Below, in pieces: positions 1 through 55,640 of a DNA stretch of 55,640 bases. The stretch spans positions 1-55,640 of IMG/VR virus record IMGVR_UViG_3300027847_002824. One strand, 5' to 3'. Within the stretch, counting starts at the first letter, position 1; each line of letters starts with the position of its first letter. Source of the DNA: a virus. Position numbers and translations under genes: made by a program. The notes beneath the pieces are model-generated. The model was given only the letters and a program-made list of their open reading frames with translations. It was not told the DNA's origin and did no database searches.

Positions 1-774
1 TTTGAAGCTACAGACATTTTCGGCTTTGATGCTGAACATGCTAGTGAAGATGCCGACGATAAAATGAATAGCAAGCCTATAATTCAATTTGACCTAGAGC
101 TTATGATGGAATTTTTAGGCAGAAAGACTGTCGGTAATTACGAACCATCAAAACCTTTTGTCAATGAAATCATCTGGGGAAAACATCCTCGTGGAGCCAC
201 AGTTCCCGGTGCTGTAAAATTAGAAGTCGATACTGGTCTTACTTTTTACATAAAGAAAATGGGAGTGGACAAAATTGGAGAACCAAGATGGGTCACAAAG
301 AGAATGTTCCAGTTAAATCGCAATGGATACGGCGGTCTGGAAGACTCAGTTGCAGAAGAGGTTCATGAACACATCCTCAGAGCATTCGACAGCAACATCG
401 ACGCCCCAACAGAAGGCTACACCGACTTAGATAACCTTGTGACGCACATCTACAACAAGATGAAAAGAACATCAAAGAACATCTTCATCCCTGTTGGAAT
501 CAAAAAGATGCAAGAGCACGCTTATGTGATCTCGTTTGAAGTTCGTGGTCACGGCGTAGAAGCTCAAGACCAGAAGAGAGTTGAGCAAAATCAAACTGTC
601 ATTTCCTACGATCAAGAGCAGGGAACAATCAGGATTTTCAACTACAATATTGAATCGCCAATGAGCGGACACAAATGGGAGATCATGGAGAACGATCTCG
701 ACCTATACTTCTTCCCAACCCAAGACAGAGAAGAAATCAGTGAATGCCTTGCGGTTCACATGAAATATTATTGA
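1..774 (+). CDS. Unknown protein, 5' end outside window
   Basis: The reading frame is open from the first base of the window and continues in frame through the first ATG at 64 to a TGA at 772-774, so the gene very probably starts upstream and this is its last 257 codons. The part before the ATG is acidic (rich in Asp, Glu and Ala) and looks coding. The rest is a soluble mixed protein with no membrane segment and no motif I recognise. It ends head-on with the sulfotransferase-like gene, overlapping it by 7 bases. Function unknown. Starting it at 64 instead would need an RBS that I do not see there. Confidence 0.7.
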   Translation, partial: FEATDIFGFDAEHASEDADDKMNSKPIIQFDLELMMEFLGRKTVGNYEPSKPFVNEIIWGKHPRGATVPGAVKLEVDTGLTFYIKKMGVDKIGEPRWVTKRMFQLNRNGYGGLEDSVAEEVHEHILRAFDSNIDAPTEGYTDLDNLVTHIYNKMKRTSKNIFIPVGIKKMQEHAYVISFEVRGHGVEAQDQKRVEQNQTVISYDQEQGTIRIFNYNIESPMSGHKWEIMENDLDLYFFPTQDREEISECLAVHMKYY

Positions 775-1337
775 TCGATCCATTCTCGGGCGTCGGTTGT
801 CACTTCTTTGTTTGCAAAACTTGCAATACGATCCAGAGCATCTGGTTTGAATATCTCGTCAAAAGTCAAAGCCAATTTTTGGCCTTTGTATCTCACAAGG
901 TTTTCGACCTTCTGATCCACATGTTGACGAACATAAGGAAGCCAGTTGACTTTGTTCCCTACGGACTTTGTTAAGCTCTGAGCAATCTCCCAAGGGCTTC
1001 TGACACATTCAATAACTTTGTGATTGACTTCAGCCTTGTCTAATCGTTCTGTAACGATAGGAAGCATCATGCACAATCTTGGATCTTTCATGCCCCAGAT
1101 ATCTTGAGTTGATTTTCTATCTTGGATGTAACGATTGTATCTCTCTTCATGATCCTCTCCTTCGAGAAAGGCTTTATGAAGGTCTTTGAATTGTACATCT
1201 TCCCAATATCCTCGGGGATTGTTAGCATTGGGTTGATCAAATTTGTAACCCATAAACACTCCGAGATGGTGAAGCATACCAGCGACAGCACTGGTGCCAC
1301 ATCTGTAACATCCCACGACAAGAATGCAAGTAGACAT
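768..1337 (-). CDS. Sulfotransferase-like P-loop protein
   Basis: A 189-residue protein that opens with a beta strand followed by GCYRCGTSAVAGMLHHLG, the 5'-phosphosulfate-binding loop pattern of PAPS-dependent sulfotransferases. Next come NPRGYWED, then WGMKDPRL, and VIECVRSPWEIAQSL, which fits the 3'-phosphate-binding strand-helix with its Arg-Ser. Members of this family move sulfate from PAPS to sugars, proteins or small molecules; the substrate here is not visible. The length suits the short bacterial and phage forms. The ATG at 1337 is preferred to a TTG 15 bases upstream. The stop of a possible 19-residue peptide overlaps this ATG (TGATG), suggesting coupled translation. Family fairly sure, activity inferred. 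Confidence 0.72.
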   Translation of the reverse strand: MSTCILVVGCYRCGTSAVAGMLHHLGVFMGYKFDQPNANNPRGYWEDVQFKDLHKAFLEGEDHEERYNRYIQDRKSTQDIWGMKDPRLCMMLPIVTERLDKAEVNHKVIECVRSPWEIAQSLTKSVGNKVNWLPYVRQHVDQKVENLVRYKGQKLALTFDEIFKPDALDRIASFANKEVTTDAREWIDQ

Positions 1338-1396
1338 CAAACAATCCACCAAACGCCGACACTAACGGCCAGCCAAAAAACAATTATAGATATCAT
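1337..1396 (-). CDS. Possible 19-residue hydrophobic peptide
   Basis: ATG at 1396 opens a 19-codon frame, MISIIVFWLAVSVGVWWIV, almost entirely hydrophobic and long enough for one membrane span. An RBS-like AGAAGG sits 6-7 bases upstream, inside the last codons of the preceding gene. The stop overlaps the ATG of the sulfotransferase-like gene (TGATG). It fills the gap between the two genes exactly. It could be a real small membrane protein or only a coupling leader. Confidence 0.4.
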   Translation of the reverse strand: MISIIVFWLAVSVGVWWIV

Positions 1397-1864
1397 CTAA
1401 AAACCTTCTTCAAGCCAATTTGATTTTTCTTCAAATGGCGGCAATGTATCACTCAAATAATGATTCAAAAACACTCTAAGTTGATCTAGTTCTATTGTGA
1501 AATAAATTTCATAAGGACTAACATCGCCAATTGACGGATAAGAAGTGTCCCAGCAGCAAATACATCCTCGCACTGGAGTTGTTTGGCATAACAACACCTC
1601 TTCCACGACACGGCTTCTTATAAGCCCATAAAGTTCAGGTGCTTTTATTGATCTAAATTCTGATCCATAAAGATCATTTTCTGCACCGGACAAAATTGTT
1701 GGATGAGTGACTGGCACCACAAAGGCAGGCACACGCTTGTCTTCAAGTTTCCAAATAGACTGATAATCTGATACGTCGTTGCTGTATCTTCTACGATATG
1801 TTTCAATGCTTGTAGAAACCGAATCAAGTTGTTGTTGGCTAAATGTACTCGTGAGTGTACTCAT
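1397..1864 (-). CDS. Unknown protein ending in a W-x-E-E-G-F tail
   Basis: A 155-residue soluble protein with no domain I recognise. It has a CICC cysteine cluster near residue 110 and ends in NWLEEGF. Three other small unknown proteins in this window end in nearly the same tail (see 22253, 25254 and 25519). The start at 1864 has AAGGA about 12 bases upstream. It overlaps the end of the upstream gene by 26 bases, so the minus-strand genes here are probably one operon. Its last codons double as a likely ribosome-binding site for the next frame. Function unknown. Confidence 0.7.
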   Translation of the reverse strand: MSTLTSTFSQQQLDSVSTSIETYRRRYSNDVSDYQSIWKLEDKRVPAFVVPVTHPTILSGAENDLYGSEFRSIKAPELYGLIRSRVVEEVLLCQTTPVRGCICCWDTSYPSIGDVSPYEIYFTIELDQLRVFLNHYLSDTLPPFEEKSNWLEEGF

Positions 1865-2579
1865 ACTTGAAGTAATCCTTTACTTCGTCTGTGATTTTTT
1901 GTCGGAACAGTATCGGGTCAAAAGAACATGAATCTGAGAACTCCTCAATGTTACATGCTTGATCTACGAATGGAGACAAGACTATGTAAAATTTGGAGAC
2001 TTTTTCGGTCATCGTCCAAAACTTAAAGATGCCACTTTCGAAAAAATTTGAAATCTTCTCTTGAGTTGGATCGCCTTCGCATCTTTCATACAGAAACTTT
2101 TTAGTTCTGTCAATCTCGATTATCACTTTGATATCTGTATTTGCAACGGAAGGTGCTGGTGGCTCGGAACTTACATCTGTATCTTTATTCTTACACCATC
2201 TCTCAAACATCATCCATCTCATCCAAGCTCCATCTCCACAAATTGAATTTGGTTCAACCCGAACTGACCCATCATGTTTAAGATAATTCAACTTTAAGAT
2301 CGAAAGATTGGCAACAATGTATCTTTTGTATTGATGTGGTTCCAGCAACCCCCGAGTTTCTCGACGGAGCTTCCAACAATGCTTAAACAACAGGGACTTC
2401 CGTGGATCACTTCTTTTTGGTAAAGTGTTTCTTCTGAACTCACCACCGAAATTCTTGAATCCTTTGAAAAGTCTCAAAAATTGGGTTTCGTAAATGCAAG
2501 CCAGACTAAAGGTTTCAGATTCGGCATTTGTCATATTCCATTGAAAAATGGCATCTGTTCTCACGGGATTTTGTTCCAT
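1839..2579 (-). CDS. Unknown protein
   Basis: A 246-residue soluble protein, first gene of a minus-strand operon. It is basic in its first half (RRNTLPKRSDPRK near residue 50) and more acidic later, and is rich in Trp, Phe and Cys. A short Pro/Ser-rich linker near residue 140 (SSEPPAPS) may split it into two domains. I recognise no family. Upstream lies the long divergent non-coding stretch shared with the DNA polymerase gene, so its promoter should be there, but I see no convincing one. Confidence 0.65.
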   Translation of the reverse strand: MEQNPVRTDAIFQWNMTNAESETFSLACIYETQFLRLFKGFKNFGGEFRRNTLPKRSDPRKSLLFKHCWKLRRETRGLLEPHQYKRYIVANLSILKLNYLKHDGSVRVEPNSICGDGAWMRWMMFERWCKNKDTDVSSEPPAPSVANTDIKVIIEIDRTKKFLYERCEGDPTQEKISNFFESGIFKFWTMTEKVSKFYIVLSPFVDQACNIEEFSDSCSFDPILFRQKITDEVKDYFKYEYTHEYI

Positions 2580-2614
2580 GTAGTATTTACCGATTGATAG
2601 TCAAGACCTTCCCA

Positions 2615-2659
2615 TCTTACAGAAAAAATTCAATGCGCCAAGCCCATTTTTCTGTAAGA
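2615..2659. repeat. 13-bp perfect inverted repeat (stem-loop)
   Basis: TCTTACAGAAAAA at 2615-2627 pairs perfectly with TTTTTCTGTAAGA at 2647-2659 around a 19-base loop. It lies just upstream of the minus-strand gene starting at 2579, at the edge of the long gene-free stretch. It could be a terminator for RNA entering from the right, a 5' leader hairpin, or a binding site. Confidence 0.6.
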
Positions 2660-2689
2660 GGTATTGCAGTAAGTAAAGAAATATGCTAA

Positions 2690-3200
2690 ACTTCCTGATA
2701 ACTGAAATACACAGGTAAGGAGAAACCAATTCTCCCTCAGAATTTTCTCTGGCTAAGGTAAACGCCTAGATTGAGTTTTGATGTAAAAAACCATGGGAGC
2801 CGGGTAGGTCTTACTGGCAACCTGCACAAGACGAAGGATCTTGTGTTGTCTCGGGCCGAGGTGTGCCTTAAATCCCTCACCACTGATGCTATGGATTGTT
2901 GTGTGGCTTAAAAAGCGACTTGGTGGTAGTCACAACAAGGGATTAGGTTAGCAGGCCATATATTCGAAGTTTACCATTGACGCAGCCGGGAGAGGGTTGT
3001 GATCAAGTGCATCTTAGGTATTTTTTGTACCTTTCGATGTTCAAGGTAAATGCTGCGCTTCGAGTCACCCCTTATTACTTTTTGACTTAAAGTTGTAGTA
3101 ATTACTTTTACTTAGATCATTAACCATAGCATCCCTTATGCGCCGACATTTCGACAAAGGTTTTTTGGAAAGAGAGATAGGCGCATTTGAGTGTTTCGGT
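2690..3200 (+). ncRNA. Candidate large structured RNA in a 633-base gene-free gap
   Basis: The stretch 2580-3212 has no credible reading frame and is more GC-rich than its flanks. Several helices can be drawn by eye on the plus strand: CACAAGA/TCTTGTG closed by a 7-base loop, followed by CTCG/CGAG; AATCCCT/AGGGATT enclosing GTTGTG/CACAAC; AACCTGC partly matching AGGTTAGCAGG; and GCAGC/GCTGC enclosing CATC-tt-AGGTA/TACCT-ttc-GATG. Nested and long-range pairing of this kind suggests a folded RNA. It lacks the hallmarks I know for tmRNA, RNase P or group II introns, and I could not find a group I core. Ends and strand are estimates. Large phage RNAs such as GOLLD or ROOL are comparators, not assignments. 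Confidence 0.45.
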
Positions 3201-3212
3201 TAGTATCGGGAC

Positions 3213-4523
3213 ATGAACATGTACGACACATCATGGCAATTAGCGGATCTCCTCGAAGGTCAAAAATCGATCTTCATGAGGACCGAGCCAGAGGTGCCGG
3301 ATTTTACAGATCGTTCATCATTTAGGATTTTGGTGTGGAGCTTGAAACAAAAGTTAGAAATCGAAGTAGACTCAAATAACATTGCATCTGTGATGAGTTT
3401 ATTTAACGGAACTCTCTTTAACAAAGATCGAGTTGACCGTCTTTATGTTTGGGGCATAAAATCTCTTTACACATATCTCAGGGCATTCAATCCAAAATTT
3501 GTAAAGCCGACTGTGAACATCCTTGATCTCAAGATCATAGAAAGTTTTCAGGGAGTAAGAAAAAATCGCCCAGAAAATGCAGTTGAGGCCATAAATAGGA
3601 TGAAGCTTGCAGTCCAGCACAAAAACTGGCAGAAGCTTTACACGACGATTCACTTACCGTTGGCTCTCCGGGTACTACCCGCAATAGAGACAACTCCATT
3701 ACTTGATGAAATATCAAGGAAACCTGTATATCCTTACTATGAAATCGAAGGACAGACAAATGGGCGTTTGAATTGTCTTAAGAAATATTCCAATAGTTAT
3801 CTGCCCCACAACATGGGACCAGATGTAAGAGAATCATTGAAACCAAAAGGGGACGATAAGCGTCTTTGTACTGCTGACTTTAAGTCATGTGAAGTTGCGG
3901 TTTTACAATGGTTGTCTGGAGATGAACAAATTAAGAAAATCTTAGACTCTGGTGAAGACCTTCACCGAGCAATTTATGAAATTGTCACTGGAGATAAATG
4001 TGACACAGATAAGAAAAGAAACATATCAAAGAAGATGTTCCTTCCGGTGATGTATGGATGCGGACCTAAAGGACTCGCTGCAAACCTCGACGTGGGTGAG
4101 TCCGTAGGGGCAGAGTTATTCCAAAGGATTAGAAGCAACTTCCCTACGGCCACTCATTTTATGCTTGAAAAACAAAGAGATGCCAAGCATGGAGTGGTTA
4201 CAGATTACTTTGGTAGACCAAGAAAGTTCCCAGAAGGAGAAGCATATCGATTCAGAAATACATTCGTGCAAGCCGTGGCCGCAACCGTCTGTCAGGAAAA
4301 GCTAATTGCTTTATGGAAATCCCTTGATGGTGAGACGGCACGGCTTGCTTTTTCTATACATGATGGTTACGGCATTGTCTGTGACATCCCCACCGCTAAA
4401 CAAACATATCAAACAGTAAAAGATACCTTGGAAAGCGAATCGGTGCTGTGCCCCGGTTTGTCTATGAAAGTGGCAATTAAGTTCGGGCTTAAGTTGTCGA
4501 ATATGATAACATTATGGAAATGA
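3213..4523 (+). CDS. Family A DNA polymerase, short form
   Basis: Replicative DNA polymerase of the Pol I family, 436 residues against the usual 600-900. Motif A is DFKSCEVA with Asp222. The O-helix is R269-xxx-K273-xxx-L277-xxx-Y281-G, so the position equal to E. coli Phe762 is Leu. Motif C is IHDG (residues 382-385), with Gly where most family members have Glu. The first 150 residues resemble a shrunken DnaQ-like fold (VNILDLKIIE near 105) but show no full set of catalytic acids, so proofreading is probably absent here; a stand-alone exonuclease lies at 22437. Start ATG at 3213 has only a weak RBS (GGG). It opens the plus-strand replication block. Confidence 0.9.
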   Translation: MNMYDTSWQLADLLEGQKSIFMRTEPEVPDFTDRSSFRILVWSLKQKLEIEVDSNNIASVMSLFNGTLFNKDRVDRLYVWGIKSLYTYLRAFNPKFVKPTVNILDLKIIESFQGVRKNRPENAVEAINRMKLAVQHKNWQKLYTTIHLPLALRVLPAIETTPLLDEISRKPVYPYYEIEGQTNGRLNCLKKYSNSYLPHNMGPDVRESLKPKGDDKRLCTADFKSCEVAVLQWLSGDEQIKKILDSGEDLHRAIYEIVTGDKCDTDKKRNISKKMFLPVMYGCGPKGLAANLDVGESVGAELFQRIRSNFPTATHFMLEKQRDAKHGVVTDYFGRPRKFPEGEAYRFRNTFVQAVAATVCQEKLIALWKSLDGETARLAFSIHDGYGIVCDIPTAKQTYQTVKDTLESESVLCPGLSMKVAIKFGLKLSNMITLWK

Positions 4524-4541
4524 CCCCTTTCAGGAGGAAAA

Positions 4542-5129
4542 TTGAAAAAATTGAAAAAGAAGAAAACCTTAGAAACAATTGTAAGCAAGTTTCCAATCAC
4601 GGAAGAAGAGTATGCTGTTTTGGATAAGAAGTTTGGAAATTTGGCCCACTATGCTGCGTGGCAACTGAAGAAGAAAAATTCACAGAACAATCACACCAAC
4701 GACCCAGATGATGATGTTCAGGAGATGCGAATAGCTTTAATGAGAGCAGGAAGCTATTACAAAAGGCAAACTTACATTGAAGCTTGCTTTGAAGCCATGA
4801 ACAATCACGCTAAAGAAAAGTTCATTAAGAAGCTTCTTACAGAGCTTGAACAACTTTGGATTGATCGCCGTCGTCATGGTGCTAACCGTCAAAAATTTGG
4901 CGAGTTTCAAGAAGTTATCTTAGACCGGCTGGTCAAGAAGCATGTCCCCAAAAAAGATCGACCTGATCGATCAGCGAGTCTCAGATTCGATGTTAAGTTT
5001 TGTACTTATGCAAAACAAATTTTGTGGAACAGCCAGAAGAGTTTAGGAAAGAAGATAACTCGTGAGAAAAGTTGGCGAACTGGTCTTGTTAGTTTAAGTG
5101 AATTTGATTACCTTGGAGTAGCTGTGTAG
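4542..5129 (+). CDS. Sigma-factor-like protein (putative)
   Basis: 195 residues, starting at a TTG just after a strong AGGAGG (4532-4537); there is no ATG nearby. The segment DPDDDVQEMRIALMRAGSYY resembles sigma70 region 2.1-2.2 (D-x-x-Q-E pattern followed by hydrophobic helix), and RFDVKFCTYAKQILWNSQKS resembles the F-x-x-Y-A-x-x-x-I helix of region 2. Flanks are strongly basic. This may be a phage-specific sigma or late-transcription factor comparable to T4 gp55, but similarity is at motif level only. It sits 18 bases after the polymerase gene and just before a terminator, so the two are probably cotranscribed. Confidence 0.45.
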   Translation: MKKLKKKKTLETIVSKFPITEEEYAVLDKKFGNLAHYAAWQLKKKNSQNNHTNDPDDDVQEMRIALMRAGSYYKRQTYIEACFEAMNNHAKEKFIKKLLTELEQLWIDRRRHGANRQKFGEFQEVILDRLVKKHVPKKDRPDRSASLRFDVKFCTYAKQILWNSQKSLGKKITREKSWRTGLVSLSEFDYLGVAV

Positions 5130-5153
5130 TATGCACGGCGACATTTTTGCACC

Positions 5154-5189
5154 AGCCCCGTATAGCACTTGTTATACGGGGCTTTTTCT
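5154..5189 (+). terminator. Rho-independent terminator
   Basis: A perfect 11-bp stem (AGCCCCGTATA/TATACGGGGCT) with an 8-base loop is followed by TTTTCTTT. It closes the polymerase and sigma-like transcript and argues against starting the next gene inside it. Confidence 0.9.
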
Positions 5190-5212
5190 TTAAGACCAAA
5201 AGTTTCTTATTC

Positions 5213-5241
5213 TTGACCTTGGCACAATCTGTAATTATCTG
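5213..5241 (+). promoter_or_regulatory. Possible sigma70-like promoter
   Basis: TTGACC (5213-5218) followed after 17 bases by TATCTG. The -35 is good and the -10 weak. It lies just after a terminator and 65 bases before a gene, where a promoter is expected. Confidence 0.35.
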
Positions 5242-5305
5242 TAAGATCATTTCTCCAACCAGATTAAGAATCTTACAAAAGAAGGATTGCTTAAAGGAGC
5301 GAAAA

Positions 5306-6331
5306 GTGAAGAAACTAAAATTTCGGACAAGTCAAGAAAACTTTGATGCGATTACAAATCAGGGCGAGTTGTATGCTTCAATACCTGATGGGTATGAAGA
5401 GAAAGCTGTCTTGATGGCAAAAAACATCAAGAAGAAGTATATGCCTAAGTTTTCCAATCGGGAAACGGAATTCATGGTAAAGATGGAGGCTGTTGGAGAC
5501 CCTGAAAGAGTAATGCCAATGATGATGGCAATTCTAAGCGTGACTAAAACAGGTTTAGAATCGGTTATTGACAAGTTGCAAAAGGGTAACTTTGGACATT
5601 CTAATTACACCATATCTGACATGGTGGAATTTGGTATGTGGAGTGATTTTGATGAAAGTCATTGCTCAGATTACGAGTCTGGAGTATTGACAGGAAAAGA
5701 AAAGAACATCCCTAAGATATCAGGACTTATTAGTCTTATGTTTCATGGCAGTAGATTGCCGGAACATATCATGCGACAACATCCTTGGCTTCGCAGTTGC
5801 AGCAAAGAGTGCTTCCTTGAGTGTGCTGATGTCCCAATGCGGCATTTACTTCAAAAGACTCGTGCTTATTACAACGGAAGCAGAACTTCTTGCCGGGGTC
5901 TTATACTACAAAAGTATTATTCAGATGGCCTAACACGTATGGGAGTGAAGTGGAAGGAAAGGGCTATTCGCAAGGGCAGTCGAACATGGGATCATGTGAT
6001 TGATAACCCTTTTTTGGCTGTGGAGATTTCTTACCCGGATTCCACAGGAAGTAGTATTACTGGCAAGACAGCCCATCTAACAGGAGATATTGAAAAACAA
6101 GATTTCATCTCTGTGTTTGTAGGGGGCGGAACTGGCTGGGCTTTAAGACCGGGAGATTGTGAGCGGATCGCCAATTCGTTTAATATGTGTTTCGGCCCAT
6201 CGAAAGAAGAAACCTTGGCCTTCTTCTGTTTTGTGGTTAAAGATGTATTGAAGAAAAGAATCTCTAAGAATAAGATACGTCAAATCATGGAAGAGGTGCT
6301 AGATGAGGCTCAACAGAATATTACAAGGTGA
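5306..6331 (+). CDS. Unknown protein
   Basis: 341 residues from a GTG at 5306, which has AAAGGAG 6 bases upstream. A longer frame exists upstream but would run through the terminator and its T-run. The protein is soluble, with a basic N-terminus and a Cys/His-rich middle (LRSCSKECFLECADVP near residue 160). No known family comes to mind; I considered ThyX and found no ThyX motif. It overlaps the methyltransferase gene by 29 bases and is the first gene of a three-gene unit (unknown, methyltransferase, ParB-like). Confidence 0.75.
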   Translation: MKKLKFRTSQENFDAITNQGELYASIPDGYEEKAVLMAKNIKKKYMPKFSNRETEFMVKMEAVGDPERVMPMMMAILSVTKTGLESVIDKLQKGNFGHSNYTISDMVEFGMWSDFDESHCSDYESGVLTGKEKNIPKISGLISLMFHGSRLPEHIMRQHPWLRSCSKECFLECADVPMRHLLQKTRAYYNGSRTSCRGLILQKYYSDGLTRMGVKWKERAIRKGSRTWDHVIDNPFLAVEISYPDSTGSSITGKTAHLTGDIEKQDFISVFVGGGTGWALRPGDCERIANSFNMCFGPSKEETLAFFCFVVKDVLKKRISKNKIRQIMEEVLDEAQQNITR

Positions 6332-7307
6332 TTGTCTTGAAAAAATGGCAGACATCCCTGATGACACTTTTGATATGTCATTTGCTGATCCTCCCTTTAA
6401 TTTAGACAAGGGATATGATTCCTACAAGGACTCAAAGAAAGAGGACAAGTATTTCGATTGGTGTTCTGATTGGATGGGGGAGATGGTAAGGATCACCAAG
6501 CCATCTGGTAGTATTTTCTTGCACAACATACCAAAGTGGTTGGTGCAATATACTTGTCACTTGGCGGATTTGGCAACTTTCAAGAACTGGATTTCTTGGG
6601 ATGCGCCGACATCCCCAATGGGTAACACGCTTCAGCCTGCTCATTATGGAATTTTGTATTATGTGAAAGACGAATCACAATGCAAATTTTATGAAATGAG
6701 ATACCCTCATAAAAGATGTAGGGATAAGAAGGACTGCAATTTGTTAACGAAAGATTATGGTGGCAAGAAACATACCATCCATCCTTTCGGACCTTTAGTC
6801 AGCGACGTGTGGACTGATATCCATAGATGCAAGCATGACAGGTACAAAGACAAACATCCTTGTCAGCTTCCAGTTCATTTAATGGAACGACTTGTCTTAT
6901 TTTGTACAGATGAAGGCGACAGTGTTTTCGATCCATTTGCAGGAACGGGAACAACCTTGATAGCTGCTCGACGTTTGGGTCGCAAATATCTTGGCATTGA
7001 ATTGTCAGAACAGTATGCTAAGATAGCTGCTGACAAATTGGCGTTTGAGAAGACTCCTTCTAAGCTTAATGACATTTGGGTAAGTTGCTATTTGAATAGA
7101 ATTCACACAGCAAGAGAATCAGATATTTCTGAGGGAAGACCCAAGCAGTTCAAAGAAGGTTGGAAAGAGCTTTTTACTAATTGGCCAGACACGGACGATA
7201 AGAGAAGAGACCTAAACACGTCTGATTTGGCCTTCACAAAGGAAGTCAAGAATAAGATTTCCAAACTTTGTAGACCAAAGAAAAAGGTACAAGAAGATGA
7301 AAAGTGA
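6303..7307 (+). CDS. DNA methyltransferase (N4-cytosine/N6-adenine type)
   Basis: 334 residues. The catalytic motif DPPF (residues 29-32) near the N-terminus comes before the SAM-binding FDPFAGTGTTLIAARRLG (about residues 208-225), the order of beta-class amino-methyltransferases. Family members move a methyl group from SAM to N6 of adenine or N4 of cytosine in DNA. No partner restriction enzyme is next to it, so a solitary phage methylase that protects against host restriction or marks the genome is the simplest reading. ATG at 6303 has GAGG at proper distance. It overlaps both neighbours. Confidence 0.92.
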   Translation: MRLNRILQGDCLEKMADIPDDTFDMSFADPPFNLDKGYDSYKDSKKEDKYFDWCSDWMGEMVRITKPSGSIFLHNIPKWLVQYTCHLADLATFKNWISWDAPTSPMGNTLQPAHYGILYYVKDESQCKFYEMRYPHKRCRDKKDCNLLTKDYGGKKHTIHPFGPLVSDVWTDIHRCKHDRYKDKHPCQLPVHLMERLVLFCTDEGDSVFDPFAGTGTTLIAARRLGRKYLGIELSEQYAKIAADKLAFEKTPSKLNDIWVSCYLNRIHTARESDISEGRPKQFKEGWKELFTNWPDTDDKRRDLNTSDLAFTKEVKNKISKLCRPKKKVQEDEK

Positions 7308-8328
7308 AACGATCAATGTGCATGGCAAGAAGTTTAAGTTGGCCCATGATGTGGTTGACTTGGGATCTCTGATTCCTCAAGCAACTAACCCACGTCATGG
7401 AGTTCATTTGGTTGGCGGCAAGCCTCTCACGTTGTCTCAAATCAAAAAACTTCACAGTGAAGACCCTTTGATACTCCCGCTGTTGAACAGCGTTAAAAAA
7501 AATGGAGGAATTTTAGAGCCTTTGGTGGTGGAGAAAAAGGTCGGCAAGAACTTAACACGTGAAGGCAACCGAAGACTCTTTGTCTTGTATATTCTTGAAT
7601 CTCAATTTCCGGGTAAATTTAACAAAGTTCCTGTTAAATTTTTCCCTGACAACATGGATGAGAATCATCGAGCAGATTACATTGGCACTATTCACAGCAA
7701 AGAGGTGGGCAGGAAGCACTGGGGCTCTTTTGCTGAATGGAAGTTTATGTTTGATGAGCAGAAGAGAAGAAAGCTCACAGACAAACAGATGATGGAACTG
7801 AAGGACATGGACGAGGAAAAGTTCATGATTGGCAAAGCGAGTGTGGCTTTGATGTGCGAGTATATCGTGACGGAGAAGACGCATGAAATCACCGGCCCAT
7901 GGTCTCATATTTATGAGATTGTAAAAGCGGCGAGACAAGCTTTCCCGAAGTTCATGAAAGACCCCAAGAACAAAGAGAAGAAAGCACTTATTTTCAAGGC
8001 AATCAAAGGCAGGAAGCTTAAGAACCCAATTCAAGCTCGTAAAATTTTGGGAATTCTTAAGAACACGCAAGCTTTGAAGATTTTGGCTAGTCATGGAATC
8101 GAACAGGCGTTGAGTTACAAAAACGATGCCGCTAGGCCCGGAGATTCATCTTTCGGTCACATGGAGAAGCTGCGACTTTCAATTACTTCGAAGCCTAAGC
8201 AGTTTGAGAAGCGATGCAATGGCTTGAGTGATAAAGATGAACAGGAGTTGATAGAGCTTCTGTCAACGCTTTCTGATGTTCTCAAAAAGACAGGGAACAA
8301 GAGGATACTTAAAGCTGCTGGAATGTAA
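7297..8328 (+). CDS. ParB/Srx-fold nucleotide-binding protein
   Basis: 343 residues. The N-terminal third fits a ParB N-terminal domain: a site-listing segment, LVVEKKVGKNL, then EGNRRLFVLY, the equivalent of the G-E-R-R nucleotide-binding motif. The C-terminal two thirds are helical and basic. Known relatives bind or hydrolyse CTP/ATP and act in DNA partition, or as nucleases or modification partners in phages. It overlaps the methyltransferase gene by 11 bases, so the two may act together on DNA. A terminator follows 18 bases after its stop. Confidence 0.72.
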   Translation: MKSETINVHGKKFKLAHDVVDLGSLIPQATNPRHGVHLVGGKPLTLSQIKKLHSEDPLILPLLNSVKKNGGILEPLVVEKKVGKNLTREGNRRLFVLYILESQFPGKFNKVPVKFFPDNMDENHRADYIGTIHSKEVGRKHWGSFAEWKFMFDEQKRRKLTDKQMMELKDMDEEKFMIGKASVALMCEYIVTEKTHEITGPWSHIYEIVKAARQAFPKFMKDPKNKEKKALIFKAIKGRKLKNPIQARKILGILKNTQALKILASHGIEQALSYKNDAARPGDSSFGHMEKLRLSITSKPKQFEKRCNGLSDKDEQELIELLSTLSDVLKKTGNKRILKAAGM

Positions 8329-8345
8329 GTCCCCAAAATTAAAGA

Positions 8346-8371
8346 AAAAGCCCGGTTATGCCGGGCTTTTT
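8346..8371 (+). terminator. Rho-independent terminator
   Basis: AAAAGCCCGG, loop TTATG, CCGGGCTTTTT: a 10-bp stem with a T-run. It ends the methyltransferase/ParB-like unit. Confidence 0.92.
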
Positions 8372-8441
8372 ATATTGATACATTACATAGTTTAGACTAG
8401 AACTCTTTAACAAGTCGGTGATGGCTTAAGGTATACTCTTT

Positions 8442-8921
8442 ATGACCAACTATGTAATTGTTTGGACGCAGCGTGGGAACTCGAAAGATAATGTTCTTTT
8501 GGTTCTAAAAGACAAACCAGAGTGGCAAAAAGGGAAGTTAAATCTTCCCGGTGGCAAGGTTGAAGATGATGAATCTCCTCTTAAAGCAGCAGTAAGAGAG
8601 CTTAAAGAAGAAACTGGATACGATTCAATTCTTCCTGTAAGAAGCATGGGAATCGTGCAAGACGGCACCAGCATGATTCATTGTGTCAAAGCTGTGATCA
8701 TGGACAATGATGCTCCCTCTCCAAGAGAAGAGGAGACACAAGAAGTTCTGTGGACTCCATGGTACAAAGCAGAGCAGGATTCACGTCTTATACCAAACTT
8801 GAGGGTTATTATTCCTTTAATGATGACAGGAGTTTCCGGTTGGGCAATTGGCGATACCTATAAAGGAAGCGGCAAAAAACGCCATACCATTAAGATAAGT
8901 TTGCCGACAAGAGAAATTTGA
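8442..8921 (+). CDS. Nudix hydrolase
   Basis: 159 residues with a complete Nudix box, G-x5-E-x7-R-E-L-x-E-E-x-G-Y, visible as GKVEDDE followed by RELKEETGY. Nudix enzymes cleave nucleoside diphosphates linked to another group, with Mg2+ bound by the box glutamates. In phages they often clean up modified nucleotides or NAD-like molecules. Substrate not determinable here. It stands alone between a terminator and the helicase gene. Confidence 0.93.
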   Translation: MTNYVIVWTQRGNSKDNVLLVLKDKPEWQKGKLNLPGGKVEDDESPLKAAVRELKEETGYDSILPVRSMGIVQDGTSMIHCVKAVIMDNDAPSPREEETQEVLWTPWYKAEQDSRLIPNLRVIIPLMMTGVSGWAIGDTYKGSGKKRHTIKISLPTREI

Positions 8922-9007
8922 TAATAAGAAGCATGGGCGCATCTTAAAGTTTATGGTATAAAGCTTGGATAACAAGATTACATAAAAGATAAAAGGAAGT
9001 GTGCCCA

Positions 9008-10579
9008 ATGGACGATATGTTTGAAGACCCAACTTTAGCTGACCCAGATGCAGAATCAGAAATCAAATACTCATGGGACGAAGATTTCCAGAGACACGTT
9101 ATTTCCCTTCTTCTGTTAGACCGACAATTCATCTTGCAATCTCTTGATTTGGTTAAGCCAAATTACTTTACAAACAAAGCTCATCAAAAAGCTTGTGCTG
9201 TAACATTTAAGTTTTTCAAAGAGCATCGGATTCTTCCGAACAAAACATTTTTGATTCAAGAGATTAAAGATGATTTGAAAGACAACAAATCTCTTGACTA
9301 TTACTTGTCAGAGATTGGTCTTCTTTATGATTACTTTCAGCCCGGTCTTGATGCTAGAGATTATCTTCAAAACAAGATTGTCTACTTTGCCAAAATACAA
9401 GCTATCAAAGCCGCCTTCAAAGAGTCACTAGCGAAGATAGACAAAGCTCCTGAAAATGAAAATACATGGGGTGAAGTTTATGAATTGATGCGGAAGTCGA
9501 TGGAGACCAATGAGAACTTTGATCTTGGTCTTGATTACTTCAATACCATCAAAGACCGCTACGAGCAGATGGAAGATGATAAAGAAGAAAGAGCAAAATT
9601 TGTATTGGGTTTGATGGGGATCGACACTGAAATTAGTGCTGGCGGATACATTAAAGGAGAGATGGTTTCTTTCGTTGGTGGATCAGGTGTTGGAAAGTCG
9701 GTTATGCTTTGTTGCCTTACTGCAACGAATGTGTTACGTGGTAAGAACGGCGTGTACATCACCTTGGAATTAGCGGCAGAAAAAGTAGCAGATAGAATGG
9801 ACGCAATCCTTACTGGATTTCCCATTCAATCTCTTTCATCTCATAGAGACGATATCTTTTCAAAGCTAACTGAATTGGAAGGTGTTGAATATAAAGAAGA
9901 TGGGTTGGGCTCTTTGGTGATTAAGCAATTCCCTGCTCAAACCTGTACGGTGAATACAGTCAGGTCATATTTGTCCCAGCTTCGATTTCATGGTTTTGAA
10001 CCAGATTTTGTTGTCTTGGATTACATTGGTGAAATGAAAGACCTTCCGGGAATGAAAACTTATGAGTCTCGGGAGAAGACTGTTAGTGAGCTTCGAGGAA
10101 TGGCGACAGAGGAAAATGTATTCTTGGCTACAGCCATGCAGCCAAATAGAGGCTCCAGAGAGACACAGAAGGACGACAGAGGCCGTATTGAGGAAGAACA
10201 CTTGGCAGACTCCTTTGGACAGATCAGGCCGTTAGACGGCTGTTTCTCGTTGAACCAGAATGATGTAGAGAAATTACTGGGAATTGGCCGTTGTTACGTC
10301 ATTAAACAACGAGATGGTCGAAGTCGATATATGATTCGCTTGCGCTTTGACCTTGAAAGCCTTAAAATATCAGAAATATCTCAAGACAAATACTTGGATA
10401 TACTTAACAGTCACAAGCAGTCTGTTGAAGGCGATGTTGTGATTGATCACATGGGTTCGGTCAAAGTTACAGAAGAAGACAAAGTTGAGGCGGTTATGAA
10501 CCGTGGCACAGGGTGGGCACCCGGCCAAGGAGAGACCGACACAATCGGCGATGATAGCAAAGACCAAGACCCTCAATAA
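9008..10579 (+). CDS. DnaB-family replicative DNA helicase
   Basis: 523 residues. An N-terminal DnaB-like helical domain (about 20-150) is followed by a RecA-like ATPase with Walker A GGSGVGKS (about 223-230), Walker B-like DFVVLDYIGEM, and an arginine-rich end of the core (IKQRDGRSRY). Such helicases form hexamers and unwind DNA at the fork; T4 gp41 is the functional counterpart. The start is set at ATG 9008 because AGGAAG lies 8 bases upstream; a GTG at 8999 would overlap that RBS. The C-terminal tail is acidic and Gly-rich. Confidence 0.92.
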   Translation: MDDMFEDPTLADPDAESEIKYSWDEDFQRHVISLLLLDRQFILQSLDLVKPNYFTNKAHQKACAVTFKFFKEHRILPNKTFLIQEIKDDLKDNKSLDYYLSEIGLLYDYFQPGLDARDYLQNKIVYFAKIQAIKAAFKESLAKIDKAPENENTWGEVYELMRKSMETNENFDLGLDYFNTIKDRYEQMEDDKEERAKFVLGLMGIDTEISAGGYIKGEMVSFVGGSGVGKSVMLCCLTATNVLRGKNGVYITLELAAEKVADRMDAILTGFPIQSLSSHRDDIFSKLTELEGVEYKEDGLGSLVIKQFPAQTCTVNTVRSYLSQLRFHGFEPDFVVLDYIGEMKDLPGMKTYESREKTVSELRGMATEENVFLATAMQPNRGSRETQKDDRGRIEEEHLADSFGQIRPLDGCFSLNQNDVEKLLGIGRCYVIKQRDGRSRYMIRLRFDLESLKISEISQDKYLDILNSHKQSVEGDVVIDHMGSVKVTEEDKVEAVMNRGTGWAPGQGETDTIGDDSKDQDPQ

Positions 10580-10606
10580 CGATAACAAAAGAAACAGAGG
10601 TGAATG

Positions 10607-11167
10607 ATGTCAGTAGAAAAATTAGAAATTGGGACAAGTTCGGTTGTTATCGATCCTGCCAATTTAACATTTAGTGAAGCCACTCTAAACAACTACGTTG
10701 AGACAGAGGCGGCTTATTACGACAATTTTGGTGCGTACTTAGCTCTTGCTGAGAAGAACTTGCAAATTAGAGATATCGAGCATGAGAAGCTTTTCCATTC
10801 TCGATACATTGAAGCCAAGGATGTCGGCGGCACTGAAAAATACTGTGAAGCCAAGGCAAAAGTTGATCCTGATGTTGTTGCTCTTAAAGAGCGATGCGTA
10901 GAGGCTAAATACATGGTGACACGTCTTAAGCAACATCTCAAAGCTTGGGATAAAAACCACGACAATGCCCAAAGCTTGGGACACATGCTTCGTAAAGCAA
11001 TGGACAAGCTAAACTCTGCCATAATGGGGAAAGCTGGATATGGGGATTATGTTCCCAGTGATGATCTCATTGAGGAAACATGTCCTGCTGCAACTGTTAC
11101 AGAAGTTGAGGTAGACGATGATTTGCAATTTGCAGCAGACGATTTAGGAATTTCCGACTTGGTATGA
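10607..11167 (+). CDS. UvsY-like recombination mediator (putative)
   Basis: 186 residues, mainly helical. It begins with a strand and VIDPANLTFSEA, followed by charged helices with a tract rich in Tyr, Lys and Glu, a layout close to T4 UvsY (137 residues, VFIDSTKLQYEA start). UvsY loads UvsX onto ssDNA covered with gp32; both partners are encoded in this block (16588 and 17744). The acidic C-terminal tail is extra. ATG 10607 has AGAGG 6 bases upstream and is preferred to ATG 10604. The assignment rests on pattern and context, not on a strong motif. Confidence 0.45.
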   Translation: MSVEKLEIGTSSVVIDPANLTFSEATLNNYVETEAAYYDNFGAYLALAEKNLQIRDIEHEKLFHSRYIEAKDVGGTEKYCEAKAKVDPDVVALKERCVEAKYMVTRLKQHLKAWDKNHDNAQSLGHMLRKAMDKLNSAIMGKAGYGDYVPSDDLIEETCPAATVTEVEVDDDLQFAADDLGISDLV

Positions 11168-12483
11168 AATCATTAGACCTAATTATTGAGCTTCGCAATA
11201 AAAATTTTTCCAACAAAGAAATTTGTAGAAGGCTAAATGAAAAATCTATTCCAGCACCATTAGGAAAACCGGAATGGAACTATAGGCTTTTGGCGGAATT
11301 TGAAGCTGAAGACATACACCGAAGGCTTGCTAAAATTTCTGGACCATTGCATGAGAAGCATTCAGGGATATCTGACGATACTCTTTATGGTTCTTTTCAT
11401 TACGATAAATTCAATTACACCAAATGTTGGAGAGACACTCTTCAAAGGTTTGATCAGTTTTGTATTCCTAAAGACCTATCGGGGAAAACTGTTTTAGACA
11501 TAGGCAGCAACACTGGGGCGATGAGCTTTGAGTTTGCTAGAAGAGGCGCAAAAGTAACAGGGTTGGAATACAACAGAGAGAGAGTCTCTGTTTGTAATGA
11601 ACTTCGTGATTATCTTGAAGTCGATGCAGAGTTTCATCATGTTGATCTTAATCTCAGCATTCCAGATTCCATAAGTTGTCAAGAGTATGACATTGTTTGT
11701 TGTTGTGCGGTAGACGCTTATGTTGATGACCAAGCTGTTCTTTATAAGTTTGTGTCAGACATGGCCAAAGATACTTGTTATTTTGAATCAAATCATCCAA
11801 GTGCTGTGAGCAAAAATATCACAAAAGAAGTTGAAGATGTCAAGAAGCATTTTCGTTCAAGTTTTGAAAAAGTTGTTTTCATAGGTCAAAATGGACAAAG
11901 AAGAGTTTTCGTGTTTTCTAATTCAGATTTGTCTTTTGGAAAAAGCGGAACAGCTTTGGTAGAAGGATATCACGAAAGAAAATATTTCTGTCACGATGAA
12001 TGGCAGATGGTAAAAGATTGTTATGAGAAGGTGTCAGACATTGAACAGTGCGTCCCAATGGATTTTTCAAGAGTAGGTTGGGTTAAATCTAAACACATTC
12101 AAGGAAGATTATTAAAGAAGATGATAGAATTGATAGGAGATGAGTCAATTTGGATTGCTGATCCCAAATTAAAAGAAAGTGTGAAAAAACAAACAATTTC
12201 TTTTATTCATAGTCTTATCGAAAGAGGCGTGTCTCATAGAGATATTCATACAGGCAATATGATTGTGGATGAATATGGGAAATTGTTTGTTATAGATTGG
12301 GAGTGGGTTGTTTTTGATGAAAACATGTATGACATAACAGGAACAGGAGAAACTCCCAATGGTGTAAGACAAACTCTTTTTTCTATGCCTTGCGGAGACA
12401 AACTAAATACTGTTGCACATGTTTTAGGAATCACAAAAGAAGACTTCCGTGATAAATACTCTCATGAAGAACCATTGGATTGA
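11164..12483 (+). CDS. HTH - methyltransferase - kinase-like fusion
   Basis: 439 residues with three recognisable parts. Residues 1-50 resemble the helix-turn-helix end of serine recombinases (ICRRLNEKSIPAPLGKPEW). Residues about 105-230 are a class I SAM methyltransferase with LDIGSNTGAMSFEFARRG. Residues about 260-439 are a kinase or aminoglycoside-phosphotransferase-like domain with the catalytic loop HRDIHTGN at 358 and a metal-binding VIDWEW at about 377. Either enzyme alone is common; the fusion is not. Possible targets are sugars, lipids or proteins, none of them shown by sequence. Start overlaps the preceding stop (ATGA). Confidence 0.75.
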   Translation: MKSLDLIIELRNKNFSNKEICRRLNEKSIPAPLGKPEWNYRLLAEFEAEDIHRRLAKISGPLHEKHSGISDDTLYGSFHYDKFNYTKCWRDTLQRFDQFCIPKDLSGKTVLDIGSNTGAMSFEFARRGAKVTGLEYNRERVSVCNELRDYLEVDAEFHHVDLNLSIPDSISCQEYDIVCCCAVDAYVDDQAVLYKFVSDMAKDTCYFESNHPSAVSKNITKEVEDVKKHFRSSFEKVVFIGQNGQRRVFVFSNSDLSFGKSGTALVEGYHERKYFCHDEWQMVKDCYEKVSDIEQCVPMDFSRVGWVKSKHIQGRLLKKMIELIGDESIWIADPKLKESVKKQTISFIHSLIERGVSHRDIHTGNMIVDEYGKLFVIDWEWVVFDENMYDITGTGETPNGVRQTLFSMPCGDKLNTVAHVLGITKEDFRDKYSHEEPLD

Positions 12484-12844
12484 ACAGTATAGAAAAAAGA
12501 AGTCTAAATTTTGGACAACAGAATTTGCAAAAAATGGAATTTTTGTATTAAAACCACGAATATCAGGTGTGTCTTTGGGTCAAAGTTATTGCAAGATTCT
12601 TTTCGTAGATTCAATGTTCGCTCTTCAAGACAATGAGTTGATGGACTTTCTTAACATTTGTCATCAACAAGGCATGTCTGGGATGTATGCCAGATTAAGA
12701 TGTTTCAGGGGTCTTGAGTCTCCTACAGAATTAGAAAACTATGAGTTAACTGATCTGTCTTATTCTCAGTTGGGAATGGGAGTTAAACCAGACGACATTA
12801 AGTTTGAGTTTTCTTACAAGAACAAAAATCATCATGTGTTGTAA
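12464..12844 (+). CDS. Unknown protein
   Basis: 126 residues from ATG 12464; an in-frame GTG at 12449 is the alternative, and neither has a clear RBS. The N-terminus is basic (QYRKKKSKFW). No family recognised. It overlaps the end of the fusion gene by 20 bases, so it is probably translated with it and may act on the same target. Confidence 0.65.
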   Translation: MKNHWIEQYRKKKSKFWTTEFAKNGIFVLKPRISGVSLGQSYCKILFVDSMFALQDNELMDFLNICHQQGMSGMYARLRCFRGLESPTELENYELTDLSYSQLGMGVKPDDIKFEFSYKNKNHHVL

Positions 12845-12869
12845 AATTAAAGTACGGATGGCATATATA

Positions 12870-13066
12870 ACTTACCGTCCGTTGCTGTAAACCATGATGG
12901 TTGAGACTAACTTCGATGATGTCGCATCCAGAGTTTACGGCGAGTCAATGACTTACGAAGGTTTTTGATGATACCCATAGAGGAGTCAAAGAACGTGTCA
13001 CACTCGTTGGTGTAACAACCATTAGGGAGCCGTAAATCTTTGTTGGATAACGGTTCCCTTTTTTTG
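12870..13066 (+). ncRNA. Candidate structured RNA ending in a terminator
   Basis: The 177-base gap after 12844 contains several plus-strand hairpins: ACGGA/TCCGT around 12853-12880, GTAAAC (12887-12892) pairing with GTTTAC (12933-12938), GTTG/CAAC near 13010, and then a terminator at 13024. No good promoter is visible upstream (TTGTAA and TATATA have a 19-base spacing), so it could be the 3' part of the upstream mRNA instead. Ends are estimates. Confidence 0.35.
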
Positions 13067-13405
13067 TAGATGGATGTCGCTATACATCCACTCTGAAGAG
13101 TTGCAAATTTTAGGATCGGGCGAGCTAAGAATTTTGTAATGTTCCCACGCACTGTTGGTGCCGGTATTCAATCGAATGAAATGATATCCGGGGCACTCCA
13201 TAGTGAATTTAGCAAACCAACCTGTTTGATTTAAGTTCCACGTGTGTATGGGAATCCATCCTTCTTCTTTAGTTATAATGGAAACAACAAGACCTTGTTC
13301 GTCGAACCCATCTAATGGAATTCCGTTACAACCTTCTAAGAGCTTTGTTTGAAAATCAAAATTAGGCGGCAATCCAAAAAATCCAGCACAACAATTATTG
13401 TTCAT
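13022..13405 (-). CDS. Unknown protein
   Basis: 127 residues, rich in Trp, Gly, Cys and aromatic residues (NCCAGFFGLPPNF near the start; ECPGYHFIRLNTG in the middle). There is no known family, signal peptide or membrane span. The start codon lacks an RBS, but a TATAAT box preceded by TG lies about 65 bases upstream on the minus strand (13470 region). It is isolated between two plus-strand blocks and could be an unusual structural or moron-type gene. Coding status is likely but not certain. Confidence 0.55.
   Translation of the reverse strand: MNNNCCAGFFGLPPNFDFQTKLLEGCNGIPLDGFDEQGLVVSIITKEEGWIPIHTWNLNQTGWFAKFTMECPGYHFIRLNTGTNSAWEHYKILSSPDPKICNSSEWMYSDIHLQKKGTVIQQRFTAP
13024..13066 (+). terminator. 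Plus-strand terminator inside the end of a minus-strand gene
   Basis: AGGGAGCCG (13024-13032) pairs with CGGTTCCCT (one G-U pair) at 13051-13059, followed by a T-run. It overlaps the last codons of the convergent minus-strand gene and ends transcription from the UvsY/fusion block. Confidence 0.75.
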
Positions 13406-13593
13406 ACCATTTGGTTGGTATTGATCTTTATGAACAAAAAGAAGAAGACCTTAAAATACCTGTCCTATGCTATTATAACATATGACATAATCAAACTCAG
13501 GATAGACTTTAGGGAGCAATCTTGTGGACTCACTGAGACATTCCCAGCCAGCTTCACTGACATTTCCCATTGTCCATCTGATTAAAGGTTTCA

Positions 13594-14064
13594 TTGGTAT
13601 TAGTTATGATAAATAAAAAAACATTTGAAGTGCGATCCAGAGGGTATGCTCAGGAGTTTAAGTCGGACAAACCGTGGGCTGCAATTAGCGTGACCACAGA
13701 ACCACCATGGCCTGATCTATTAGAGGAAAATAGAGTTGGTTTATTGCAGTTGGAATTTATGGACGCTGAGTTCATAAGGCCGACAAGCAAATGGAGCAAT
13801 GGGCTGTCTATCTTTAATGAAGATCATGCAATGCAAATTTTGGAATTTGTTTCTGATATGTGGGACAAAGCTGAAGTTTTCATGGCTCATTGTGATGCAG
13901 GACAATCTCGGTCTCCAGCAATTGCTGCTGCAATTGAAAATATTTACTATGGTTCTGGAGCAGATCAGCATTGGTTTAACACAAAAACTCCTAATATGCT
14001 TGTTTACAGAAAAATATTAGATGTGGAACATGAAAAAAATTCAGATTCTCCAGAAGAATCATAA
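13594..14064 (+). CDS. Protein tyrosine phosphatase-like protein
   Basis: 156 residues. It contains the signature HCDAGQSRS (His99, Cys100, Arg106), matching H-C-x5-R-S of cysteine-dependent protein phosphatases, followed by a helix as in the family. A candidate general acid lies upstream (PPWPDL, Asp near residue 36). Such enzymes remove phosphate from Tyr or Ser/Thr, or from phosphoinositides or sugars. The start is either TTG 13594 (AAAGG upstream) or ATG 13606. It lies close to the kinase-like fusion protein, a possible opposing pair, but that is inference. Confidence 0.72.
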   Translation: MVLVMINKKTFEVRSRGYAQEFKSDKPWAAISVTTEPPWPDLLEENRVGLLQLEFMDAEFIRPTSKWSNGLSIFNEDHAMQILEFVSDMWDKAEVFMAHCDAGQSRSPAIAAAIENIYYGSGADQHWFNTKTPNMLVYRKILDVEHEKNSDSPEES

Positions 14065-14112
14065 AGCATGTACTATGTTTAAGGCAGATGGTTACTGCGG
14101 CTAAAGCGGGAT

Positions 14113-14754
14113 ATGGAAGTCCCCGAACAACCTCCATCTAAGGAAGAGTGTCAGAGATTTCGATCTTTGACACTCTTTTCTTTTATGGACTATGTAAAAC
14201 TCCAAGACAATTTAGATAAAGCACTGATTGGTCCTCAACAGTTGCTTTCTGGCACAAAGGTTCTTACAGAAGCCTCTCGTGAATCTCCTGCATATTTGGA
14301 TAGAAGACATTTTCCATTTTGGTATCATCTAGGCAAACAACTGCCTGATATCGATAGAGTGATGCAAGTTGGTCCATATTTAGGATTAGTTGGTTCATGT
14401 CTTCTTCAAAGCTGTTCTGTTGCTGAATGGCATGTGTGTAGCGGCGGGGCCTATGAAATCACCAAGTCAAATATAAGGCTTCATTCCCCAAAAACAGAGA
14501 CAAAATTTGTTTCTCCAGAAGAGTGTGGTGAGATTGGGCTGGCTTTAATCACAGAAAACTGTGATCTTACACACGACCCTATCACAGAACTCTTTAATCT
14601 ATTGTGGGATTGTCTAGCTCCAGAAGGATTATTAGTTTGTGACTATATAAATTCTGACGCTCAAGGAGAGGCTTTTGAGGACTTCTGTAGGGTGAAGAAT
14701 AGAGAGTCTCACACATTCAAAACAAGGTATGGCGTCGGAATCATAGAGAGGTAA
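14113..14754 (+). CDS. Methyltransferase-fold protein (putative)
   Basis: 213 residues. VMQVGPYLGLVGSCLL looks like a worn SAM-binding glycine loop, and LLWDCLAPEGLLVCDYI matches the strand after the central helix of class I methyltransferases. Catalytic motifs are not obvious, so it may be inactive or bind another ligand. It is four bases upstream of the next gene and probably in the same operon. Confidence 0.5.
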   Translation: MEVPEQPPSKEECQRFRSLTLFSFMDYVKLQDNLDKALIGPQQLLSGTKVLTEASRESPAYLDRRHFPFWYHLGKQLPDIDRVMQVGPYLGLVGSCLLQSCSVAEWHVCSGGAYEITKSNIRLHSPKTETKFVSPEECGEIGLALITENCDLTHDPITELFNLLWDCLAPEGLLVCDYINSDAQGEAFEDFCRVKNRESHTFKTRYGVGIIER

Positions 14755-14757
14755 CTT

Positions 14758-15681
14758 ATGGGATATGAAATAAACTACAAATATCATCCACGTCTTGAAG
14801 AAGGCGTTGGATATAATCACGAAGTGGAAGAAGTTAGGAAAGTCAAAGTTGGGAAACCATTTGACGACACTCCTCTTGAGAAATGTGCAGCAGCAATAAC
14901 TGCACAACTTGCAAGAAGAGACATCTGGGTTATTGATGTTGATGTGTATGAACTTGTTAAGAAGCAAATCAGTTTCAAAGAATCAAAAGATGGAAAAGGG
15001 ATAGTCTTAAAGAACAAACGATTCACCTTGGGTGCCACTGCGGAATTGATTGCTGAAGACTTGATAGAAGTTCCAATGGTAGCACCAGTAGTCGCTTCTA
15101 CGGCTCTAGTACCAGCAGCCGCAGCACCAGTTCAAAGTAACTTGGAGCCGCATGAGATGATTACAGCACCGACAACTCAAGGTACAGATAATTTGTACTC
15201 CAATCCAAATCAAGCGGCTGTTAGAAGAAGCATTGATCCAAGAAACATCGATAAAACAAAAGCTCTTTATCAGGTGTATTACGAACCTTATGTAAGTCAA
15301 GCAGAGGCTAAGTCACTTAAGCTTCGCTTTACTGAAGATACAAGGTATAATGTTCATCAAGTAATCCCGTCTGCTACTGGGAAGTTAGATGCTCAGCAAA
15401 TTGCTTTAACAGACGATACTGGTCAGGTTGTCGTCTTAGATGAGAAGTTCTTCACTTCAGCAGGGAGGGGACTTGTCGGCGATGCCGAAGTCGGGTTTTC
15501 GGAGCCAAGATCAGCAAGAAGAAATAAAAACAAACTCATGTATGACGGAGAGCTTACAACCGGAGGGCAAGAGTTGGCTTCGTCGGGTGCTGCGGTGGGT
15601 GACATTCCGGTAGATGATGGACATATACCGGAAGACTTGTTAGTCACTCCAGATTTAAGACCGGGGAGAGCAGTAAGATAA
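14758..15681 (+). CDS. Unknown two-domain protein
   Basis: 307 residues. An N-terminal domain (1-105) of mixed strands and helices is followed by an Ala/Pro/Val-rich linker (about 108-130) and a C-terminal domain ending in a Gly/Pro-rich tail. GAGAGGT upstream makes a good RBS for ATG 14758. No family recognised. The stop shares a base with the start of the next small gene (TAATG). A structural or DNA-associated role is possible; nothing in the sequence decides. Confidence 0.7.
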   Translation: MGYEINYKYHPRLEEGVGYNHEVEEVRKVKVGKPFDDTPLEKCAAAITAQLARRDIWVIDVDVYELVKKQISFKESKDGKGIVLKNKRFTLGATAELIAEDLIEVPMVAPVVASTALVPAAAAPVQSNLEPHEMITAPTTQGTDNLYSNPNQAAVRRSIDPRNIDKTKALYQVYYEPYVSQAEAKSLKLRFTEDTRYNVHQVIPSATGKLDAQQIALTDDTGQVVVLDEKFFTSAGRGLVGDAEVGFSEPRSARRNKNKLMYDGELTTGGQELASSGAAVGDIPVDDGHIPEDLLVTPDLRPGRAVR

Positions 15682-15839
15682 TGAAAACTGCAAATACTAT
15701 TTTTCACATGTTGTGTTTTTCAAAGAATCCGCTGCCTTGGTATCTTAAGGCCCTTAAGATGGTTTTATTTGTTTGTTTATGGTCGATAGAAGAAGCATGT
15801 TTTTTGTATCGATGGATAAAAAGGAAGATGAGAATATGA
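15681..15839 (+). CDS. Small membrane protein (52 residues)
   Basis: ATG 15681 overlaps the previous stop (TAATG) and gives MKTANTIFHMLC... with a hydrophobic stretch MVLFVCLWSIEEACFLY in the middle and a basic end (RWIKRKMRI). This suits a small membrane-associated protein. It has no separate RBS and would depend on coupling. Codon use looks normal. Function unknown. Confidence 0.5.
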   Translation: MKTANTIFHMLCFSKNPLPWYLKALKMVLFVCLWSIEEACFLYRWIKRKMRI

Positions 15840-15897
15840 AAGATTCCATAGACGCAGCCGACGCAAATTTTAGGACATAAATTTAAGGATAAAGAAA

Positions 15898-16485
15898 ATG
15901 ACATCACAGGCACAAAGAAAGTTAAAGAAAAAGAAGACTAAGGAAAGAGATGCCAAGAAAAGAGTTTTGGCACGGCGGGAAGCATTAAGAGTACCGCTTC
16001 GTGAAGAGAAGGCCGAAGCTCGACGCAACAAACGGCAAGACAAGTTCATAAAGGAAGTTGCGTCACTCGACAATAATTTTCAGTTCTTCACTGAAGAGCA
16101 GTTGGCAAATCTTGATGAATCTACGTTAACTCAACTTGAAGAGAACTGTAAGGTGCTTCGTGGTCTTGAACATGAGTTCGAGAAGGAAGTTGAAGCGAAG
16201 CTTCAATTGAACGAAGAGCTTGAAGATGACGGGCATTTTTCTCTTCAAGAGAAACTTAAAGCCATGTCTGAAAAGACCATTACTCAGCAGAAAAATATCG
16301 CTGACCAACAAGATGTAGGAACTGGTGGAGTGGCTGACTGTAAGATGGCTGTTGCTAAAGCAAAATCAGTTAAGAAAAAGTCAGACACGGCAGAAATTGC
16401 TTTAGTTAAAGCAAATGAGGACTCTTCTGAAATTGCTGATTCCCCAGAGGTGTCGCTTTCTAAGGTCGTTGAAGAAATTTCTTAA
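15898..16485 (+). CDS. Unknown coiled-coil protein
   Basis: 195 residues. The first 45 are strikingly basic and helical (RKLKKKKTKERDAKKR), followed by an acidic predicted coiled coil (about 60-135) and an Ala/Lys-rich tail that ends in acidic residues. AAGGAT is a usable RBS. The basic-acidic layout suggests nucleic acid or protein binding. It directly precedes the gp32-like gene and could be a replication accessory such as a loader, but no T4 counterpart is recognisable. Confidence 0.65.
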   Translation: MTSQAQRKLKKKKTKERDAKKRVLARREALRVPLREEKAEARRNKRQDKFIKEVASLDNNFQFFTEEQLANLDESTLTQLEENCKVLRGLEHEFEKEVEAKLQLNEELEDDGHFSLQEKLKAMSEKTITQQKNIADQQDVGTGGVADCKMAVAKAKSVKKKSDTAEIALVKANEDSSEIADSPEVSLSKVVEEIS

Positions 16486-16502
16486 ACTTCTGCTAAAGTC
16501 CA

Positions 16503-16531
16503 TTGACCCTTGTTACGAAAAGTAGTATAAG
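16503..16531 (+). promoter_or_regulatory. Sigma70-like promoter
   Basis: TTGACC (16503-16508), 17-base spacer, TATAAG (16526-16531): close to the consensus. It drives the ssDNA-binding protein gene with a leader of about 50 bases. Confidence 0.85.
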
Positions 16532-16587
16532 ACACTTATCAATACTGTGAATTGGTCACAGCTACTTTAACAAACGAGGAGAGTACG

Positions 16588-17622
16588 ATGGCAGAATTTG
16601 GAAGTTTGAATTTGGAAGAGATGGCTGGCGAAGACACTCGGCTTAGCACATCAGGTGGCGGGAATAACTTTCTCGACCAGTTTGTGCCAATGCCCGATGT
16701 TAAGCCGGGACAAAGCGGATCGGTATCAATCCGAATCCTTCCTCCGCAAAAAGGTGGCCGATTGTTTCAATACAATCGAGTACACACAATGAATGGTCGA
16801 AAGGTGCATTGCCCTCGACCTCTAGCCAACGGCAAGTGGGATCGCCAAGTTGCATGTCCCATTTGCGACTATTACAGTGGACTGTGGCGTCAATCTGATA
16901 AGCTTGACAAAGCTGGTCATGGTGCTGAAGCTGACAAGCTGAAGGACGAAGCCAGAGACATCAAGCCCGTCGAGCGTTACTATTACAACGCTATCGTTCG
17001 AAGCTTGACACTCGATGGTGAGACCAAAACAAATGTTGGTCCACGAATTCTGTCGGTCGGAAAGATTCTTCACAAGATGATCATCCGAGCAATTGTCGGT
17101 GACGACAATGACGCTGACTCCAAGCTCGGTAACATCACCGACTTGAAGAATGGATACGACTTCGTAATTCGCAAGGAAGTTACTCCCGGCGAAGGATTCC
17201 CGAAGTACGACCGTTCTGCGTTTGCTCGTGCCACAACGGTAACGGGTGATCCAGCGGAAATCAAAGCTTGGGTCGAATCTCTTCATGACTTGACCAAGCT
17301 TCGTAATCCAAAGGATTTGGACGTTCTTGAAAAAGAACTTGCAATCCATCGTGGATTGATCGCTGACGAAAACGAAGGCTTCAATACTGAAGAGTTTGAT
17401 GCCAAGTGGAAGCAAGCAGCAAGCGACGAAGTTAATGAACTGATGGAGCACACTCCGGGCGGCGTTGCCGTTCCTGCGGATGTTCCAGCAGCAACTTCGG
17501 AAGCAGCAACTTCGGAAGCCACAGCAGCTTCGACTACCACAGAGACTCCAGAGGCACCTGCCGAGGATCTCAACATCGAGGACGATGACTTCCTCGCACA
17601 GTTGGACGAAATCAACAAGTAG
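16588..17622 (+). CDS. gp32-like single-stranded DNA-binding protein
   Basis: 344 residues. The zinc site of T4 gp32 (His-Cys-Cys-Cys) is matched by His66, Cys75, Cys90 and Cys93 (CPIC). The aromatic- and Arg-rich core (YYYNAIVRSL, KYDRSAFARATTV) fits its OB fold. The C-terminus is a long Ala/Thr/Glu linker followed by an acidic tail (EDLNIEDDDFLAQLDE), the part that binds replication partners in gp32. It coats ssDNA and organises UvsX/UvsY-type recombination. ATG 16588 has GAGGAG upstream. Its own promoter and terminator make it a single-gene unit, as expected for a protein needed in large amounts. Confidence 0.9.
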   Translation: MAEFGSLNLEEMAGEDTRLSTSGGGNNFLDQFVPMPDVKPGQSGSVSIRILPPQKGGRLFQYNRVHTMNGRKVHCPRPLANGKWDRQVACPICDYYSGLWRQSDKLDKAGHGAEADKLKDEARDIKPVERYYYNAIVRSLTLDGETKTNVGPRILSVGKILHKMIIRAIVGDDNDADSKLGNITDLKNGYDFVIRKEVTPGEGFPKYDRSAFARATTVTGDPAEIKAWVESLHDLTKLRNPKDLDVLEKELAIHRGLIADENEGFNTEEFDAKWKQAASDEVNELMEHTPGGVAVPADVPAATSEAATSEATAASTTTETPEAPAEDLNIEDDDFLAQLDEINK

Positions 17623-17645
17623 GAATAGCCTCTTGTTAATGTAAA

Positions 17646-17673
17646 GGGGCAGTGGTAACACTGCCCCTTTTTT
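17646..17673 (+). terminator. Rho-independent terminator
   Basis: Perfect GGGGCAGTG/CACTGCCCC stem with a GTAA tetraloop and six T's, ending the ssDNA-binding protein transcript. Confidence 0.96.
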
Positions 17674-17743
17674 CTTTTCACGAAGATGTAATTCATGAAG
17701 GGACAAAGATGACTTAAGAAGACTGAGTAGGGAGTTTGATGAG

Positions 17744-18958
17744 ATGGCTAAGGCTAAAAAGAAAGAAGTAGACAAGGCGGCACTTTTCGCCAAGATAGCT
17801 GCTGATACAGGTGGCGACGTAATCGGTAATTTAGACCCGATTCGATTTTTTATTGATACAGGCAATCTTGCCTTCAATTACACATGCTCTGGTAAATTCA
17901 TCGGTGGTGGAATTCCATCAGGTCGAATTACTGAAATGTACGGAGCATCTTCTTCGGGCAAATCTCTTTTTGCCGCCAACATTCTTCATGGATGTCAAAT
18001 GATGGATGGTTGGACGATATTGTTGGACTGCGAAAATGCAGCCAACAATGAGTTCATGGAGAGAGTCAGCGGCATTGACTCAAAGAGATTACTGCGACAC
18101 ACTCCTCCGACTCTGGAGAAAGTCTTCCGCACAGTTCACACTGTTACCAAACAGATTCGTGATGCGGAAGAGGCTAATGGTTTGGAACGCAAGCCGATCA
18201 CTTTTGTTTACGACTCAATTACTGTCTCGCCGTGTGAGCGTGAGTTGAAAGAAAATGATCTGCCCATGGACCATACTGATGCTGACTGGAAAAGAGTTGT
18301 AGGTCGCAAAGAGCAGCCCGGCGAGCGTGCCAAAATTTGTGGAGCAGAGTTGCGTAAGATCACTCCACTTTTGGAAAAACAGGATGTCACGCTTGTTATT
18401 CTTAATCAGGTTCGAGAGAAGATCGGAGTGATGTACGGATCACCTGAAACAACAGGTGGTGGCGGAAAAGCTCTTGAATTCTATGCTTCTTTGCGACTAA
18501 GATTGGCTGCAAAGAAGAAGATCGAAAACAAGGCACTTGATATGTTCTCTGGCATCAATATGCAAGTTAAGAATGTCAAGAACCGAACCTTCCGACCCTT
18601 TGTAGTTTCTGAAGATATCAAACTGTATTTTGATAATGGCATTGATCCACTCAGTGGAGTTCTGTCTTGTTTGCGACAAGATGGAAGAATTATTTTGAGT
18701 GGACAGGGCAATTACAAAGTTGCAGATGAGTATCTTCCAGACAATCAAACGGAATACAAGTTTAGGGCAAAGAAAGTAGACAACACGGTTAAACCAGAAG
18801 TTCTCTACGATTGCCCAAAGCTTGTTGACTGTGAGACAACAGAGGAAGTTAAAGAATATCTGAGTCACTTTACTACTGGCATGGCAGCTTCGGCCAGTGG
18901 AGACTTTGAAGAGACCGATGTTTCTTTCGATGCGGATGGCAATCCGGTAACGGCTTAA
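17744..18958 (+). CDS. UvsX/RecA-family recombinase
   Basis: 404 residues. Walker A is GASSSGKS (67-74), with the strand-helix WTILLDCENAA after it. A Walker B-like ITFVYDSIT and VTLVILNQVREKIG (the DNA-binding loop region with Asn-Gln sensor) follow, and GGGGKALEFYASLRLRL matches the conserved RecA/UvsX segment. It forms filaments on ssDNA for strand exchange and starts recombination-dependent replication. Length and context (gp32-like and UvsY-like genes) favour UvsX over bacterial RecA. The C-terminal end is acidic. It overlaps a convergent minus-strand gene by 4 bases. Confidence 0.93.
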   Translation: MAKAKKKEVDKAALFAKIAADTGGDVIGNLDPIRFFIDTGNLAFNYTCSGKFIGGGIPSGRITEMYGASSSGKSLFAANILHGCQMMDGWTILLDCENAANNEFMERVSGIDSKRLLRHTPPTLEKVFRTVHTVTKQIRDAEEANGLERKPITFVYDSITVSPCERELKENDLPMDHTDADWKRVVGRKEQPGERAKICGAELRKITPLLEKQDVTLVILNQVREKIGVMYGSPETTGGGGKALEFYASLRLRLAAKKKIENKALDMFSGINMQVKNVKNRTFRPFVVSEDIKLYFDNGIDPLSGVLSCLRQDGRIILSGQGNYKVADEYLPDNQTEYKFRAKKVDNTVKPEVLYDCPKLVDCETTEEVKEYLSHFTTGMAASASGDFEETDVSFDADGNPVTA

Positions 18959-19221
18959 AAGCCTAGCGGAGCTTCATAGGGCAAGTGGTCAGGACTTTCC
19001 TCCACTTGCCCTTCTTCGTTTAGCCACTCCATGATTTGATCATCGGAGAGTTCTGAGAAATATCGATCTCGAACTGTATCATGATCATATTCTTCGACGA
19101 CAATTAAGGTGCCGTCTTCTAGTCTTATTGTTACCGGTGTGGAGTTTATGATCAACTCATGTTCTGGTTGATCATGAGTTTGAAATAGATTGTTTAGGTA
19201 GCAACTGATTCTTTCAAACAA
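18955..19221 (-). CDS. Unknown small acidic protein
   Basis: 88 residues, acidic, from a TTG at 19221 with GGGG close upstream; no ATG is available in frame before the middle of the protein. It overlaps the preceding gene by 28 bases and its stop abuts the end of uvsX, so its position supports coding. It contains an 8-bp inverted repeat (AACTCATG...CATGAGTT at about 19153-19180). No family recognised. Confidence 0.55.
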   Translation of the reverse strand: MFERISCYLNNLFQTHDQPEHELIINSTPVTIRLEDGTLIVVEEYDHDTVRDRYFSELSDDQIMEWLNEEGQVEESPDHLPYEAPLGF

Positions 19222-19667
19222 TATTCCCCCGCACCGATTTTTTCGAAGGCGTGTCCTTCTCTTGTTAGTGCTTTTCTTATAGTTGCCATGTGATTACACA
19301 AACAGGCGTCAGTTACATTATAGTTCTTGTATTTTAGTTTTAGTTCTTTAAGAGACAGGGAATTTCCGCTTAGCAAACGACGTTGAATGAATTTGCTTAT
19401 TTTGGATGCGTCTCTAAGAATTGATTTTCTTGTCTTGTTTGTGCATGGATACAATTTTTCGACACTTGTGTATTCTGGGTTTTCATCATATTGAGGGTCA
19501 CATATAGCATTCGCTAAAGATTTGAGTTCCATTCGCTTTCCTTTAGCAATGACTTTGTGAATCTCAGCGTTGAATGTTTTGGCGTATTCAATAATTGATG
19601 GAAGATGTTTTTCGTATGTAAGGAATTTTCTGTTATCCCTTGTTTTAATAAGAAGGCAGTTTTGCAT
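19194..19667 (-). CDS. Putative winged-helix DNA-binding protein
   Basis: 157 residues. The C-terminal half (about 90-152) reads as a winged helix: ISKFIQRRLLSG, LSLKELKLKYKNYNVTDACL, then a basic recognition-like helix and a two-stranded wing ending GAGEYCL. The N-terminal half (LIKTRDNRKFLTYEKHL) is a compact domain of unknown role. A strong RBS (TAGGAGA) precedes ATG 19667, and a TATAAT box is on the minus strand about 40 bases upstream. It is divergent from the amidoligase gene and could regulate it; that is inference. Confidence 0.6.
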   Translation of the reverse strand: MQNCLLIKTRDNRKFLTYEKHLPSIIEYAKTFNAEIHKVIAKGKRMELKSLANAICDPQYDENPEYTSVEKLYPCTNKTRKSILRDASKISKFIQRRLLSGNSLSLKELKLKYKNYNVTDACLCNHMATIRKALTREGHAFEKIGAGEYCLKESVAT

Positions 19668-19687
19668 ATCGTTTCTCCTAAATGCAA

Positions 19688-19716
19688 TTGACAGATTCTT
19701 TAATTATATCTAAAAT
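19688..19716 (+). promoter_or_regulatory. Sigma70-like promoter (near-leaderless gene)
   Basis: TTGACA (19688-19693), 17-base spacer, TAAAAT (19711-19716). Transcription should begin at about 19722-19725, at the ATG of the amidoligase gene, so the mRNA may be leaderless. A minus-strand TATAAT overlaps the spacer for the divergent gene. Confidence 0.82.
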
Positions 19717-19724
19717 TACATGTT

Positions 19725-20738
19725 ATGGATAGCCCTTTATTTAGTTGCCAATCTTACAGAAGATTTGGCGTAGAGATTGAAATAAATACATTAGATGGTT
19801 CGGCCCGTAGGCCGGATACTGAAAATGGAGAAATACCTTTAGGTGCTGATGTATTGGCACATATAGTGCATAAAGCCACCAAAGAGAAGGTTGAAATACA
19901 ATCTTGGGATTATATTCATAATAACGCTGATTGGGTGATTAAGCACGATACAAGCTGTGGTATGGAGATAAATTCCCCTGTTCTAAAGGGGTGGACAGGA
20001 TTAAAGAAATTAGTCCGAGTTGCAGAAATGATTGGAAAATCATCTTTAGAAGCGGATAGAAGATGTTCTTTACACGTTCATATTAACATTTCTGATTTGT
20101 CAAAAGCTCAATTGGCCTCAGTTATTGCTTATTACATCAAGTGTGAGCATGTGTTGTTTGATTCCTTCCCTGATCATAGAAAGAATAACCGATACTGCCA
20201 GTTCTTGGGGATGAGCGACATGTTTTCCCATGATTATCTCATAAATGCGGACGACATCATACACAAAGTGTCTAGTACAAAATATTTTTCCTTGAACGCT
20301 TATCACTTTATGCGTGGAGGAGGATTCACAGATGATAATTCAAGAAGACTTTCTGTGGAAATTAGGATGGCAGAAAACACAGGTTGCGTAGACCCTTGCT
20401 TTATGAAAAATTGGATAAGATTGTTGTTGCATTTTTTTGATGTGACAAAAAATTTACCGGCACCTTATGATTATACAGAGGGAGACCCATGGTCAGGTCT
20501 TTTGTGGCTTGATACACGTGATGTTATGGCGTTATTGGGATTTGATAATGAGAGTCATTTGTCAGAGGGTCTTAAACAAGTTCGTAGTTGGTTCATAAAC
20601 AGATTGAGGGAAAACACGCTTTGTGATTTGCCCGGAATTTGGTCCAAGGCAGGACGTTACAAAAATTGGACTGATATACCAGATACATCCGAGGTGAAAG
20701 ATGAAGACTATCTCTATGGAAAAAGATACGTTGTCTGA
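19725..20738 (+). CDS. Amidoligase (COOH-NH2 ligase) family enzyme
   Basis: 337 residues. The family pattern is clear: RRFGVEIEIN at the start, then DWVIKHDTSCGMEINSPVL, then RCSLHVHINIS and later RRLSVEIRMAENTG. Amidoligases are glutamine-synthetase-fold enzymes that use ATP to join carboxyl and amino groups, modifying peptides or proteins or forming small amides; the substrate is unknown. It is almost leaderless, since the promoter places the RNA start at the ATG. The next gene overlaps it by 38 bases and is a natural candidate for partner or substrate. Confidence 0.8.
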   Translation: MDSPLFSCQSYRRFGVEIEINTLDGSARRPDTENGEIPLGADVLAHIVHKATKEKVEIQSWDYIHNNADWVIKHDTSCGMEINSPVLKGWTGLKKLVRVAEMIGKSSLEADRRCSLHVHINISDLSKAQLASVIAYYIKCEHVLFDSFPDHRKNNRYCQFLGMSDMFSHDYLINADDIIHKVSSTKYFSLNAYHFMRGGGFTDDNSRRLSVEIRMAENTGCVDPCFMKNWIRLLLHFFDVTKNLPAPYDYTEGDPWSGLLWLDTRDVMALLGFDNESHLSEGLKQVRSWFINRLRENTLCDLPGIWSKAGRYKNWTDIPDTSEVKDEDYLYGKRYVV

Positions 20739-21201
20739 TGATAACTCATATATAAATCAGATGACGAAACTATCAAAAACAATTAAAGACATGCGGTCTA
20801 TGGCGAGTACGCTAATTCCGTACACATACCCTAAAGCTGATTTCAAAGACGAGCAAGACGTTCTTTGCTTAAAGCAGAGAACTGTAACTATTGATGGATA
20901 TGAAGTCATTCTTTGTTACAGCGATGCTGAATACAAAGAATATATTTTGTCCTCTTTGCAAATACAGCCAGTTCAAGGTCCATTTCTTCCCTTCACCCTT
21001 ATTTGTAAATTAGGTAAGGAATTTTTTGGATACAAGAATGTTTCTTACATTGAATTTTTCAGAAATAATAAGAAGGTTTATTGTTGGACTATTAAGTCCC
21101 GAGAGGGGAGAAGATTATTCCCCGGAAAGAAAACAAAGTCAAGTTCTTATGAAGGATACAAATTTAGAATCCTTCACCCCGGTTCGGTAGATTTGTTTTG
21201 A
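20701..21201 (+). CDS. Unknown protein linked to the amidoligase
   Basis: 166 residues from ATG 20701, with GAGGTGAAAG just upstream. It overlaps the amidoligase gene by 38 bases in another frame. The sequence has an N-terminal helix and a strand-rich body with many Tyr, Phe and Lys. No family recognised. The overlap suggests cotranslation with the amidoligase. Confidence 0.7.
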   Translation: MKTISMEKDTLSDDNSYINQMTKLSKTIKDMRSMASTLIPYTYPKADFKDEQDVLCLKQRTVTIDGYEVILCYSDAEYKEYILSSLQIQPVQGPFLPFTLICKLGKEFFGYKNVSYIEFFRNNKKVYCWTIKSREGRRLFPGKKTKSSSYEGYKFRILHPGSVDLF

Positions 21202-21263
21202 TTTGCACTTCCTATTGGATAAATAGAGAAGACGACTCACTTCTTAAAAGCGAGGAAAAAGCA

Positions 21264-21569
21264 ATGAGCAACTCAAGACAAAAACTTCAGTACCTTATGA
21301 TCAAGCAGTTACTTAAACGGGGCACAGTCGAACTGATTTTGCCAGATGGAGTCACACTTGAAATTGGAATAACACAAGAAGACAAACTTGGCCAAGAAAA
21401 AAAAGAAGATGGCTATTGCTATGTTGTCGCATCCCGAGACGGAAAGTCTGTAATGTTAGACTCTTATAATTTAGGCTTGCAGTTTGAGCCAGAAGACAAT
21501 ACAATAATTTATGAAGATGAGATCATCGGAGAAGATGGTCAACTTATTCGTTCATTAGACGTTGTTTAA
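21264..21569 (+). CDS. Unknown small protein
   Basis: 101 residues. ATG 21264 has GAGGA 7 bases upstream; the frame extends upstream to a TTG without an RBS. The N-terminal helix is basic, followed by beta-rich acidic sequence (DGVTLEIGITQED). No family recognised. It ends 4 bases into a convergent minus-strand gene. Confidence 0.65.
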   Translation: MSNSRQKLQYLMIKQLLKRGTVELILPDGVTLEIGITQEDKLGQEKKEDGYCYVVASRDGKSVMLDSYNLGLQFEPEDNTIIYEDEIIGEDGQLIRSLDVV

Positions 21570-21904
21570 GAACTTTCAGGCACAAAATGAGTACCGTAAG
21601 ATTCTTTAAGTTCAAGCTTCCCAGATAAAGACAAGGAGCAAACGTGCGTACCAATAACTACGCCCTCATTTCTAGGCAGGGTGAATTCAATCCACGTTTC
21701 AAAATCTTTCTCGTTGACAACAAATTTCGTAACTGATATACGAAGATGATTGGGAGGTGTTTCTACTTGATGAACTACGTTGTACTCGGAGTCACGGGCA
21801 AATTCCATGGTCATGCGCATCATTTGCGATTGATCAAGGAACTGTGACCAATTGGCTTGGAGCAATAGCTCCAATTTTTCATTAACGATTAAGTTGCTTA
21901 CCAT
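21566..21904 (-). CDS. Unknown protein
   Basis: 112 residues with a helical first third and a strand-rich remainder. No motif recognised and no good RBS. It is convergent with the previous gene and divergent from the next, which fits a separate one-gene unit. Coding is supported by its exact fit between neighbours. Confidence 0.55.
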   Translation of the reverse strand: MVSNLIVNEKLELLLQANWSQFLDQSQMMRMTMEFARDSEYNVVHQVETPPNHLRISVTKFVVNEKDFETWIEFTLPRNEGVVIGTHVCSLSLSGKLELKESYGTHFVPESS

Positions 21905-21919
21905 AAAGAGGTAACACCG

Positions 21920-22192
21920 ATGAATACTAAAGATTTGAAACTCACTGTATCAGAGTATGTCAATACTCTTTCTGACGAAGAGGCAAGATGGTTGGCCGAT
22001 AGATTGCATGAAAGGCTATCTGGCGACCTGTCCGACGCATTAAAAATGATGAGTCGGAATAAACGCATGGACGCAGTTCTTTCGCTGGCAGGATCAGGAA
22101 ACGGATTGTTTGATTTGTGCGATGAGATTACGGAGGTATTGCGGCAAATTTGCAGAAAAAGAGGACTCATAAAAGGCCCCAGAGCGGCTTAA
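21920..22192 (+). CDS. Unknown helical protein
   Basis: 90 residues, predicted mostly helical, starting MNTKDLKLTVSEYVNTLSDE with AGAGGT 7 bases upstream. It has two cysteines near the end and a basic C-terminus. No family recognised. A terminator follows closely. Confidence 0.6.
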   Translation: MNTKDLKLTVSEYVNTLSDEEARWLADRLHERLSGDLSDALKMMSRNKRMDAVLSLAGSGNGLFDLCDEITEVLRQICRKRGLIKGPRAA

Positions 22193-22203
22193 ACTAAAAC
22201 TAA

Positions 22204-22242
22204 AACCAAAGCTGGGCTTCCTGTCCAGCTTTGGTTGTTTTA
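22204..22242 (+). terminator. Rho-independent terminator
   Basis: 12-bp perfect stem AACCAAAGCTGG/CCAGCTTTGGTT with a 9-base loop, then GTTTT. Confidence 0.88.
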
Positions 22243-22252
22243 TAGTACGAAG

Positions 22253-22435
22253 ATGAATACTGAAGTTAAGAGACTTACTGATCAACGTCTTCCATGGCAG
22301 AAGGAAGGTTACGTTGATCCTTTCGCTGAGTATGAGCGACTAAAATGTCAAGCATTTGGCGAGATAATTAAAGAGTTATTTCAAACGCTCAAACCCAAAA
22401 CCCCCAAAGTCAATTGGATAGAGGAAGGATTCTGA
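22253..22435 (+). CDS. Small protein with W-x-E-E-G-F tail
   Basis: 60 residues from ATG 22253. It ends in NWIEEGF, the tail shared with the proteins at 1397, 25254 and 25519, and also holds a variant inside (PWQKEGY near residue 17). The last codons, GAGGAAGGA, form the ribosome-binding site for the exonuclease gene that starts 2 bases after the stop. Function unknown. Confidence 0.6.
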   Translation: MNTEVKRLTDQRLPWQKEGYVDPFAEYERLKCQAFGEIIKELFQTLKPKTPKVNWIEEGF

Positions 22436-22436
22436 T

Positions 22437-23183
22437 ATGCAGTATGCAAGCATCGATATTGAGACACTTGGACTTGATCCAGATTACTGTGATGTGATTG
22501 AATTTGGGTGTGTTCTTGAAGACACCAAAGAGTTAAAGACTTTGGAAAAGCTTCCCAGCTTTCATTGTTATCTGACAAAGCCAAGGGATCGTTACCAAGG
22601 TGAAGTTTATGCAATGTGGATGCACTCCAAGAGCGGCATTTTTGAACGCATTGCAAAACGCACAGAAGGTTACAGTTATATTCCTCATGATCTTTTGGAT
22701 GAGGTGTTCGCCGAGTGGTTGCAAGATCAAGGTATTGAAGATAAACTGGTTGTGGCCGGAAAGAACTTCCAAGCTTTTGACATGCGATTCTTAAGACGTT
22801 TGGGTTTTGGAGTCAAAACTCAGATTCATCACAGAACTCTTGATCCCGGCAGCATGTATTTCGATCCAATGATTGATGATGTTCCTCCCGGTTTGGCAGA
22901 GTGTCTTAAACGTGCGGGAGTTGAAAAAACAGTAGAGCACACTGCTGTTGAAGATGCTGTTGATGTTGTTCGTTGCATACGAGCAAAGAGCGGCACACTT
23001 TATGAAAAAGTCCGCAACTGGTGTGTTTATGAAAGACTGCAAGACGAAGACCTTGGTTGTGTAGATGTGTTTGATAATGTAGAAGAAGCCAAGGAATATG
23101 TCTCTGAGAGAAGACTGATGCCTCTTGGTACAAGTTCTATGTTTACAATTGTGTCTCCTGAAGGACAGATAACTAAATTTTGA
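22437..23183 (+). CDS. DnaQ-type 3'-5' exonuclease
   Basis: 248 residues of the DEDDh exonuclease fold. Exo I is SIDIET (Asp7, Glu9), Exo II is GKNFQAFDMRFL, and Exo III is H-x4-D in HTAVEDA (His168, Asp173). Such enzymes remove 3' nucleotides from DNA or RNA using two metal ions. The window's family A polymerase appears to lack an active proofreading domain, so this protein may proofread in trans; nuclease repair or RNA turnover are alternatives. It is followed directly by the helicase gene with overlapping control signals. Confidence 0.85.
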   Translation: MQYASIDIETLGLDPDYCDVIEFGCVLEDTKELKTLEKLPSFHCYLTKPRDRYQGEVYAMWMHSKSGIFERIAKRTEGYSYIPHDLLDEVFAEWLQDQGIEDKLVVAGKNFQAFDMRFLRRLGFGVKTQIHHRTLDPGSMYFDPMIDDVPPGLAECLKRAGVEKTVEHTAVEDAVDVVRCIRAKSGTLYEKVRNWCVYERLQDEDLGCVDVFDNVEEAKEYVSERRLMPLGTSSMFTIVSPEGQITKF

Positions 23184-23191
23184 GGTTGAAG

Positions 23192-25261
23192 ATGCCCGAA
23201 GTAATTAGACTTGAAGACACAAATGATTTAATCCCAACTTCCAAATACAAGTATGGAAGTTGGGATTTTGATACTTTCAACCCTGTCCAAAGCAGGTTGA
23301 TGGAAACATACGATAGTGATGCAAATATTGCAATCGCTGCGGCCACCAGCGCAGGCAAGACAGTTTGTGCTGAGATGTATATGGCACATGAAGTTCGTGA
23401 GCGTGGCGGTAAGACGGTTTATGTAGGACCGCTTAAAGCGTTGGCCAGCGAAAAGGAACAAGACTGGACTGACAAGGCTCATCATTTCCACGACTTGGAT
23501 ATTTCTATTGTTACAGGAGATTATCGATTCACTGGGCAAAGAATCAAAGAGCTTGATCATACAGATATCATTGTTATGACTCCTGAAATGTTGGCGTCCA
23601 GATGCAGGAACAGCAGTTCTGATAAAAGTCGCTTTCTTTATGATGTTGGAACGGTTGTGTTTGATGAAAGTCATTTACTTACTGTTCCAAATCGTGGCGA
23701 TCACATTGAAGTAGCTCTCATGAAACTGGTTGAGATCAATCCGAACATCAGGATTGTGTTGTTGTCAGCCACCATGCCGAATGTACATGAAATTTGTGGG
23801 TGGACGTGTAAGCTTACAGGGCGTGATACACATTTTCTGGAATCTGATTATCGGCCTTGTCCTCTCAATGTCCATTATGAAACCTACTACGATGGTGATC
23901 GATATTACGATCAGAAAGAGGAAGAGAAAGTAAGCACTGCCATTAACATCATTGAGTATTACATCAAGGATAAGTTTCTTGTGTTTGTACACACGAAGAG
24001 AACTGGTCACTTGATGGTTAAGATGTTGGCAAACTATGGAGTCAAAGCTGAATTCCATAACGCCGATCTCAATAAAGACAAAAGACAAAAGCTTGAGAAG
24101 AAGTTCAAAGACGACAAAGACTTCAGGGTGATTGTGGCGACATCCACATTGGCATGGGGACTTAACCTTCCTGCTCGTCGTGTCATCGTTACAGGGCTAC
24201 ACAGAGGACTCACACAGGTTGAAAACTACGACATTCAACAAATGGTGGGCCGTGCTGGTCGTCCAAGGTTCGACCCTGTGGGAGATGCTTATATTCTGGT
24301 GCCGGAATCAGAGAAGAATGAACAGATCGCAAAGCTCAGAGTGAAATCGCCGATCAAGTCTACTCTTTTGGACTGGGTTGGTAAACCAGATTCACTTGTT
24401 GAGGATCGTCATTACAAAACATTAGCGTTTCATGTGGTCAGTGAAGTTCATCGTGGATACATTAAGACAAAAGAACAATTCCACATTTGGTATCGAAAGA
24501 GTTTGGCCCACTATCAGGATCATGAGTTTGATGATTCTGTTGTGGATAGAGTTCTGAAAATGCTTGAACAATATCGAGCAATCAAGGTTGAAGATGGCGA
24601 ATACAAATGCACGGCCCTTGGTACGATTGCATCAATGTTCTACTACAGCCCATTTGATGTCAGTGATTTGAAGAGAAATTTCCACAAGCTGTTTGAAAGC
24701 GGGAAACAGAGTGATGACTTTGCTATCGCTATGGCTATGGGAAATGTGGATTCATTTAGATGGAACATTGCCAACAAAGGCGAGAAGCTTGAGATGGATA
24801 GGTTTCGATCTAAGATTGAGCAGATGTATGGACAAGGTGCTTTTACAAATGGGTCGATTAAGATGGGATACGCTCATCTGCTTATGCTTCAGGGCAAGTT
24901 CAACATCCCAGCTTTTGCTGCTATTCAAGGCGGATTGAAAGTTGATTTAGAAAGAACCATGCAGGTAATCAATTCTATTGATGGCATGGCCAGTGGATGG
25001 AACAAGAAGGAGTGGTTCAAGGTTCTGAAGATGAGACTTCAATATGGAGTGCCAGAAAACATGGTATCTCTTTGTCAGATTCCAAATGTCGGACATGTCA
25101 GGGCCAATCGTTTGAAGAAGAAAGGCATTCATAAACTTGAAGACTTCTTGTCTTACAGCGAGGGCGACTTGATGAAGTTCATGAAGTGCAGCAAGAAGCT
25201 GGCCGAGGAAGCCTTAGAAGGGGCACGATTGATCGAGCTTAAAGAATCCATTGATGTCTAG
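23192..25261 (+). CDS. Superfamily 2 helicase, Hel308/Ski2-like
   Basis: 689 residues. Motifs in order are: AATSAGKT (Walker A), VYVGPLKALASEK (Ia), VFDESHLL (DExH), LLSATMPN (III), FVHTKRTGHLMV (IV), STLAWGLNLPARRVIV (V) and QMVGRAGRPRFD (VI). A winged-helix and ratchet region follow, and a C-terminal helix-hairpin-helix (PNVGHVRANRLKKKGIHKL). This matches Hel308/Ski2-like helicases, 3'-5' DNA or RNA translocases active at stalled forks, which are more usual in archaea and eukaryotes than in phages. ATG 23192 has GAGG upstream. Paired with the exonuclease, a repair or fork-processing role is likely. Confidence 0.88.
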   Translation: MPEVIRLEDTNDLIPTSKYKYGSWDFDTFNPVQSRLMETYDSDANIAIAAATSAGKTVCAEMYMAHEVRERGGKTVYVGPLKALASEKEQDWTDKAHHFHDLDISIVTGDYRFTGQRIKELDHTDIIVMTPEMLASRCRNSSSDKSRFLYDVGTVVFDESHLLTVPNRGDHIEVALMKLVEINPNIRIVLLSATMPNVHEICGWTCKLTGRDTHFLESDYRPCPLNVHYETYYDGDRYYDQKEEEKVSTAINIIEYYIKDKFLVFVHTKRTGHLMVKMLANYGVKAEFHNADLNKDKRQKLEKKFKDDKDFRVIVATSTLAWGLNLPARRVIVTGLHRGLTQVENYDIQQMVGRAGRPRFDPVGDAYILVPESEKNEQIAKLRVKSPIKSTLLDWVGKPDSLVEDRHYKTLAFHVVSEVHRGYIKTKEQFHIWYRKSLAHYQDHEFDDSVVDRVLKMLEQYRAIKVEDGEYKCTALGTIASMFYYSPFDVSDLKRNFHKLFESGKQSDDFAIAMAMGNVDSFRWNIANKGEKLEMDRFRSKIEQMYGQGAFTNGSIKMGYAHLLMLQGKFNIPAFAAIQGGLKVDLERTMQVINSIDGMASGWNKKEWFKVLKMRLQYGVPENMVSLCQIPNVGHVRANRLKKKGIHKLEDFLSYSEGDLMKFMKCSKKLAEEALEGARLIELKESIDV

Positions 25262-25529
25262 GTTTGTTCTGCAAATACAAGATGAGAGTGAAGGCCCGTG
25301 GTCGTTCACCGGCATGGGAGCAGATGATCTGACGACAATGGGCAGTATCATAAATGCTTATGATCCAGAGGGCACTGTTGCTTTACGTGTGTGGGACAGG
25401 CTTCTGGATCAGTCGGTGCTGACAGAAGCTCTGGACCTTATTCGCATGTATGAAAATGGCTGGGAAAATGGCAGGGAAGCTGCGGACACAGTTCCCATAA
25501 TCGTTGATTGGAAGCAGGATGGATTCTGA
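25254..25529 (+). CDS. Small protein with W-x-Q-D-G-F tail
   Basis: 91 residues; ATG 25254 lies inside the end of the helicase gene. It ends in DWKQDGF. It shares layout with the next protein (strand-rich front, then ALDLIRMYENG near residue 63 against ALRLIEKYG), so the two look like diverged duplicates. Function unknown. Confidence 0.62.
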   Translation: MSRFVLQIQDESEGPWSFTGMGADDLTTMGSIINAYDPEGTVALRVWDRLLDQSVLTEALDLIRMYENGWENGREAADTVPIIVDWKQDGF

Positions 25530-25815
25530 GCTAACACCTATTCGCACCTCTATTCAGAACACCTATACCATTCAAGCATTGGGCGCAGATGGCTGGATTC
25601 CTATGTACCATTATGAAGAAGGCACACTCGGCAGCGCATTGGAAGATATGGATGTGTTGTCACATTCAGTTTGTCTTGTATACGCACTCAGGCTCATAGA
25701 AAAATATGGTGATCCTCCTACAATGATGAACATCATCTCAGAGTATTACCCTGATGACCCTGATGACTATGGCCCAGTGAATGATCCTGTACCATGGGTT
25801 GAAGAAGGCTTCTGA
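25519..25815 (+). CDS. Small protein with W-x-E-E-G-F tail, paralogue of previous
   Basis: 98 residues from ATG 25519, inside the last codons of its neighbour (GGAAG upstream). It has ALRLIEKYG in the middle, a Pro/Asp/Tyr-rich region, and ends in PWVEEGF. It overlaps a convergent minus-strand gene by 49 bases, an unusually long tail-to-tail overlap. Function unknown. Confidence 0.62.
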   Translation: MDSELTPIRTSIQNTYTIQALGADGWIPMYHYEEGTLGSALEDMDVLSHSVCLVYALRLIEKYGDPPTMMNIISEYYPDDPDDYGPVNDPVPWVEEGF

Positions 25816-26117
25816 TCATCTACAAAAAGTTCTGTTGGGCATTCGACTTTAACTATTCCGTCTCCATCGACTTTCTCACCCTTTTCATTTTCGACCCAAA
25901 ACTTTATTTCTTTAAGATCATCTGTGAAGTTCTCCATAGCCTTAGTGCTCGGATCGAAGTAATCTTCTTCATAAAAGCATGTGTCTGAAGGGTCTACTGG
26001 CAAATGCAGACGTTCTCCTTCATGTAAAACCACTACAGAACAGTGGTTTTCTTGAGGGTCATACAACTTACAGTTGTTACAGATCCTCTCAATATGCCCT
26101 TTCTTTTTCTTCCCCAT
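25767..26117 (-). CDS. Cysteine-cluster protein
   Basis: 116 residues from ATG 26117 (AAAGGG upstream). After a Lys-rich start there is C-x-x-C-x8-C-x(about 19)-C (CNNCKLYDPQENHC, then DTCFYEED), a likely zinc or iron-sulfur site. The C-terminal half is acidic. A TATAAT box is on the minus strand about 35 bases upstream without a clear -35. Function unknown. Confidence 0.65.
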   Translation of the reverse strand: MGKKKKGHIERICNNCKLYDPQENHCSVVVLHEGERLHLPVDPSDTCFYEEDYFDPSTKAMENFTDDLKEIKFWVENEKGEKVDGDGIVKVECPTELFVDDQKPSSTHGTGSFTGP

Positions 26118-26187
26118 TTTGTTACCCTTTATCTTTAAGTTAAGCACACTATTATAGTCTAAGTGATTTATAAAATGATCTGTAGGT

Positions 26188-26213
26188 ATTTGGCGAAAAT
26201 TCTTTAGCCAAAT
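26188..26213. repeat. Inverted repeat upstream of thioredoxin gene
   Basis: ATTTGGC (26188-26194) and GCCAAAT (26207-26213) form a 7-bp palindrome with a 12-base centre between two divergent genes. It could be an operator or a hairpin. Confidence 0.3.
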
Positions 26214-26260
26214 TCATACATGTAAGAACTGCCACACAGAAAAACATTGGGAGATGAGCA

Positions 26261-26566
26261 ATGGCGATTGAAGCAACAGAAAAGAACTTTGCAGAACACA
26301 CTCAAGAGGGTGTTGTAATTTTGGATTTCCACGCAGCGTGGTGCGGTCCTTGTCGAATGCTTGGTCCGGTTTTAGAAGAAGTGGAACAAGAGAATGAGGG
26401 CGTCAAGGTGATTAAGGTCAATGTTGACGATAATCAAGAGTTGGCAACCAAGTTCAATGTCAGTTCTATTCCAAAACTTGTATTCCTTAATGGTGGAATC
26501 AACGTAGGGGAAATGGTGGGCTTGCAAAACAAGGCAGCTATCCAAGAGAAGCTGAAAACTGTTTAA
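26261..26566 (+). CDS. Thioredoxin
   Basis: 101 residues, full length for the family. The active site is WCGPC with the usual surroundings (LDFHAAWCGPCRMLGPVL), and the cis-Pro loop SSIPKLVFL is present. Thioredoxins reduce disulfides and supply electrons to ribonucleotide reductase; T7 uses the host's as a polymerase clamp. It starts a run of nucleotide-metabolism genes, so reduction for dNTP synthesis is the simplest role, although no reductase is in this window. Confidence 0.96.
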   Translation: MAIEATEKNFAEHTQEGVVILDFHAAWCGPCRMLGPVLEEVEQENEGVKVIKVNVDDNQELATKFNVSSIPKLVFLNGGINVGEMVGLQNKAAIQEKLKTV

Positions 26567-26581
26567 TGCCTCGGAGAAATA

Positions 26582-26785
26582 ATGCCTACTTATGAATATG
26601 AATGCGATTCAGACAATGACGGTTGTGGTCATGCGTTTGAAGAATTTGCTAAAATGACTGATCCGATTCGACAGAAGTGCCCCGAGTGCGGGAAACTGAA
26701 GTTGGTGCGGATTTTTGGAGTTCCGGGTATTATCTTTAAGGGCTCGGGCTGGACACCTAAATTTTCTGAACACCAAGGAGTGTGA
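26582..26785 (+). CDS. FmdB-family zinc ribbon protein
   Basis: 67 residues starting MPTYEYECDSDNDGCGHAFEE, with KCPECGKLKLVRI and a Gly-rich tail: the FmdB/CxxC_CxxC zinc ribbon. A second copy is at 36087 on the minus strand. The family's role is poorly known, possibly regulatory or DNA-binding. It is two bases upstream of the dNMP kinase gene. Confidence 0.85.
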   Translation: MPTYEYECDSDNDGCGHAFEEFAKMTDPIRQKCPECGKLKLVRIFGVPGIIFKGSGWTPKFSEHQGV

Positions 26786-26786
26786 T

Positions 26787-27530
26787 ATGGCTTTTGTAAT
26801 CGGAGTGGCGGCACAAGCACAGATGGGTAAAGACACGCTCGCTGATCGCCTTCAAGAGAAGTTGAATGAGAGACTTACAAATAATCGCAATAAAAGTCTT
26901 TCTGAATCAGAATGGAATGAGTCAGCTTTTAGTTGGGAGCGTTCCGCATTTGCATCCAATGTTAAAAAGGTTTATGCAGACACTTTTGGAGTGGATCAAG
27001 ATTTCATAGAAGAGTGGAAGGTGAAGGATGAAATACCTCCCGGTTTTGATATGCCTGTTCGAAAAGGTCTTCAATTTATTGGAGATGGATTCAGGAAGAT
27101 TAAATCACTGATTTGGGTTGATTTGTGCTTTCGTGACAGCATACCTAAAATCATTTCGGATGTGCGCTATATTAACGAGTTCACTCGTGTAAACAAAGAA
27201 GGTGGCTTAAACATACTCATTGGGCGACCTGATATGCTTAATGATGATCCAAATGGATCAGAAGCGATGATTAGGCCCTTTGTAGAATGGTCGTTAAGCA
27301 ATCTGCCTAACAAATTCAATGTTATGGTAAAGGGGGATTTGGATGCTCTTGATTTAGAGACTCCTCCTGAAAACATGGAATTGTTTGATGTGTTTATTCG
27401 CAATGACGGAACAAAAGAAGAATTGTACGATATTGTTGACACTCAGCTTGTGCCGTTTGTTGAAAGTTTCGTGTTTGATTTTCCAGAAAAAGAACAACCG
27501 AAGGAGAAGGAATGCCTTATATCAAATTAG
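26787..27530 (+). CDS. Deoxynucleoside monophosphate kinase-like protein
   Basis: 247 residues. The N-terminal P-loop GVAAQAQMGKDTLADRL has the GKDT pattern of T4 gp1 dNMP kinase and relatives. Middle region GLQFIGDGFRKI and the helical body fit the same family. It would phosphorylate dNMPs to dNDPs using ATP. AAGGAG directly upstream fixes ATG 26787. It overlaps the next gene by 19 bases. Confidence 0.7.
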   Translation: MAFVIGVAAQAQMGKDTLADRLQEKLNERLTNNRNKSLSESEWNESAFSWERSAFASNVKKVYADTFGVDQDFIEEWKVKDEIPPGFDMPVRKGLQFIGDGFRKIKSLIWVDLCFRDSIPKIISDVRYINEFTRVNKEGGLNILIGRPDMLNDDPNGSEAMIRPFVEWSLSNLPNKFNVMVKGDLDALDLETPPENMELFDVFIRNDGTKEELYDIVDTQLVPFVESFVFDFPEKEQPKEKECLISN

Positions 27531-28108
27531 AAGAACGTGCAGCACTTGCACAACATTCAAAGGCCGCTTTGTCTTTGATGACAGAAACGAATGACAGTCA
27601 ATATGTGATTGGCGAATATTTTGGGTTTTTTGTAAATCGTCTTGTTAGACGATTTTTGGGCGATCCAGAGTATGGAGTAAATGCCTTTAACTCTGCCTAC
27701 TTTACACCTGACAAAAAGAAGGCTTTGCAAAATGCTTCTGATAGCATTGCGGCAAATTTGGCCAGACAACAGCCGATGGAGTCAGCCGGTAGTCTGAATT
27801 ATTCCATCACATCTCTTTACTGGGGATTGCTGGGGAAGTCTGAAAATATTCCTGAAGCTCGATATGGTTTTAGAGCATATCTTACAGGAATTTTAGACAA
27901 GATCAATTCAAATCTTAAAAGCTTAGGCACCGGAAGTCAACGAGATGTCACCATGGGCTATCGGCGTCATCTTGTAATCCGTGGAGTTCTTCTTGATGTT
28001 ATCCACGAAACACGAACTCAACTACATGATCCTTACGAGGTGCAAAAACAAGTTGAGAACGGAGACATATGGGTTGGAGGTAAATTGAATCTATCAGAGG
28101 AGGATTAG
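27512..28108 (+). CDS. Conserved phage-type protein, DUF6899-like
   Basis: 198 residues beginning MPYIKLEERAAL. The segments AGSLNYSITSLYWG, HLVIRGVLLDVIHETRTQL and PYEVQKQVENGDIW follow the pattern I associate with DUF6899, a family without known function in phages and bacteria. AGAAGG is a good RBS. The stop overlaps the GTG of the cupin gene (TAGTG). Confidence 0.6.
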   Translation: MPYIKLEERAALAQHSKAALSLMTETNDSQYVIGEYFGFFVNRLVRRFLGDPEYGVNAFNSAYFTPDKKKALQNASDSIAANLARQQPMESAGSLNYSITSLYWGLLGKSENIPEARYGFRAYLTGILDKINSNLKSLGTGSQRDVTMGYRRHLVIRGVLLDVIHETRTQLHDPYEVQKQVENGDIWVGGKLNLSEED

Positions 28109-28521
28109 TGGGCCTAATCAAGCCAGAGGATATGGTATATGTACCCAAGAGATGGGGGTACGAAATTTGGATTGTCAACAATGAAAGATATTGTGGCAAG
28201 AAACTTTTTATCAGGCAAGGCAAGTGGTGTAGTTACCATCATCATAAAGTCAAAGATGAGGTTCTTTACATCGAGTCTGGCCGCATTTGGATGAATGTTT
28301 CTGACGAGGTAGATCCAAAATGGATTGATGCGATTGACATGACTCCGGGTTATGCTTTCCATGTTAAGCCAGATCAAAAACATCAAATGCACGCTGTTGA
28401 AGATACAATTATTGTTGAGTTCTCAACTCAACATTTTGACGAAGATTCCTACAGAGAAGAAAAGCTTGGAACTAAGTTGGTTCGGGATAACAGACCTGAT
28501 CCTTTGGAGTACATGAGATGA
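28108..28521 (+). CDS. Cupin-fold protein
   Basis: 137 residues from a GTG with AGAGGAGG upstream. The cupin core is visible: YHHHKVKDEVLYIESG (metal-binding His-rich motif 1), then PGYAFHVKPDQKHQMHAVED (motif 2). It resembles the cupin of type II mannose-6-phosphate isomerases and of sugar epimerases. It may act on a sugar or bind a small ligand. It is in an operon with a deoxyribosyltransferase-like protein and GlpX. Confidence 0.78.
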   Translation: MGLIKPEDMVYVPKRWGYEIWIVNNERYCGKKLFIRQGKWCSYHHHKVKDEVLYIESGRIWMNVSDEVDPKWIDAIDMTPGYAFHVKPDQKHQMHAVEDTIIVEFSTQHFDEDSYREEKLGTKLVRDNRPDPLEYMR

Positions 28522-28970
28522 ATTATGTTGAAGCTGTAGATGAGTATGTTTTCCCGACTTCCTATGATAACAAAAGCTTGTTCTTGGCTGGAGGGATCAC
28601 TGGGTGCTCAGATTGGCAAGCAGAGATGGTCGAGAAGCTCTCAGACACCGATCTGACGCTTCTTAACCCCAGACGCAAGGATTTCCCCATAAATGATCCC
28701 AGTGCTGCGAGAGAGCAGATAACATGGGAATGGCATCATTTGCAGTCTGCCAAAGCAATTAGCTTTTGGTTTGCTAAAGAAACAATTCAGCCAATAGTTT
28801 TATTTGAACTTGGCAAGTGGTTGTGTCATGGAAAAAGAATTTTCATTGGCATTGATCCTGAGTATCCACGCAGACAAGATGTGGAGATACAAACGGAACT
28901 GGAATTAAGGATTGAAATTGCATATAGCATTGATGATTTGGTTGATCAAATAAAAGATTCAAAACTCTAA
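28518..28970 (+). CDS. Nucleoside 2-deoxyribosyltransferase-like protein
   Basis: 150 residues. SLFLAGGITGCSDWQ at the start, LLNPRRKDFP, then EQITWEWHHLQSAKAISFWF and PIVLFELGKW match the deoxyribosyltransferase-like fold (Rossmann-type, with the FELG segment holding the catalytic-site Glu of the family). It may exchange bases on deoxynucleosides or cleave a nucleotide. Starts inside the cupin stop (ATGA). Good family fit, reaction unproven. Confidence 0.75.
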   Translation: MNYVEAVDEYVFPTSYDNKSLFLAGGITGCSDWQAEMVEKLSDTDLTLLNPRRKDFPINDPSAAREQITWEWHHLQSAKAISFWFAKETIQPIVLFELGKWLCHGKRIFIGIDPEYPRRQDVEIQTELELRIEIAYSIDDLVDQIKDSKL

Positions 28971-28985
28971 CAGGAATAATAGTAA

Positions 28986-29972
28986 ATGAAGAACTTTCAC
29001 ATGGACATGATTCGGGTTACAGAGGCCGGTGCTATTTGTGCTGCTGAATGGGTTGGACGAGGCAATAAAGAAGAAGCCGATAAAGCGTCTACTGACGCTA
29101 TGAGAAACAGATTGAACAAGGTGGACTTTGCGGCAGAGATTGCTATTGGCGAAGGAATTAAGGATGAGTCTTATGGCTTGTTCGATGGCGAGAGGGTTGG
29201 AAAGAATGCTTATGGCATAATGGAGAACTGCCCTCCTTTGGAGTATTCTATTGCAGTCGATCCCATTGAAGGCACCACGCCAACAGTCAAGGGTGGTTAC
29301 GAAGCGATGTCTGTAATTTCCATGGGAAAAGTTGGATCACTCTATCAAACTGATTGTTTCTATATGGACAAGATTGCTGTTGGCCCAAAGGTGGCGGCAA
29401 GTTCACAGATCGATTTAAGAAATCCTGCCAGTGCAAATGTTGGAATGGTAGCAGCGGCCCTTGGAAAATCTCCTCAACATGTTTGTGTTTGCGTAATGGA
29501 TCGCCCTCGTACTCAGCCATTGGTCAAAGAGCTTCGTGAAATTGGATGTCGCATCAAGTTTATTTCTGATTGTGATGTAACAGCTTGTATTGCCGCCTGT
29601 GTGCCAGATAGTGGTATTGATATGTACTGGAGTATTGGCGGCGCACCTGAAGCTGTGATCGCTGCTTGTGCCATGAAGTGCATGGGCGGATTTTTGCAGT
29701 GTCAAGAAGTAGAGAAGAAAACATCGCCTGAAGATGCTACATTTGCCATTGATAGAATGAATCCAGTTGAAAGCTGGCTTCCAGCTAACGACAAGCTTCT
29801 TTCATTGGAAGACCTTGCTGCTGGCGAAGTGATGTTTGCGGGAACTGGAATCACAGACGGGAAACTATTGAAGGGTGTTCGGTTCACAGCACGTGGGCCA
29901 GTGACGAATTCAATAGCGATGAGATCAGGAAGTCAAACTGTTAGAAGGATGTTTACAGAACATGGGAATTAA
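28986..29972 (+). CDS. glpX: Class II fructose-1,6-bisphosphatase (GlpX type)
   Basis: 328 residues, full length. Hallmarks are EEADKASTDAMRNRLN, AIGEGIKDE, AVDPIEGTTPT, NVGMVAAALGKSP, SDCDVTACIAACVPDSGIDM and IGGAPEAVIAACAMKCMGG, all collinear with GlpX. It removes the 1-phosphate from fructose-1,6-bisphosphate; some bacterial class II enzymes also act on sedoheptulose-1,7-bisphosphate. This is a rare gene in phages and would act as an auxiliary metabolic gene. With HldE (40024) in the same window, feeding sedoheptulose-7-phosphate to heptose synthesis is possible, but inferred. Confidence 0.92.
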   Translation: MKNFHMDMIRVTEAGAICAAEWVGRGNKEEADKASTDAMRNRLNKVDFAAEIAIGEGIKDESYGLFDGERVGKNAYGIMENCPPLEYSIAVDPIEGTTPTVKGGYEAMSVISMGKVGSLYQTDCFYMDKIAVGPKVAASSQIDLRNPASANVGMVAAALGKSPQHVCVCVMDRPRTQPLVKELREIGCRIKFISDCDVTACIAACVPDSGIDMYWSIGGAPEAVIAACAMKCMGGFLQCQEVEKKTSPEDATFAIDRMNPVESWLPANDKLLSLEDLAAGEVMFAGTGITDGKLLKGVRFTARGPVTNSIAMRSGSQTVRRMFTEHGN

Positions 29973-30321
29973 CCCTTGGTTAGACAAGTTCAACAAAGCA
30001 AGAAAACAAGTAAATCGGTTGAGAGTGCGGATTTTTTGTATAACATCCGCAGGAGAACGTAGATATTTTTCACCATCAAAGCCTATTGCTGTTTCTGTTC
30101 AGTGGGACGCTAATGAGTTTTTGGCAACTCCGCATATTCAAGGTGTCTGTATTGTTGACGGTGATGTTGTTTTGTGGACAGAGGAGTTTCCAACGATTAT
30201 TCTAAAAAACTCAGTTTTCAATGTAGATTTTAGTAAAATGAAAATAGAAGCCGAATGGCTTATCGAAGACATGTTGGAAGACATGTTGGAAGACATGTTG
30301 GAAGAGGATGACTGTGAATAA
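29962..30321 (+). CDS. Unknown protein with an acidic EDML repeat tail
   Basis: 119 residues. Basic N-terminal helix (DKFNKARKQVNRLRVRI), strand-rich middle, and an acidic tail made of three tandem copies of Glu-Asp-Met-Leu. It overlaps the end of glpX by 11 bases. No family recognised. Confidence 0.65.
   Translation: MGINPWLDKFNKARKQVNRLRVRIFCITSAGERRYFSPSKPIAVSVQWDANEFLATPHIQGVCIVDGDVVLWTEEFPTIILKNSVFNVDFSKMKIEAEWLIEDMLEDMLEDMLEEDDCE
30265..30300 (+). repeat. Three perfect 12-bp tandem repeats in a coding region
   Basis: GAAGACATGTTG is repeated three times in a row and encodes EDML x3. Because the unit is a multiple of three, copy-number change would keep the frame. Confidence 0.95.
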
Positions 30322-30571
30322 AGACGATCTTTACAAAGTCGCATCCGATGCGTATTATTTACGTCCAGAAATGGTCAAGTTCTTATTGATTGAGAACTTG
30401 GCCTTAAAGACATTACTGCATGACAAAGGGTTATATACTCCTGAAGAGTTTGGTGAGTACCAACAGCAGGCTGCTGAGACTCTTGAAGATAGAGCCAAAC
30501 AGCAGATGGCGGAACACCTTAAACTTATGATGGACTCAGGAGAAAAGAAGAATGGACCCACAGACATTTAA
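30308..30571 (+). CDS. Unknown small helical protein
   Basis: 87 residues, predicted helical, from ATG 30308 with GAAGAGG upstream. Gln/Glu/Ala-rich middle (EYQQQAAETLEDRAKQQM) looks like a short coiled coil. It overlaps both neighbours. Function unknown. Confidence 0.6.
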   Translation: MTVNKDDLYKVASDAYYLRPEMVKFLLIENLALKTLLHDKGLYTPEEFGEYQQQAAETLEDRAKQQMAEHLKLMMDSGEKKNGPTDI

Positions 30572-30851
30572 CTTCGGACTTGCGGTAGGACTATTTGGCA
30601 TCTATTTTCTTTTAGATGCCATTAACGCTTATTTCACTATCAAAGTTGTTCAAATGGCTCCGTTTCATGCAGCTAGTGCTGGATGTACAATGCACTTCTT
30701 TATTGCACTTGGAGTCTTGTCTTATGTAAACAACTTTTGGTACATCATCCCAATGATGGCTGGATCATGGTTAGGGATTTACACTTTGTTGTCTTATCGT
30801 AGATATAAAAACAAGAACAACGAAGAAGAGGGTCAGCCGCCTATCTTTTGA
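30552..30851 (+). CDS. Small membrane protein, three spans
   Basis: 99 residues with three hydrophobic segments (about 8-30, 40-58, 62-80) and a charged cytoplasmic-type tail (SYRRYKNKNNEEEG). Overlaps the preceding gene by 20 bases and is convergent with the proton-channel-like operon, overlapping its last gene by 19 bases. Function unknown. Confidence 0.68.
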   Translation: MDPQTFNFGLAVGLFGIYFLLDAINAYFTIKVVQMAPFHAASAGCTMHFFIALGVLSYVNNFWYIIPMMAGSWLGIYTLLSYRRYKNKNNEEEGQPPIF

Positions 30852-31465
30852 GGAAAATGAGGTGGTGGTAACTCATGAAAGATGGGGTCTTGCTCATTAC
30901 TGAGGTCTCCTCCATCGCCTGTGCCTTCTCCGTTACCTTCACCTTTTGGGCCTTTACCGCCCTTTCCTTTGCCTTTACCGCCCTTGCCATCGCCCTTGCC
31001 CTTGCCCTTCATTCCATCCTTTGACATTTCTCCATAGAACTTTCCTCCAGCACCAATCTTCTTTTGTATCTTCATGGCTTGTTCGTGAAGTTCTCTGGTG
31101 TATGGCAACTTGTGTAATCGTGGCTCATTGCTTGCTTCTTTATTGTGCAATATTGGTATGCTTGATTTCTCTTTAAGTAGAGGCTCAAGGTCTCTGGCCC
31201 AGATTAGAATTTGACCTTCGCTGCCCGTTTTGTTGTTTGGCTCTTCTACAACTATCCATTTGATTTCAAACTTCTGAGGCATTGATTGTTCGGTTGGCCA
31301 GCCTTCTAGCCCAGCTAGAGAGTGCCATAGGCTGACGCTAAACAATATTGCAATGGCGACAACTATACCTTTTGCCCACCACCATCCTTTGCTTCCAATG
31401 ACGATCCAAAGTGTCAATGTTGCTATAATTACAAACGCTGCTGGGATTCCAAATGTATCAATCAT
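30833..31465 (-). CDS. Membrane protein with Gly/Lys-rich tail (third gene of channel-like set)
   Basis: 210 residues. Two N-terminal membrane spans (about 5-25 and 30-50) are followed by a folded region (about 65-145) and a low-complexity Gly/Lys tract (about 150-185, alternating KGKGDGKGGKGKG) before an acidic and Pro-rich end. Its ATG overlaps the stop of the ExbD/MotB-like gene (ATGA), so it is very likely made with the two channel-like subunits. I know no family for it. It may anchor or gate the complex, or the basic tail may bind nucleic acid or cell wall. Confidence 0.72.
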   Translation of the reverse strand: MIDTFGIPAAFVIIATLTLWIVIGSKGWWWAKGIVVAIAILFSVSLWHSLAGLEGWPTEQSMPQKFEIKWIVVEEPNNKTGSEGQILIWARDLEPLLKEKSSIPILHNKEASNEPRLHKLPYTRELHEQAMKIQKKIGAGGKFYGEMSKDGMKGKGKGDGKGGKGKGKGGKGPKGEGNGEGTGDGGDLSNEQDPIFHELPPPHFPQKIGG

Positions 31466-32160
31466 TCAATAAATTCTCCGGTGTTGTCGTCAAACCCATC
31501 TCCGTCTTCGTCGATAGGTTCGTTATTTCCGTTGTCAAAAGGTTGTGGAGCAGAAAGATTCTGGCCCACAGCCAGTTCTTTTTGAAGATCGTTGATACTT
31601 AGAACATCGCCTTCTTTGTCTAGCGTGAATCTAAAAGCCGTTTTCTCATCTCCGTTAGGCCCCAAGATTACCTCTTTAATTGTTATCAGCTTAACAGATG
31701 GGTTAAGCTTTTCTATTTTGATTGTAACAGGAGTTTCTTTATCTTTGTCTTTGCGAAGATACATGTGTACGTTGACAGTGTATTCTCCGGGTATGATTCC
31801 TCTGATGGTTACAATCTCTCTGTTTTCTTTAACTTCATATGTTGTACCGTCTGGCAAGAAAACTGTATCGTTCTTTGTACCCAGATCATCTCTATCCAAG
31901 TGGAGTAATCCTTTTTCACGAGATCGAAAAAACACTAAATTGCCGAGTGGGTCTTCGACATAAGTGTCAACATCGTTATCGGATTCTTCTGGCCATGTAA
32001 TTGTGATTAAGAATTCAGCCTTGGCTTCGACCTTTTTGTTCTTCTCTATCTTTTTAGCCATCAATAGAAAGGCCAAACAGAATAGGCACATAAATACAGC
32101 CAATAAATTAGTAGTCAGGTCTGTTAGGGCCAGACCGCCACCCTCTTTGTGTGTTCTCAT
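31462..32160 (-). CDS. MotB/ExbD/TolR-like membrane subunit with beta domain
   Basis: 232 residues. The N-terminus GGGLALTDLTTNLLAVFM followed by CLFCLAFLLMA is a single span with an Asp (Asp14) at its start, the place of the proton-carrying Asp in MotB, ExbD and TolR. The periplasmic part starts with a charged linker, then ITWPEESDNDVDTYVEDPLG, a beta-domain resembling DUF2135-type sequences, and ends in an acidic Asn/Asp-rich tail like a calcium loop (EDGDGFDD). ATGA overlaps on both sides tie it to its neighbours. Proton-driven function is inferred. Confidence 0.72.
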   Translation of the reverse strand: MRTHKEGGGLALTDLTTNLLAVFMCLFCLAFLLMAKKIEKNKKVEAKAEFLITITWPEESDNDVDTYVEDPLGNLVFFRSREKGLLHLDRDDLGTKNDTVFLPDGTTYEVKENREIVTIRGIIPGEYTVNVHMYLRKDKDKETPVTIKIEKLNPSVKLITIKEVILGPNGDEKTAFRFTLDKEGDVLSINDLQKELAVGQNLSAPQPFDNGNNEPIDEDGDGFDDNTGEFIE

Positions 32161-32690
32161 TTATTGCTTACCTTTTTTCTAGCATAAGATAAATTGAAAT
32201 ATTGCATCTTAAGTAAAAGACTGGCAATGAGTCCAGTTAAAGTTGTATAGAATGCAACAGAAACTCCTGAGACTAAATTGGATACGAGACCTTGAACTGC
32301 GTTAATATCAGCTAGATCAACTCCAACAAATCCTTTAAGCGCATAGATCATTCCGCAAATTGTTCCGATGAAACCAAGAACTTGAAAGCATTCTGCGGCG
32401 AACCATCCAATTTCTTCTTGGACTTCTACGTCCATGAGTTTGTTGGGGTCTACATTGCCGCTGCCCCCTATCGTATTGACGCTTCTGCTGGCTGAATAAC
32501 TCAGCAGGAATGTTTTGATTCCGCACCATAAAGACACGAAAACAAAAAGGCAGAAAATGGTGGGGCTAATAAATGTCCAGTCTTCATTAAGAATTTCTGT
32601 GAAGGCACCAAATTGATGTGCGAAGTATCCTGCGATACTTGTGAGACATACGATGACCCACCATCGTAGAAATATTAAGTGTTTGACCAT
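32157..32690 (-). CDS. MotA/TolQ/ExbB-like proton channel subunit
   Basis: 177 residues with four predicted spans. The last two carry the family pattern: FQVLGFIGTICGMIYAL (L-G-x-x-G-T-x-x-G-M) and SVAFYTTLTGLIASLLLKM (A-x-x-T-T-x-x-G-L). It lacks long cytoplasmic extensions, so it is nearer ExbB/TolQ than ZorA. It heads a three-gene operon with a TATAAT box upstream at about 32722. In bacteria these proteins pass protons to drive flagella, TonB, Tol or the Zorya defence motor; the load here is unknown. Confidence 0.78.
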   Translation of the reverse strand: MVKHLIFLRWWVIVCLTSIAGYFAHQFGAFTEILNEDWTFISPTIFCLFVFVSLWCGIKTFLLSYSASRSVNTIGGSGNVDPNKLMDVEVQEEIGWFAAECFQVLGFIGTICGMIYALKGFVGVDLADINAVQGLVSNLVSGVSVAFYTTLTGLIASLLLKMQYFNLSYARKKVSNK

Positions 32691-32738
32691 GGAGTACCTG
32701 AACTTTCCTAAAAAACAGTTTTAGTTATTATAGTTAGG

Positions 32739-33416
32739 TTACTGGTCTTTTTGCCTCTTAACTTTAGTCTTGAGCTTTCCCATGCCAACTTCTGTCTGAA
32801 CTGTGAACAGCCATCCATGGTTGGATGCCCAGTCGTTAGCTGATGCCCATTTTGCCCTATTTTGCTCTTGTTGGGTTTGATTTGCAGGTTTTACCTCCCA
32901 TATTTCAACACTTCCGTCAATAAAATTAACTCGAATGTCAGGAATATAGTTGTGCCACTTTCCTTGCCAGTAATAAGGAACTTTATAGGGTTCTGCGGCA
33001 AATGAAGTAACATCCCTGTCCTGTTCTAATAAGTTGTAGAATTCTTCTTCCATTCCTGATCGGTAATGAATTAGCTTTCCGCTTTTGATTGAATCAAATT
33101 CTCCAGTTCTAAATTTTGGCTTTCTAGTCTTTTTCTTTTGTCCACCGGGCTTGAAATCATGCCAAACACCCACTTTTGTTTGTAGGCCACTAGGCATAAC
33201 TCTGCTTCTGTGCTTGGCTTTGTAGTGCATTTTGAGATCACGCACTGGGGCTTCACAATCTGGACATTTAAGATATTCACGTCCTTCATCGTGTTCCATG
33301 AGAATATGCTCTTTGTACTTTGGATAATCTTCATAAGACTTTCCGCACACAAAGCATTGCCATTTTCTCATGGATTTCTTGTCGCCGCCATTGCTGTCTT
33401 CAAACAGTCGTGACAT
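32739..33416 (-). CDS. Zinc-finger and TnsA-like nuclease (gp4-like head completion?)
   Basis: 225 residues. The N-terminus has C2H2-like zinc fingers (WQCFVCGKSYEDYPKYKEH, then LKCPDCEAPVRDLKMHYKAKH). The C-terminal half has YRSGMEEEFYNLLEQD, IPDIRVNF and VEIWEVKP, which gives the PD-(D/E)xK nuclease core in the order seen in TnsA N-terminal domains. T4 gp4, a head-completion protein, belongs to a similar nuclease group, so a role in finishing packaged heads is possible. Start overlaps the previous stop (TAATG). Confidence 0.7.
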   Translation of the reverse strand: MSRLFEDSNGGDKKSMRKWQCFVCGKSYEDYPKYKEHILMEHDEGREYLKCPDCEAPVRDLKMHYKAKHRSRVMPSGLQTKVGVWHDFKPGGQKKKTRKPKFRTGEFDSIKSGKLIHYRSGMEEEFYNLLEQDRDVTSFAAEPYKVPYYWQGKWHNYIPDIRVNFIDGSVEIWEVKPANQTQQEQNRAKWASANDWASNHGWLFTVQTEVGMGKLKTKVKRQKDQ

Positions 33417-33796
33417 TATTCATCCCTGCAATTCACGATGTTCTGAACCATTTGCAATGTTTCTCTCAACTTCGCATCAAGTTCTAGCACGATGATCTCT
33501 ACAATCTCATAAAGGTCTTTCACTTGACTGTTTCTTGCAGAGTTAGGAAGTGCTCCATCGGACAATGTAAGATAAGCAACAGAATCCTTCTTTACATCAA
33601 GAGTGTATGTAAATGTCAAGTTGCCAATTTGAGATTTCGTAATGAAGAGATCCCAAGTGACTGAGCCTTCGACTTTTGTTGATTGGAATTGTGTTCCTCC
33701 TAAATGGAGCCACACAAATCCAGCAGCCTTCGTTTGTTCAATGGTTTCACGAACCAGAGATTCATTATAAAGGTCTTGGAGTTCTAATAAGTTCAT
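33416..33796 (-). CDS. Unknown protein, paralogue of 33805
   Basis: 126 residues. It shares a full-length pattern with its upstream neighbour: N-terminal E-L-x-x-L-x-x-E, IEQTKA, G-T-x-F-Q-S, V-x-W-D-L-F-I-T-K, V-K-x-L-Y-x-I-V-E-x-I-V-L, and an end in N-C-R-D. The pair arose by tandem duplication. RBS GAGG lies upstream of ATG 33796. In a presumed late operon; a virion or neck role is possible but unproven. Confidence 0.7.
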   Translation of the reverse strand: MNLLELQDLYNESLVRETIEQTKAAGFVWLHLGGTQFQSTKVEGSVTWDLFITKSQIGNLTFTYTLDVKKDSVAYLTLSDGALPNSARNSQVKDLYEIVEIIVLELDAKLRETLQMVQNIVNCRDE

Positions 33797-33804
33797 GTTA
33801 CCTC

Positions 33805-34254
33805 TTAGTCATTTCTGCAATTTGCTAGATTGAAAATTAGCTTACTGATATCTTTGGTTTTGAGTTCTTTTTCGTCAAGAACTATTTTTTCAACAATTAT
33901 ATAAAGCTCTTTAACACCAGTGGACCTTAATGATGACGAGGAAGTATTTTGGCCTTGTGTTAGCACTGGGGTTTCTTTAATTGAGTTGTTTAGTATGTTG
34001 TCTCTCATTATGTCAAGACTGTATTGGTATCCGCTTCCAGCACCAGTAGTTAGAGTTTTTGTTAAGAACAAATCCCAAACAGTATCAATTTCTACCATTT
34101 TAGATTGATAATTTGTTCCATCTATTTTGTCCCATGTTATGGTGGAGTTGCCCGGAGCTTTTGTTTGTTCTATTAACATACGAATTAGAATTTCATCATT
34201 TAGAACTTCTAGCTCAATTACGTTAATTGCTTTTTGAGGAACTGTGTCTGTCAT
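33805..34254 (-). CDS. Unknown protein, paralogue of 33416
   Basis: 149 residues, the longer copy of the tandem pair, with a Ser-rich insertion (NTSSSSLRS near residue 105). Conserved points are IEQTKAPG, TNYQSKMV, VWDLFLTK, VKELYIIVEKIVL and NCRND. Its start shares bases with the preceding stop (TAATG). Function unknown. Confidence 0.7.
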   Translation of the reverse strand: MTDTVPQKAINVIELEVLNDEILIRMLIEQTKAPGNSTITWDKIDGTNYQSKMVEIDTVWDLFLTKTLTTGAGSGYQYSLDIMRDNILNNSIKETPVLTQGQNTSSSSLRSTGVKELYIIVEKIVLDEKELKTKDISKLIFNLANCRND

Positions 34255-34724
34255 TATTCATCCTCATCTTTTTGGGTAAAGTTTGGTGCTTTATCAGGAT
34301 CATGTTGCAACAAGTTGCTGATATCAATTACTCTCAGACCTCCCATGCCAAACTTTTGAGGGAAAGCTTTATCTCCAAGTCCCTTGGCTTCTTTTTTAAG
34401 CTCTTTGACAACCTCTTCTCGTTCCATTACTTTAAGTTCATTCAAGTCCTTATTGTAAAGAATGTGTTGGCTTGGCTCTCCACGAATAGCTTTGCTCATG
34501 TTATCTGCTGTGAAACTGGCCTCTTCTTCCCAACCTTTAGGCATTTCATCATCTGGGTTTTTCATCTTGGCAAACGCTATTCTTCCATCTTCGTTAACTG
34601 CGAAGATGCTTCCTTCTTTTTTGAAGAAAAGTATGTAGCCGCCTTTATCGATTAAAGACTCTACTTTATCTGTAGAGCTTTCTGTTGTTTTGAACCAATT
34701 TCGGAATCCAGTTGCTTTAGTCAT
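34254..34724 (-). CDS. Unknown late-type protein with FRNWF leader
   Basis: 156 residues from ATG 34724. The beginning MTKATGFRNWFKT resembles the leader F-[KR]-x-[FW] seen in five other small proteins of this window. Later there is a strand-rich part, acidic and Lys-rich helices, and an acidic end. An upstream ATG at 34751 lies in a palindrome and is less likely. First gene of the minus-strand operon running to 32739. Confidence 0.6.
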   Translation of the reverse strand: MTKATGFRNWFKTTESSTDKVESLIDKGGYILFFKKEGSIFAVNEDGRIAFAKMKNPDDEMPKGWEEEASFTADNMSKAIRGEPSQHILYNKDLNELKVMEREEVVKELKKEAKGLGDKAFPQKFGMGGLRVIDISNLLQHDPDKAPNFTQKDEDE

Positions 34725-34747
34725 TTTTTTGTTACCATATTTGTCAA

Positions 34748-34765
34748 TCATTACTATGGTAATGA
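34748..34765. promoter_or_regulatory. Palindrome between divergent genes
   Basis: TCATTAC/GTAATGA, 7-bp arms with a TATG centre, midway between a minus-strand operon and the plus-strand HNH gene. It is a candidate operator; a hairpin in the leader is also possible. Confidence 0.35.
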
Positions 34766-34798
34766 TGACTTGTCCCTCTTTGATATATAGGAAACAAA

Positions 34799-35305
34799 AT
34801 GACAAATGCAAGAAATCGTTACATGAAGAATTATAGGACACGTAGAAAAGAAATGGGGTTGTGTAGAACTTGTGACAATCCCATTTGTGAAAGGTCTACT
34901 TGTATGTGTGTTGATTGCCTTGATAGCAACAATAAACTTTCTCGAAAATCATTTAAGAAAATGGACCCCTTAAAGAAAAGGCACGTCAGGCTAAAAAGCA
35001 GTGCTTCTTCTAGGGGCATTGAGTGTTTGTCGTTTGATCAGTTTTCTAAGTGGGAAGAGTCTCAAGACAAAAAGTGTGCTTATTGTTCTATTGGAGAGAA
35101 TATGTTGCGTAAAAGCAAAAGAAGAAGAGTTTTGACAATTGATCGAAGAGATAATTCTAAAGGGTATATTTCGGACAACATGTGTTATTGCTGTAATAGA
35201 TGCAACATATTAAAAAGCGATTTCTTTACAGAAGGCCAATGGATGGAAATATCTGACAAGTACATTAAACCAAGACTTGATGAATATCATGGGTTTGAGT
35301 CATAG
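34799..35305 (+). CDS. HNH-type endonuclease
   Basis: 168 residues. The C-terminal region LTIDRRDNSKGYISDNMCYC followed by CNRCNILKSD shows the HNH core (D-R-x-x-N-x-x-G-Y, N, C-x-x-C-N-x-x-K) with paired cysteines (CAYC and CNRC) for a structural zinc. A Cys-rich, basic N-terminus (CRTCDNPICERSTCMCVDC) probably binds DNA. AGGAAAC is the RBS. It is likely a free-standing homing-type nuclease inserted between divergent operons. Confidence 0.8.
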   Translation: MTNARNRYMKNYRTRRKEMGLCRTCDNPICERSTCMCVDCLDSNNKLSRKSFKKMDPLKKRHVRLKSSASSRGIECLSFDQFSKWEESQDKKCAYCSIGENMLRKSKRRRVLTIDRRDNSKGYISDNMCYCCNRCNILKSDFFTEGQWMEISDKYIKPRLDEYHGFES

Positions 35306-35315
35306 ATATAGAGAC

Positions 35316-35888
35316 ATGGATACTTTTAGACGATTTATGAAATCACAGACTTTCGATATTTCTTTGAAAGAGATCGAAGCTGCTCCTGCTGCGGGCATGG
35401 CATCTCCCCCTCAAGGCTCTAGCACTACAAATAAGCATCATTTTGATTCTTTGGAAAGGGAATTGGATATTGATGACATCAAACCTGCACTTGAAGGTGC
35501 TCCAGTTACTTTGTATCAATTGCTTAGATTTGACTGGCCTTTTAGAGTGGATTCTCCAATTGAGGTTTCAGTTGAAGAAAAAACTCCAAGTGATGATGGA
35601 AAAGGAAATGGGTTTTATGAGGTGACTTACTTCTTGACAAAGATGAATAGACACAAGTTTGTTCATCCATATAAGGATGGAGAAACTCCATTTGCTTATC
35701 AGGGAGTCATTGAAGACAAGACAGAGATAATAACCCAAGAAGAATTGTCTAATGGAATGGTGCCGCCTCTTGAGCAAGGTGGCGGTGCAGGCGGTGCTCC
35801 ACCAATGGGCGGCGATCCAATGGGTGGTGGAATGGGAGGTGCTCCACCAATGGGCGGTGCTCCTCCACCAATGCCCGGAATGATGTAG
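35316..35888 (+). CDS. Unknown protein with leader and Gly/Pro/Met tail
   Basis: 190 residues from ATG 35316, beginning MDTFRRFMKSQTF, a variant of the shared N-terminal leader. An Ala/Pro linker follows, then a strand-rich domain (about 70-145) and a low-complexity tail of repeats such as GGAPPMGGDPMGGGMGG. The tail suggests a flexible or self-associating virion or internal head protein. No family recognised. Confidence 0.65.
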   Translation: MDTFRRFMKSQTFDISLKEIEAAPAAGMASPPQGSSTTNKHHFDSLERELDIDDIKPALEGAPVTLYQLLRFDWPFRVDSPIEVSVEEKTPSDDGKGNGFYEVTYFLTKMNRHKFVHPYKDGETPFAYQGVIEDKTEIITQEELSNGMVPPLEQGGGAGGAPPMGGDPMGGGMGGAPPMGGAPPPMPGMM

Positions 35889-35895
35889 GAGAATT

Positions 35896-36120
35896 ATGAG
35901 ATTCAAAGATTTTCTAATTAAAGAAGTTGGCACCAGCACTGGAGATGTTGCTGGATTTCGTCGTATATCAATACCTTTGACTAGACGTATGTGGCCACCT
36001 AACATTGCTGCAATGGTTTCGGAGAATCCCCCAGAGACTTCTGGCAAAAAGAAGAAACCTATGATGCAGCCACAAGTCAAAGAGGATTACTGCAAGCCCG
36101 GTCGAGTCTCTGGATCATGA
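35896..36120 (+). CDS. Small protein with MRFKDFLIKE leader
   Basis: 74 residues with the clearest copy of the leader (MRFKDFLIKEVG), an Arg-rich middle and a Lys/Pro-rich end. GGAG precedes ATG 35896. The leader resembles the T4 capsid-targeting sequence MKTYQEFIAE, including an I-x-E like the T4 head protease site. It overlaps the convergent FmdB-like gene by 34 bases. An internal head protein is a fair guess. Confidence 0.62.
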   Translation: MRFKDFLIKEVGTSTGDVAGFRRISIPLTRRMWPPNIAAMVSENPPETSGKKKKPMMQPQVKEDYCKPGRVSGS

Positions 36121-36455
36121 ACTCCTGTATCTAACTCAATGTCTTGCTCTACTTGATCTGGTGTTCCATAAGGAGTGGCTCCCATATGAGACATAGCTTC
36201 GGCTATCCTACGCTCTGCTTTCACCCTTGGGGCACCGTGCTTGAATCTATAGTCATGCCCTGTAGAACCATTGTTCCACCGATCAGTTCCAACAGGGTTT
36301 CCAAAAGCAAAGGCACATCCTGACGCTAGTTTGTCTTTGTCTTTTGATTCACAGTGTGGACATTCCACATCTTTATATTCCCCTGTTTCGTCGTACTTGC
36401 ACAGGTCTTCGTAAGTCTTATCGCAATTTTTGCATTCAAATTCATAAAGTGGCAT
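36087..36455 (-). CDS. FmdB-family zinc ribbon protein with extension
   Basis: 122 residues. MPLYEFECKNCDKTYED and ECPHCESKDKDKLASG make the FmdB zinc ribbon, a second copy of the family in this window (see 26582). A C-terminal extension of about 55 residues is unlike the other copy. GGAGAAG 6 bases before ATG 36455 sets the start. Role unknown. Confidence 0.8.
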   Translation of the reverse strand: MPLYEFECKNCDKTYEDLCKYDETGEYKDVECPHCESKDKDKLASGCAFAFGNPVGTDRWNNGSTGHDYRFKHGAPRVKAERRIAEAMSHMGATPYGTPDQVEQDIELDTGVHDPETRPGLQ

Positions 36456-36777
36456 CGTCTTCTCCTTCATCCTCTTCTTCATGAGACCCAGAAGTTATTT
36501 GCATGAGTCTTATGTATATCAGTTCTATCTGTTTCATTTTATAATCAGCACTGCGGAATCTCCAGAAAATACTTTTCTCCGCTACGCCAATTGCTTTGCT
36601 CATTACGTCATTAGCTAACTCTGTTTGAGCGAGGTCCATGTGCATGACTTCAAGAAGGTCTTGTTTGTCAATATAAGCAATGGCTTCTGTGTCCTCTTCA
36701 TACTCTTCGAATGTATCATCTTTGAACTCAAATTCTGGTACATTATCTTCGTCGTCGTTATTAAAGAATCTTTCCAT
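36442..36777 (-). CDS. Unknown acidic protein
   Basis: 111 residues with very acidic ends (NDDEDNVPEFEF at the front, EEEDEGEDD at the back) and a helical core. GAGG precedes ATG 36777. It overlaps the FmdB-like gene by 14 bases. Acidity could mean DNA mimicry or a chaperone-like role; no family recognised. Confidence 0.62.
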   Translation of the reverse strand: MERFFNNDDEDNVPEFEFKDDTFEEYEEDTEAIAYIDKQDLLEVMHMDLAQTELANDVMSKAIGVAEKSIFWRFRSADYKMKQIELIYIRLMQITSGSHEEEDEGEDDATL

Positions 36778-36785
36778 TTTGAACC

Positions 36786-37439
36786 TCAACTTAGTGCGCT
36801 GTAAAGCGAGCACATTTTTTTCCATAATTCGATAACCCTGTTCTCATTGACCGTCATAGCTGTTAAAGCTAATCCAGCCGCATTCGAGAAAGGACATCCT
36901 CTGAGTGTATCTATCCACTTTCCACACCCTTTCTTGTAACTTATCAAGCATCTTGTTTCGTTTGTTTCTTTCGCTTCAAAACAAATCGTGGAAGATGCTT
37001 TTAATTCACTGTTTTCCAACACGTACTTGTTCATCATATCAGATACGTTGGGGTTCTTTAAGAACCATACGTGATCATCAAATATTTCTGTTTCGGAGTT
37101 GAAAGTTTCTGTAATTTTTGGACATAAAGTTTCTGTTGCTAGCACAAGAGGCTCAACAATCATGAGGTTTTCTTTTGACTTGTGTGATCTTTTAATGGAA
37201 TCCATTTTTCTTAAAATCGGTTGGTCTCCAAATGATTCATGATGAATAACAGGTATATTAACACGTTTTGCCCACTGGTAAAGTTGAAATAACGGTTTTC
37301 CATTTCTTATCGAAGTTATGGAAATGTCTGCTTCAGGAAGATTATTGTAAAATGAGTACCACGTTGCAAATGTCTCCCAATCTCTACCGGGTTCTGTGAT
37401 TATAATCACACAAAGGTTTTTTCCTGTTTCTGTAATCAT
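36786..37439 (-). CDS. Unknown protein, possibly glycosyltransferase-like
   Basis: 217 residues. The front, LCVIIITEPGRDWETFATWY, then ADISITSIRNGKPLFQLYQW, looks like the alternating strand-helix start of a GT-A-like fold, but a DxD motif is not evident. It is the first gene of a minus-strand group, divergent from the 37454 promoter. Confidence in coding is good, in function low. Confidence 0.6.
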   Translation of the reverse strand: MITETGKNLCVIIITEPGRDWETFATWYSFYNNLPEADISITSIRNGKPLFQLYQWAKRVNIPVIHHESFGDQPILRKMDSIKRSHKSKENLMIVEPLVLATETLCPKITETFNSETEIFDDHVWFLKNPNVSDMMNKYVLENSELKASSTICFEAKETNETRCLISYKKGCGKWIDTLRGCPFSNAAGLALTAMTVNENRVIELWKKMCSLYSALS

Positions 37440-37453
37440 AACTTAAGATAGTG

Positions 37454-37482
37454 TTGACAGTCAAAATGATTTACTTTAACAT
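37454..37482 (+). promoter_or_regulatory. Sigma70-like promoter for a short structured RNA
   Basis: Perfect -35 TTGACA (37454-37459), 17-base spacer, TAACAT (37477-37482). It points into a 130-base segment that ends in a terminator. Confidence 0.78.
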
Positions 37483-37488
37483 TCATAT

Positions 37489-37622
37489 CGTTAACTTGCG
37501 TTAGCGAAGGTCCGGTCCACGGGGGCACCGACTGTATGAACCTGATCGGTTTGGATTTGGATATGCAACTTGAAGATGAGTGAAGAGATCAGGGAAGTGC
37601 GATAAGCCCCCTATTTTTTTTT
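37489..37622 (+). ncRNA. Candidate small RNA or riboswitch-like leader before thyA
   Basis: From the expected RNA start the sequence folds by eye into an outer stem GGGGGC (37521-37526) with GCCCCC (37606-37611) and an inner stem CCTGATC (37541-37547) with GATCAGG (37587-37593). The outer stem is followed by TA and nine T's. A small hairpin (TAAC/GTTA) lies near the 5' end. No frame codes through it. Read as a unit it is a promoter-RNA-terminator cassette of about 134 bases; as it ends 26 bases before thyA it may also be an attenuator. It matches no riboswitch class that I know. Confidence 0.6.
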
Positions 37623-37647
37623 ACATTGCTAATCTTTGGAGAGTTTA

Positions 37648-38514
37648 ATGTACTTAATGCAACCTTACGATGACGCTTTGCAAGAAATTCTTGATGATGG
37701 CGTTTACAGAACAAACAAAAGGACTGGCATTCGAACCAAATCTATCTTTGGAATGTTGAAGAGGTACAAGCTCAATACAGATTTTTTTCCTATTGCCACT
37801 CGCCGCAAGGTCTGGCCCGGTTCGGTGTTTTCAGAACTGATTTGGTTTCTTTCTGGTAGTACCAGCAATGAAGACCTCGAAGAACTCGGATGCAAATTTT
37901 GGAAACCGTGGGTGGATGACAGATTCACCACCAAGAATGGGTTTGAGGAAGGTGTGTTCGGTCCAGTTTATGGATTCCAACTGCGACACTTCGGCGGCTC
38001 TTACAACAAAGGCATCCACAACTCTTCTTATGGTCGTGGAGGAGTTGATCAACTTAAGTGGGTTGTCGAGCGGATCAAAGAAGACCCCAGTTGTCGTCGC
38101 ACGCTCTGGACGTTGTGGAATCCACAAGATGTTCCTAAGATGAAGCTGCCGCCGTGTCATATGATGTATCAAGTTCTCGTTGATGACGAGAGGCGTCTAA
38201 CTGGGATCATGACTCAAAGAAGCTGCGACTTCCCGATTGGAGTTCCGGCGAACATTCAGTTCTATGCAGCGTTGACTGTGATGATTGCTCAACAAACAGG
38301 TTGTGTGGCACATGAGTTTGTTCACGAGACGCATGACAGCCACATATACGAAGACCAGCTTGATGCTGTTAAGGAATATTTGTCCTTGCCTGAAATTGAT
38401 TCTCCAAAGCTGAAGATCAATAAAGCTGAAGACATCTACTCTTACCAGCCTAGTGATTTTGTTCTTACAGATTTCAATCCGGGGCCGAAATTAGAAATAC
38501 CGGTGGCGGTGTAA
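37648..38514 (+). CDS. thyA: Thymidylate synthase ThyA
   Basis: 288 residues, full length. The catalytic Cys170 is in LPPCHMMYQV. The dUMP-binding MTQRSCDFPIGVPANIQFY, the HDSHIYEDQ segment and the end LEIPVAV are all present. It converts dUMP to dTMP with methylene-tetrahydrofolate, producing dihydrofolate that the DHFR two genes on would recycle. ATG 37648 has GGAGAG upstream. It follows the structured RNA at 37489 and overlaps the next gene (TAATG). Confidence 0.97.
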   Translation: MYLMQPYDDALQEILDDGVYRTNKRTGIRTKSIFGMLKRYKLNTDFFPIATRRKVWPGSVFSELIWFLSGSTSNEDLEELGCKFWKPWVDDRFTTKNGFEEGVFGPVYGFQLRHFGGSYNKGIHNSSYGRGGVDQLKWVVERIKEDPSCRRTLWTLWNPQDVPKMKLPPCHMMYQVLVDDERRLTGIMTQRSCDFPIGVPANIQFYAALTVMIAQQTGCVAHEFVHETHDSHIYEDQLDAVKEYLSLPEIDSPKLKINKAEDIYSYQPSDFVLTDFNPGPKLEIPVAV

Positions 38515-39209
38515 TGTTTAGAGTTCCTGCAATTAGGTCTTTTTGTTCACAAGCTCAAGCTAGAGCCAAATCAATTGGCACCTTGAATGATTCAATTCGT
38601 CAAGGTGCTGGTAATTATGTTGGCTGTCTTTTTGAAGTTGCTCATATGTGTTTGTTTGGTGGGGAAACATCAACCGGCAAAGACATTTATCAATATGACA
38701 TATTAGATCCCAAGTGGGGAAGGGTTGATTGTAAGTCGAAAGAGAGAACACTTCCAACAGTAGACCCAAACTGGGAGGCTTCGGTTGCCGACCATGCAGG
38801 AATGGGTGCGAATCAAGATTGTGACTATTATGCTTTTGGAAGTGTTTCAGTTGATTTTCAAAAGAATCCGACTTGGATATGGTTCATGGGCTATATCCCC
38901 AAAGCGGAATATTTCAATGGGAAAGACAATGCAGGAGAGATTCAAGGAGAAGAGTTTGATTCTCGTGGCAGAAAAATCAAGAGATGGAATGATTTAAGAA
39001 CTGGAGCAGAGTTTCGCAAAGAGGGTCTTCCTTACGATGACAATGGTTTTATTTGTAGTGAAGATTGTTGGAATAGAAAGTACAATTATTTGCATCAATA
39101 CAATGTTGCAGACATCCCTTATAAAAAGAATCTCGAAAATGTGATTAAACAATCAAAAACCCAAGGTTGGGGTGGGGATTTGAAGCATATATTGAAAGGC
39201 GAAAGATGA
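38514..39209 (+). CDS. Putative PD-(D/E)xK nuclease-like protein
   Basis: 231 residues. YQYDILDPKWGRVDCKSKER contains D...D-x-K as in restriction-like nuclease cores; upstream YVGCLFEVAHMCLFGGE would be the helix with the early Glu. The C-terminal half is Trp- and Tyr-rich. It lies between thyA and the DHFR gene with overlaps on both sides, so it is coexpressed with dTMP synthesis. Alternative: an unrelated fold. Moderately sure of coding, less of class. Confidence 0.5.
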   Translation: MFRVPAIRSFCSQAQARAKSIGTLNDSIRQGAGNYVGCLFEVAHMCLFGGETSTGKDIYQYDILDPKWGRVDCKSKERTLPTVDPNWEASVADHAGMGANQDCDYYAFGSVSVDFQKNPTWIWFMGYIPKAEYFNGKDNAGEIQGEEFDSRGRKIKRWNDLRTGAEFRKEGLPYDDNGFICSEDCWNRKYNYLHQYNVADIPYKKNLENVIKQSKTQGWGGDLKHILKGER

Positions 39210-39706
39210 TCAGACTCATTGTAGCTTATGATGAAAATTTCCTAATTGGAAATGGCGATCAGATTCCTTGGAAGCTTCCAGAAGACATGAAGCATTTCAA
39301 AGAAACGACTATAGGCAAGTCTGTAATCATGGGTCGTAAGACTTGGGACTCTTTACCGCCCGGTTTCAAGCCATTGCCCAACAGAGTCAATTGTGTTGTC
39401 ACTCGTCGCAAGATTGAGGTGCCTCTTTACTTTGACCCCAATGATCCCAGTTGGAGCAACAGCCTTGAAAAAGCTGTTGCTGCTTGCCAAAAGACTATGG
39501 GAAATGGAGACATTTATATCATTGGCGGAAGTGAAGTTTATCGTCAAGCTTTGGAGTTAAACATAGTTGAAGAAATACTTGCTTCTGAAGTCAAAGGAGT
39601 TTATGAAGGAGATGTGTATTTTCCAAATATTCGAGAATTAGGTTGGACTGGATCAGTTGTCAAAGAATTTGATGACTTTTCTCTCGTGAAATACCTAAAA
39701 ACATAA
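39206..39706 (+). CDS. Dihydrofolate reductase
   Basis: 166 residues with standard features: LIVAYDENFLIGNGDQIPWKLPEDMKHFKETT, with its binding-site Pro-Trp and Asp, then VIMGRKTWDSLP and IYIIGGSEVYRQAL (the NADPH-binding Gly-Gly). It reduces dihydrofolate to tetrahydrofolate with NADPH. ATG 39206 overlaps the previous stop (ATGA) and has AAGG upstream. It works with ThyA. Confidence 0.96.
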   Translation: MIRLIVAYDENFLIGNGDQIPWKLPEDMKHFKETTIGKSVIMGRKTWDSLPPGFKPLPNRVNCVVTRRKIEVPLYFDPNDPSWSNSLEKAVAACQKTMGNGDIYIIGGSEVYRQALELNIVEEILASEVKGVYEGDVYFPNIRELGWTGSVVKEFDDFSLVKYLKT

Positions 39707-39714
39707 TACCAAAA

Positions 39715-39803
39715 CGGCGAGACGTAGGAGTTCAGGTCTTCACGTCATAACAAGTTTTGTTGTTATTTTAAGCTCGCCGAAGAAATTCGGCGAGCTTTCT
39801 CTG
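39715..39803 (+). promoter_or_regulatory. Attenuator-like structure with terminator
   Basis: CGGCGAG (39715-39721) can pair with CTCGCCG (39773-39779), but the same segment is the 5' arm of a strong hairpin, AGCTCGCCGAA/TTCGGCGAGCT (39771-39796), followed by TTCTCTGTT. The two pairings exclude each other, as in an anti-terminator/terminator pair. Hairpins GACGT/ACGTC (39721-39746) and ATAACAA/TTGTTAT (39747-39766) lie between. It sits between the DHFR gene and the small membrane protein gene before hldE. Confidence 0.5.
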
Positions 39804-39839
39804 TTATATGAGTAATAAATAGTCATGGAGGTGTTTACC

Positions 39840-40076
39840 ATGGCAAGAAAGTCAAAAAGAAAAATTATTGCTCAAGAAGTAGAACAAAAAGAATTCGTAG
39901 ACCCAACAACGGTTGTGGCTATCGGATGGTTTTCTTTCAAAGCAATTGCTCAGTCGATTATTGGTTGGGTAGGTCTTAAGTGTTTCCTTAAATGGAAAGA
40001 TAAATGGTCGAATAGAGGAAAGATTGAAGAAAAAACTACAGAGCTTTCTACAGAAGAATCGGCAGCGTCGTCTTGA
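39840..40076 (+). CDS. Small membrane protein
   Basis: 78 residues from ATG 39840 with GGAGGTGTTTACC upstream. Basic start (ARKSKRKI), one hydrophobic segment (about 27-50, VVAIGWFSFKAIAQSIIGWV), and an acidic Ser/Thr tail. It overlaps hldE by 53 bases. Function unknown. Confidence 0.65.
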   Translation: MARKSKRKIIAQEVEQKEFVDPTTVVAIGWFSFKAIAQSIIGWVGLKCFLKWKDKWSNRGKIEEKTTELSTEESAASS

Positions 40077-41406
40077 CATACATGTTCTGGGCGATGCGAT
40101 GGTTGATGAATATTACGAAGTCAAGGTAAATCGCATCAGTCCAGAATTTCCGATGCCGATCATGTTATCTTCTGAAGACAAGCCAATTAAACGTCCCGGT
40201 GGTGCTGCCAATGTAGCCTACCAATTTAAGCATTTTAACGCATCTGTGTCTCTTTTTTGTTTTCCAGATGAGAAGGCAGAGAAGGTTTTCAAGGAACACA
40301 AAGTAGATCGTTGGGGCTCTTTAGTTGATGTAAGAACGACTCTTCCAGTAAAGAGGAGATTTCTTGATGACGGAATTCAAATTACACGTCATGACATAGA
40401 GTCTCCTTTATGTGGTGTTAGCGAAGACATAATAGATTTCTATACAGAATCTTTATGCCAAGAAATTTCCAAGAGAAAAATGAATCCCGATGTTGTGATC
40501 TTGTCGGATTACAATAAGGGATTTTTTCATGGAGATGAAGGAAGCATTTTGGGTCAGTATCACAATTCGATAACTATTGTTGATCCCAAAAAAGGTCCAC
40601 TTCGTAAATGGCGTGGCTGTAGTATTTTTAAGCCAAATGCAAAAGAGGCATTTGATTTAAGTGGAAAAACAAAATGGAAAGAACAAGCTAAGTATTTTCA
40701 GAACGAACTTGAGTGTGAATCAGTTGTAATAACTGACGGTGGCAGAAAAGTGTCTGGCGTTCATAAAGATAAGTTCTTTTGTTTCACTCCTGACAAACAA
40801 GTAGAAGTAGAAAGTGTCATCGGGGCTGGTGATACTTTTTGTGTATTCTTGGCTATGGCTGTGGGACATGGATTTTCAGTACCAGAAGCATCTGAAATTG
40901 CATGGAACGCTGGTGCCGTATATGTCCAGAATAAAATGAATCGACCGATTGTGCCAGCGGAGATATCTGCTAACAACATTGTATGTCCAGAAGATTTGGC
41001 GAGTCGAGACTTTAAGCTTGTATTCACCAATGGATGCTTTGATTTATTACACGAAGGCCATCTTCAGACTCTCAGGTTTGCTCGTGAGAAGGGAGACAAG
41101 CTTGTAGTGGCTCTGAACTCGGATGAGAGCATCAAGCGTCTTAAAGGGGACGACAGGCCCATTAAACCTCTTGATCAAAGGATGGCAGTGGTAGCCGCTT
41201 TAGAGATGGTCGATTTTGTGGTGAGTTTTGAAGAAGATACACCACTTGAGGTTATTAAGAAGATCAAACCAGATGTTTTGGTTAAGGGTGACGGGTATTG
41301 CATAGATAATGTAGTCGGGGCAGATGTTGTGTCGGAAGTTTTTATCGCACCTTCCGTGGAAGGTCTTTCTACTACAGGATTTTTGAAATGCAATATAAGA
41401 AACTAG
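40024..41406 (+). CDS. hldE: Bifunctional heptose-7-phosphate kinase / heptose-1-phosphate adenylyltransferase
   Basis: 460 residues (E. coli 477), both domains intact. The N-terminal ribokinase-fold domain has HVLGDAMVDEYYEV, RPGGAANVA and the GAGDTF signature (about 267-272). The C-terminal nucleotidyltransferase has TNGCFDLLHEGH (HxGH at about 343) and VLVKGDGY. It phosphorylates D-glycero-D-manno-heptose-7-phosphate at C1 and then adds AMP, giving ADP-heptose for LPS core or protein heptosylation. The start is TTG 40024, with AGAGG 5 bases upstream. Very rare in phages; no isomerase or GmhB phosphatase is visible here, so the host would have to supply them. Confidence 0.94.
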   Translation: MKKKLQSFLQKNRQRRLDIHVLGDAMVDEYYEVKVNRISPEFPMPIMLSSEDKPIKRPGGAANVAYQFKHFNASVSLFCFPDEKAEKVFKEHKVDRWGSLVDVRTTLPVKRRFLDDGIQITRHDIESPLCGVSEDIIDFYTESLCQEISKRKMNPDVVILSDYNKGFFHGDEGSILGQYHNSITIVDPKKGPLRKWRGCSIFKPNAKEAFDLSGKTKWKEQAKYFQNELECESVVITDGGRKVSGVHKDKFFCFTPDKQVEVESVIGAGDTFCVFLAMAVGHGFSVPEASEIAWNAGAVYVQNKMNRPIVPAEISANNIVCPEDLASRDFKLVFTNGCFDLLHEGHLQTLRFAREKGDKLVVALNSDESIKRLKGDDRPIKPLDQRMAVVAALEMVDFVVSFEEDTPLEVIKKIKPDVLVKGDGYCIDNVVGADVVSEVFIAPSVEGLSTTGFLKCNIRN

Positions 41407-41481
41407 AAGGAGAAAAGTTTGGGGAATTGAATGTTTTAGAGTAGATTTTCATGCCTTCTTCTGCGACAACCACAAGAAACT

Positions 41482-41835
41482 ATGGCTCCCGATTTAAGAT
41501 GTCCAAAGAGTCCGCAGCATAAAATCAGGAAAACTGCGAGCAAAATGGCTTGGTATGGGTTAAAGAAAAATCATTCAAGCAAAAGAGGTGGCAGTCTTTG
41601 GAATTCCCTTCCTTACACAGCAAATGATCTTAAGGTACATTTAGAGAGTCAGTTTGAGGGTTGGATGACTTGGGAAATTTATGGTTCTGGGTGGAGCATA
41701 GATCATATTAAGCCGCAGTCGAGTTTTTCTTACACATCAATGGAAGATCAACAATTTCAGGAGTGTTGGGAGTTGAAAAACTTACGACCCCTTTCAAATT
41801 TAGAAAACTTGAAGAAAGGGTCGAAGTTAATTTAA
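41482..41835 (+). CDS. HNH-type endonuclease-like protein
   Basis: 117 residues. GSGWSIDHIKPQSSFSY and ECWELKNLRPLSNLENLKKG match the phage HNH pattern with DH, N and N-x-x-x-K. It lacks the Cys pairs of the other HNH proteins here. The start has no clear RBS. Probably a homing-type or DNA-processing nuclease. Confidence 0.72.
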   Translation: MAPDLRCPKSPQHKIRKTASKMAWYGLKKNHSSKRGGSLWNSLPYTANDLKVHLESQFEGWMTWEIYGSGWSIDHIKPQSSFSYTSMEDQQFQECWELKNLRPLSNLENLKKGSKLI

Positions 41836-41842
41836 CTTGTGG

Positions 41843-42031
41843 TTAGTCTTTGACTTTGCAGCAACAGTCTTCGCAGTCGCAAACGTCTTTGCAAGTGCCA
41901 TCGCAGCAGCAATGACCATCTTCGACGTTACATGTGCATTCATCAACACAGTTGTCGCAACAACTGTCAGACGCACAACCAGCAAATAGACACAAGGCAA
42001 AAGCCATTAGAAATGCGGATAGATATCGCAT
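41843..42031 (-). CDS. Cysteine-rich lipoprotein
   Basis: 62 residues. The signal peptide MRYLSAFLMAFALCLFAGC ends in a lipobox-like L-F-A-G-C, so the mature protein would be lipidated at Cys19 and exported. The mature part of about 44 residues has 15 cysteines, many adjacent (CCDNC, HCCCDG, DCCCK), with Asp/Glu between, as in metallothionein-like metal binders. AGGAGG lies directly upstream of ATG 42031. A larger upstream frame has no RBS. It may alter the host envelope, exclude other phages or bind metal; unproven. Confidence 0.75.
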   Translation of the reverse strand: MRYLSAFLMAFALCLFAGCASDSCCDNCVDECTCNVEDGHCCCDGTCKDVCDCEDCCCKVKD

Positions 42032-42084
42032 AAATCCTCCTGATATGTTAAGGTTGTAATTATCTATGGAGGGTAGGGGGAAAT

Positions 42085-42366
42085 TTGAGACATGGACAAA
42101 AACTTGTAAACAAAGTTCACAAGAAGAAATCAGAAGGAAAATGTTATCTGTGCGGGGAAGAAGATTATGCAGTTTTGGATTGTCATAGAATAATTCCCGG
42201 AGAAGATGGAGGAAGATATGTTGAATCAAATGTCCTAGTGACATGCGCTAACTGTCATAGAAAAATACATGATGATCAGATTGTGATCGACCGGAAATAT
42301 AACACAACTTCAGGAACAACTGTTTTGCATTTTTGGGACGAAGATGGTGAAGAGCAATGGGTTTAG
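42085..42366 (+). CDS. HNH endonuclease
   Basis: 93 residues from a TTG at 42085 (GGGGG upstream; no ATG in frame near). CYLCG, LDCHRIIPGEDGGRY, NVLVTCANCHRKIH give a compact zinc-bound HNH domain. It is divergent from the lipoprotein gene. The last codons (TGGGTTTAG) belong to a 13-bp direct repeat that recurs 146 bases downstream at the end of the next small frame. Confidence 0.82.
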   Translation: MRHGQKLVNKVHKKKSEGKCYLCGEEDYAVLDCHRIIPGEDGGRYVESNVLVTCANCHRKIHDDQIVIDRKYNTTSGTTVLHFWDEDGEEQWV

Positions 42367-42512
42367 AAGGAAAAGGAGAGTGTGATCATGTAAAAAAGCT
42401 TTCAGATTACCCAGAATTAGGAACAAATTTGGATAACGGCGTCACTTTGTGTGAATGTTGTCATAAAAAAACGTATGGCAAAGAAGAGTTGTACGAAGAG
42501 AAGTGGGTTTAG
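42357..42512 (+). CDS. Small HNH-remnant-like zinc protein
   Basis: 51 residues from ATG 42357, overlapping the end of the HNH gene. NGVTLCECCHKKTYGKEE resembles the C-terminal half of an HNH zinc site without the catalytic part. It ends EEKWV, close to the EEQWV end of its neighbour, and both ends share TGGGTTTAGAAGG in DNA. It may be a partial duplication or a remnant of a homing nuclease. Confidence 0.5.
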   Translation: MGLEGKGECDHVKKLSDYPELGTNLDNGVTLCECCHKKTYGKEELYEEKWV

Positions 42513-42531
42513 AAGGCTAAATACCTTCGTT

Positions 42532-42885
42532 ATGAAATCATTTAAGAACTGGCTAGAAGATGTAGGTGGGAAAAACCTGAACTCCATGGGAGCGGATATG
42601 AATCCTACGAATACTGCTCAAGACACAGGCCAAGCCGTTACTGATTTCACTTCAACAAATGCCTCGAATCCTATGATCACTAAGTTGATGGGGGCGGGAA
42701 ACGGACCACAGCAAAACAGTTTGCTCACAAAGATTTCTTCAAATGTTTTGGACACTCAAAACAACCCCAACAATCTTAAATTTGATCAAGGTGATGTCAT
42801 GCGTCAACTTTCTCTTCAATTTCTTGGGCAACCAATGAGAGGAATGATGAGACGAATGATGGCTAAAAAGATGGGGAAGAAATGA
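42532..42885 (+). CDS. Small late-type protein with MKSFKNWLED leader
   Basis: 117 residues from ATG 42532. The leader MKSFKNWLED matches that of 42882, 35896 and the minus-strand gene at 49791. The rest is Asn/Gln/Thr-rich, low in structure, with a Met/Arg/Lys-rich end (RGMMRRMMAKKMGKK). There is no RBS, but CTAAATACC lies 7 bases upstream. An internal head protein or DNA-condensing protein is plausible. Confidence 0.62.
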   Translation: MKSFKNWLEDVGGKNLNSMGADMNPTNTAQDTGQAVTDFTSTNASNPMITKLMGAGNGPQQNSLLTKISSNVLDTQNNPNNLKFDQGDVMRQLSLQFLGQPMRGMMRRMMAKKMGKK

Positions 42886-43208
42886 CGTTCAAGGAATTCT
42901 TACAGAAAGAGGATCTTCAAGGTCTCTTCGGGAATCCCGTTAAGTCCAATCCGGCCAGAGTGGATCACGCTCTTGATAAAAAGTTTTTTCAACAAGCAGC
43001 AATGACTCCTTCCACAAAAAAAAGAGGCGGAAGCGATATCAAGAGAATGTTGGGAGGACAAAAAACAATGTCCAAAGCCGTCATGCCTTCCGGTGATTTA
43101 CTAACTTCTGTAACTATAAAGCCCAATAAAGCTGGAGAATTCTTTAAGGCACCAAAAAATGGTTCGACTAAGAAAGTAAAATCTCCAATGGGACTTTCTT
43201 CAACTTAA
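42882..43208 (+). CDS. Small late-type protein with MTFKEFLQKE leader
   Basis: 108 residues, overlapping the previous stop (ATGA). The leader MTFKEFLQKEDL is followed by a basic, Pro/Ser/Lys-rich, probably flexible chain (KKRGGSDIKRMLGG). It looks like a sister of the previous gene in style. Likely a packaged protein; no known family. Confidence 0.62.
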   Translation: MTFKEFLQKEDLQGLFGNPVKSNPARVDHALDKKFFQQAAMTPSTKKRGGSDIKRMLGGQKTMSKAVMPSGDLLTSVTIKPNKAGEFFKAPKNGSTKKVKSPMGLSST

Positions 43209-43230
43209 AGCATTTTCTTTAATATACCTC

Positions 43231-43259
43231 TTGTAATGTTTTTCCCTTGGCTGTATACT
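43231..43259 (+). promoter_or_regulatory. Sigma70-like promoter of the prkA group
   Basis: TTGTAA (43231-43236), 17-base spacer, TATACT (43254-43259), then 37 bases to the prkA ATG. Confidence 0.72.
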
Positions 43260-43296
43260 CCGTGCATATTCAGTCAACTTACAAGGGGATTTGTAA

Positions 43297-45396
43297 ATGG
43301 AAAACATTAAAGAAACAACGCCGAGCAGTAACGCTCTTAAACAATATGCTTCGATGTACAATCGTGACGAGTTCCTCACGTTGAATGAGGAGATGAGTTT
43401 TGGTGAGTACATTGAACTTTTGAAGAAGAAGCCAAAGTTGGCACGTAATGCTTTTCAATACGTGTACGACACAATCATGTCCAAAGGGACAGAAACTTTC
43501 ACAAGGCATCGTCGTAAGCACACGAGATACAATTTCTTCAGTGATTCCGATTATCCAATTTTTGGACTTGAAGAAACTTTGATGGACCTTGTTGATTTTA
43601 TTCATGGTGCTGCTGGGCATTATGGAACAGAGAAGAGAGTTCTTCTTTTACACGGACCTGTTGGTTCGTCTAAATCCACAATTTGTCGTGTATTGAAAAA
43701 GGGTCTTGAAGCATACAGTCGAACTGACGAAGGTGCTTGGTACACTTACAAGTGGGTTGATCTTCCCTTTGAAGGACCAGACGGTATTTATAACACTGAT
43801 AAGTGTGATGCCGCTATGCACGACAGTCCTCTTCGTTTGCTCCCAAGAGAGATGCGAGACGAAGTGCTTAAAGACATCAACACTATCCATGTGGATCAAG
43901 CCCCTGATGGAGAAAAGCATTCCGTCTACGAATTGATTTGCGAAGGTGAGCCCAACCCTCGTTGCAAGTTGTTCATGAAAGAGCTTCTTGAAAAGTACGA
44001 TGGTGATTGGCTTAAGGTTGTTGAGAATCATATTCGTGTTGTGCGTCAGTGTCACTCTGAATCGGATCGTATTGGAATTGGAACATTCCAGCCGAAGGAC
44101 GAGAAGAACCAAGATAGCACCGAGCTTACCGGAGATATGAACTTCGCTAAGATTGGCCACTTTGGTTCTGACTCCGATCCAAGAGCTTTCAACTTCGATG
44201 GAGAGTTTGAAGTTGGAAATCGTGGAGTGGTTGAGTTCATCGAAATGTTGAAGCTCGACAATGCTTTCCTTTATGATCTTCTTGGTGTTTCTCAAGAACA
44301 CCAGATCAAGCCTAAGAAGTTCGCTCAGATTGTTGTGGATGAGCTTATCATTGCTCACACCAACAACCCTGAGTACGAAAAGCTGAAGGCCAATCAGTTC
44401 ATGGAAGCTCTACGAGACCGTACTGTTAAAGTAGATGTTCCTTATCTGCTTCGCTGGTCGGATGAGCTTAAAGTTCTGGAACAGGATTATGGTACAGATA
44501 AAGTTAAGCAGCACATCATGCCTCATACTCTTGAGATTGCGGCATTCTTCGACATCTTGACACGTCTTGAAGATGACGGTGATGGAAAGCTTGATTTGCG
44601 TGACAAAGCTAAGCTTTATGATGGTCGAGCCATCCCCGGTTGGACTGAAGATACCGTTAAAGAGCTTCGTGATAAGTTCACCGAAGAAGGGATGTCATCT
44701 GGAGTTTCGGCTCGTTACACGCAAGATAAGATTTCAAACTGTCTTGCACGACACAAGGATTACATCAATGTTTTCCATGTGATGAGCGAAATCAAGAAGG
44801 GTTTGAGCATTTCCTCTCTAATTACTAATGTAGAGGATCGTAAGCGATACGAATATTGTGCTGAACTCGCCATTAAGGAACTGGATGAAATCTTGAAGAA
44901 CGAAGTCCAAAGAGCATTGGTTGCAGACGAAAAAGCAATCGAGAGACTTTGCAACAAATACATTGACAATGTGATTGCTTATGTCAATGCAGAAAAGATG
45001 ATCCATCCAATCACAGAAGAGTTGATGGACCCTGACGAGCGATTGATGAGAAGCATCGAAGAGAAGAATGGCATCCCAGAACAGGGTTGCGATGACTTCC
45101 GACGATCTCTTGCGGCCTTTATTGGAACTCTCGTTCACAGAGGCAAGAAGTTTGCATGGGACTCTAACGAAGAGCTTAAACGAGCTTTAGAGGCCAAGGT
45201 CTTTGAAGATGTCAAGGATACAGTCAAGCTGGCTTCTCTTACCAAAGAAGCAGCCGATCTTGATCCTGAGCTTCAAGAGAAGATCGACGCAATCAAAACT
45301 CGTCTGATTAAGCAGTACGGTTATAACCAACAGTCTGCTACAGATGTGCTCGATTATGTTTCTTCCATCTTCGCTCGTGGCGATACCTCCGAGTAG
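43297..45396 (+). CDS. prkA: PrkA-type AAA+ serine protein kinase / protease-like protein
   Basis: 699 residues, full length (E. coli YeaG 644). The front has MSFGEYIELLKKKPKLARNAFQ, as in the family. Walker A is HGPVGSSKST (119-128). Then come LPFEGPDGIY, DSPLRLLPREMRDEVL, GEPNPRCKLFMKELLEKY, and the PrkA C-terminal domain (VDVPYLLRWSDELKVLE onward). In bacteria PrkA acts with YhbH/YeaH and SpoVR/YcgB in starvation and sporulation responses; both kinase and protease activities have been reported. The other two partners are encoded just downstream. Confidence 0.94.
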   Translation: MENIKETTPSSNALKQYASMYNRDEFLTLNEEMSFGEYIELLKKKPKLARNAFQYVYDTIMSKGTETFTRHRRKHTRYNFFSDSDYPIFGLEETLMDLVDFIHGAAGHYGTEKRVLLLHGPVGSSKSTICRVLKKGLEAYSRTDEGAWYTYKWVDLPFEGPDGIYNTDKCDAAMHDSPLRLLPREMRDEVLKDINTIHVDQAPDGEKHSVYELICEGEPNPRCKLFMKELLEKYDGDWLKVVENHIRVVRQCHSESDRIGIGTFQPKDEKNQDSTELTGDMNFAKIGHFGSDSDPRAFNFDGEFEVGNRGVVEFIEMLKLDNAFLYDLLGVSQEHQIKPKKFAQIVVDELIIAHTNNPEYEKLKANQFMEALRDRTVKVDVPYLLRWSDELKVLEQDYGTDKVKQHIMPHTLEIAAFFDILTRLEDDGDGKLDLRDKAKLYDGRAIPGWTEDTVKELRDKFTEEGMSSGVSARYTQDKISNCLARHKDYINVFHVMSEIKKGLSISSLITNVEDRKRYEYCAELAIKELDEILKNEVQRALVADEKAIERLCNKYIDNVIAYVNAEKMIHPITEELMDPDERLMRSIEEKNGIPEQGCDDFRRSLAAFIGTLVHRGKKFAWDSNEELKRALEAKVFEDVKDTVKLASLTKEAADLDPELQEKIDAIKTRLIKQYGYNQQSATDVLDYVSSIFARGDTSE

Positions 45397-45407
45397 GTGA
45401 CTGAGTG

Positions 45408-45452
45408 GCGGTGACGGTGGAAGCTCCATAGCTCTGCCGTTACCGCTTTTTT
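45408..45452 (+). terminator. Terminator between prkA and yhbH
   Basis: GCGGTGACGG/CCGTTACCGC (one G-U pair) with a 19-base loop and six T's. It would reduce readthrough from prkA into the downstream genes, setting their ratio. Confidence 0.82.
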
Positions 45453-45478
45453 CTTAAAAGGCTTACAAGGAAAAGATC

Positions 45479-46741
45479 ATGCCGAAGCGAATTCAAGAAG
45501 ACCACAAAAAATTCCGGGATGTAATTTCCGGTAGAACAAGACGTGAGCTAAAACGTCTCATCAGCAATGGTGGGCTTGTTCGTCGTCGTCCAAAGGGCGG
45601 CAAGATGACGATTAGCATTCCTCAAATCGATATTCCTCACTTTGTCTTTGGAGACAATGGAGAGGGAGTTGGAAGAGGGCCGGGCAAAGAAGGTGACGTT
45701 GTTGGTCGTGATCCACAACCGGGTCAAGGCGAAGGCGGTGCCGGTGAAGACCCCGGTGAAGGCATCAACATTACGATAGACATGGATGATGTTTATCGTT
45801 TGATGGAGGAAGATTTAGAGCTTCCTCGAATGAGGCCCAAACCTAATGAAACTTTTGAAAGTGTCAGAATCAGATATAATGACATTTCTAAAGTTGGCTT
45901 AAACTCTTTGCGTCATCCTCGACGCACGATGATGGAAGCAATGAAGCGTCTGGCTATGACTGGGCAACTGGATGATCTTCATTATGCGAATAATTCAAAA
46001 ATTCCAATGAAGATCATTACTCCAATCAATAGTGATTTTAGGTATCGTCAGTTTAAGGAAATAAAGATACCTTCTTCGAATGCTGTCATCTTCTTCGCAA
46101 GAGACTGTTCTGGCTCTATGGATGATTACAGATGCGACATCGTTAGCGATATGTCGTGGTGGATTGATTGCTGGATCAGAAGGTTCTACAAGAGAGTTGA
46201 GAGATGCTACTTCGTTCATGATACTCGTGCTCAAGAGGTCAACGAAGAAGAATTCTACAGCTATCGATATGGCGGCGGAACAATGTGTTCTTCTGCGTTT
46301 CGATCAATTGCTGATCAGCTTGAGAACAGATTCCCGCCATCTAACTTTAATGTCTACATCTTTTACTTCTCTGATGGAGACAACTGGGGTGGAGATAATC
46401 AGAAGATGGTTGAAATCATCAAAGAAGAGCTTGGTCCAGACAGGATCAACATGATTGGCATTTCTCAGATTTGCTCTTGGAGATATCAAGATAGCGTTAA
46501 GGCGTATATTGATGAATCTCTTAAGAACGGAAAACTCAATAAAGACTATTTGAGAACTGCGGGGATTGGACAAGACGAAGAAGACAACGATAGTGACACT
46601 AACTCTTTCGGAGGCAATTGGGGATATTCTCCAGATTTGTCAGAAGAGGATAGAAACTCTCAAATCATTGGTGCCATTAAAAGATTGTTAGCGGCAGATC
46701 AATCAGTTGGAGCATCCCTTGATTATGTGGGAGGAGACTGA
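45479..46741 (+). CDS. YhbH/YeaH-family (DUF444) vWA protein
   Basis: 420 residues. The start, RIQEDHKKFRDVISGRTRREL, and the Gly-rich acidic linker (GEGVGRGPGKEGDVVG) are typical of DUF444. The C-terminal half is a von Willebrand A domain with MIDAS DCSGS (209-213) and later FYFSDGDNWGG. This is the partner of PrkA in bacteria, perhaps as substrate or adaptor. It is 82 bases after prkA behind a terminator, and overlaps the next gene by one base (TGATG). Confidence 0.92.
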   Translation: MPKRIQEDHKKFRDVISGRTRRELKRLISNGGLVRRRPKGGKMTISIPQIDIPHFVFGDNGEGVGRGPGKEGDVVGRDPQPGQGEGGAGEDPGEGINITIDMDDVYRLMEEDLELPRMRPKPNETFESVRIRYNDISKVGLNSLRHPRRTMMEAMKRLAMTGQLDDLHYANNSKIPMKIITPINSDFRYRQFKEIKIPSSNAVIFFARDCSGSMDDYRCDIVSDMSWWIDCWIRRFYKRVERCYFVHDTRAQEVNEEEFYSYRYGGGTMCSSAFRSIADQLENRFPPSNFNVYIFYFSDGDNWGGDNQKMVEIIKEELGPDRINMIGISQICSWRYQDSVKAYIDESLKNGKLNKDYLRTAGIGQDEEDNDSDTNSFGGNWGYSPDLSEEDRNSQIIGAIKRLLAADQSVGASLDYVGGD

Positions 46742-47790
46742 TGGATCAAACCCAAGGGTTTGTCGATCAATCTTTAGCTACTTGTTACAATTACATTCAC
46801 ACAGGAAGATGTAACAAGGCAATACAGATGTTATCTGTAATTAGAAAAATCGATTCAAACAATCCCATGATTTTGAGATTGCTTGATTTGATTCATGCGC
46901 CTTGTCGTAGCGAAGAAGAGCCGACTCAAGTTATAGACTTTTTTGGGCAGTATTGGGAAGGTCAGTCCCTTGATGGAAAATCCATAGAGATTTTTTGCGA
47001 TCAAGGGATGGGCGACACAATCAATATGCTTCGCTATTTGGATGTGATGAAAGAGGCGTGGGATTGCAAAATTGTCTTAAACAATTATGCCTACTATAAC
47101 GACTTCAAAGAGCTTCTGGAACAAATCCCAGCTATCCATAAATTTACGAACGAACACATCAAGTGTGATTACAACACAAATATATTAAGTATTCCGGCGT
47201 TGCTGAATGGACTTAAACATGCTGTTTACTATCCCGTACATTTTCTGAACTTGCTCGACCAGTCGGATATTCCAACACAGTCGGAGTTAGTACCCATGAA
47301 GGAGGTGAACCACACTTTGGGGAAACCGAGCGTGGGAATATCGTGGAAGAGCAATTCAGAGAATGTTTTATCACAGAAGAAATCTGTTCCAGATGATCAA
47401 CATGAAGATTTTTTAGATTGGTGTGACGACTCTGGGGTTTATTTATATGGAATCCATCCTGATGCTATGTGGCATCCGCTTAAAAACTTATCAGATACAG
47501 CGAGTGCGATAGCTGAAATGGATGTGATAGTGTCTGTAGACACTGTGGTTCTTCACTTGGCTGGAGCAATGGGCAAACCAACTTTTGGATTGTTGCCATT
47601 TGAAGCTGATCCTAGATGGAGCAAGTGTGGCAACAGTGAAGTGATATATGATTTTGGAGAAACCAAGAAATATGAAACTTCTCTCTGGTATCCTTCTGTA
47701 AGAATGTTTAGACAAGAAAAAGAAGGAGATTGGAGTCATCCACTCAATAGGATCAAAGAAGAGCTTGCATCTTTATGTGAGATGAAGTAA
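46741..47790 (+). CDS. TPR and GT9-like glycosyltransferase protein
   Basis: 349 residues. A short TPR-like N-terminus (CYNYIHTGRCNKAIQMLSVI) leads to a GT-B fold: FCDQGMGDTINMLRYL, PSVGISWKSNSEN, then TASAIAEMDVIVSVDTVVLH and LAGAMGKPTFGLLP, ending in WYPSVRMFRQ. This is the pattern of GT9 (heptosyltransferase-type) enzymes attached to TPRs. Donor unknown; ADP-heptose is an attractive candidate because HldE is encoded in the same window. Its place inside the prkA/yhbH/spoVR group is not the usual bacterial order. GGAGGAG precedes the ATG. Confidence 0.78.
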   Translation: MDQTQGFVDQSLATCYNYIHTGRCNKAIQMLSVIRKIDSNNPMILRLLDLIHAPCRSEEEPTQVIDFFGQYWEGQSLDGKSIEIFCDQGMGDTINMLRYLDVMKEAWDCKIVLNNYAYYNDFKELLEQIPAIHKFTNEHIKCDYNTNILSIPALLNGLKHAVYYPVHFLNLLDQSDIPTQSELVPMKEVNHTLGKPSVGISWKSNSENVLSQKKSVPDDQHEDFLDWCDDSGVYLYGIHPDAMWHPLKNLSDTASAIAEMDVIVSVDTVVLHLAGAMGKPTFGLLPFEADPRWSKCGNSEVIYDFGETKKYETSLWYPSVRMFRQEKEGDWSHPLNRIKEELASLCEMK

Positions 47791-47830
47791 CATAAAGATT
47801 CAAGAGTGAGTATATTTAAGGAATTTTAGG

Positions 47831-49432
47831 ATGACTAAATCAAGAATGATGAGCGGCTCTCCCTTGTTGGAGGGTGACAATACAATTCCGGGTCTGAAGA
47901 TCCACAAAGAAGTAAATGATCTCATTCCTCGCATTCATGAAGAGTGTAAGAAGATGGGGTTGGATTACTATCCAACTATTGTCGAGTTTGTCAGATATGA
48001 TGAGATGTCTGAGATCGCTAGTTATGGTGGATTCCCAGTGAGATATCCTCATTGGAAGTGGGGTATGGAATACGAACAAATGGCTCAGGGATACGAGCAC
48101 AATCAGTATCGTATTAGTGAAATGGTCATCAATACCAATCCATGTTACATCTACTGTATGGACTCCAATACGCTTGTCGATAACGTGGATGTAATTTGCC
48201 ATGCTATCGGGCACAATGATTTCTTTAAGAACAATGTGTTCTTTGAGCCAACTGACAATAACATGATGAATAAGTTGGCTAATCATAGCACTCGTATTAG
48301 AAACTACATTGCTCGATGGGGCAGTGAAGTGGTGACTGAATTTATTGATCAATGCTTGAGGGTTGAAACTCTTATTGATTCTCGTATTGCATGGAGAAAA
48401 AAGGAGATTGTGAATGTGAATTTGAAAGACGATAGAGAATATCGTTTTCCTAATCGTCTTACGTCAACTCATGGATACATGGATGAGTGGGTTAACCAAA
48501 AAGATTTCATTGACGAACAACATGAAGAAATTGAGAAAAAGGAAGCTGCTGATTTCTTAGATATTTATGGAAAGCCTACTCGTAATATCATGGGGTACTT
48601 AAAAGATAAAGCTCCAATGAAACCGTGGCAACAAGATATCATTACCATGCTCTATGAAGAGAGTATGTATTTTGCACCACAAAGACAAACTAAGATGATC
48701 AATGAAGGCTGGGCTAGTTTTGTAGACTATCATCTCCTTTGCAGAGAGGGATTAGCATCTCTTGGCCAAGAGAATGAAGCAGACGGTATTTGGCATTACG
48801 CTGAACACAAGATGCGAGTTCTTGGCGGCAAGTACAGCATGAACCCATACAAGCTTGGATACGAAATTCTTTTGGACATCGAAGATCGATGGAACAAAGG
48901 AAAGTTTGGAAGAGAATGGGAAGAGTGCAAGGACATGCAAGAAAAAGAAAACTGGGATAAGAAACTCGGTCTTGGTATGGACAAAGTATTTGACGTTCGT
49001 AAGCACTACAATGATTACACGTTGATTAGTGAGTTTTTCACAAGAGAACTTTGTGAGAAGAAAGAGTTCTTTGAATACAGAAAATTCCCTAATGGGGAAT
49101 GGAAGATAATCAACAGAGATTTTGACTCAATCAAAGCTAACTTGCTTAAGAAGTATCTTAACGGTGGATTGCCTGATATCAGATTAGCTGATCCTAATCA
49201 TCTGGGAAAAGGTTGGTTCTTCTTGCAACATTATGCAGATGGTAGACCGTTGTATGACAAGTACGTCAGGGAAGTTCTTCCATCTATTTACAGGCTATGG
49301 AGAAACGTAGTAGTTATAGCCACGAAGAACATGGATGACGTGGAGTTTGTCTATATTTGTGATGGACCAAATCCAGAGAAAGACATTCACGTAATGGAGC
49401 GAGATGATTACGAAAAGGAATTTATCAAATGA
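47831..49432 (+). CDS. SpoVR/YcgB-family protein
   Basis: 533 residues, full length. Typical segments are IHEECKKMGLDYYPTIVEFV, YGGFPVRYPHWKWGMEYEQM, NPCYIYCMDSN, VICHAIGHNDFFKNN and GWASFVDYHLL (all shared by SpoVR/YcgB). The histidines in CHAIGHNDFF and the Glu of INEGWASF suggest a metal-site-like arrangement. In Bacillus SpoVR is needed for spore cortex; in E. coli YcgB is linked to PrkA/YeaG. This completes the three-protein module in one phage locus. Confidence 0.94.
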   Translation: MTKSRMMSGSPLLEGDNTIPGLKIHKEVNDLIPRIHEECKKMGLDYYPTIVEFVRYDEMSEIASYGGFPVRYPHWKWGMEYEQMAQGYEHNQYRISEMVINTNPCYIYCMDSNTLVDNVDVICHAIGHNDFFKNNVFFEPTDNNMMNKLANHSTRIRNYIARWGSEVVTEFIDQCLRVETLIDSRIAWRKKEIVNVNLKDDREYRFPNRLTSTHGYMDEWVNQKDFIDEQHEEIEKKEAADFLDIYGKPTRNIMGYLKDKAPMKPWQQDIITMLYEESMYFAPQRQTKMINEGWASFVDYHLLCREGLASLGQENEADGIWHYAEHKMRVLGGKYSMNPYKLGYEILLDIEDRWNKGKFGREWEECKDMQEKENWDKKLGLGMDKVFDVRKHYNDYTLISEFFTRELCEKKEFFEYRKFPNGEWKIINRDFDSIKANLLKKYLNGGLPDIRLADPNHLGKGWFFLQHYADGRPLYDKYVREVLPSIYRLWRNVVVIATKNMDDVEFVYICDGPNPEKDIHVMERDDYEKEFIK

Positions 49433-49794
49433 CAGAAACTAAAAAGTTAAGCCGCAAGGCTAAGAATCGTGCTCAAAAAGAAGCATCTGGTGTCACTAAA
49501 AAGAGACCCAGAAGGGTTTCTGCAACACAAAAATTGCGTCGGAAAGAGAATTTGAAAGCAAAGAAAAAGATTGCCGCCGAAAAGCGTGAAGTCCAAATGC
49601 TTGAGCATCTTGTCAAAAATGGCTGGACTCGCAGTGGATTAAAGAACGATGTCTGGACTCTTGGAGCTTGGAAAGACGGTTTTGAGGACTGCAAGACCAG
49701 TTTGTGTAAAGCTTATAGAATTCAACTGAAGCTTGATAGCGAAGGTTATGAGAGACCACAGGGTATGGATGATGACTTGATGGACAACCTTTAA
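49429..49794 (+). CDS. Unknown very basic protein
   Basis: 121 residues, overlapping the spoVR stop (ATGA). The first 60 residues are Lys/Arg/Ala-rich (SRKAKNRAQKEAS; KLRRKENLKAKKK), and the rest is a small domain with ALG-type strands and WKDGFEDCKTS. It could bind nucleic acid. It overlaps a convergent gene by 4 bases. Function unknown. Confidence 0.65.
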   Translation: MTETKKLSRKAKNRAQKEASGVTKKRPRRVSATQKLRRKENLKAKKKIAAEKREVQMLEHLVKNGWTRSGLKNDVWTLGAWKDGFEDCKTSLCKAYRIQLKLDSEGYERPQGMDDDLMDNL

Positions 49795-50264
49795 TTCCCG
49801 AAGGTGCCCGGACCTTGTTGTTGCTGGTTTTGTCCAGTCTGAGGCACCATGTTTGGATGTTGTTGCATCATTTTAAGATACTCTTCGTCGCCCCCGTCGT
49901 TGCCAAGTCCTTCGTCTTCGCCGTCGTCTGGGATTTCGTCTGCCATTTTAATTTGATCCCAGTTTTGTTTAAGATCATCCCACATCTGCTTGAACTTGTT
50001 AATCTTGGGGGTATCGGCGTCATCTCCATCAGGAAGACCCATATCCATGTGCTCGATGTCAGAATCTATGGCAAGGATGCGATCTTGTTCTTTTTTTGAT
50101 TTTGTTTCGATTTCTTGAGAATCGACCTGTGGTTGTAGGTTTGTACGCTTTACTTCGTCAGAAGCAGTGGTACCAGTGTTCTTATTAACCATAGGAGGAG
50201 CCATTTCAGGGCTAGCAGCACCTAAACTTGCCTCGTCTTCCATCCATTGTTTGAAGTTTGCCAT
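49791..50264 (-). CDS. Acidic late-type protein with MANFKQWMED leader
   Basis: 157 residues. The leader MANFKQWMEDEASL is followed by Pro/Thr-rich linker, acidic helices (KQMWDDLKQNWDQIKM) and a Gln/Asn/Gly-rich tail. There is no strong RBS; a TATAAT box lies on the minus strand about 35 bases upstream. Scaffold-like or internal head protein is a guess based on leader and composition. Confidence 0.62.
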   Translation of the reverse strand: MANFKQWMEDEASLGAASPEMAPPMVNKNTGTTASDEVKRTNLQPQVDSQEIETKSKKEQDRILAIDSDIEHMDMGLPDGDDADTPKINKFKQMWDDLKQNWDQIKMADEIPDDGEDEGLGNDGGDEEYLKMMQQHPNMVPQTGQNQQQQGPGTFGN

Positions 50265-50333
50265 ACTTTATGTATTTCTCTAACTTGATTTTTCTATTAT
50301 ACTGTAGAGACAATTCTAATTTTTGGAGGACAC

Positions 50334-51005
50334 ATGGCAAGACAGAGCAAAGATCAAGTTCTTTATGATGCTCACACTCATGCTGTAAATCTTAATTTAC
50401 GTGACATATATCTTCACAGCTATTATGTTAAAGACGATGAATCCGAGCCGGGCGTGGAGTATAGACAAGCTACCACGTTCATAAAGAATTTGCATATAAT
50501 GGATCAAGGGGTTGATCCAAAGCCTATTTTGGTACACCTTCATTCTGATGGTGGTTGCTGGAACAACGGAATGGCTATTTTCAATTCTGTACAATTTTCC
50601 CGATCCTACATTACGATGTTGTGTTACTCACAAGCGTCTTCAATGAGCGGAATAATCCTTCAGTCCCCTCAGTTAAGAATCATGATGCCAGATTGTCATT
50701 TTATGATGCACCATGGATCAGGAGGATATGAAGGACATCCATTTGCTGTAAAGACGGCGGCAGATTTTGACATCATGGCCTGCAAACGGATGTTGACTAT
50801 TTTTGCAGAACGGGCTATAAAAGGTCCGTACTTTGCTAAAAGAAAGTCAACAACGGTTGAGTCTGTGTACAGATTCTTCGATAAGAAGATTAAGGACAAG
50901 ATAGATTGGTTTCTGGATGCTGAAGAAGCAGTCTTTTATGGACTTGCAGATGCAGTTTTAGGATCGAAAGATTATCCAGATGTTCAATCGTTAAGAGAGG
51001 AATGA
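50334..51005 (+). CDS. ClpP/crotonase-fold serine protease-like protein
   Basis: 223 residues. The core ILVHLHSDGGCWNNGMAIFN, then SQASSMSGIILQS with the likely nucleophile Ser103, then RIMMPDCHFMMHHGSG with the likely catalytic His126, follows ClpP. Asp/Glu candidates follow in FLDAEEAVFYGLADAVL. ClpP-like enzymes serve as ATP-dependent proteases or, in many phages, as head maturation proteases. The leader-bearing small proteins here could be its substrates, but that is inference. GGAGG precedes ATG 50334. Confidence 0.8.
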   Translation: MARQSKDQVLYDAHTHAVNLNLRDIYLHSYYVKDDESEPGVEYRQATTFIKNLHIMDQGVDPKPILVHLHSDGGCWNNGMAIFNSVQFSRSYITMLCYSQASSMSGIILQSPQLRIMMPDCHFMMHHGSGGYEGHPFAVKTAADFDIMACKRMLTIFAERAIKGPYFAKRKSTTVESVYRFFDKKIKDKIDWFLDAEEAVFYGLADAVLGSKDYPDVQSLREE

Positions 51006-51009
51006 TGAG

Positions 51010-51762
51010 ATGCCAGAGGCGAACAAGAACTCCAGTTACCGTACACGTTATGAGGAATCGAGATGGGTTACGAATCACTTGATTGGGATTCTTGCGGCTC
51101 GAAATCATTTTCATGATGTTAAACCAGCCACTACAGAACAAGACAAGCAAGGACTGGATTACTGGTGCCAGTTTGAATCAGGTGGGTTATGGATTCCTAA
51201 TCAGTTCAAGTTGCGTGTGGCAGGTAAAGATGGACAAAGAGATTGTCCAGTAGTTTTTCGACAGCCTTTTTTTGGGTGCGATGTTGGCTACAGCAATAAA
51301 TCCAATGTCGGACTTAACAAACTGGGACGTGATTATGTTGCCATTGTTAATGGAAAAAACAAGCTTTATTACGTTGCTGTGAAGAATGCCAATACTGGTC
51401 TTTATGATGAAATTTACATCATCAGAACTGTGATCTTGAAGAAGATCATCACTCGGTTGGAATCAGAGTGGATCAATCAGACACAATTTGATACTTGTGA
51501 AGGACTCGAAGTTCGCAATCCCTTCTACACATATTCTGAAGGAAAATTGACCAGAGAGAGATTGAATCAAACTGGCAACATAAACGCTGTTGCATATTCC
51601 AATGATGAGGGACAAGTTTGGCTGCAAAAGGTTGGGAACGAGAGATTCCATAAAATCAATTGTTATGTTAAAGAATCTTTGAAAGAAAAATCTTTTAAGA
51701 TTGATCAAAGAGATGCAGAAATACTTAACCGAGAATTTCTTTCATGGAGGAAAGAACGATGA
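51010..51762 (+). CDS. Putative nuclease-like protein
   Basis: 250 residues. EQDKQGLDYWCQFESGG followed by NQFKLRV resembles a restriction-type nuclease core (acidic residue, G-x-D, Q-x-K). The C-terminal part is Lys- and Arg-rich. It starts 4 bases after the ClpP-like gene and overlaps the next. Assignment is tentative. Confidence 0.45.
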   Translation: MPEANKNSSYRTRYEESRWVTNHLIGILAARNHFHDVKPATTEQDKQGLDYWCQFESGGLWIPNQFKLRVAGKDGQRDCPVVFRQPFFGCDVGYSNKSNVGLNKLGRDYVAIVNGKNKLYYVAVKNANTGLYDEIYIIRTVILKKIITRLESEWINQTQFDTCEGLEVRNPFYTYSEGKLTRERLNQTGNINAVAYSNDEGQVWLQKVGNERFHKINCYVKESLKEKSFKIDQRDAEILNREFLSWRKER

Positions 51763-51965
51763 ACCTTCCAGCTAACATTTTACTGAGTGACGAGTTCGCA
51801 GAATTCTCTGGCAAAGTAACTGCTTTGCATGAGAGGAAGAAAGAACTCAATGCAGAGTTTAAGAAGATTTATGAAAGTCATAAATCTGCCGTAGCTGCTA
51901 TTGACGCAGAAGCCGTTGCGCTGCAAAATGACTTTGCAAAACCGGACTCAGAAGAGGAGAAGTAA
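51759..51965 (+). CDS. Small coiled-coil protein
   Basis: 68 residues from ATG 51759 (GGAGGAAAG upstream, ATGA overlap). Helical with heptad-like spacing (KVTALHERKKELNAEFKKIY), ending in an acidic tail. Function unknown. Confidence 0.65.
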   Translation: MNLPANILLSDEFAEFSGKVTALHERKKELNAEFKKIYESHKSAVAAIDAEAVALQNDFAKPDSEEEK

Positions 51966-52238
51966 ATGGGATGTTTACTTGCTATAATTTCATTGATGAT
52001 GCCAAGGTTTGTGCTGATCGTCATTGCGATAGCAACTGACTGGATCGGTCAAGCTTATGACGAAATGGTTTGGCCGATACTTGGATGGATGTTTATGCCA
52101 TATACCACAATAGCTTATATGGCAGCTATGTTGAACAATGATCATCAAGTTAGCGGTGGATGGCTGGTGTTAATGATAGTCGCTGTGCTGTTTGATCTTG
52201 GTGGTCAAGGAAGCAGCGTTTCAAGTAGTTCTGATTAA
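51966..52238 (+). CDS. Small membrane protein, three hydrophobic segments
   Basis: 90 residues. Spans at about 3-24, 35-54 and 64-80 with short loops; TDWIGQAYDEMVWPILGWMF is reminiscent of small bacterial membrane proteins of unknown role. Ser-rich end. It starts immediately after the previous stop with GAGGAG upstream. Confidence 0.7.
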   Translation: MGCLLAIISLMMPRFVLIVIAIATDWIGQAYDEMVWPILGWMFMPYTTIAYMAAMLNNDHQVSGGWLVLMIVAVLFDLGGQGSSVSSSSD

Positions 52239-52253
52239 CGACAAGGATGTCAC

Positions 52254-53642
52254 ATGCACCACCCCATTACCGGATTTGAGCATATTCACAGACACTCTGA
52301 CTTCTCGCTCATGGATGGCTTTGCCAAGGTCCATGAGTATGCCGAGAGACAGAAGGAAATCAATCAGAAGTTTCTGTGCATTACAGATCATGGTGTGATG
52401 GGTGCGGTGCCACAGCAAGTGAAGGAGTGCGAGAAGCATAACCTTTTCCCGATGTTTGGCTGTGAGCTTTATGTTAACTCGATGCAACCAAAAGTTGAGA
52501 ATCGATACCAATCAGCAGAATTCAGAAAAAGTCTTGGCAACGGGGTTGATAAAAAGTCCCCCGAGCAAGCCAAGTTTGATAAATCATCTCATCTTCTTGC
52601 AGTTGCTTATACGAACGAAGGATATAAAAACCTTGTTCGCTTAACCTCTTGGTCTTGGATTCACGGATACTACCGTAAGCCCAGAGTCAACCATGATGTC
52701 CTCATGCAATACAAAGAGGGCATTATCTTTACCAGCACATGTGGCAACAGCGAGATTGCCAACGCTCTCTTTAATGAAGGAGAAGATGCAGCGTTCCAAA
52801 TGTTGGAAAAGTACATCGCTATGTTTTCGCCGAACTTCTATCTTGAGTTGATGATGCTCGATTGGAAGATGCAGAAACCATACGATATATTTCTCATTAA
52901 AGCTCACGAAAAGTATGGCCTGCCAATCATCATGACACAGGATTGTCACTACTGCAAGAAAGAGCACAGCCACAATCAACGGCTGCAACTCATGCAGCAG
53001 AATCGGCGTACCATTCAAGAGATCAATGCCTTGATCGAGTCTGGTGAGGCTGACGATTTGTTTGAACTTCAAGATGAAAATCTTTGGCTTAAGTCAGAAG
53101 ATGAACTTAATGCTAAATGGGAGCTTGATTACAAGGATGTTATTGATTACGAACTTTTCAAACAATCTAAATCAAATACTGTGGCTTTGTGTGAAAGAGC
53201 CAAAGGTGTTGAAATTGATCGAACCATCAAGCTTCCTAAAGTTCCAGATGCCGATGTGGTGCTTATGGAAGAGATTAAAAAAGGTTTCGTTGCTCGCCAT
53301 TGTCCACGAACTCCAGTGTACTCTAAGAGAATTCAAGAAGAGTATGAGTTGATTTGTGAGAAGGGTTTCGCTTCTTACTTCATTGTTCAGAAGATGATGA
53401 CAGACGAAGCACGATCAGAAGGGCCTAAGATCATTGGTTTTGGAGATGGTTCTGAAGCTGTCGGGCCGGGTCGAGGTAGCCAGTGTGGATCGCTGATTGC
53501 TTATTGTCTTCGGCTTCATGATGTCGAACCGATCATTCATGACTTAAGATTTTCTCGATTTTTGTCACCGGCTCGTGGTGGTAAGCAGCAGAAGATCAGA
53601 CATTCAATTGAACCTATTGCACATGAGGAGGTGCCATTATGA
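52254..53642 (+). CDS. DnaE-like PHP-domain protein truncated before the polymerase active site
   Basis: 462 residues. The PHP domain of bacterial DNA polymerase III alpha is intact: HIHRHSDFSLMDG, FLCITDHGVMGAV, MFGCELYVNS, TQDCHY. After a helical part it reaches the start of the polymerase palm (GFASYFIVQKM; VGPGRGSQCGSLIAYCLRL; LRFSRFLSPAR) and then ends in an unrelated tail of about 20 residues. In DnaE the catalytic Asp triad comes directly after this point and is absent. It may be a remnant, a split polymerase whose other part lies elsewhere, or a PHP nuclease that has been kept on its own. Confidence 0.82.
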   Translation: MHHPITGFEHIHRHSDFSLMDGFAKVHEYAERQKEINQKFLCITDHGVMGAVPQQVKECEKHNLFPMFGCELYVNSMQPKVENRYQSAEFRKSLGNGVDKKSPEQAKFDKSSHLLAVAYTNEGYKNLVRLTSWSWIHGYYRKPRVNHDVLMQYKEGIIFTSTCGNSEIANALFNEGEDAAFQMLEKYIAMFSPNFYLELMMLDWKMQKPYDIFLIKAHEKYGLPIIMTQDCHYCKKEHSHNQRLQLMQQNRRTIQEINALIESGEADDLFELQDENLWLKSEDELNAKWELDYKDVIDYELFKQSKSNTVALCERAKGVEIDRTIKLPKVPDADVVLMEEIKKGFVARHCPRTPVYSKRIQEEYELICEKGFASYFIVQKMMTDEARSEGPKIIGFGDGSEAVGPGRGSQCGSLIAYCLRLHDVEPIIHDLRFSRFLSPARGGKQQKIRHSIEPIAHEEVPL

Positions 53643-53867
53643 CAGACGAAAGAGTAACTAAAAGAGATATTGAAAAGCTGAGATCATATAATGGCTCAGA
53701 GACAGAGGCCGCTAGGATTGTAGCTTTAGGCAATTAGGCAATTAGGCAATTTGGCCATCGCACAAGCTATTGATCGCTTGACCAAGCAAGTCAAGCGAGT
53801 CATTGATACTGAAATGCCACCTGAATCTAAAGATGGAAAGGCTGGCTGGGAAGATTTTAACTCTTGA
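53639..53867 (+). pseudogene. Small gene broken by an 8-bp repeat expansion
   Basis: ATG 53639 (GAGGAGG upstream, ATGA overlap) gives 32 codons ending at a TAG inside three copies of TTAGGCAA (53726-53749). With only one copy the frame would run on to 53867 as a 70-residue helical protein: ALGNLAIAQAIDRLTKQV and so on, ending WEDFNS. The two extra copies add 16 bases and shift the frame. A slippage mutation, an on/off switch, or an assembly error could explain it. Function unknown. Confidence 0.6.
53726..53749 (+). repeat. Three perfect tandem copies of TTAGGCAA
   Basis: 8-bp unit, three copies, in a coding region. Only a one-copy allele keeps the frame open; any larger number reads TAG. Confidence 0.95.
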
Positions 53868-53879
53868 AAGTTACTTGAG

Positions 53880-53987
53880 ATGTTTGCTTTCTTAGCTTTA
53901 ATATTTTTTCTGAATGGAGATTCAGAAACCGGGTTTTTATTTCTTATATTATGGCTCTTATTTGAGTCAGGAGGAGACGACGAATGA
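53880..53987 (+). CDS. 35-residue membrane peptide
   Basis: ATG 53880 gives MFAFLALIFFLNGDSETG, a second hydrophobic run FLFLILWLLF, and an acidic end ESGGDDE. Its last codons form the AGGAGGAG RBS of the next gene, and its stop overlaps that start (ATGA). Its own RBS is poor. Likely a small membrane protein. Confidence 0.5.
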   Translation: MFAFLALIFFLNGDSETGFLFLILWLLFESGGDDE

Positions 53988-54325
53988 GTACAGTACATGT
54001 AAACGGAAGAGTCATAGAAGTCCCAGATGGCTCTAGCATCAACATTATGGGGAACAAGCTGTATGTGAATGGCTTGGAGTGGGAAGGCGACGACGGAGGC
54101 GATGGGCGTCTTAATGGCGTTGTCAGAGTGGAACTGTCTGGAGACATCAAAGAAGTGAAGACAGATTCCTCTTTGCATGTTCATGGCGACATTAAAGGGG
54201 CTGTATCAGTCGGCGGCTCTGTCAAATGTGAAAATATCACAGGTCATGTAAAGGCCGGTGGTTCTGTCACATGTAAAGATGTGGCTGGCAGTGTCACTGC
54301 TGCTGGATCAGTTATGAGACTTTGA
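53984..54325 (+). CDS. Beta-solenoid (bactofilin-like) protein
   Basis: 113 residues. The C-terminal half is a run of repeats of the type GDIKGAVSVGGSV, GHVKAGGSVTC, GSVTAAGSV, as in right-handed beta-solenoids of bactofilins. The N-terminal half is a small strand-rich domain with acidic Gly loop (EGDDGGDG). It may form filaments or a fibre-like element. AGGAGG precedes the ATG. Confidence 0.62.
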   Translation: MSTVHVNGRVIEVPDGSSINIMGNKLYVNGLEWEGDDGGDGRLNGVVRVELSGDIKEVKTDSSLHVHGDIKGAVSVGGSVKCENITGHVKAGGSVTCKDVAGSVTAAGSVMRL

Positions 54326-54352
54326 AACATAAAATTTGGATTGGAGGCAAGG

Positions 54353-54703
54353 ATGCCAAGTACACTAGACGATTACGAAGAGTTTGTGTTAAGATTAGCT
54401 TCTCCTCAATCTACGGAAACGCCAGAGATGCAATTGGTGCTAGGTGGACTGGGATTGTGTGGTGAAGCTGGTGAATTCGCTGATCATGTGAAGAAGGTTG
54501 TTTTCCATGGTCAGGAAATTAACAAAGAAGAAGCTGTCAAAGAACTGGGTGATGTAATGTGGTATCTGGCGTTTGCCGCTAGAACCATTGGGAGCAGCTT
54601 GCAAGAGGTTATTGATGGTAATGTTAAAAAGCTTTCTGATCGTTACCCAGATGGGGTATTTGATCAAAGTCGATCTCATGCGCAAGGAGAAGAAAGCGAG
54701 TGA
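54353..54703 (+). CDS. MazG-like nucleotide pyrophosphohydrolase
   Basis: 116 residues from ATG 54353 with GGAGG upstream. GLCGEAGEFADHVKK and EEAVKELGDVMWYLAF give the E-x-x-E...E-x-x-D metal site of MazG-like enzymes, which cleave NTPs or related nucleotides to monophosphates. Phages use these to adjust nucleotide pools or alarmone-like signals. Confidence 0.88.
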   Translation: MPSTLDDYEEFVLRLASPQSTETPEMQLVLGGLGLCGEAGEFADHVKKVVFHGQEINKEEAVKELGDVMWYLAFAARTIGSSLQEVIDGNVKKLSDRYPDGVFDQSRSHAQGEESE

Positions 54704-54706
54704 CCC

Positions 54707-55132
54707 ATGCTCGATATGATTTTTCAGTTCATGGGATACACATTCGCTTTTTGGATGGCATGGAAAGTTTTTGATGGCATTTATCACAGGCTCAAGGGAG
54801 ATGTGGGTTCTTGTTATCCATGTGGCAAAAAGGGCCTTGAGATCATCAGGCTTAACGCTTTGGTCGAAAGATTGACTCGTGAAAAGAAAGAAATGGAATC
54901 TACCAATTCTTTTCAAGAAAAAGATGAGATCATAGCTATCAAAATTCTAAATGTCGCAGGCCAAGGCACAATTGAAGACATTTATGGAATTGGGCCAATG
55001 AAAGCCAAGAGATTAGTTGAGGCTAGGCCATTTTACTCATACAAAGATGTTGAAAAAGTGGTGCCGGGCTTCAGGTCAACTATTATTGCTTGGGCAAAAA
55101 GGTGGGAACGGAGTTTTTCTCAGGTTCATTAA
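54707..55132 (+). CDS. Membrane-anchored helix-hairpin-helix protein
   Basis: 141 residues. A hydrophobic N-terminus (about 4-22, IFQFMGYTFAFWMAWKVF) is followed by a coiled part and a helix-hairpin-helix: IYGIGPMKAKRLVEARPFYS, then KDVEKVVPGF. This could tether DNA to the membrane. Starts 4 bases after mazG. Function inferred only. Confidence 0.68.
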   Translation: MLDMIFQFMGYTFAFWMAWKVFDGIYHRLKGDVGSCYPCGKKGLEIIRLNALVERLTREKKEMESTNSFQEKDEIIAIKILNVAGQGTIEDIYGIGPMKAKRLVEARPFYSYKDVEKVVPGFRSTIIAWAKRWERSFSQVH

Positions 55133-55181
55133 ATTGCCATGGTAGACGTAAATAGTTTAGCCAATTTAAGCAGGAGGAGAG

Positions 55182-55640
55182 TTGACAACTTATAATGAAA
55201 TCACTTCAGGTGGTAGTATATCTACCGGGGTGGCGAACCAAAGCATTATTGCACGTCCAAGGTTAGTTGCACAAAAACATACAATCACTTTTGAAGTTGA
55301 TCTTAATCCTTCAATGAATGAAGTTTTTGGTCCGATAACTAATCAGAAAAATGTGGCCGTTTACAACGTCCGAACTGTTCCTCATGAGGTGGTGCTGACA
55401 GAACAAAGACAGTACAACAGATCAATGTGGATACCGGGATTGAGTTCCGTCCATGGTAGAAATCTAAAACATGGAGAAAGAGTGGCGGTACAAGGCAGTC
55501 AGGCTCAGTATGCCTTAAAGATGTTTACCACAGCTAATGGCCCACCGGTTTCTGGGATGGAATTACTTAAAGTGGTGGATGAAGAAACTGTTGTCCCAAG
55601 AGGTTTTTATCCTCCGGTGACTCATCCGAATACACCTTAG
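55182..55640 (+). CDS. Unknown, possibly structural protein
   Basis: 152 residues from a TTG at 55182; AGGAGGAG just upstream and no ATG in frame nearby make the TTG start convincing. Stop codon TAG is the last codon of the window. Strand-rich sequence without a membrane span (ITFEVDLNPSMNEVFG; VAVYNVRTVPHEVV) and a Pro-rich end. It may be a virion decoration or head protein. Confidence 0.6.
   Translation: MTTYNEITSGGSISTGVANQSIIARPRLVAQKHTITFEVDLNPSMNEVFGPITNQKNVAVYNVRTVPHEVVLTEQRQYNRSMWIPGLSSVHGRNLKHGERVAVQGSQAQYALKMFTTANGPPVSGMELLKVVDEETVVPRGFYPPVTHPNTP

What the first reader, a model, noticed from the sequence alone, without database searches (positions are those of the whole stretch)
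43231..49432. Complete PrkA-YhbH-SpoVR stress module in a phage genome
Three proteins that act together in bacterial starvation and sporulation (PrkA/YeaG AAA+ kinase-protease, DUF444 vWA protein, SpoVR/YcgB) are all full length with active-site motifs kept, behind a phage-region promoter. The terminator after prkA and a GT9-like glycosyltransferase inserted between yhbH and spoVR differ from the usual bacterial order. The phage may be imposing or mimicking a stationary-phase state in its host, or using an AAA+/vWA pair as a remodelling machine.
Basis: partly seen in the sequence, partly recalled or inferred. Interest (0 to 1): 0.9.

Follow-up and report, generated by a model that had tools for sequence, protein, structure and literature searches.

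The report
PrkA-YhbH-SpoVR cassette in huge phages
A fragment of a giant bacterial virus carries an intact three-gene machine that bacteria use in starvation and sporulation, and this machine turns out to be a conserved part of that virus lineage, evolving about as slowly as its DNA polymerase, and to have been captured by large phages at least three separate times.

Summary
Window 43297-49432 encodes full-length PrkA, YhbH (DUF444) and SpoVR with key motifs intact; a GT9-like gene lies between yhbH and spoVR, and a strong terminator hairpin follows prkA. The upstream promoter is no better than chance.

It is not contamination. The cassette recurs at one position, HldE ... PrkA-YhbH-SpoVR-(ClpP-like)-DnaE, in most sampled fragments of a huge-phage lineage (one record 595 kb). 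Starting independently from DnaE, 56 of 63 loci have SpoVR within 10 kb upstream. Phage PrkA, YhbH and SpoVR each form one fully supported clade apart from bacteria, are under purifying selection and evolve about as slowly as DnaE. The order PrkA-YhbH-SpoVR is the normal bacterial order; only the GT9 insertion is special, seen only in the window's closest relatives. Phages acquired the cassette at least three times (this lineage, 635-642-kb Maha-type phages, Thermus phages).

SpoVR hosts inteins at two sites, each within 4 residues of an invariant glutamate, which marks a probable HxxxH/Glu active site. No solved fold matches SpoVR.

Best mechanism, partly inferred: PrkA (AAA+ motor) and YhbH (MIDAS adaptor) work on or with SpoVR as one machine, a core infection function. 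The stationary-phase idea is untested. Phage copies were already known in Thermus phages.

The parts
43297..45396 (+). prkA: AAA+ ATPase of the PrkA family, long type (699 aa)
   Evidence: PF08298 + PF06798; 58-65% identical to other huge-phage copies aligned, up to 79% to the nearest; phmmer E = 3e-207 to solved structure 9xip
45407..45453 (+). intrinsic-terminator-like hairpin plus T-tract between prkA and yhbH
   Evidence: RNA fold -31.2 kcal/mol, z -3.83, none of 200 shuffles as stable; sequence read
45479..46741 (+). yhbH (DUF444, YeaH/YhbH): von Willebrand A protein with MIDAS metal site
   Evidence: PF04285 213 bits; MIDAS residues invariant
46741..47790 (+). GT9-like (heptosyltransferase-like) gene inserted between yhbH and spoVR
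   Evidence: weak PF01075 24.7 bits, heptsyl_trn_I far below cut-off; present at this spot only in the nearest relatives L003, L004, L006-L009, L090
47831..49432 (+). spoVR (SpoVR/YcgB family), without intein in the window
   Evidence: PF04293 342 bits + PF24755; invariant H124xxxH128, E97, E292
50334..51005 (+). ClpP-like serine peptidase downstream of spoVR; neighbour, membership in the machine not shown
   Evidence: PF00574 76.7 bits; detected upstream of DnaE-N in 27 of 63 loci
40024..41406 (+). HldE-like heptose-7-P kinase / heptose-1-P adenylyltransferase, conserved upstream neighbour
   Evidence: PF01467 + PfkB; best NCBIfam HldE 285 bits, below cut-off 521; present upstream of PrkA in most loci
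52254..53642 (+). N-terminal half of a split DNA polymerase III alpha (DnaE-N), conserved downstream neighbour
   Evidence: PHP + start of DNA_pol3_alpha; C half lies about 9 kb further in the sister contig L087

Best explanation
The region is a genuine huge-phage locus with a vertically inherited PrkA-YhbH-SpoVR cassette, most simply acquired once by this phage lineage from bacteria with the long form of PrkA and kept as a core gene set. Proposed working: PrkA assembles into an ATP-driven ring; YhbH, through its MIDAS metal site, is the adaptor that docks the ring on its partner; SpoVR, made in step with YhbH from adjoining or overlapping genes, is the effector, probably an enzyme with a metal site built from H124, H128, E292 and perhaps E97. 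The phage supplies the whole machine rather than a regulator of the host copy, most plausibly to keep the envelope and physiology of a slow or starved host workable through a long infection. Shown: intact genes, clade, synteny, selection, gene coupling, repeated capture. Inferred: ring, docking, enzyme, and physiological target.
For: Domains and motifs intact. Same order and position in most of 80 PrkA loci and, searched independently from DnaE-N, SpoVR in 56, YhbH in 52 and PrkA in 50 of 63 loci within 10 kb upstream; SpoVR in 19 of 20 contigs checked, 65-527 kb long. One phage clade for PrkA (100/100), SpoVR (100/100) and YhbH (100/100). Mean protein distance PrkA 0.45, YhbH 0.59, SpoVR 0.59 against DnaE-N 0.62 and HldE 1.03; distance matrices of the three correlate 0.82-0.90. 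dN about 0.09-0.15 against dS about 0.8-1.4 in close pairs. YhbH-SpoVR gap at most 30 bp in 63 of 80 huge-phage, 42 of 53 bacterial and 11 of 13 Maha-type loci. Three separate phage clades; joining the huge-phage and Maha-type clades rejected, AU p = 3e-8. Inteins, which favour conserved functional motifs (general knowledge), sit at EMVIN^ (after N101) and NEGWA^ (after A295), beside invariant E97 and E292. [quoted passage not shown]
Against: No SpoVR relative in the PDB by sequence or by fold, with a model of pLDDT 89, so the enzyme claim rests on invariant residues and intein sites alone. Position 125 of the HxxxH motif is A or V, not the catalytic Glu of HExxH proteases. No expression, complex or phenotype data exist. 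PrkA and YhbH are separated by a terminator in the window and by a median of 299 bp in the clade, so PrkA may not always be co-transcribed. Synteny alone would also make the distance matrices correlate: DnaE-N correlates 0.77-0.88 with the three.
Confidence: 0.55

Rival explanations
1. [quoted passage not shown] coli).
For: E. coli yeaG/yeaH mutants fail to adapt to sustained nitrogen starvation, with lower rpoS in the yeaG mutant (PMC4664914); B. anthracis PrkA mutants have pleiotropic sporulation defects (PMC13001217); a marine study proposed viral control of host physiological state, with spoVR the most abundant viral sporulation gene (PMC8940887).
Against: The phage carries the whole effector cassette including SpoVR, conserved as slowly as DNA polymerase, more like a machine it needs than a signal to one host's regulon; the nearest bacterial kin (Myxococcota, Planctomycetota, Chloroflexota, Bdellovibrionota) are not endospore formers (general knowledge).
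Confidence: 0.18
2. Virion assembly or packaging aid: the AAA+/vWA pair remodels head or packaging proteins.
For: In Thermus phage Lalka8 the cassette lies between portal/minor head genes and TerL; in phiYS40 it is about 1 kb from the terminase.
Against: In huge phages TerL is roughly 150-230 kb away (G005, G006, LR756511) and the cassette sits among replication and nucleotide genes (window: DnaB-like helicase, UvsX-like, gp32-like, thymidylate synthase, DHFR).
Confidence: 0.1
3. Phage-encoded proteolysis: PrkA feeds the adjacent ClpP-like peptidase, and SpoVR and YhbH select substrates.
For: ClpP-like gene next to SpoVR in the window and in part of the clade.
Against: ClpP-like detected in only 27 of 63 loci; it scores below the Clp cut-offs and also matches head-maturation proteases; not noted beside the other two phage cassettes.
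Confidence: 0.05
4. Counter-defence: the cassette neutralises a host anti-phage function.
For: Repeated capture by unrelated large phages.
Against: No PADLOC defence model matches any of the proteins; the cassette is a stress operon in bacteria.
Confidence: 0.07
5. Bacterial contamination or chimeric contig.
For: The nearest bacterial operons have the same gene order.
Against: A second contig carries the same genes and flanks at 100% protein identity (L003/L087); phage copies form a separate clade; 130 viral stretches encode relatives, often beside phage replication genes.
Confidence: 0.01

Closest known systems
Bacterial PrkA-YhbH-SpoVR operon (long PrkA type; Myxococcota, Planctomycetota, Chloroflexota, Bdellovibrionota; same families as E. 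coli yeaG-yeaH plus ycgB)
   Same: All three families, the same order, the same YhbH-SpoVR coupling, the same motifs
   Different: Phage proteins form their own clade; 49-55% PrkA identity to the nearest bacteria; a GT9-like gene is inserted in the window's closest relatives; phage replication context
Thermus phage cassettes (phiYS40, TMA, MN1, Lalka8)
   Same: vWA, SpoVR and PrkA-like genes close together in a phage
   Different: Order vWA-SpoVR-PrkA; about 30% PrkA and about 22% SpoVR identity; an independent clade; next to head/terminase genes in Lalka8 and phiYS40
Maha-type huge-phage cassettes (LR745206, LR756502 and viral contigs L245-L262)
   Same: PrkA-YhbH-SpoVR in a phage, usually contiguous; in LR756502 SpoVR lies about 240 kb from PrkA
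   Different: YeaG-type PrkA, 64% identical to E. coli YeaG; separate capture
LR756511, uncultured 595-kb phage
   Same: Same lineage, order and flanks
   Different: No GT9 insertion; DnaE in one piece
AAA+/MIDAS-vWA machines of the MoxR kind (RavA-ViaA, CbbQ-CbbO, Mg chelatase); recalled from general knowledge
   Same: ATPase ring plus MIDAS adaptor logic
   Different: PrkA is a different AAA+ family with its own C-terminal domain; SpoVR has no counterpart there; no homology test run

Membership tests
PrkA (PF08298/PF06798) | both Pfam domains over cut-off, full length | tested here: met
   253.6 and 239 bits, residues 33-426 and 436-687
PrkA (PF08298/PF06798) | AAA+ nucleotide-binding residues | tested here: met
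   G120 P121 G123 K126 S127 and N308, E313, E316, N356, R375 invariant among phage, Thermus-phage and enterobacterial PrkA
PrkA (PF08298/PF06798) | kinase or protease activity | not testable with these tools
   activity contested in the literature (PMC13001217)
E. coli YeaG equivalog (NF011999) | score over curated cut-off | tested here: not met
   191.9 bits against 576
YeaH/YhbH (DUF444, PF04285) | family score and MIDAS DxSxS...T...D | tested here: met
   213 bits; D209 S211 S213 T268 D299 invariant
spore_yhbH equivalog (TIGR02877) | score over curated cut-off | tested here: not met
   216 bits against 467.95; not a sporulation-specific orthologue
SpoVR (PF04293) | family and C-terminal domain scores | tested here: met
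   342 and 28.8 bits
PrkA-YhbH-SpoVR operon | three genes adjacent, one strand, in that order | tested here: met
   order kept; GT9-like gene inserted between the last two
HExxH zinc metallopeptidase (considered for SpoVR) | catalytic Glu after the first His; zincin fold | tested here: not met
   position 125 is A/V in 92 of 97; no fold match at E <= 0.001; HxxxH and downstream Glu are invariant
GT9 heptosyltransferase (window 46741-47790) | family score over cut-off over the whole domain | tested here: inconclusive
   24.7 bits against 22 over 37 residues only; TIGR02193 29 against 185
Intein in relatives' SpoVR | splicing domain, homing endonuclease, exact insertion that leaves an intact host protein when absent | tested here: met
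   Intein_splicing and LAGLIDADG_3; near-identical alleles with and without exact insertions. Splicing itself not tested
Recent auxiliary metabolic gene capture | phage copies nested among host copies, patchy distribution | tested here: not met
   single deep phage clade, conserved synteny

The most novel reading that the evidence does not exclude
SpoVR is an unrecognised metal-dependent enzyme worked by an AAA+/MIDAS motor, and large phages have at least three times captured the complete machine because a long infection in slow or starved hosts depends on it; phage deletion mutants would then be a first direct assay for a system whose bacterial role is unresolved.
Probability: 0.25. Interest if true: 0.8.

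Novelty: new member of a known kind. Interest (0 to 1): 0.62.

Why it matters
PrkA, YhbH and SpoVR are widespread bacterial stress proteins whose biochemistry is disputed or unknown. A phage lineage that treats them as core genes, and independent capture by at least two other phage groups, says the set works as a unit and does something useful during infection. The phages also give hundreds of diverged sequences, and inteins that point to SpoVR's likely active site, a concrete handle for biochemistry. It moves 'sporulation genes in viruses' from a list of auxiliary genes to conserved machinery in some of the largest known phages.

Tried and rejected
Contamination: rejected. Phage-region promoter: no better than shuffled sequence. 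Defence role: no PADLOC hit. SpoVR as an ordinary HExxH metallopeptidase: catalytic Glu absent and no fold match; the weak top Foldseek hits (E about 0.5 and up, TM about 0.1) are not evidence. First SpoVR model (40 sequences, pLDDT 80) was replaced by one from 97 sequences (pLDDT 89) with the same negative result. DnaE-N single-sequence scan found only 5 loci, so it was repeated with an alignment. Enterobacter phage LAU1 yeaG/yeaH: 98% identical to E. coli YeaG and at the record's end, so probably host flank, not a phage cassette. Cassette next to terminase as a general rule: true in two Thermus phages, false in huge phages. Literature on inteins in SpoVR: none found in the held library. The 2022 paper on PrkA as a protease and the phiYS40 genome paper are not held. 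Rfam and tRNA scans of the window: nothing.
Full report
WHAT IS THERE. The window is a 55,640-base virus record. On the + strand it has prkA 43297-45396, yhbH/DUF444 45479-46741, a GT9-like gene 46741-47790 and spoVR 47831-49432, each supported by Pfam. The surroundings are phage replication and nucleotide genes: family A DNA polymerase, DnaB-like helicase, gp32-like single-strand binding protein, UvsX-like recombinase, thymidylate synthase, DHFR, dNMP kinase. Base composition is even across the cassette.

MOTIFS. PrkA keeps GPVGSSKST (Walker A) and the residues expected around Walker B, sensor 1 and a candidate arginine finger; they are invariant even against Thermus-phage and enterobacterial PrkA (the naming of the last ones is inference). 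YhbH keeps all five MIDAS residues. SpoVR keeps H74, E97, N101, H124, H128, N135, N291 and E292 in 97 of 97 sequences including YeaG-type relatives at about 23% identity.

REGULATORY SIGNALS. The terminator after prkA is real (z -3.8). The promoter string is present but such strings are as common in shuffled sequence.

NOT A CONTAMINANT. A 67,970-base contig carries the same genes at 100% protein identity with the same flanks (L003/L087). A scan of IMG/VR with PrkA found 130 relatives, the best 80 at 59-100% identity. In most of these loci the order HldE ... PrkA, YhbH, SpoVR, ClpP-like, DnaE is kept where the contig is long enough, also in LR756511 (595,163 bases), where no ClpP-like match was seen.

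LINKAGE TESTED WITHOUT PrkA. DnaE-N was used as an independent bait. Of 63 loci with at least 9 kb upstream (not de-duplicated), 56 have SpoVR, 52 YhbH and 50 PrkA within 10 kb; in six of the 13 with something missing, SpoVR is there and only genes at the edge of the fetched stretch are lacking. Of the seven without any of the three nearby, two have PrkA elsewhere on the contig; five (24-104 kb fragments) do not. In 20 contigs of 65-527 kb, 19 have SpoVR. So the cassette is near-universal in the sample but not proven universal.

EVOLUTION. PrkA, SpoVR and YhbH phage sequences each form one clade at 100/100 against 36-43 bacterial sequences, mainly Myxococcota, Planctomycetota, Chloroflexota and Bdellovibrionota. 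The bacteria were chosen as the nearest hits, so the exact donor is unknown. In bacterial loci with all three genes, 53 of 54 have the order PrkA-YhbH-SpoVR on one strand: the phage order is the bacterial one. A combined PrkA tree gives three phage clades: this lineage, Maha-type phages (LR745206, LR756502; 64% identical to E. coli YeaG) and Thermus phages. Forcing the first two together costs 586 log-likelihood units (AU p = 3e-8). The Thermus branch is long and its exact place is unsure.

CONSTRAINT. Across 29 loci the mean protein distance is 0.45 for PrkA, 0.59 for YhbH, 0.59 for SpoVR, 0.62 for DnaE-N and 1.03 for HldE. dN/dS is about 0.1 in close pairs (for example L056/L066: PrkA 0.085/0.78, YhbH 0.086/1.0, SpoVR 0.11/1.3; synonymous sites are near saturation in several pairs). 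YhbH and SpoVR adjoin or overlap (gap at most 30 bp) in 63 of 80 huge-phage loci, as in bacteria; PrkA is looser.

INTEINS IN SpoVR. About 19 of 88 distinct phage SpoVR ORFs (a motif count that includes partial ORFs) carry one or two inserts of about 340-440 aa. They match Intein_splicing and LAGLIDADG_3. Site 1 follows N101 in EMVIN, four residues after invariant E97; site 2 follows A295 in NEGWA, three residues after invariant E292. L047 and L049 are identical in prkA and differ by intein 1; L054, 97% identical in prkA, has both sites empty. Three bacterial SpoVR genes have an insert at site 2 as well (L092, L114, L157; L114 is cut by its contig end and was judged by the junction alone). No paper in the held library mentions inteins with SpoVR. 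The window's SpoVR is intein-free. Inteins tend to sit in the most conserved functional motifs (general knowledge), so these sites point to E97/E292, with H124/H128, as the active site (inference).

STRUCTURE. No SpoVR relative is in the PDB by sequence. A confident model (pLDDT 89.2) has no PDB fold match better than E = 0.45. It puts H124xxxH128 in helix 115-134 and E292 in helix 265-305, after short strands, which recalls zincin topology; but the catalytic Glu is replaced by A/V, and I could not measure distances. PrkA has a solved relative, 9xip (E = 3e-207). YhbH has none at a significant level.

MECHANISM. Inference, in order of certainty: (a) the three proteins act as a unit, from co-inheritance, coupling and repeated joint capture; (b) PrkA is an ATP-driven ring and YhbH its MIDAS adaptor, by analogy with AAA+/vWA machines (general knowledge); (c) SpoVR is the effector with a metal site; (d) the physiological target is the envelope or physiology of a starved host, from spore-cortex (SpoVR; reference title listed in PMC4605624) and nitrogen-starvation phenotypes (YeaG/YeaH; PMC4664914). 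Step (d) is weakest. Rivals are listed with what would refute them.

WHAT IS KNOWN. Annotated phage copies exist in Thermus phages, a Ralstonia jumbo phage lists SpoVR and PrkA (PMC8504454), viral spoVR was counted in marine samples (PMC8940887), and PHROGs holds families for all three, mostly as unknown function. New here, as far as the searched library shows: the lineage-wide syntenic cassette in huge phages, its slow evolution, separate captures of the full set, and SpoVR inteins.

LIMITS. Loci come from similarity-capped searches and are mostly fragments; hosts are unknown; no expression data; the tools may omit records very near the window.

Noticed in passing
window 52254-53642; L087 20389-21384; L174, L183, L202, L208: DNA polymerase III alpha is split into two genes in much of this phage lineage: a ~460-aa N part ending just before the catalytic PDxDxD motif and a ~830-910-aa C part with a new N-terminal extension, 3-9 kb downstream. 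No split intein was seen at the break; the gene is whole in L002 and L238.
   Followed up: partly
L061 16108-18732; L076 17445-20105: Inteins inserted at the GPGRG motif of DnaE-N in relatives (Pfam run on L061 only).
   Followed up: partly
L092 9299-11638, L114, L157 9212-11884: Bacterial SpoVR genes (Chloroflexota, Myxococcota, Deltaproteobacteria) carry inserts at the same NEGWA site as phage SpoVR; the Chloroflexota one shows no endonuclease match. Possible phage-bacterium intein exchange.
   Followed up: partly
window 40024-41406 and 46741-47790: An HldE-like heptose kinase/adenylyltransferase is conserved upstream across the lineage, and the window's closest relatives add a GT9 heptosyltransferase-like gene inside the cassette: possible ADP-heptose glycosylation by the phage.
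   Followed up: no
window 50334-51005: ClpP-like peptidase with Ser and His motifs kept, next to SpoVR in part of the lineage; could be a head-maturation protease or a Clp-like peptidase.
   Followed up: partly
L247 1909-3774, 5520-6533, 12734-13660: A Maha-type cassette lies next to a full HSP70 (DnaK), an amidase with peptidoglycan-binding domain and a UV endonuclease UvdE.
   Followed up: no
window 28986-29972; 19725-20738: GlpX-type fructose-1,6-bisphosphatase (339 bits) and a putative amidoligase in the same phage fragment.
   Followed up: no
L085 (MN688132.1 1-3308): Enterobacter phage LAU1 'YeaG/YeaH' is 98% identical to E. coli YeaG and begins at base 1 of the record: probably host flank in a phage record.
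   Followed up: partly
LC785692.1 104892-105248: Bacillus phage CM1 encodes a YhbH-like 'sporulation protein'; no PrkA or SpoVR match was found in that record.
   Followed up: no
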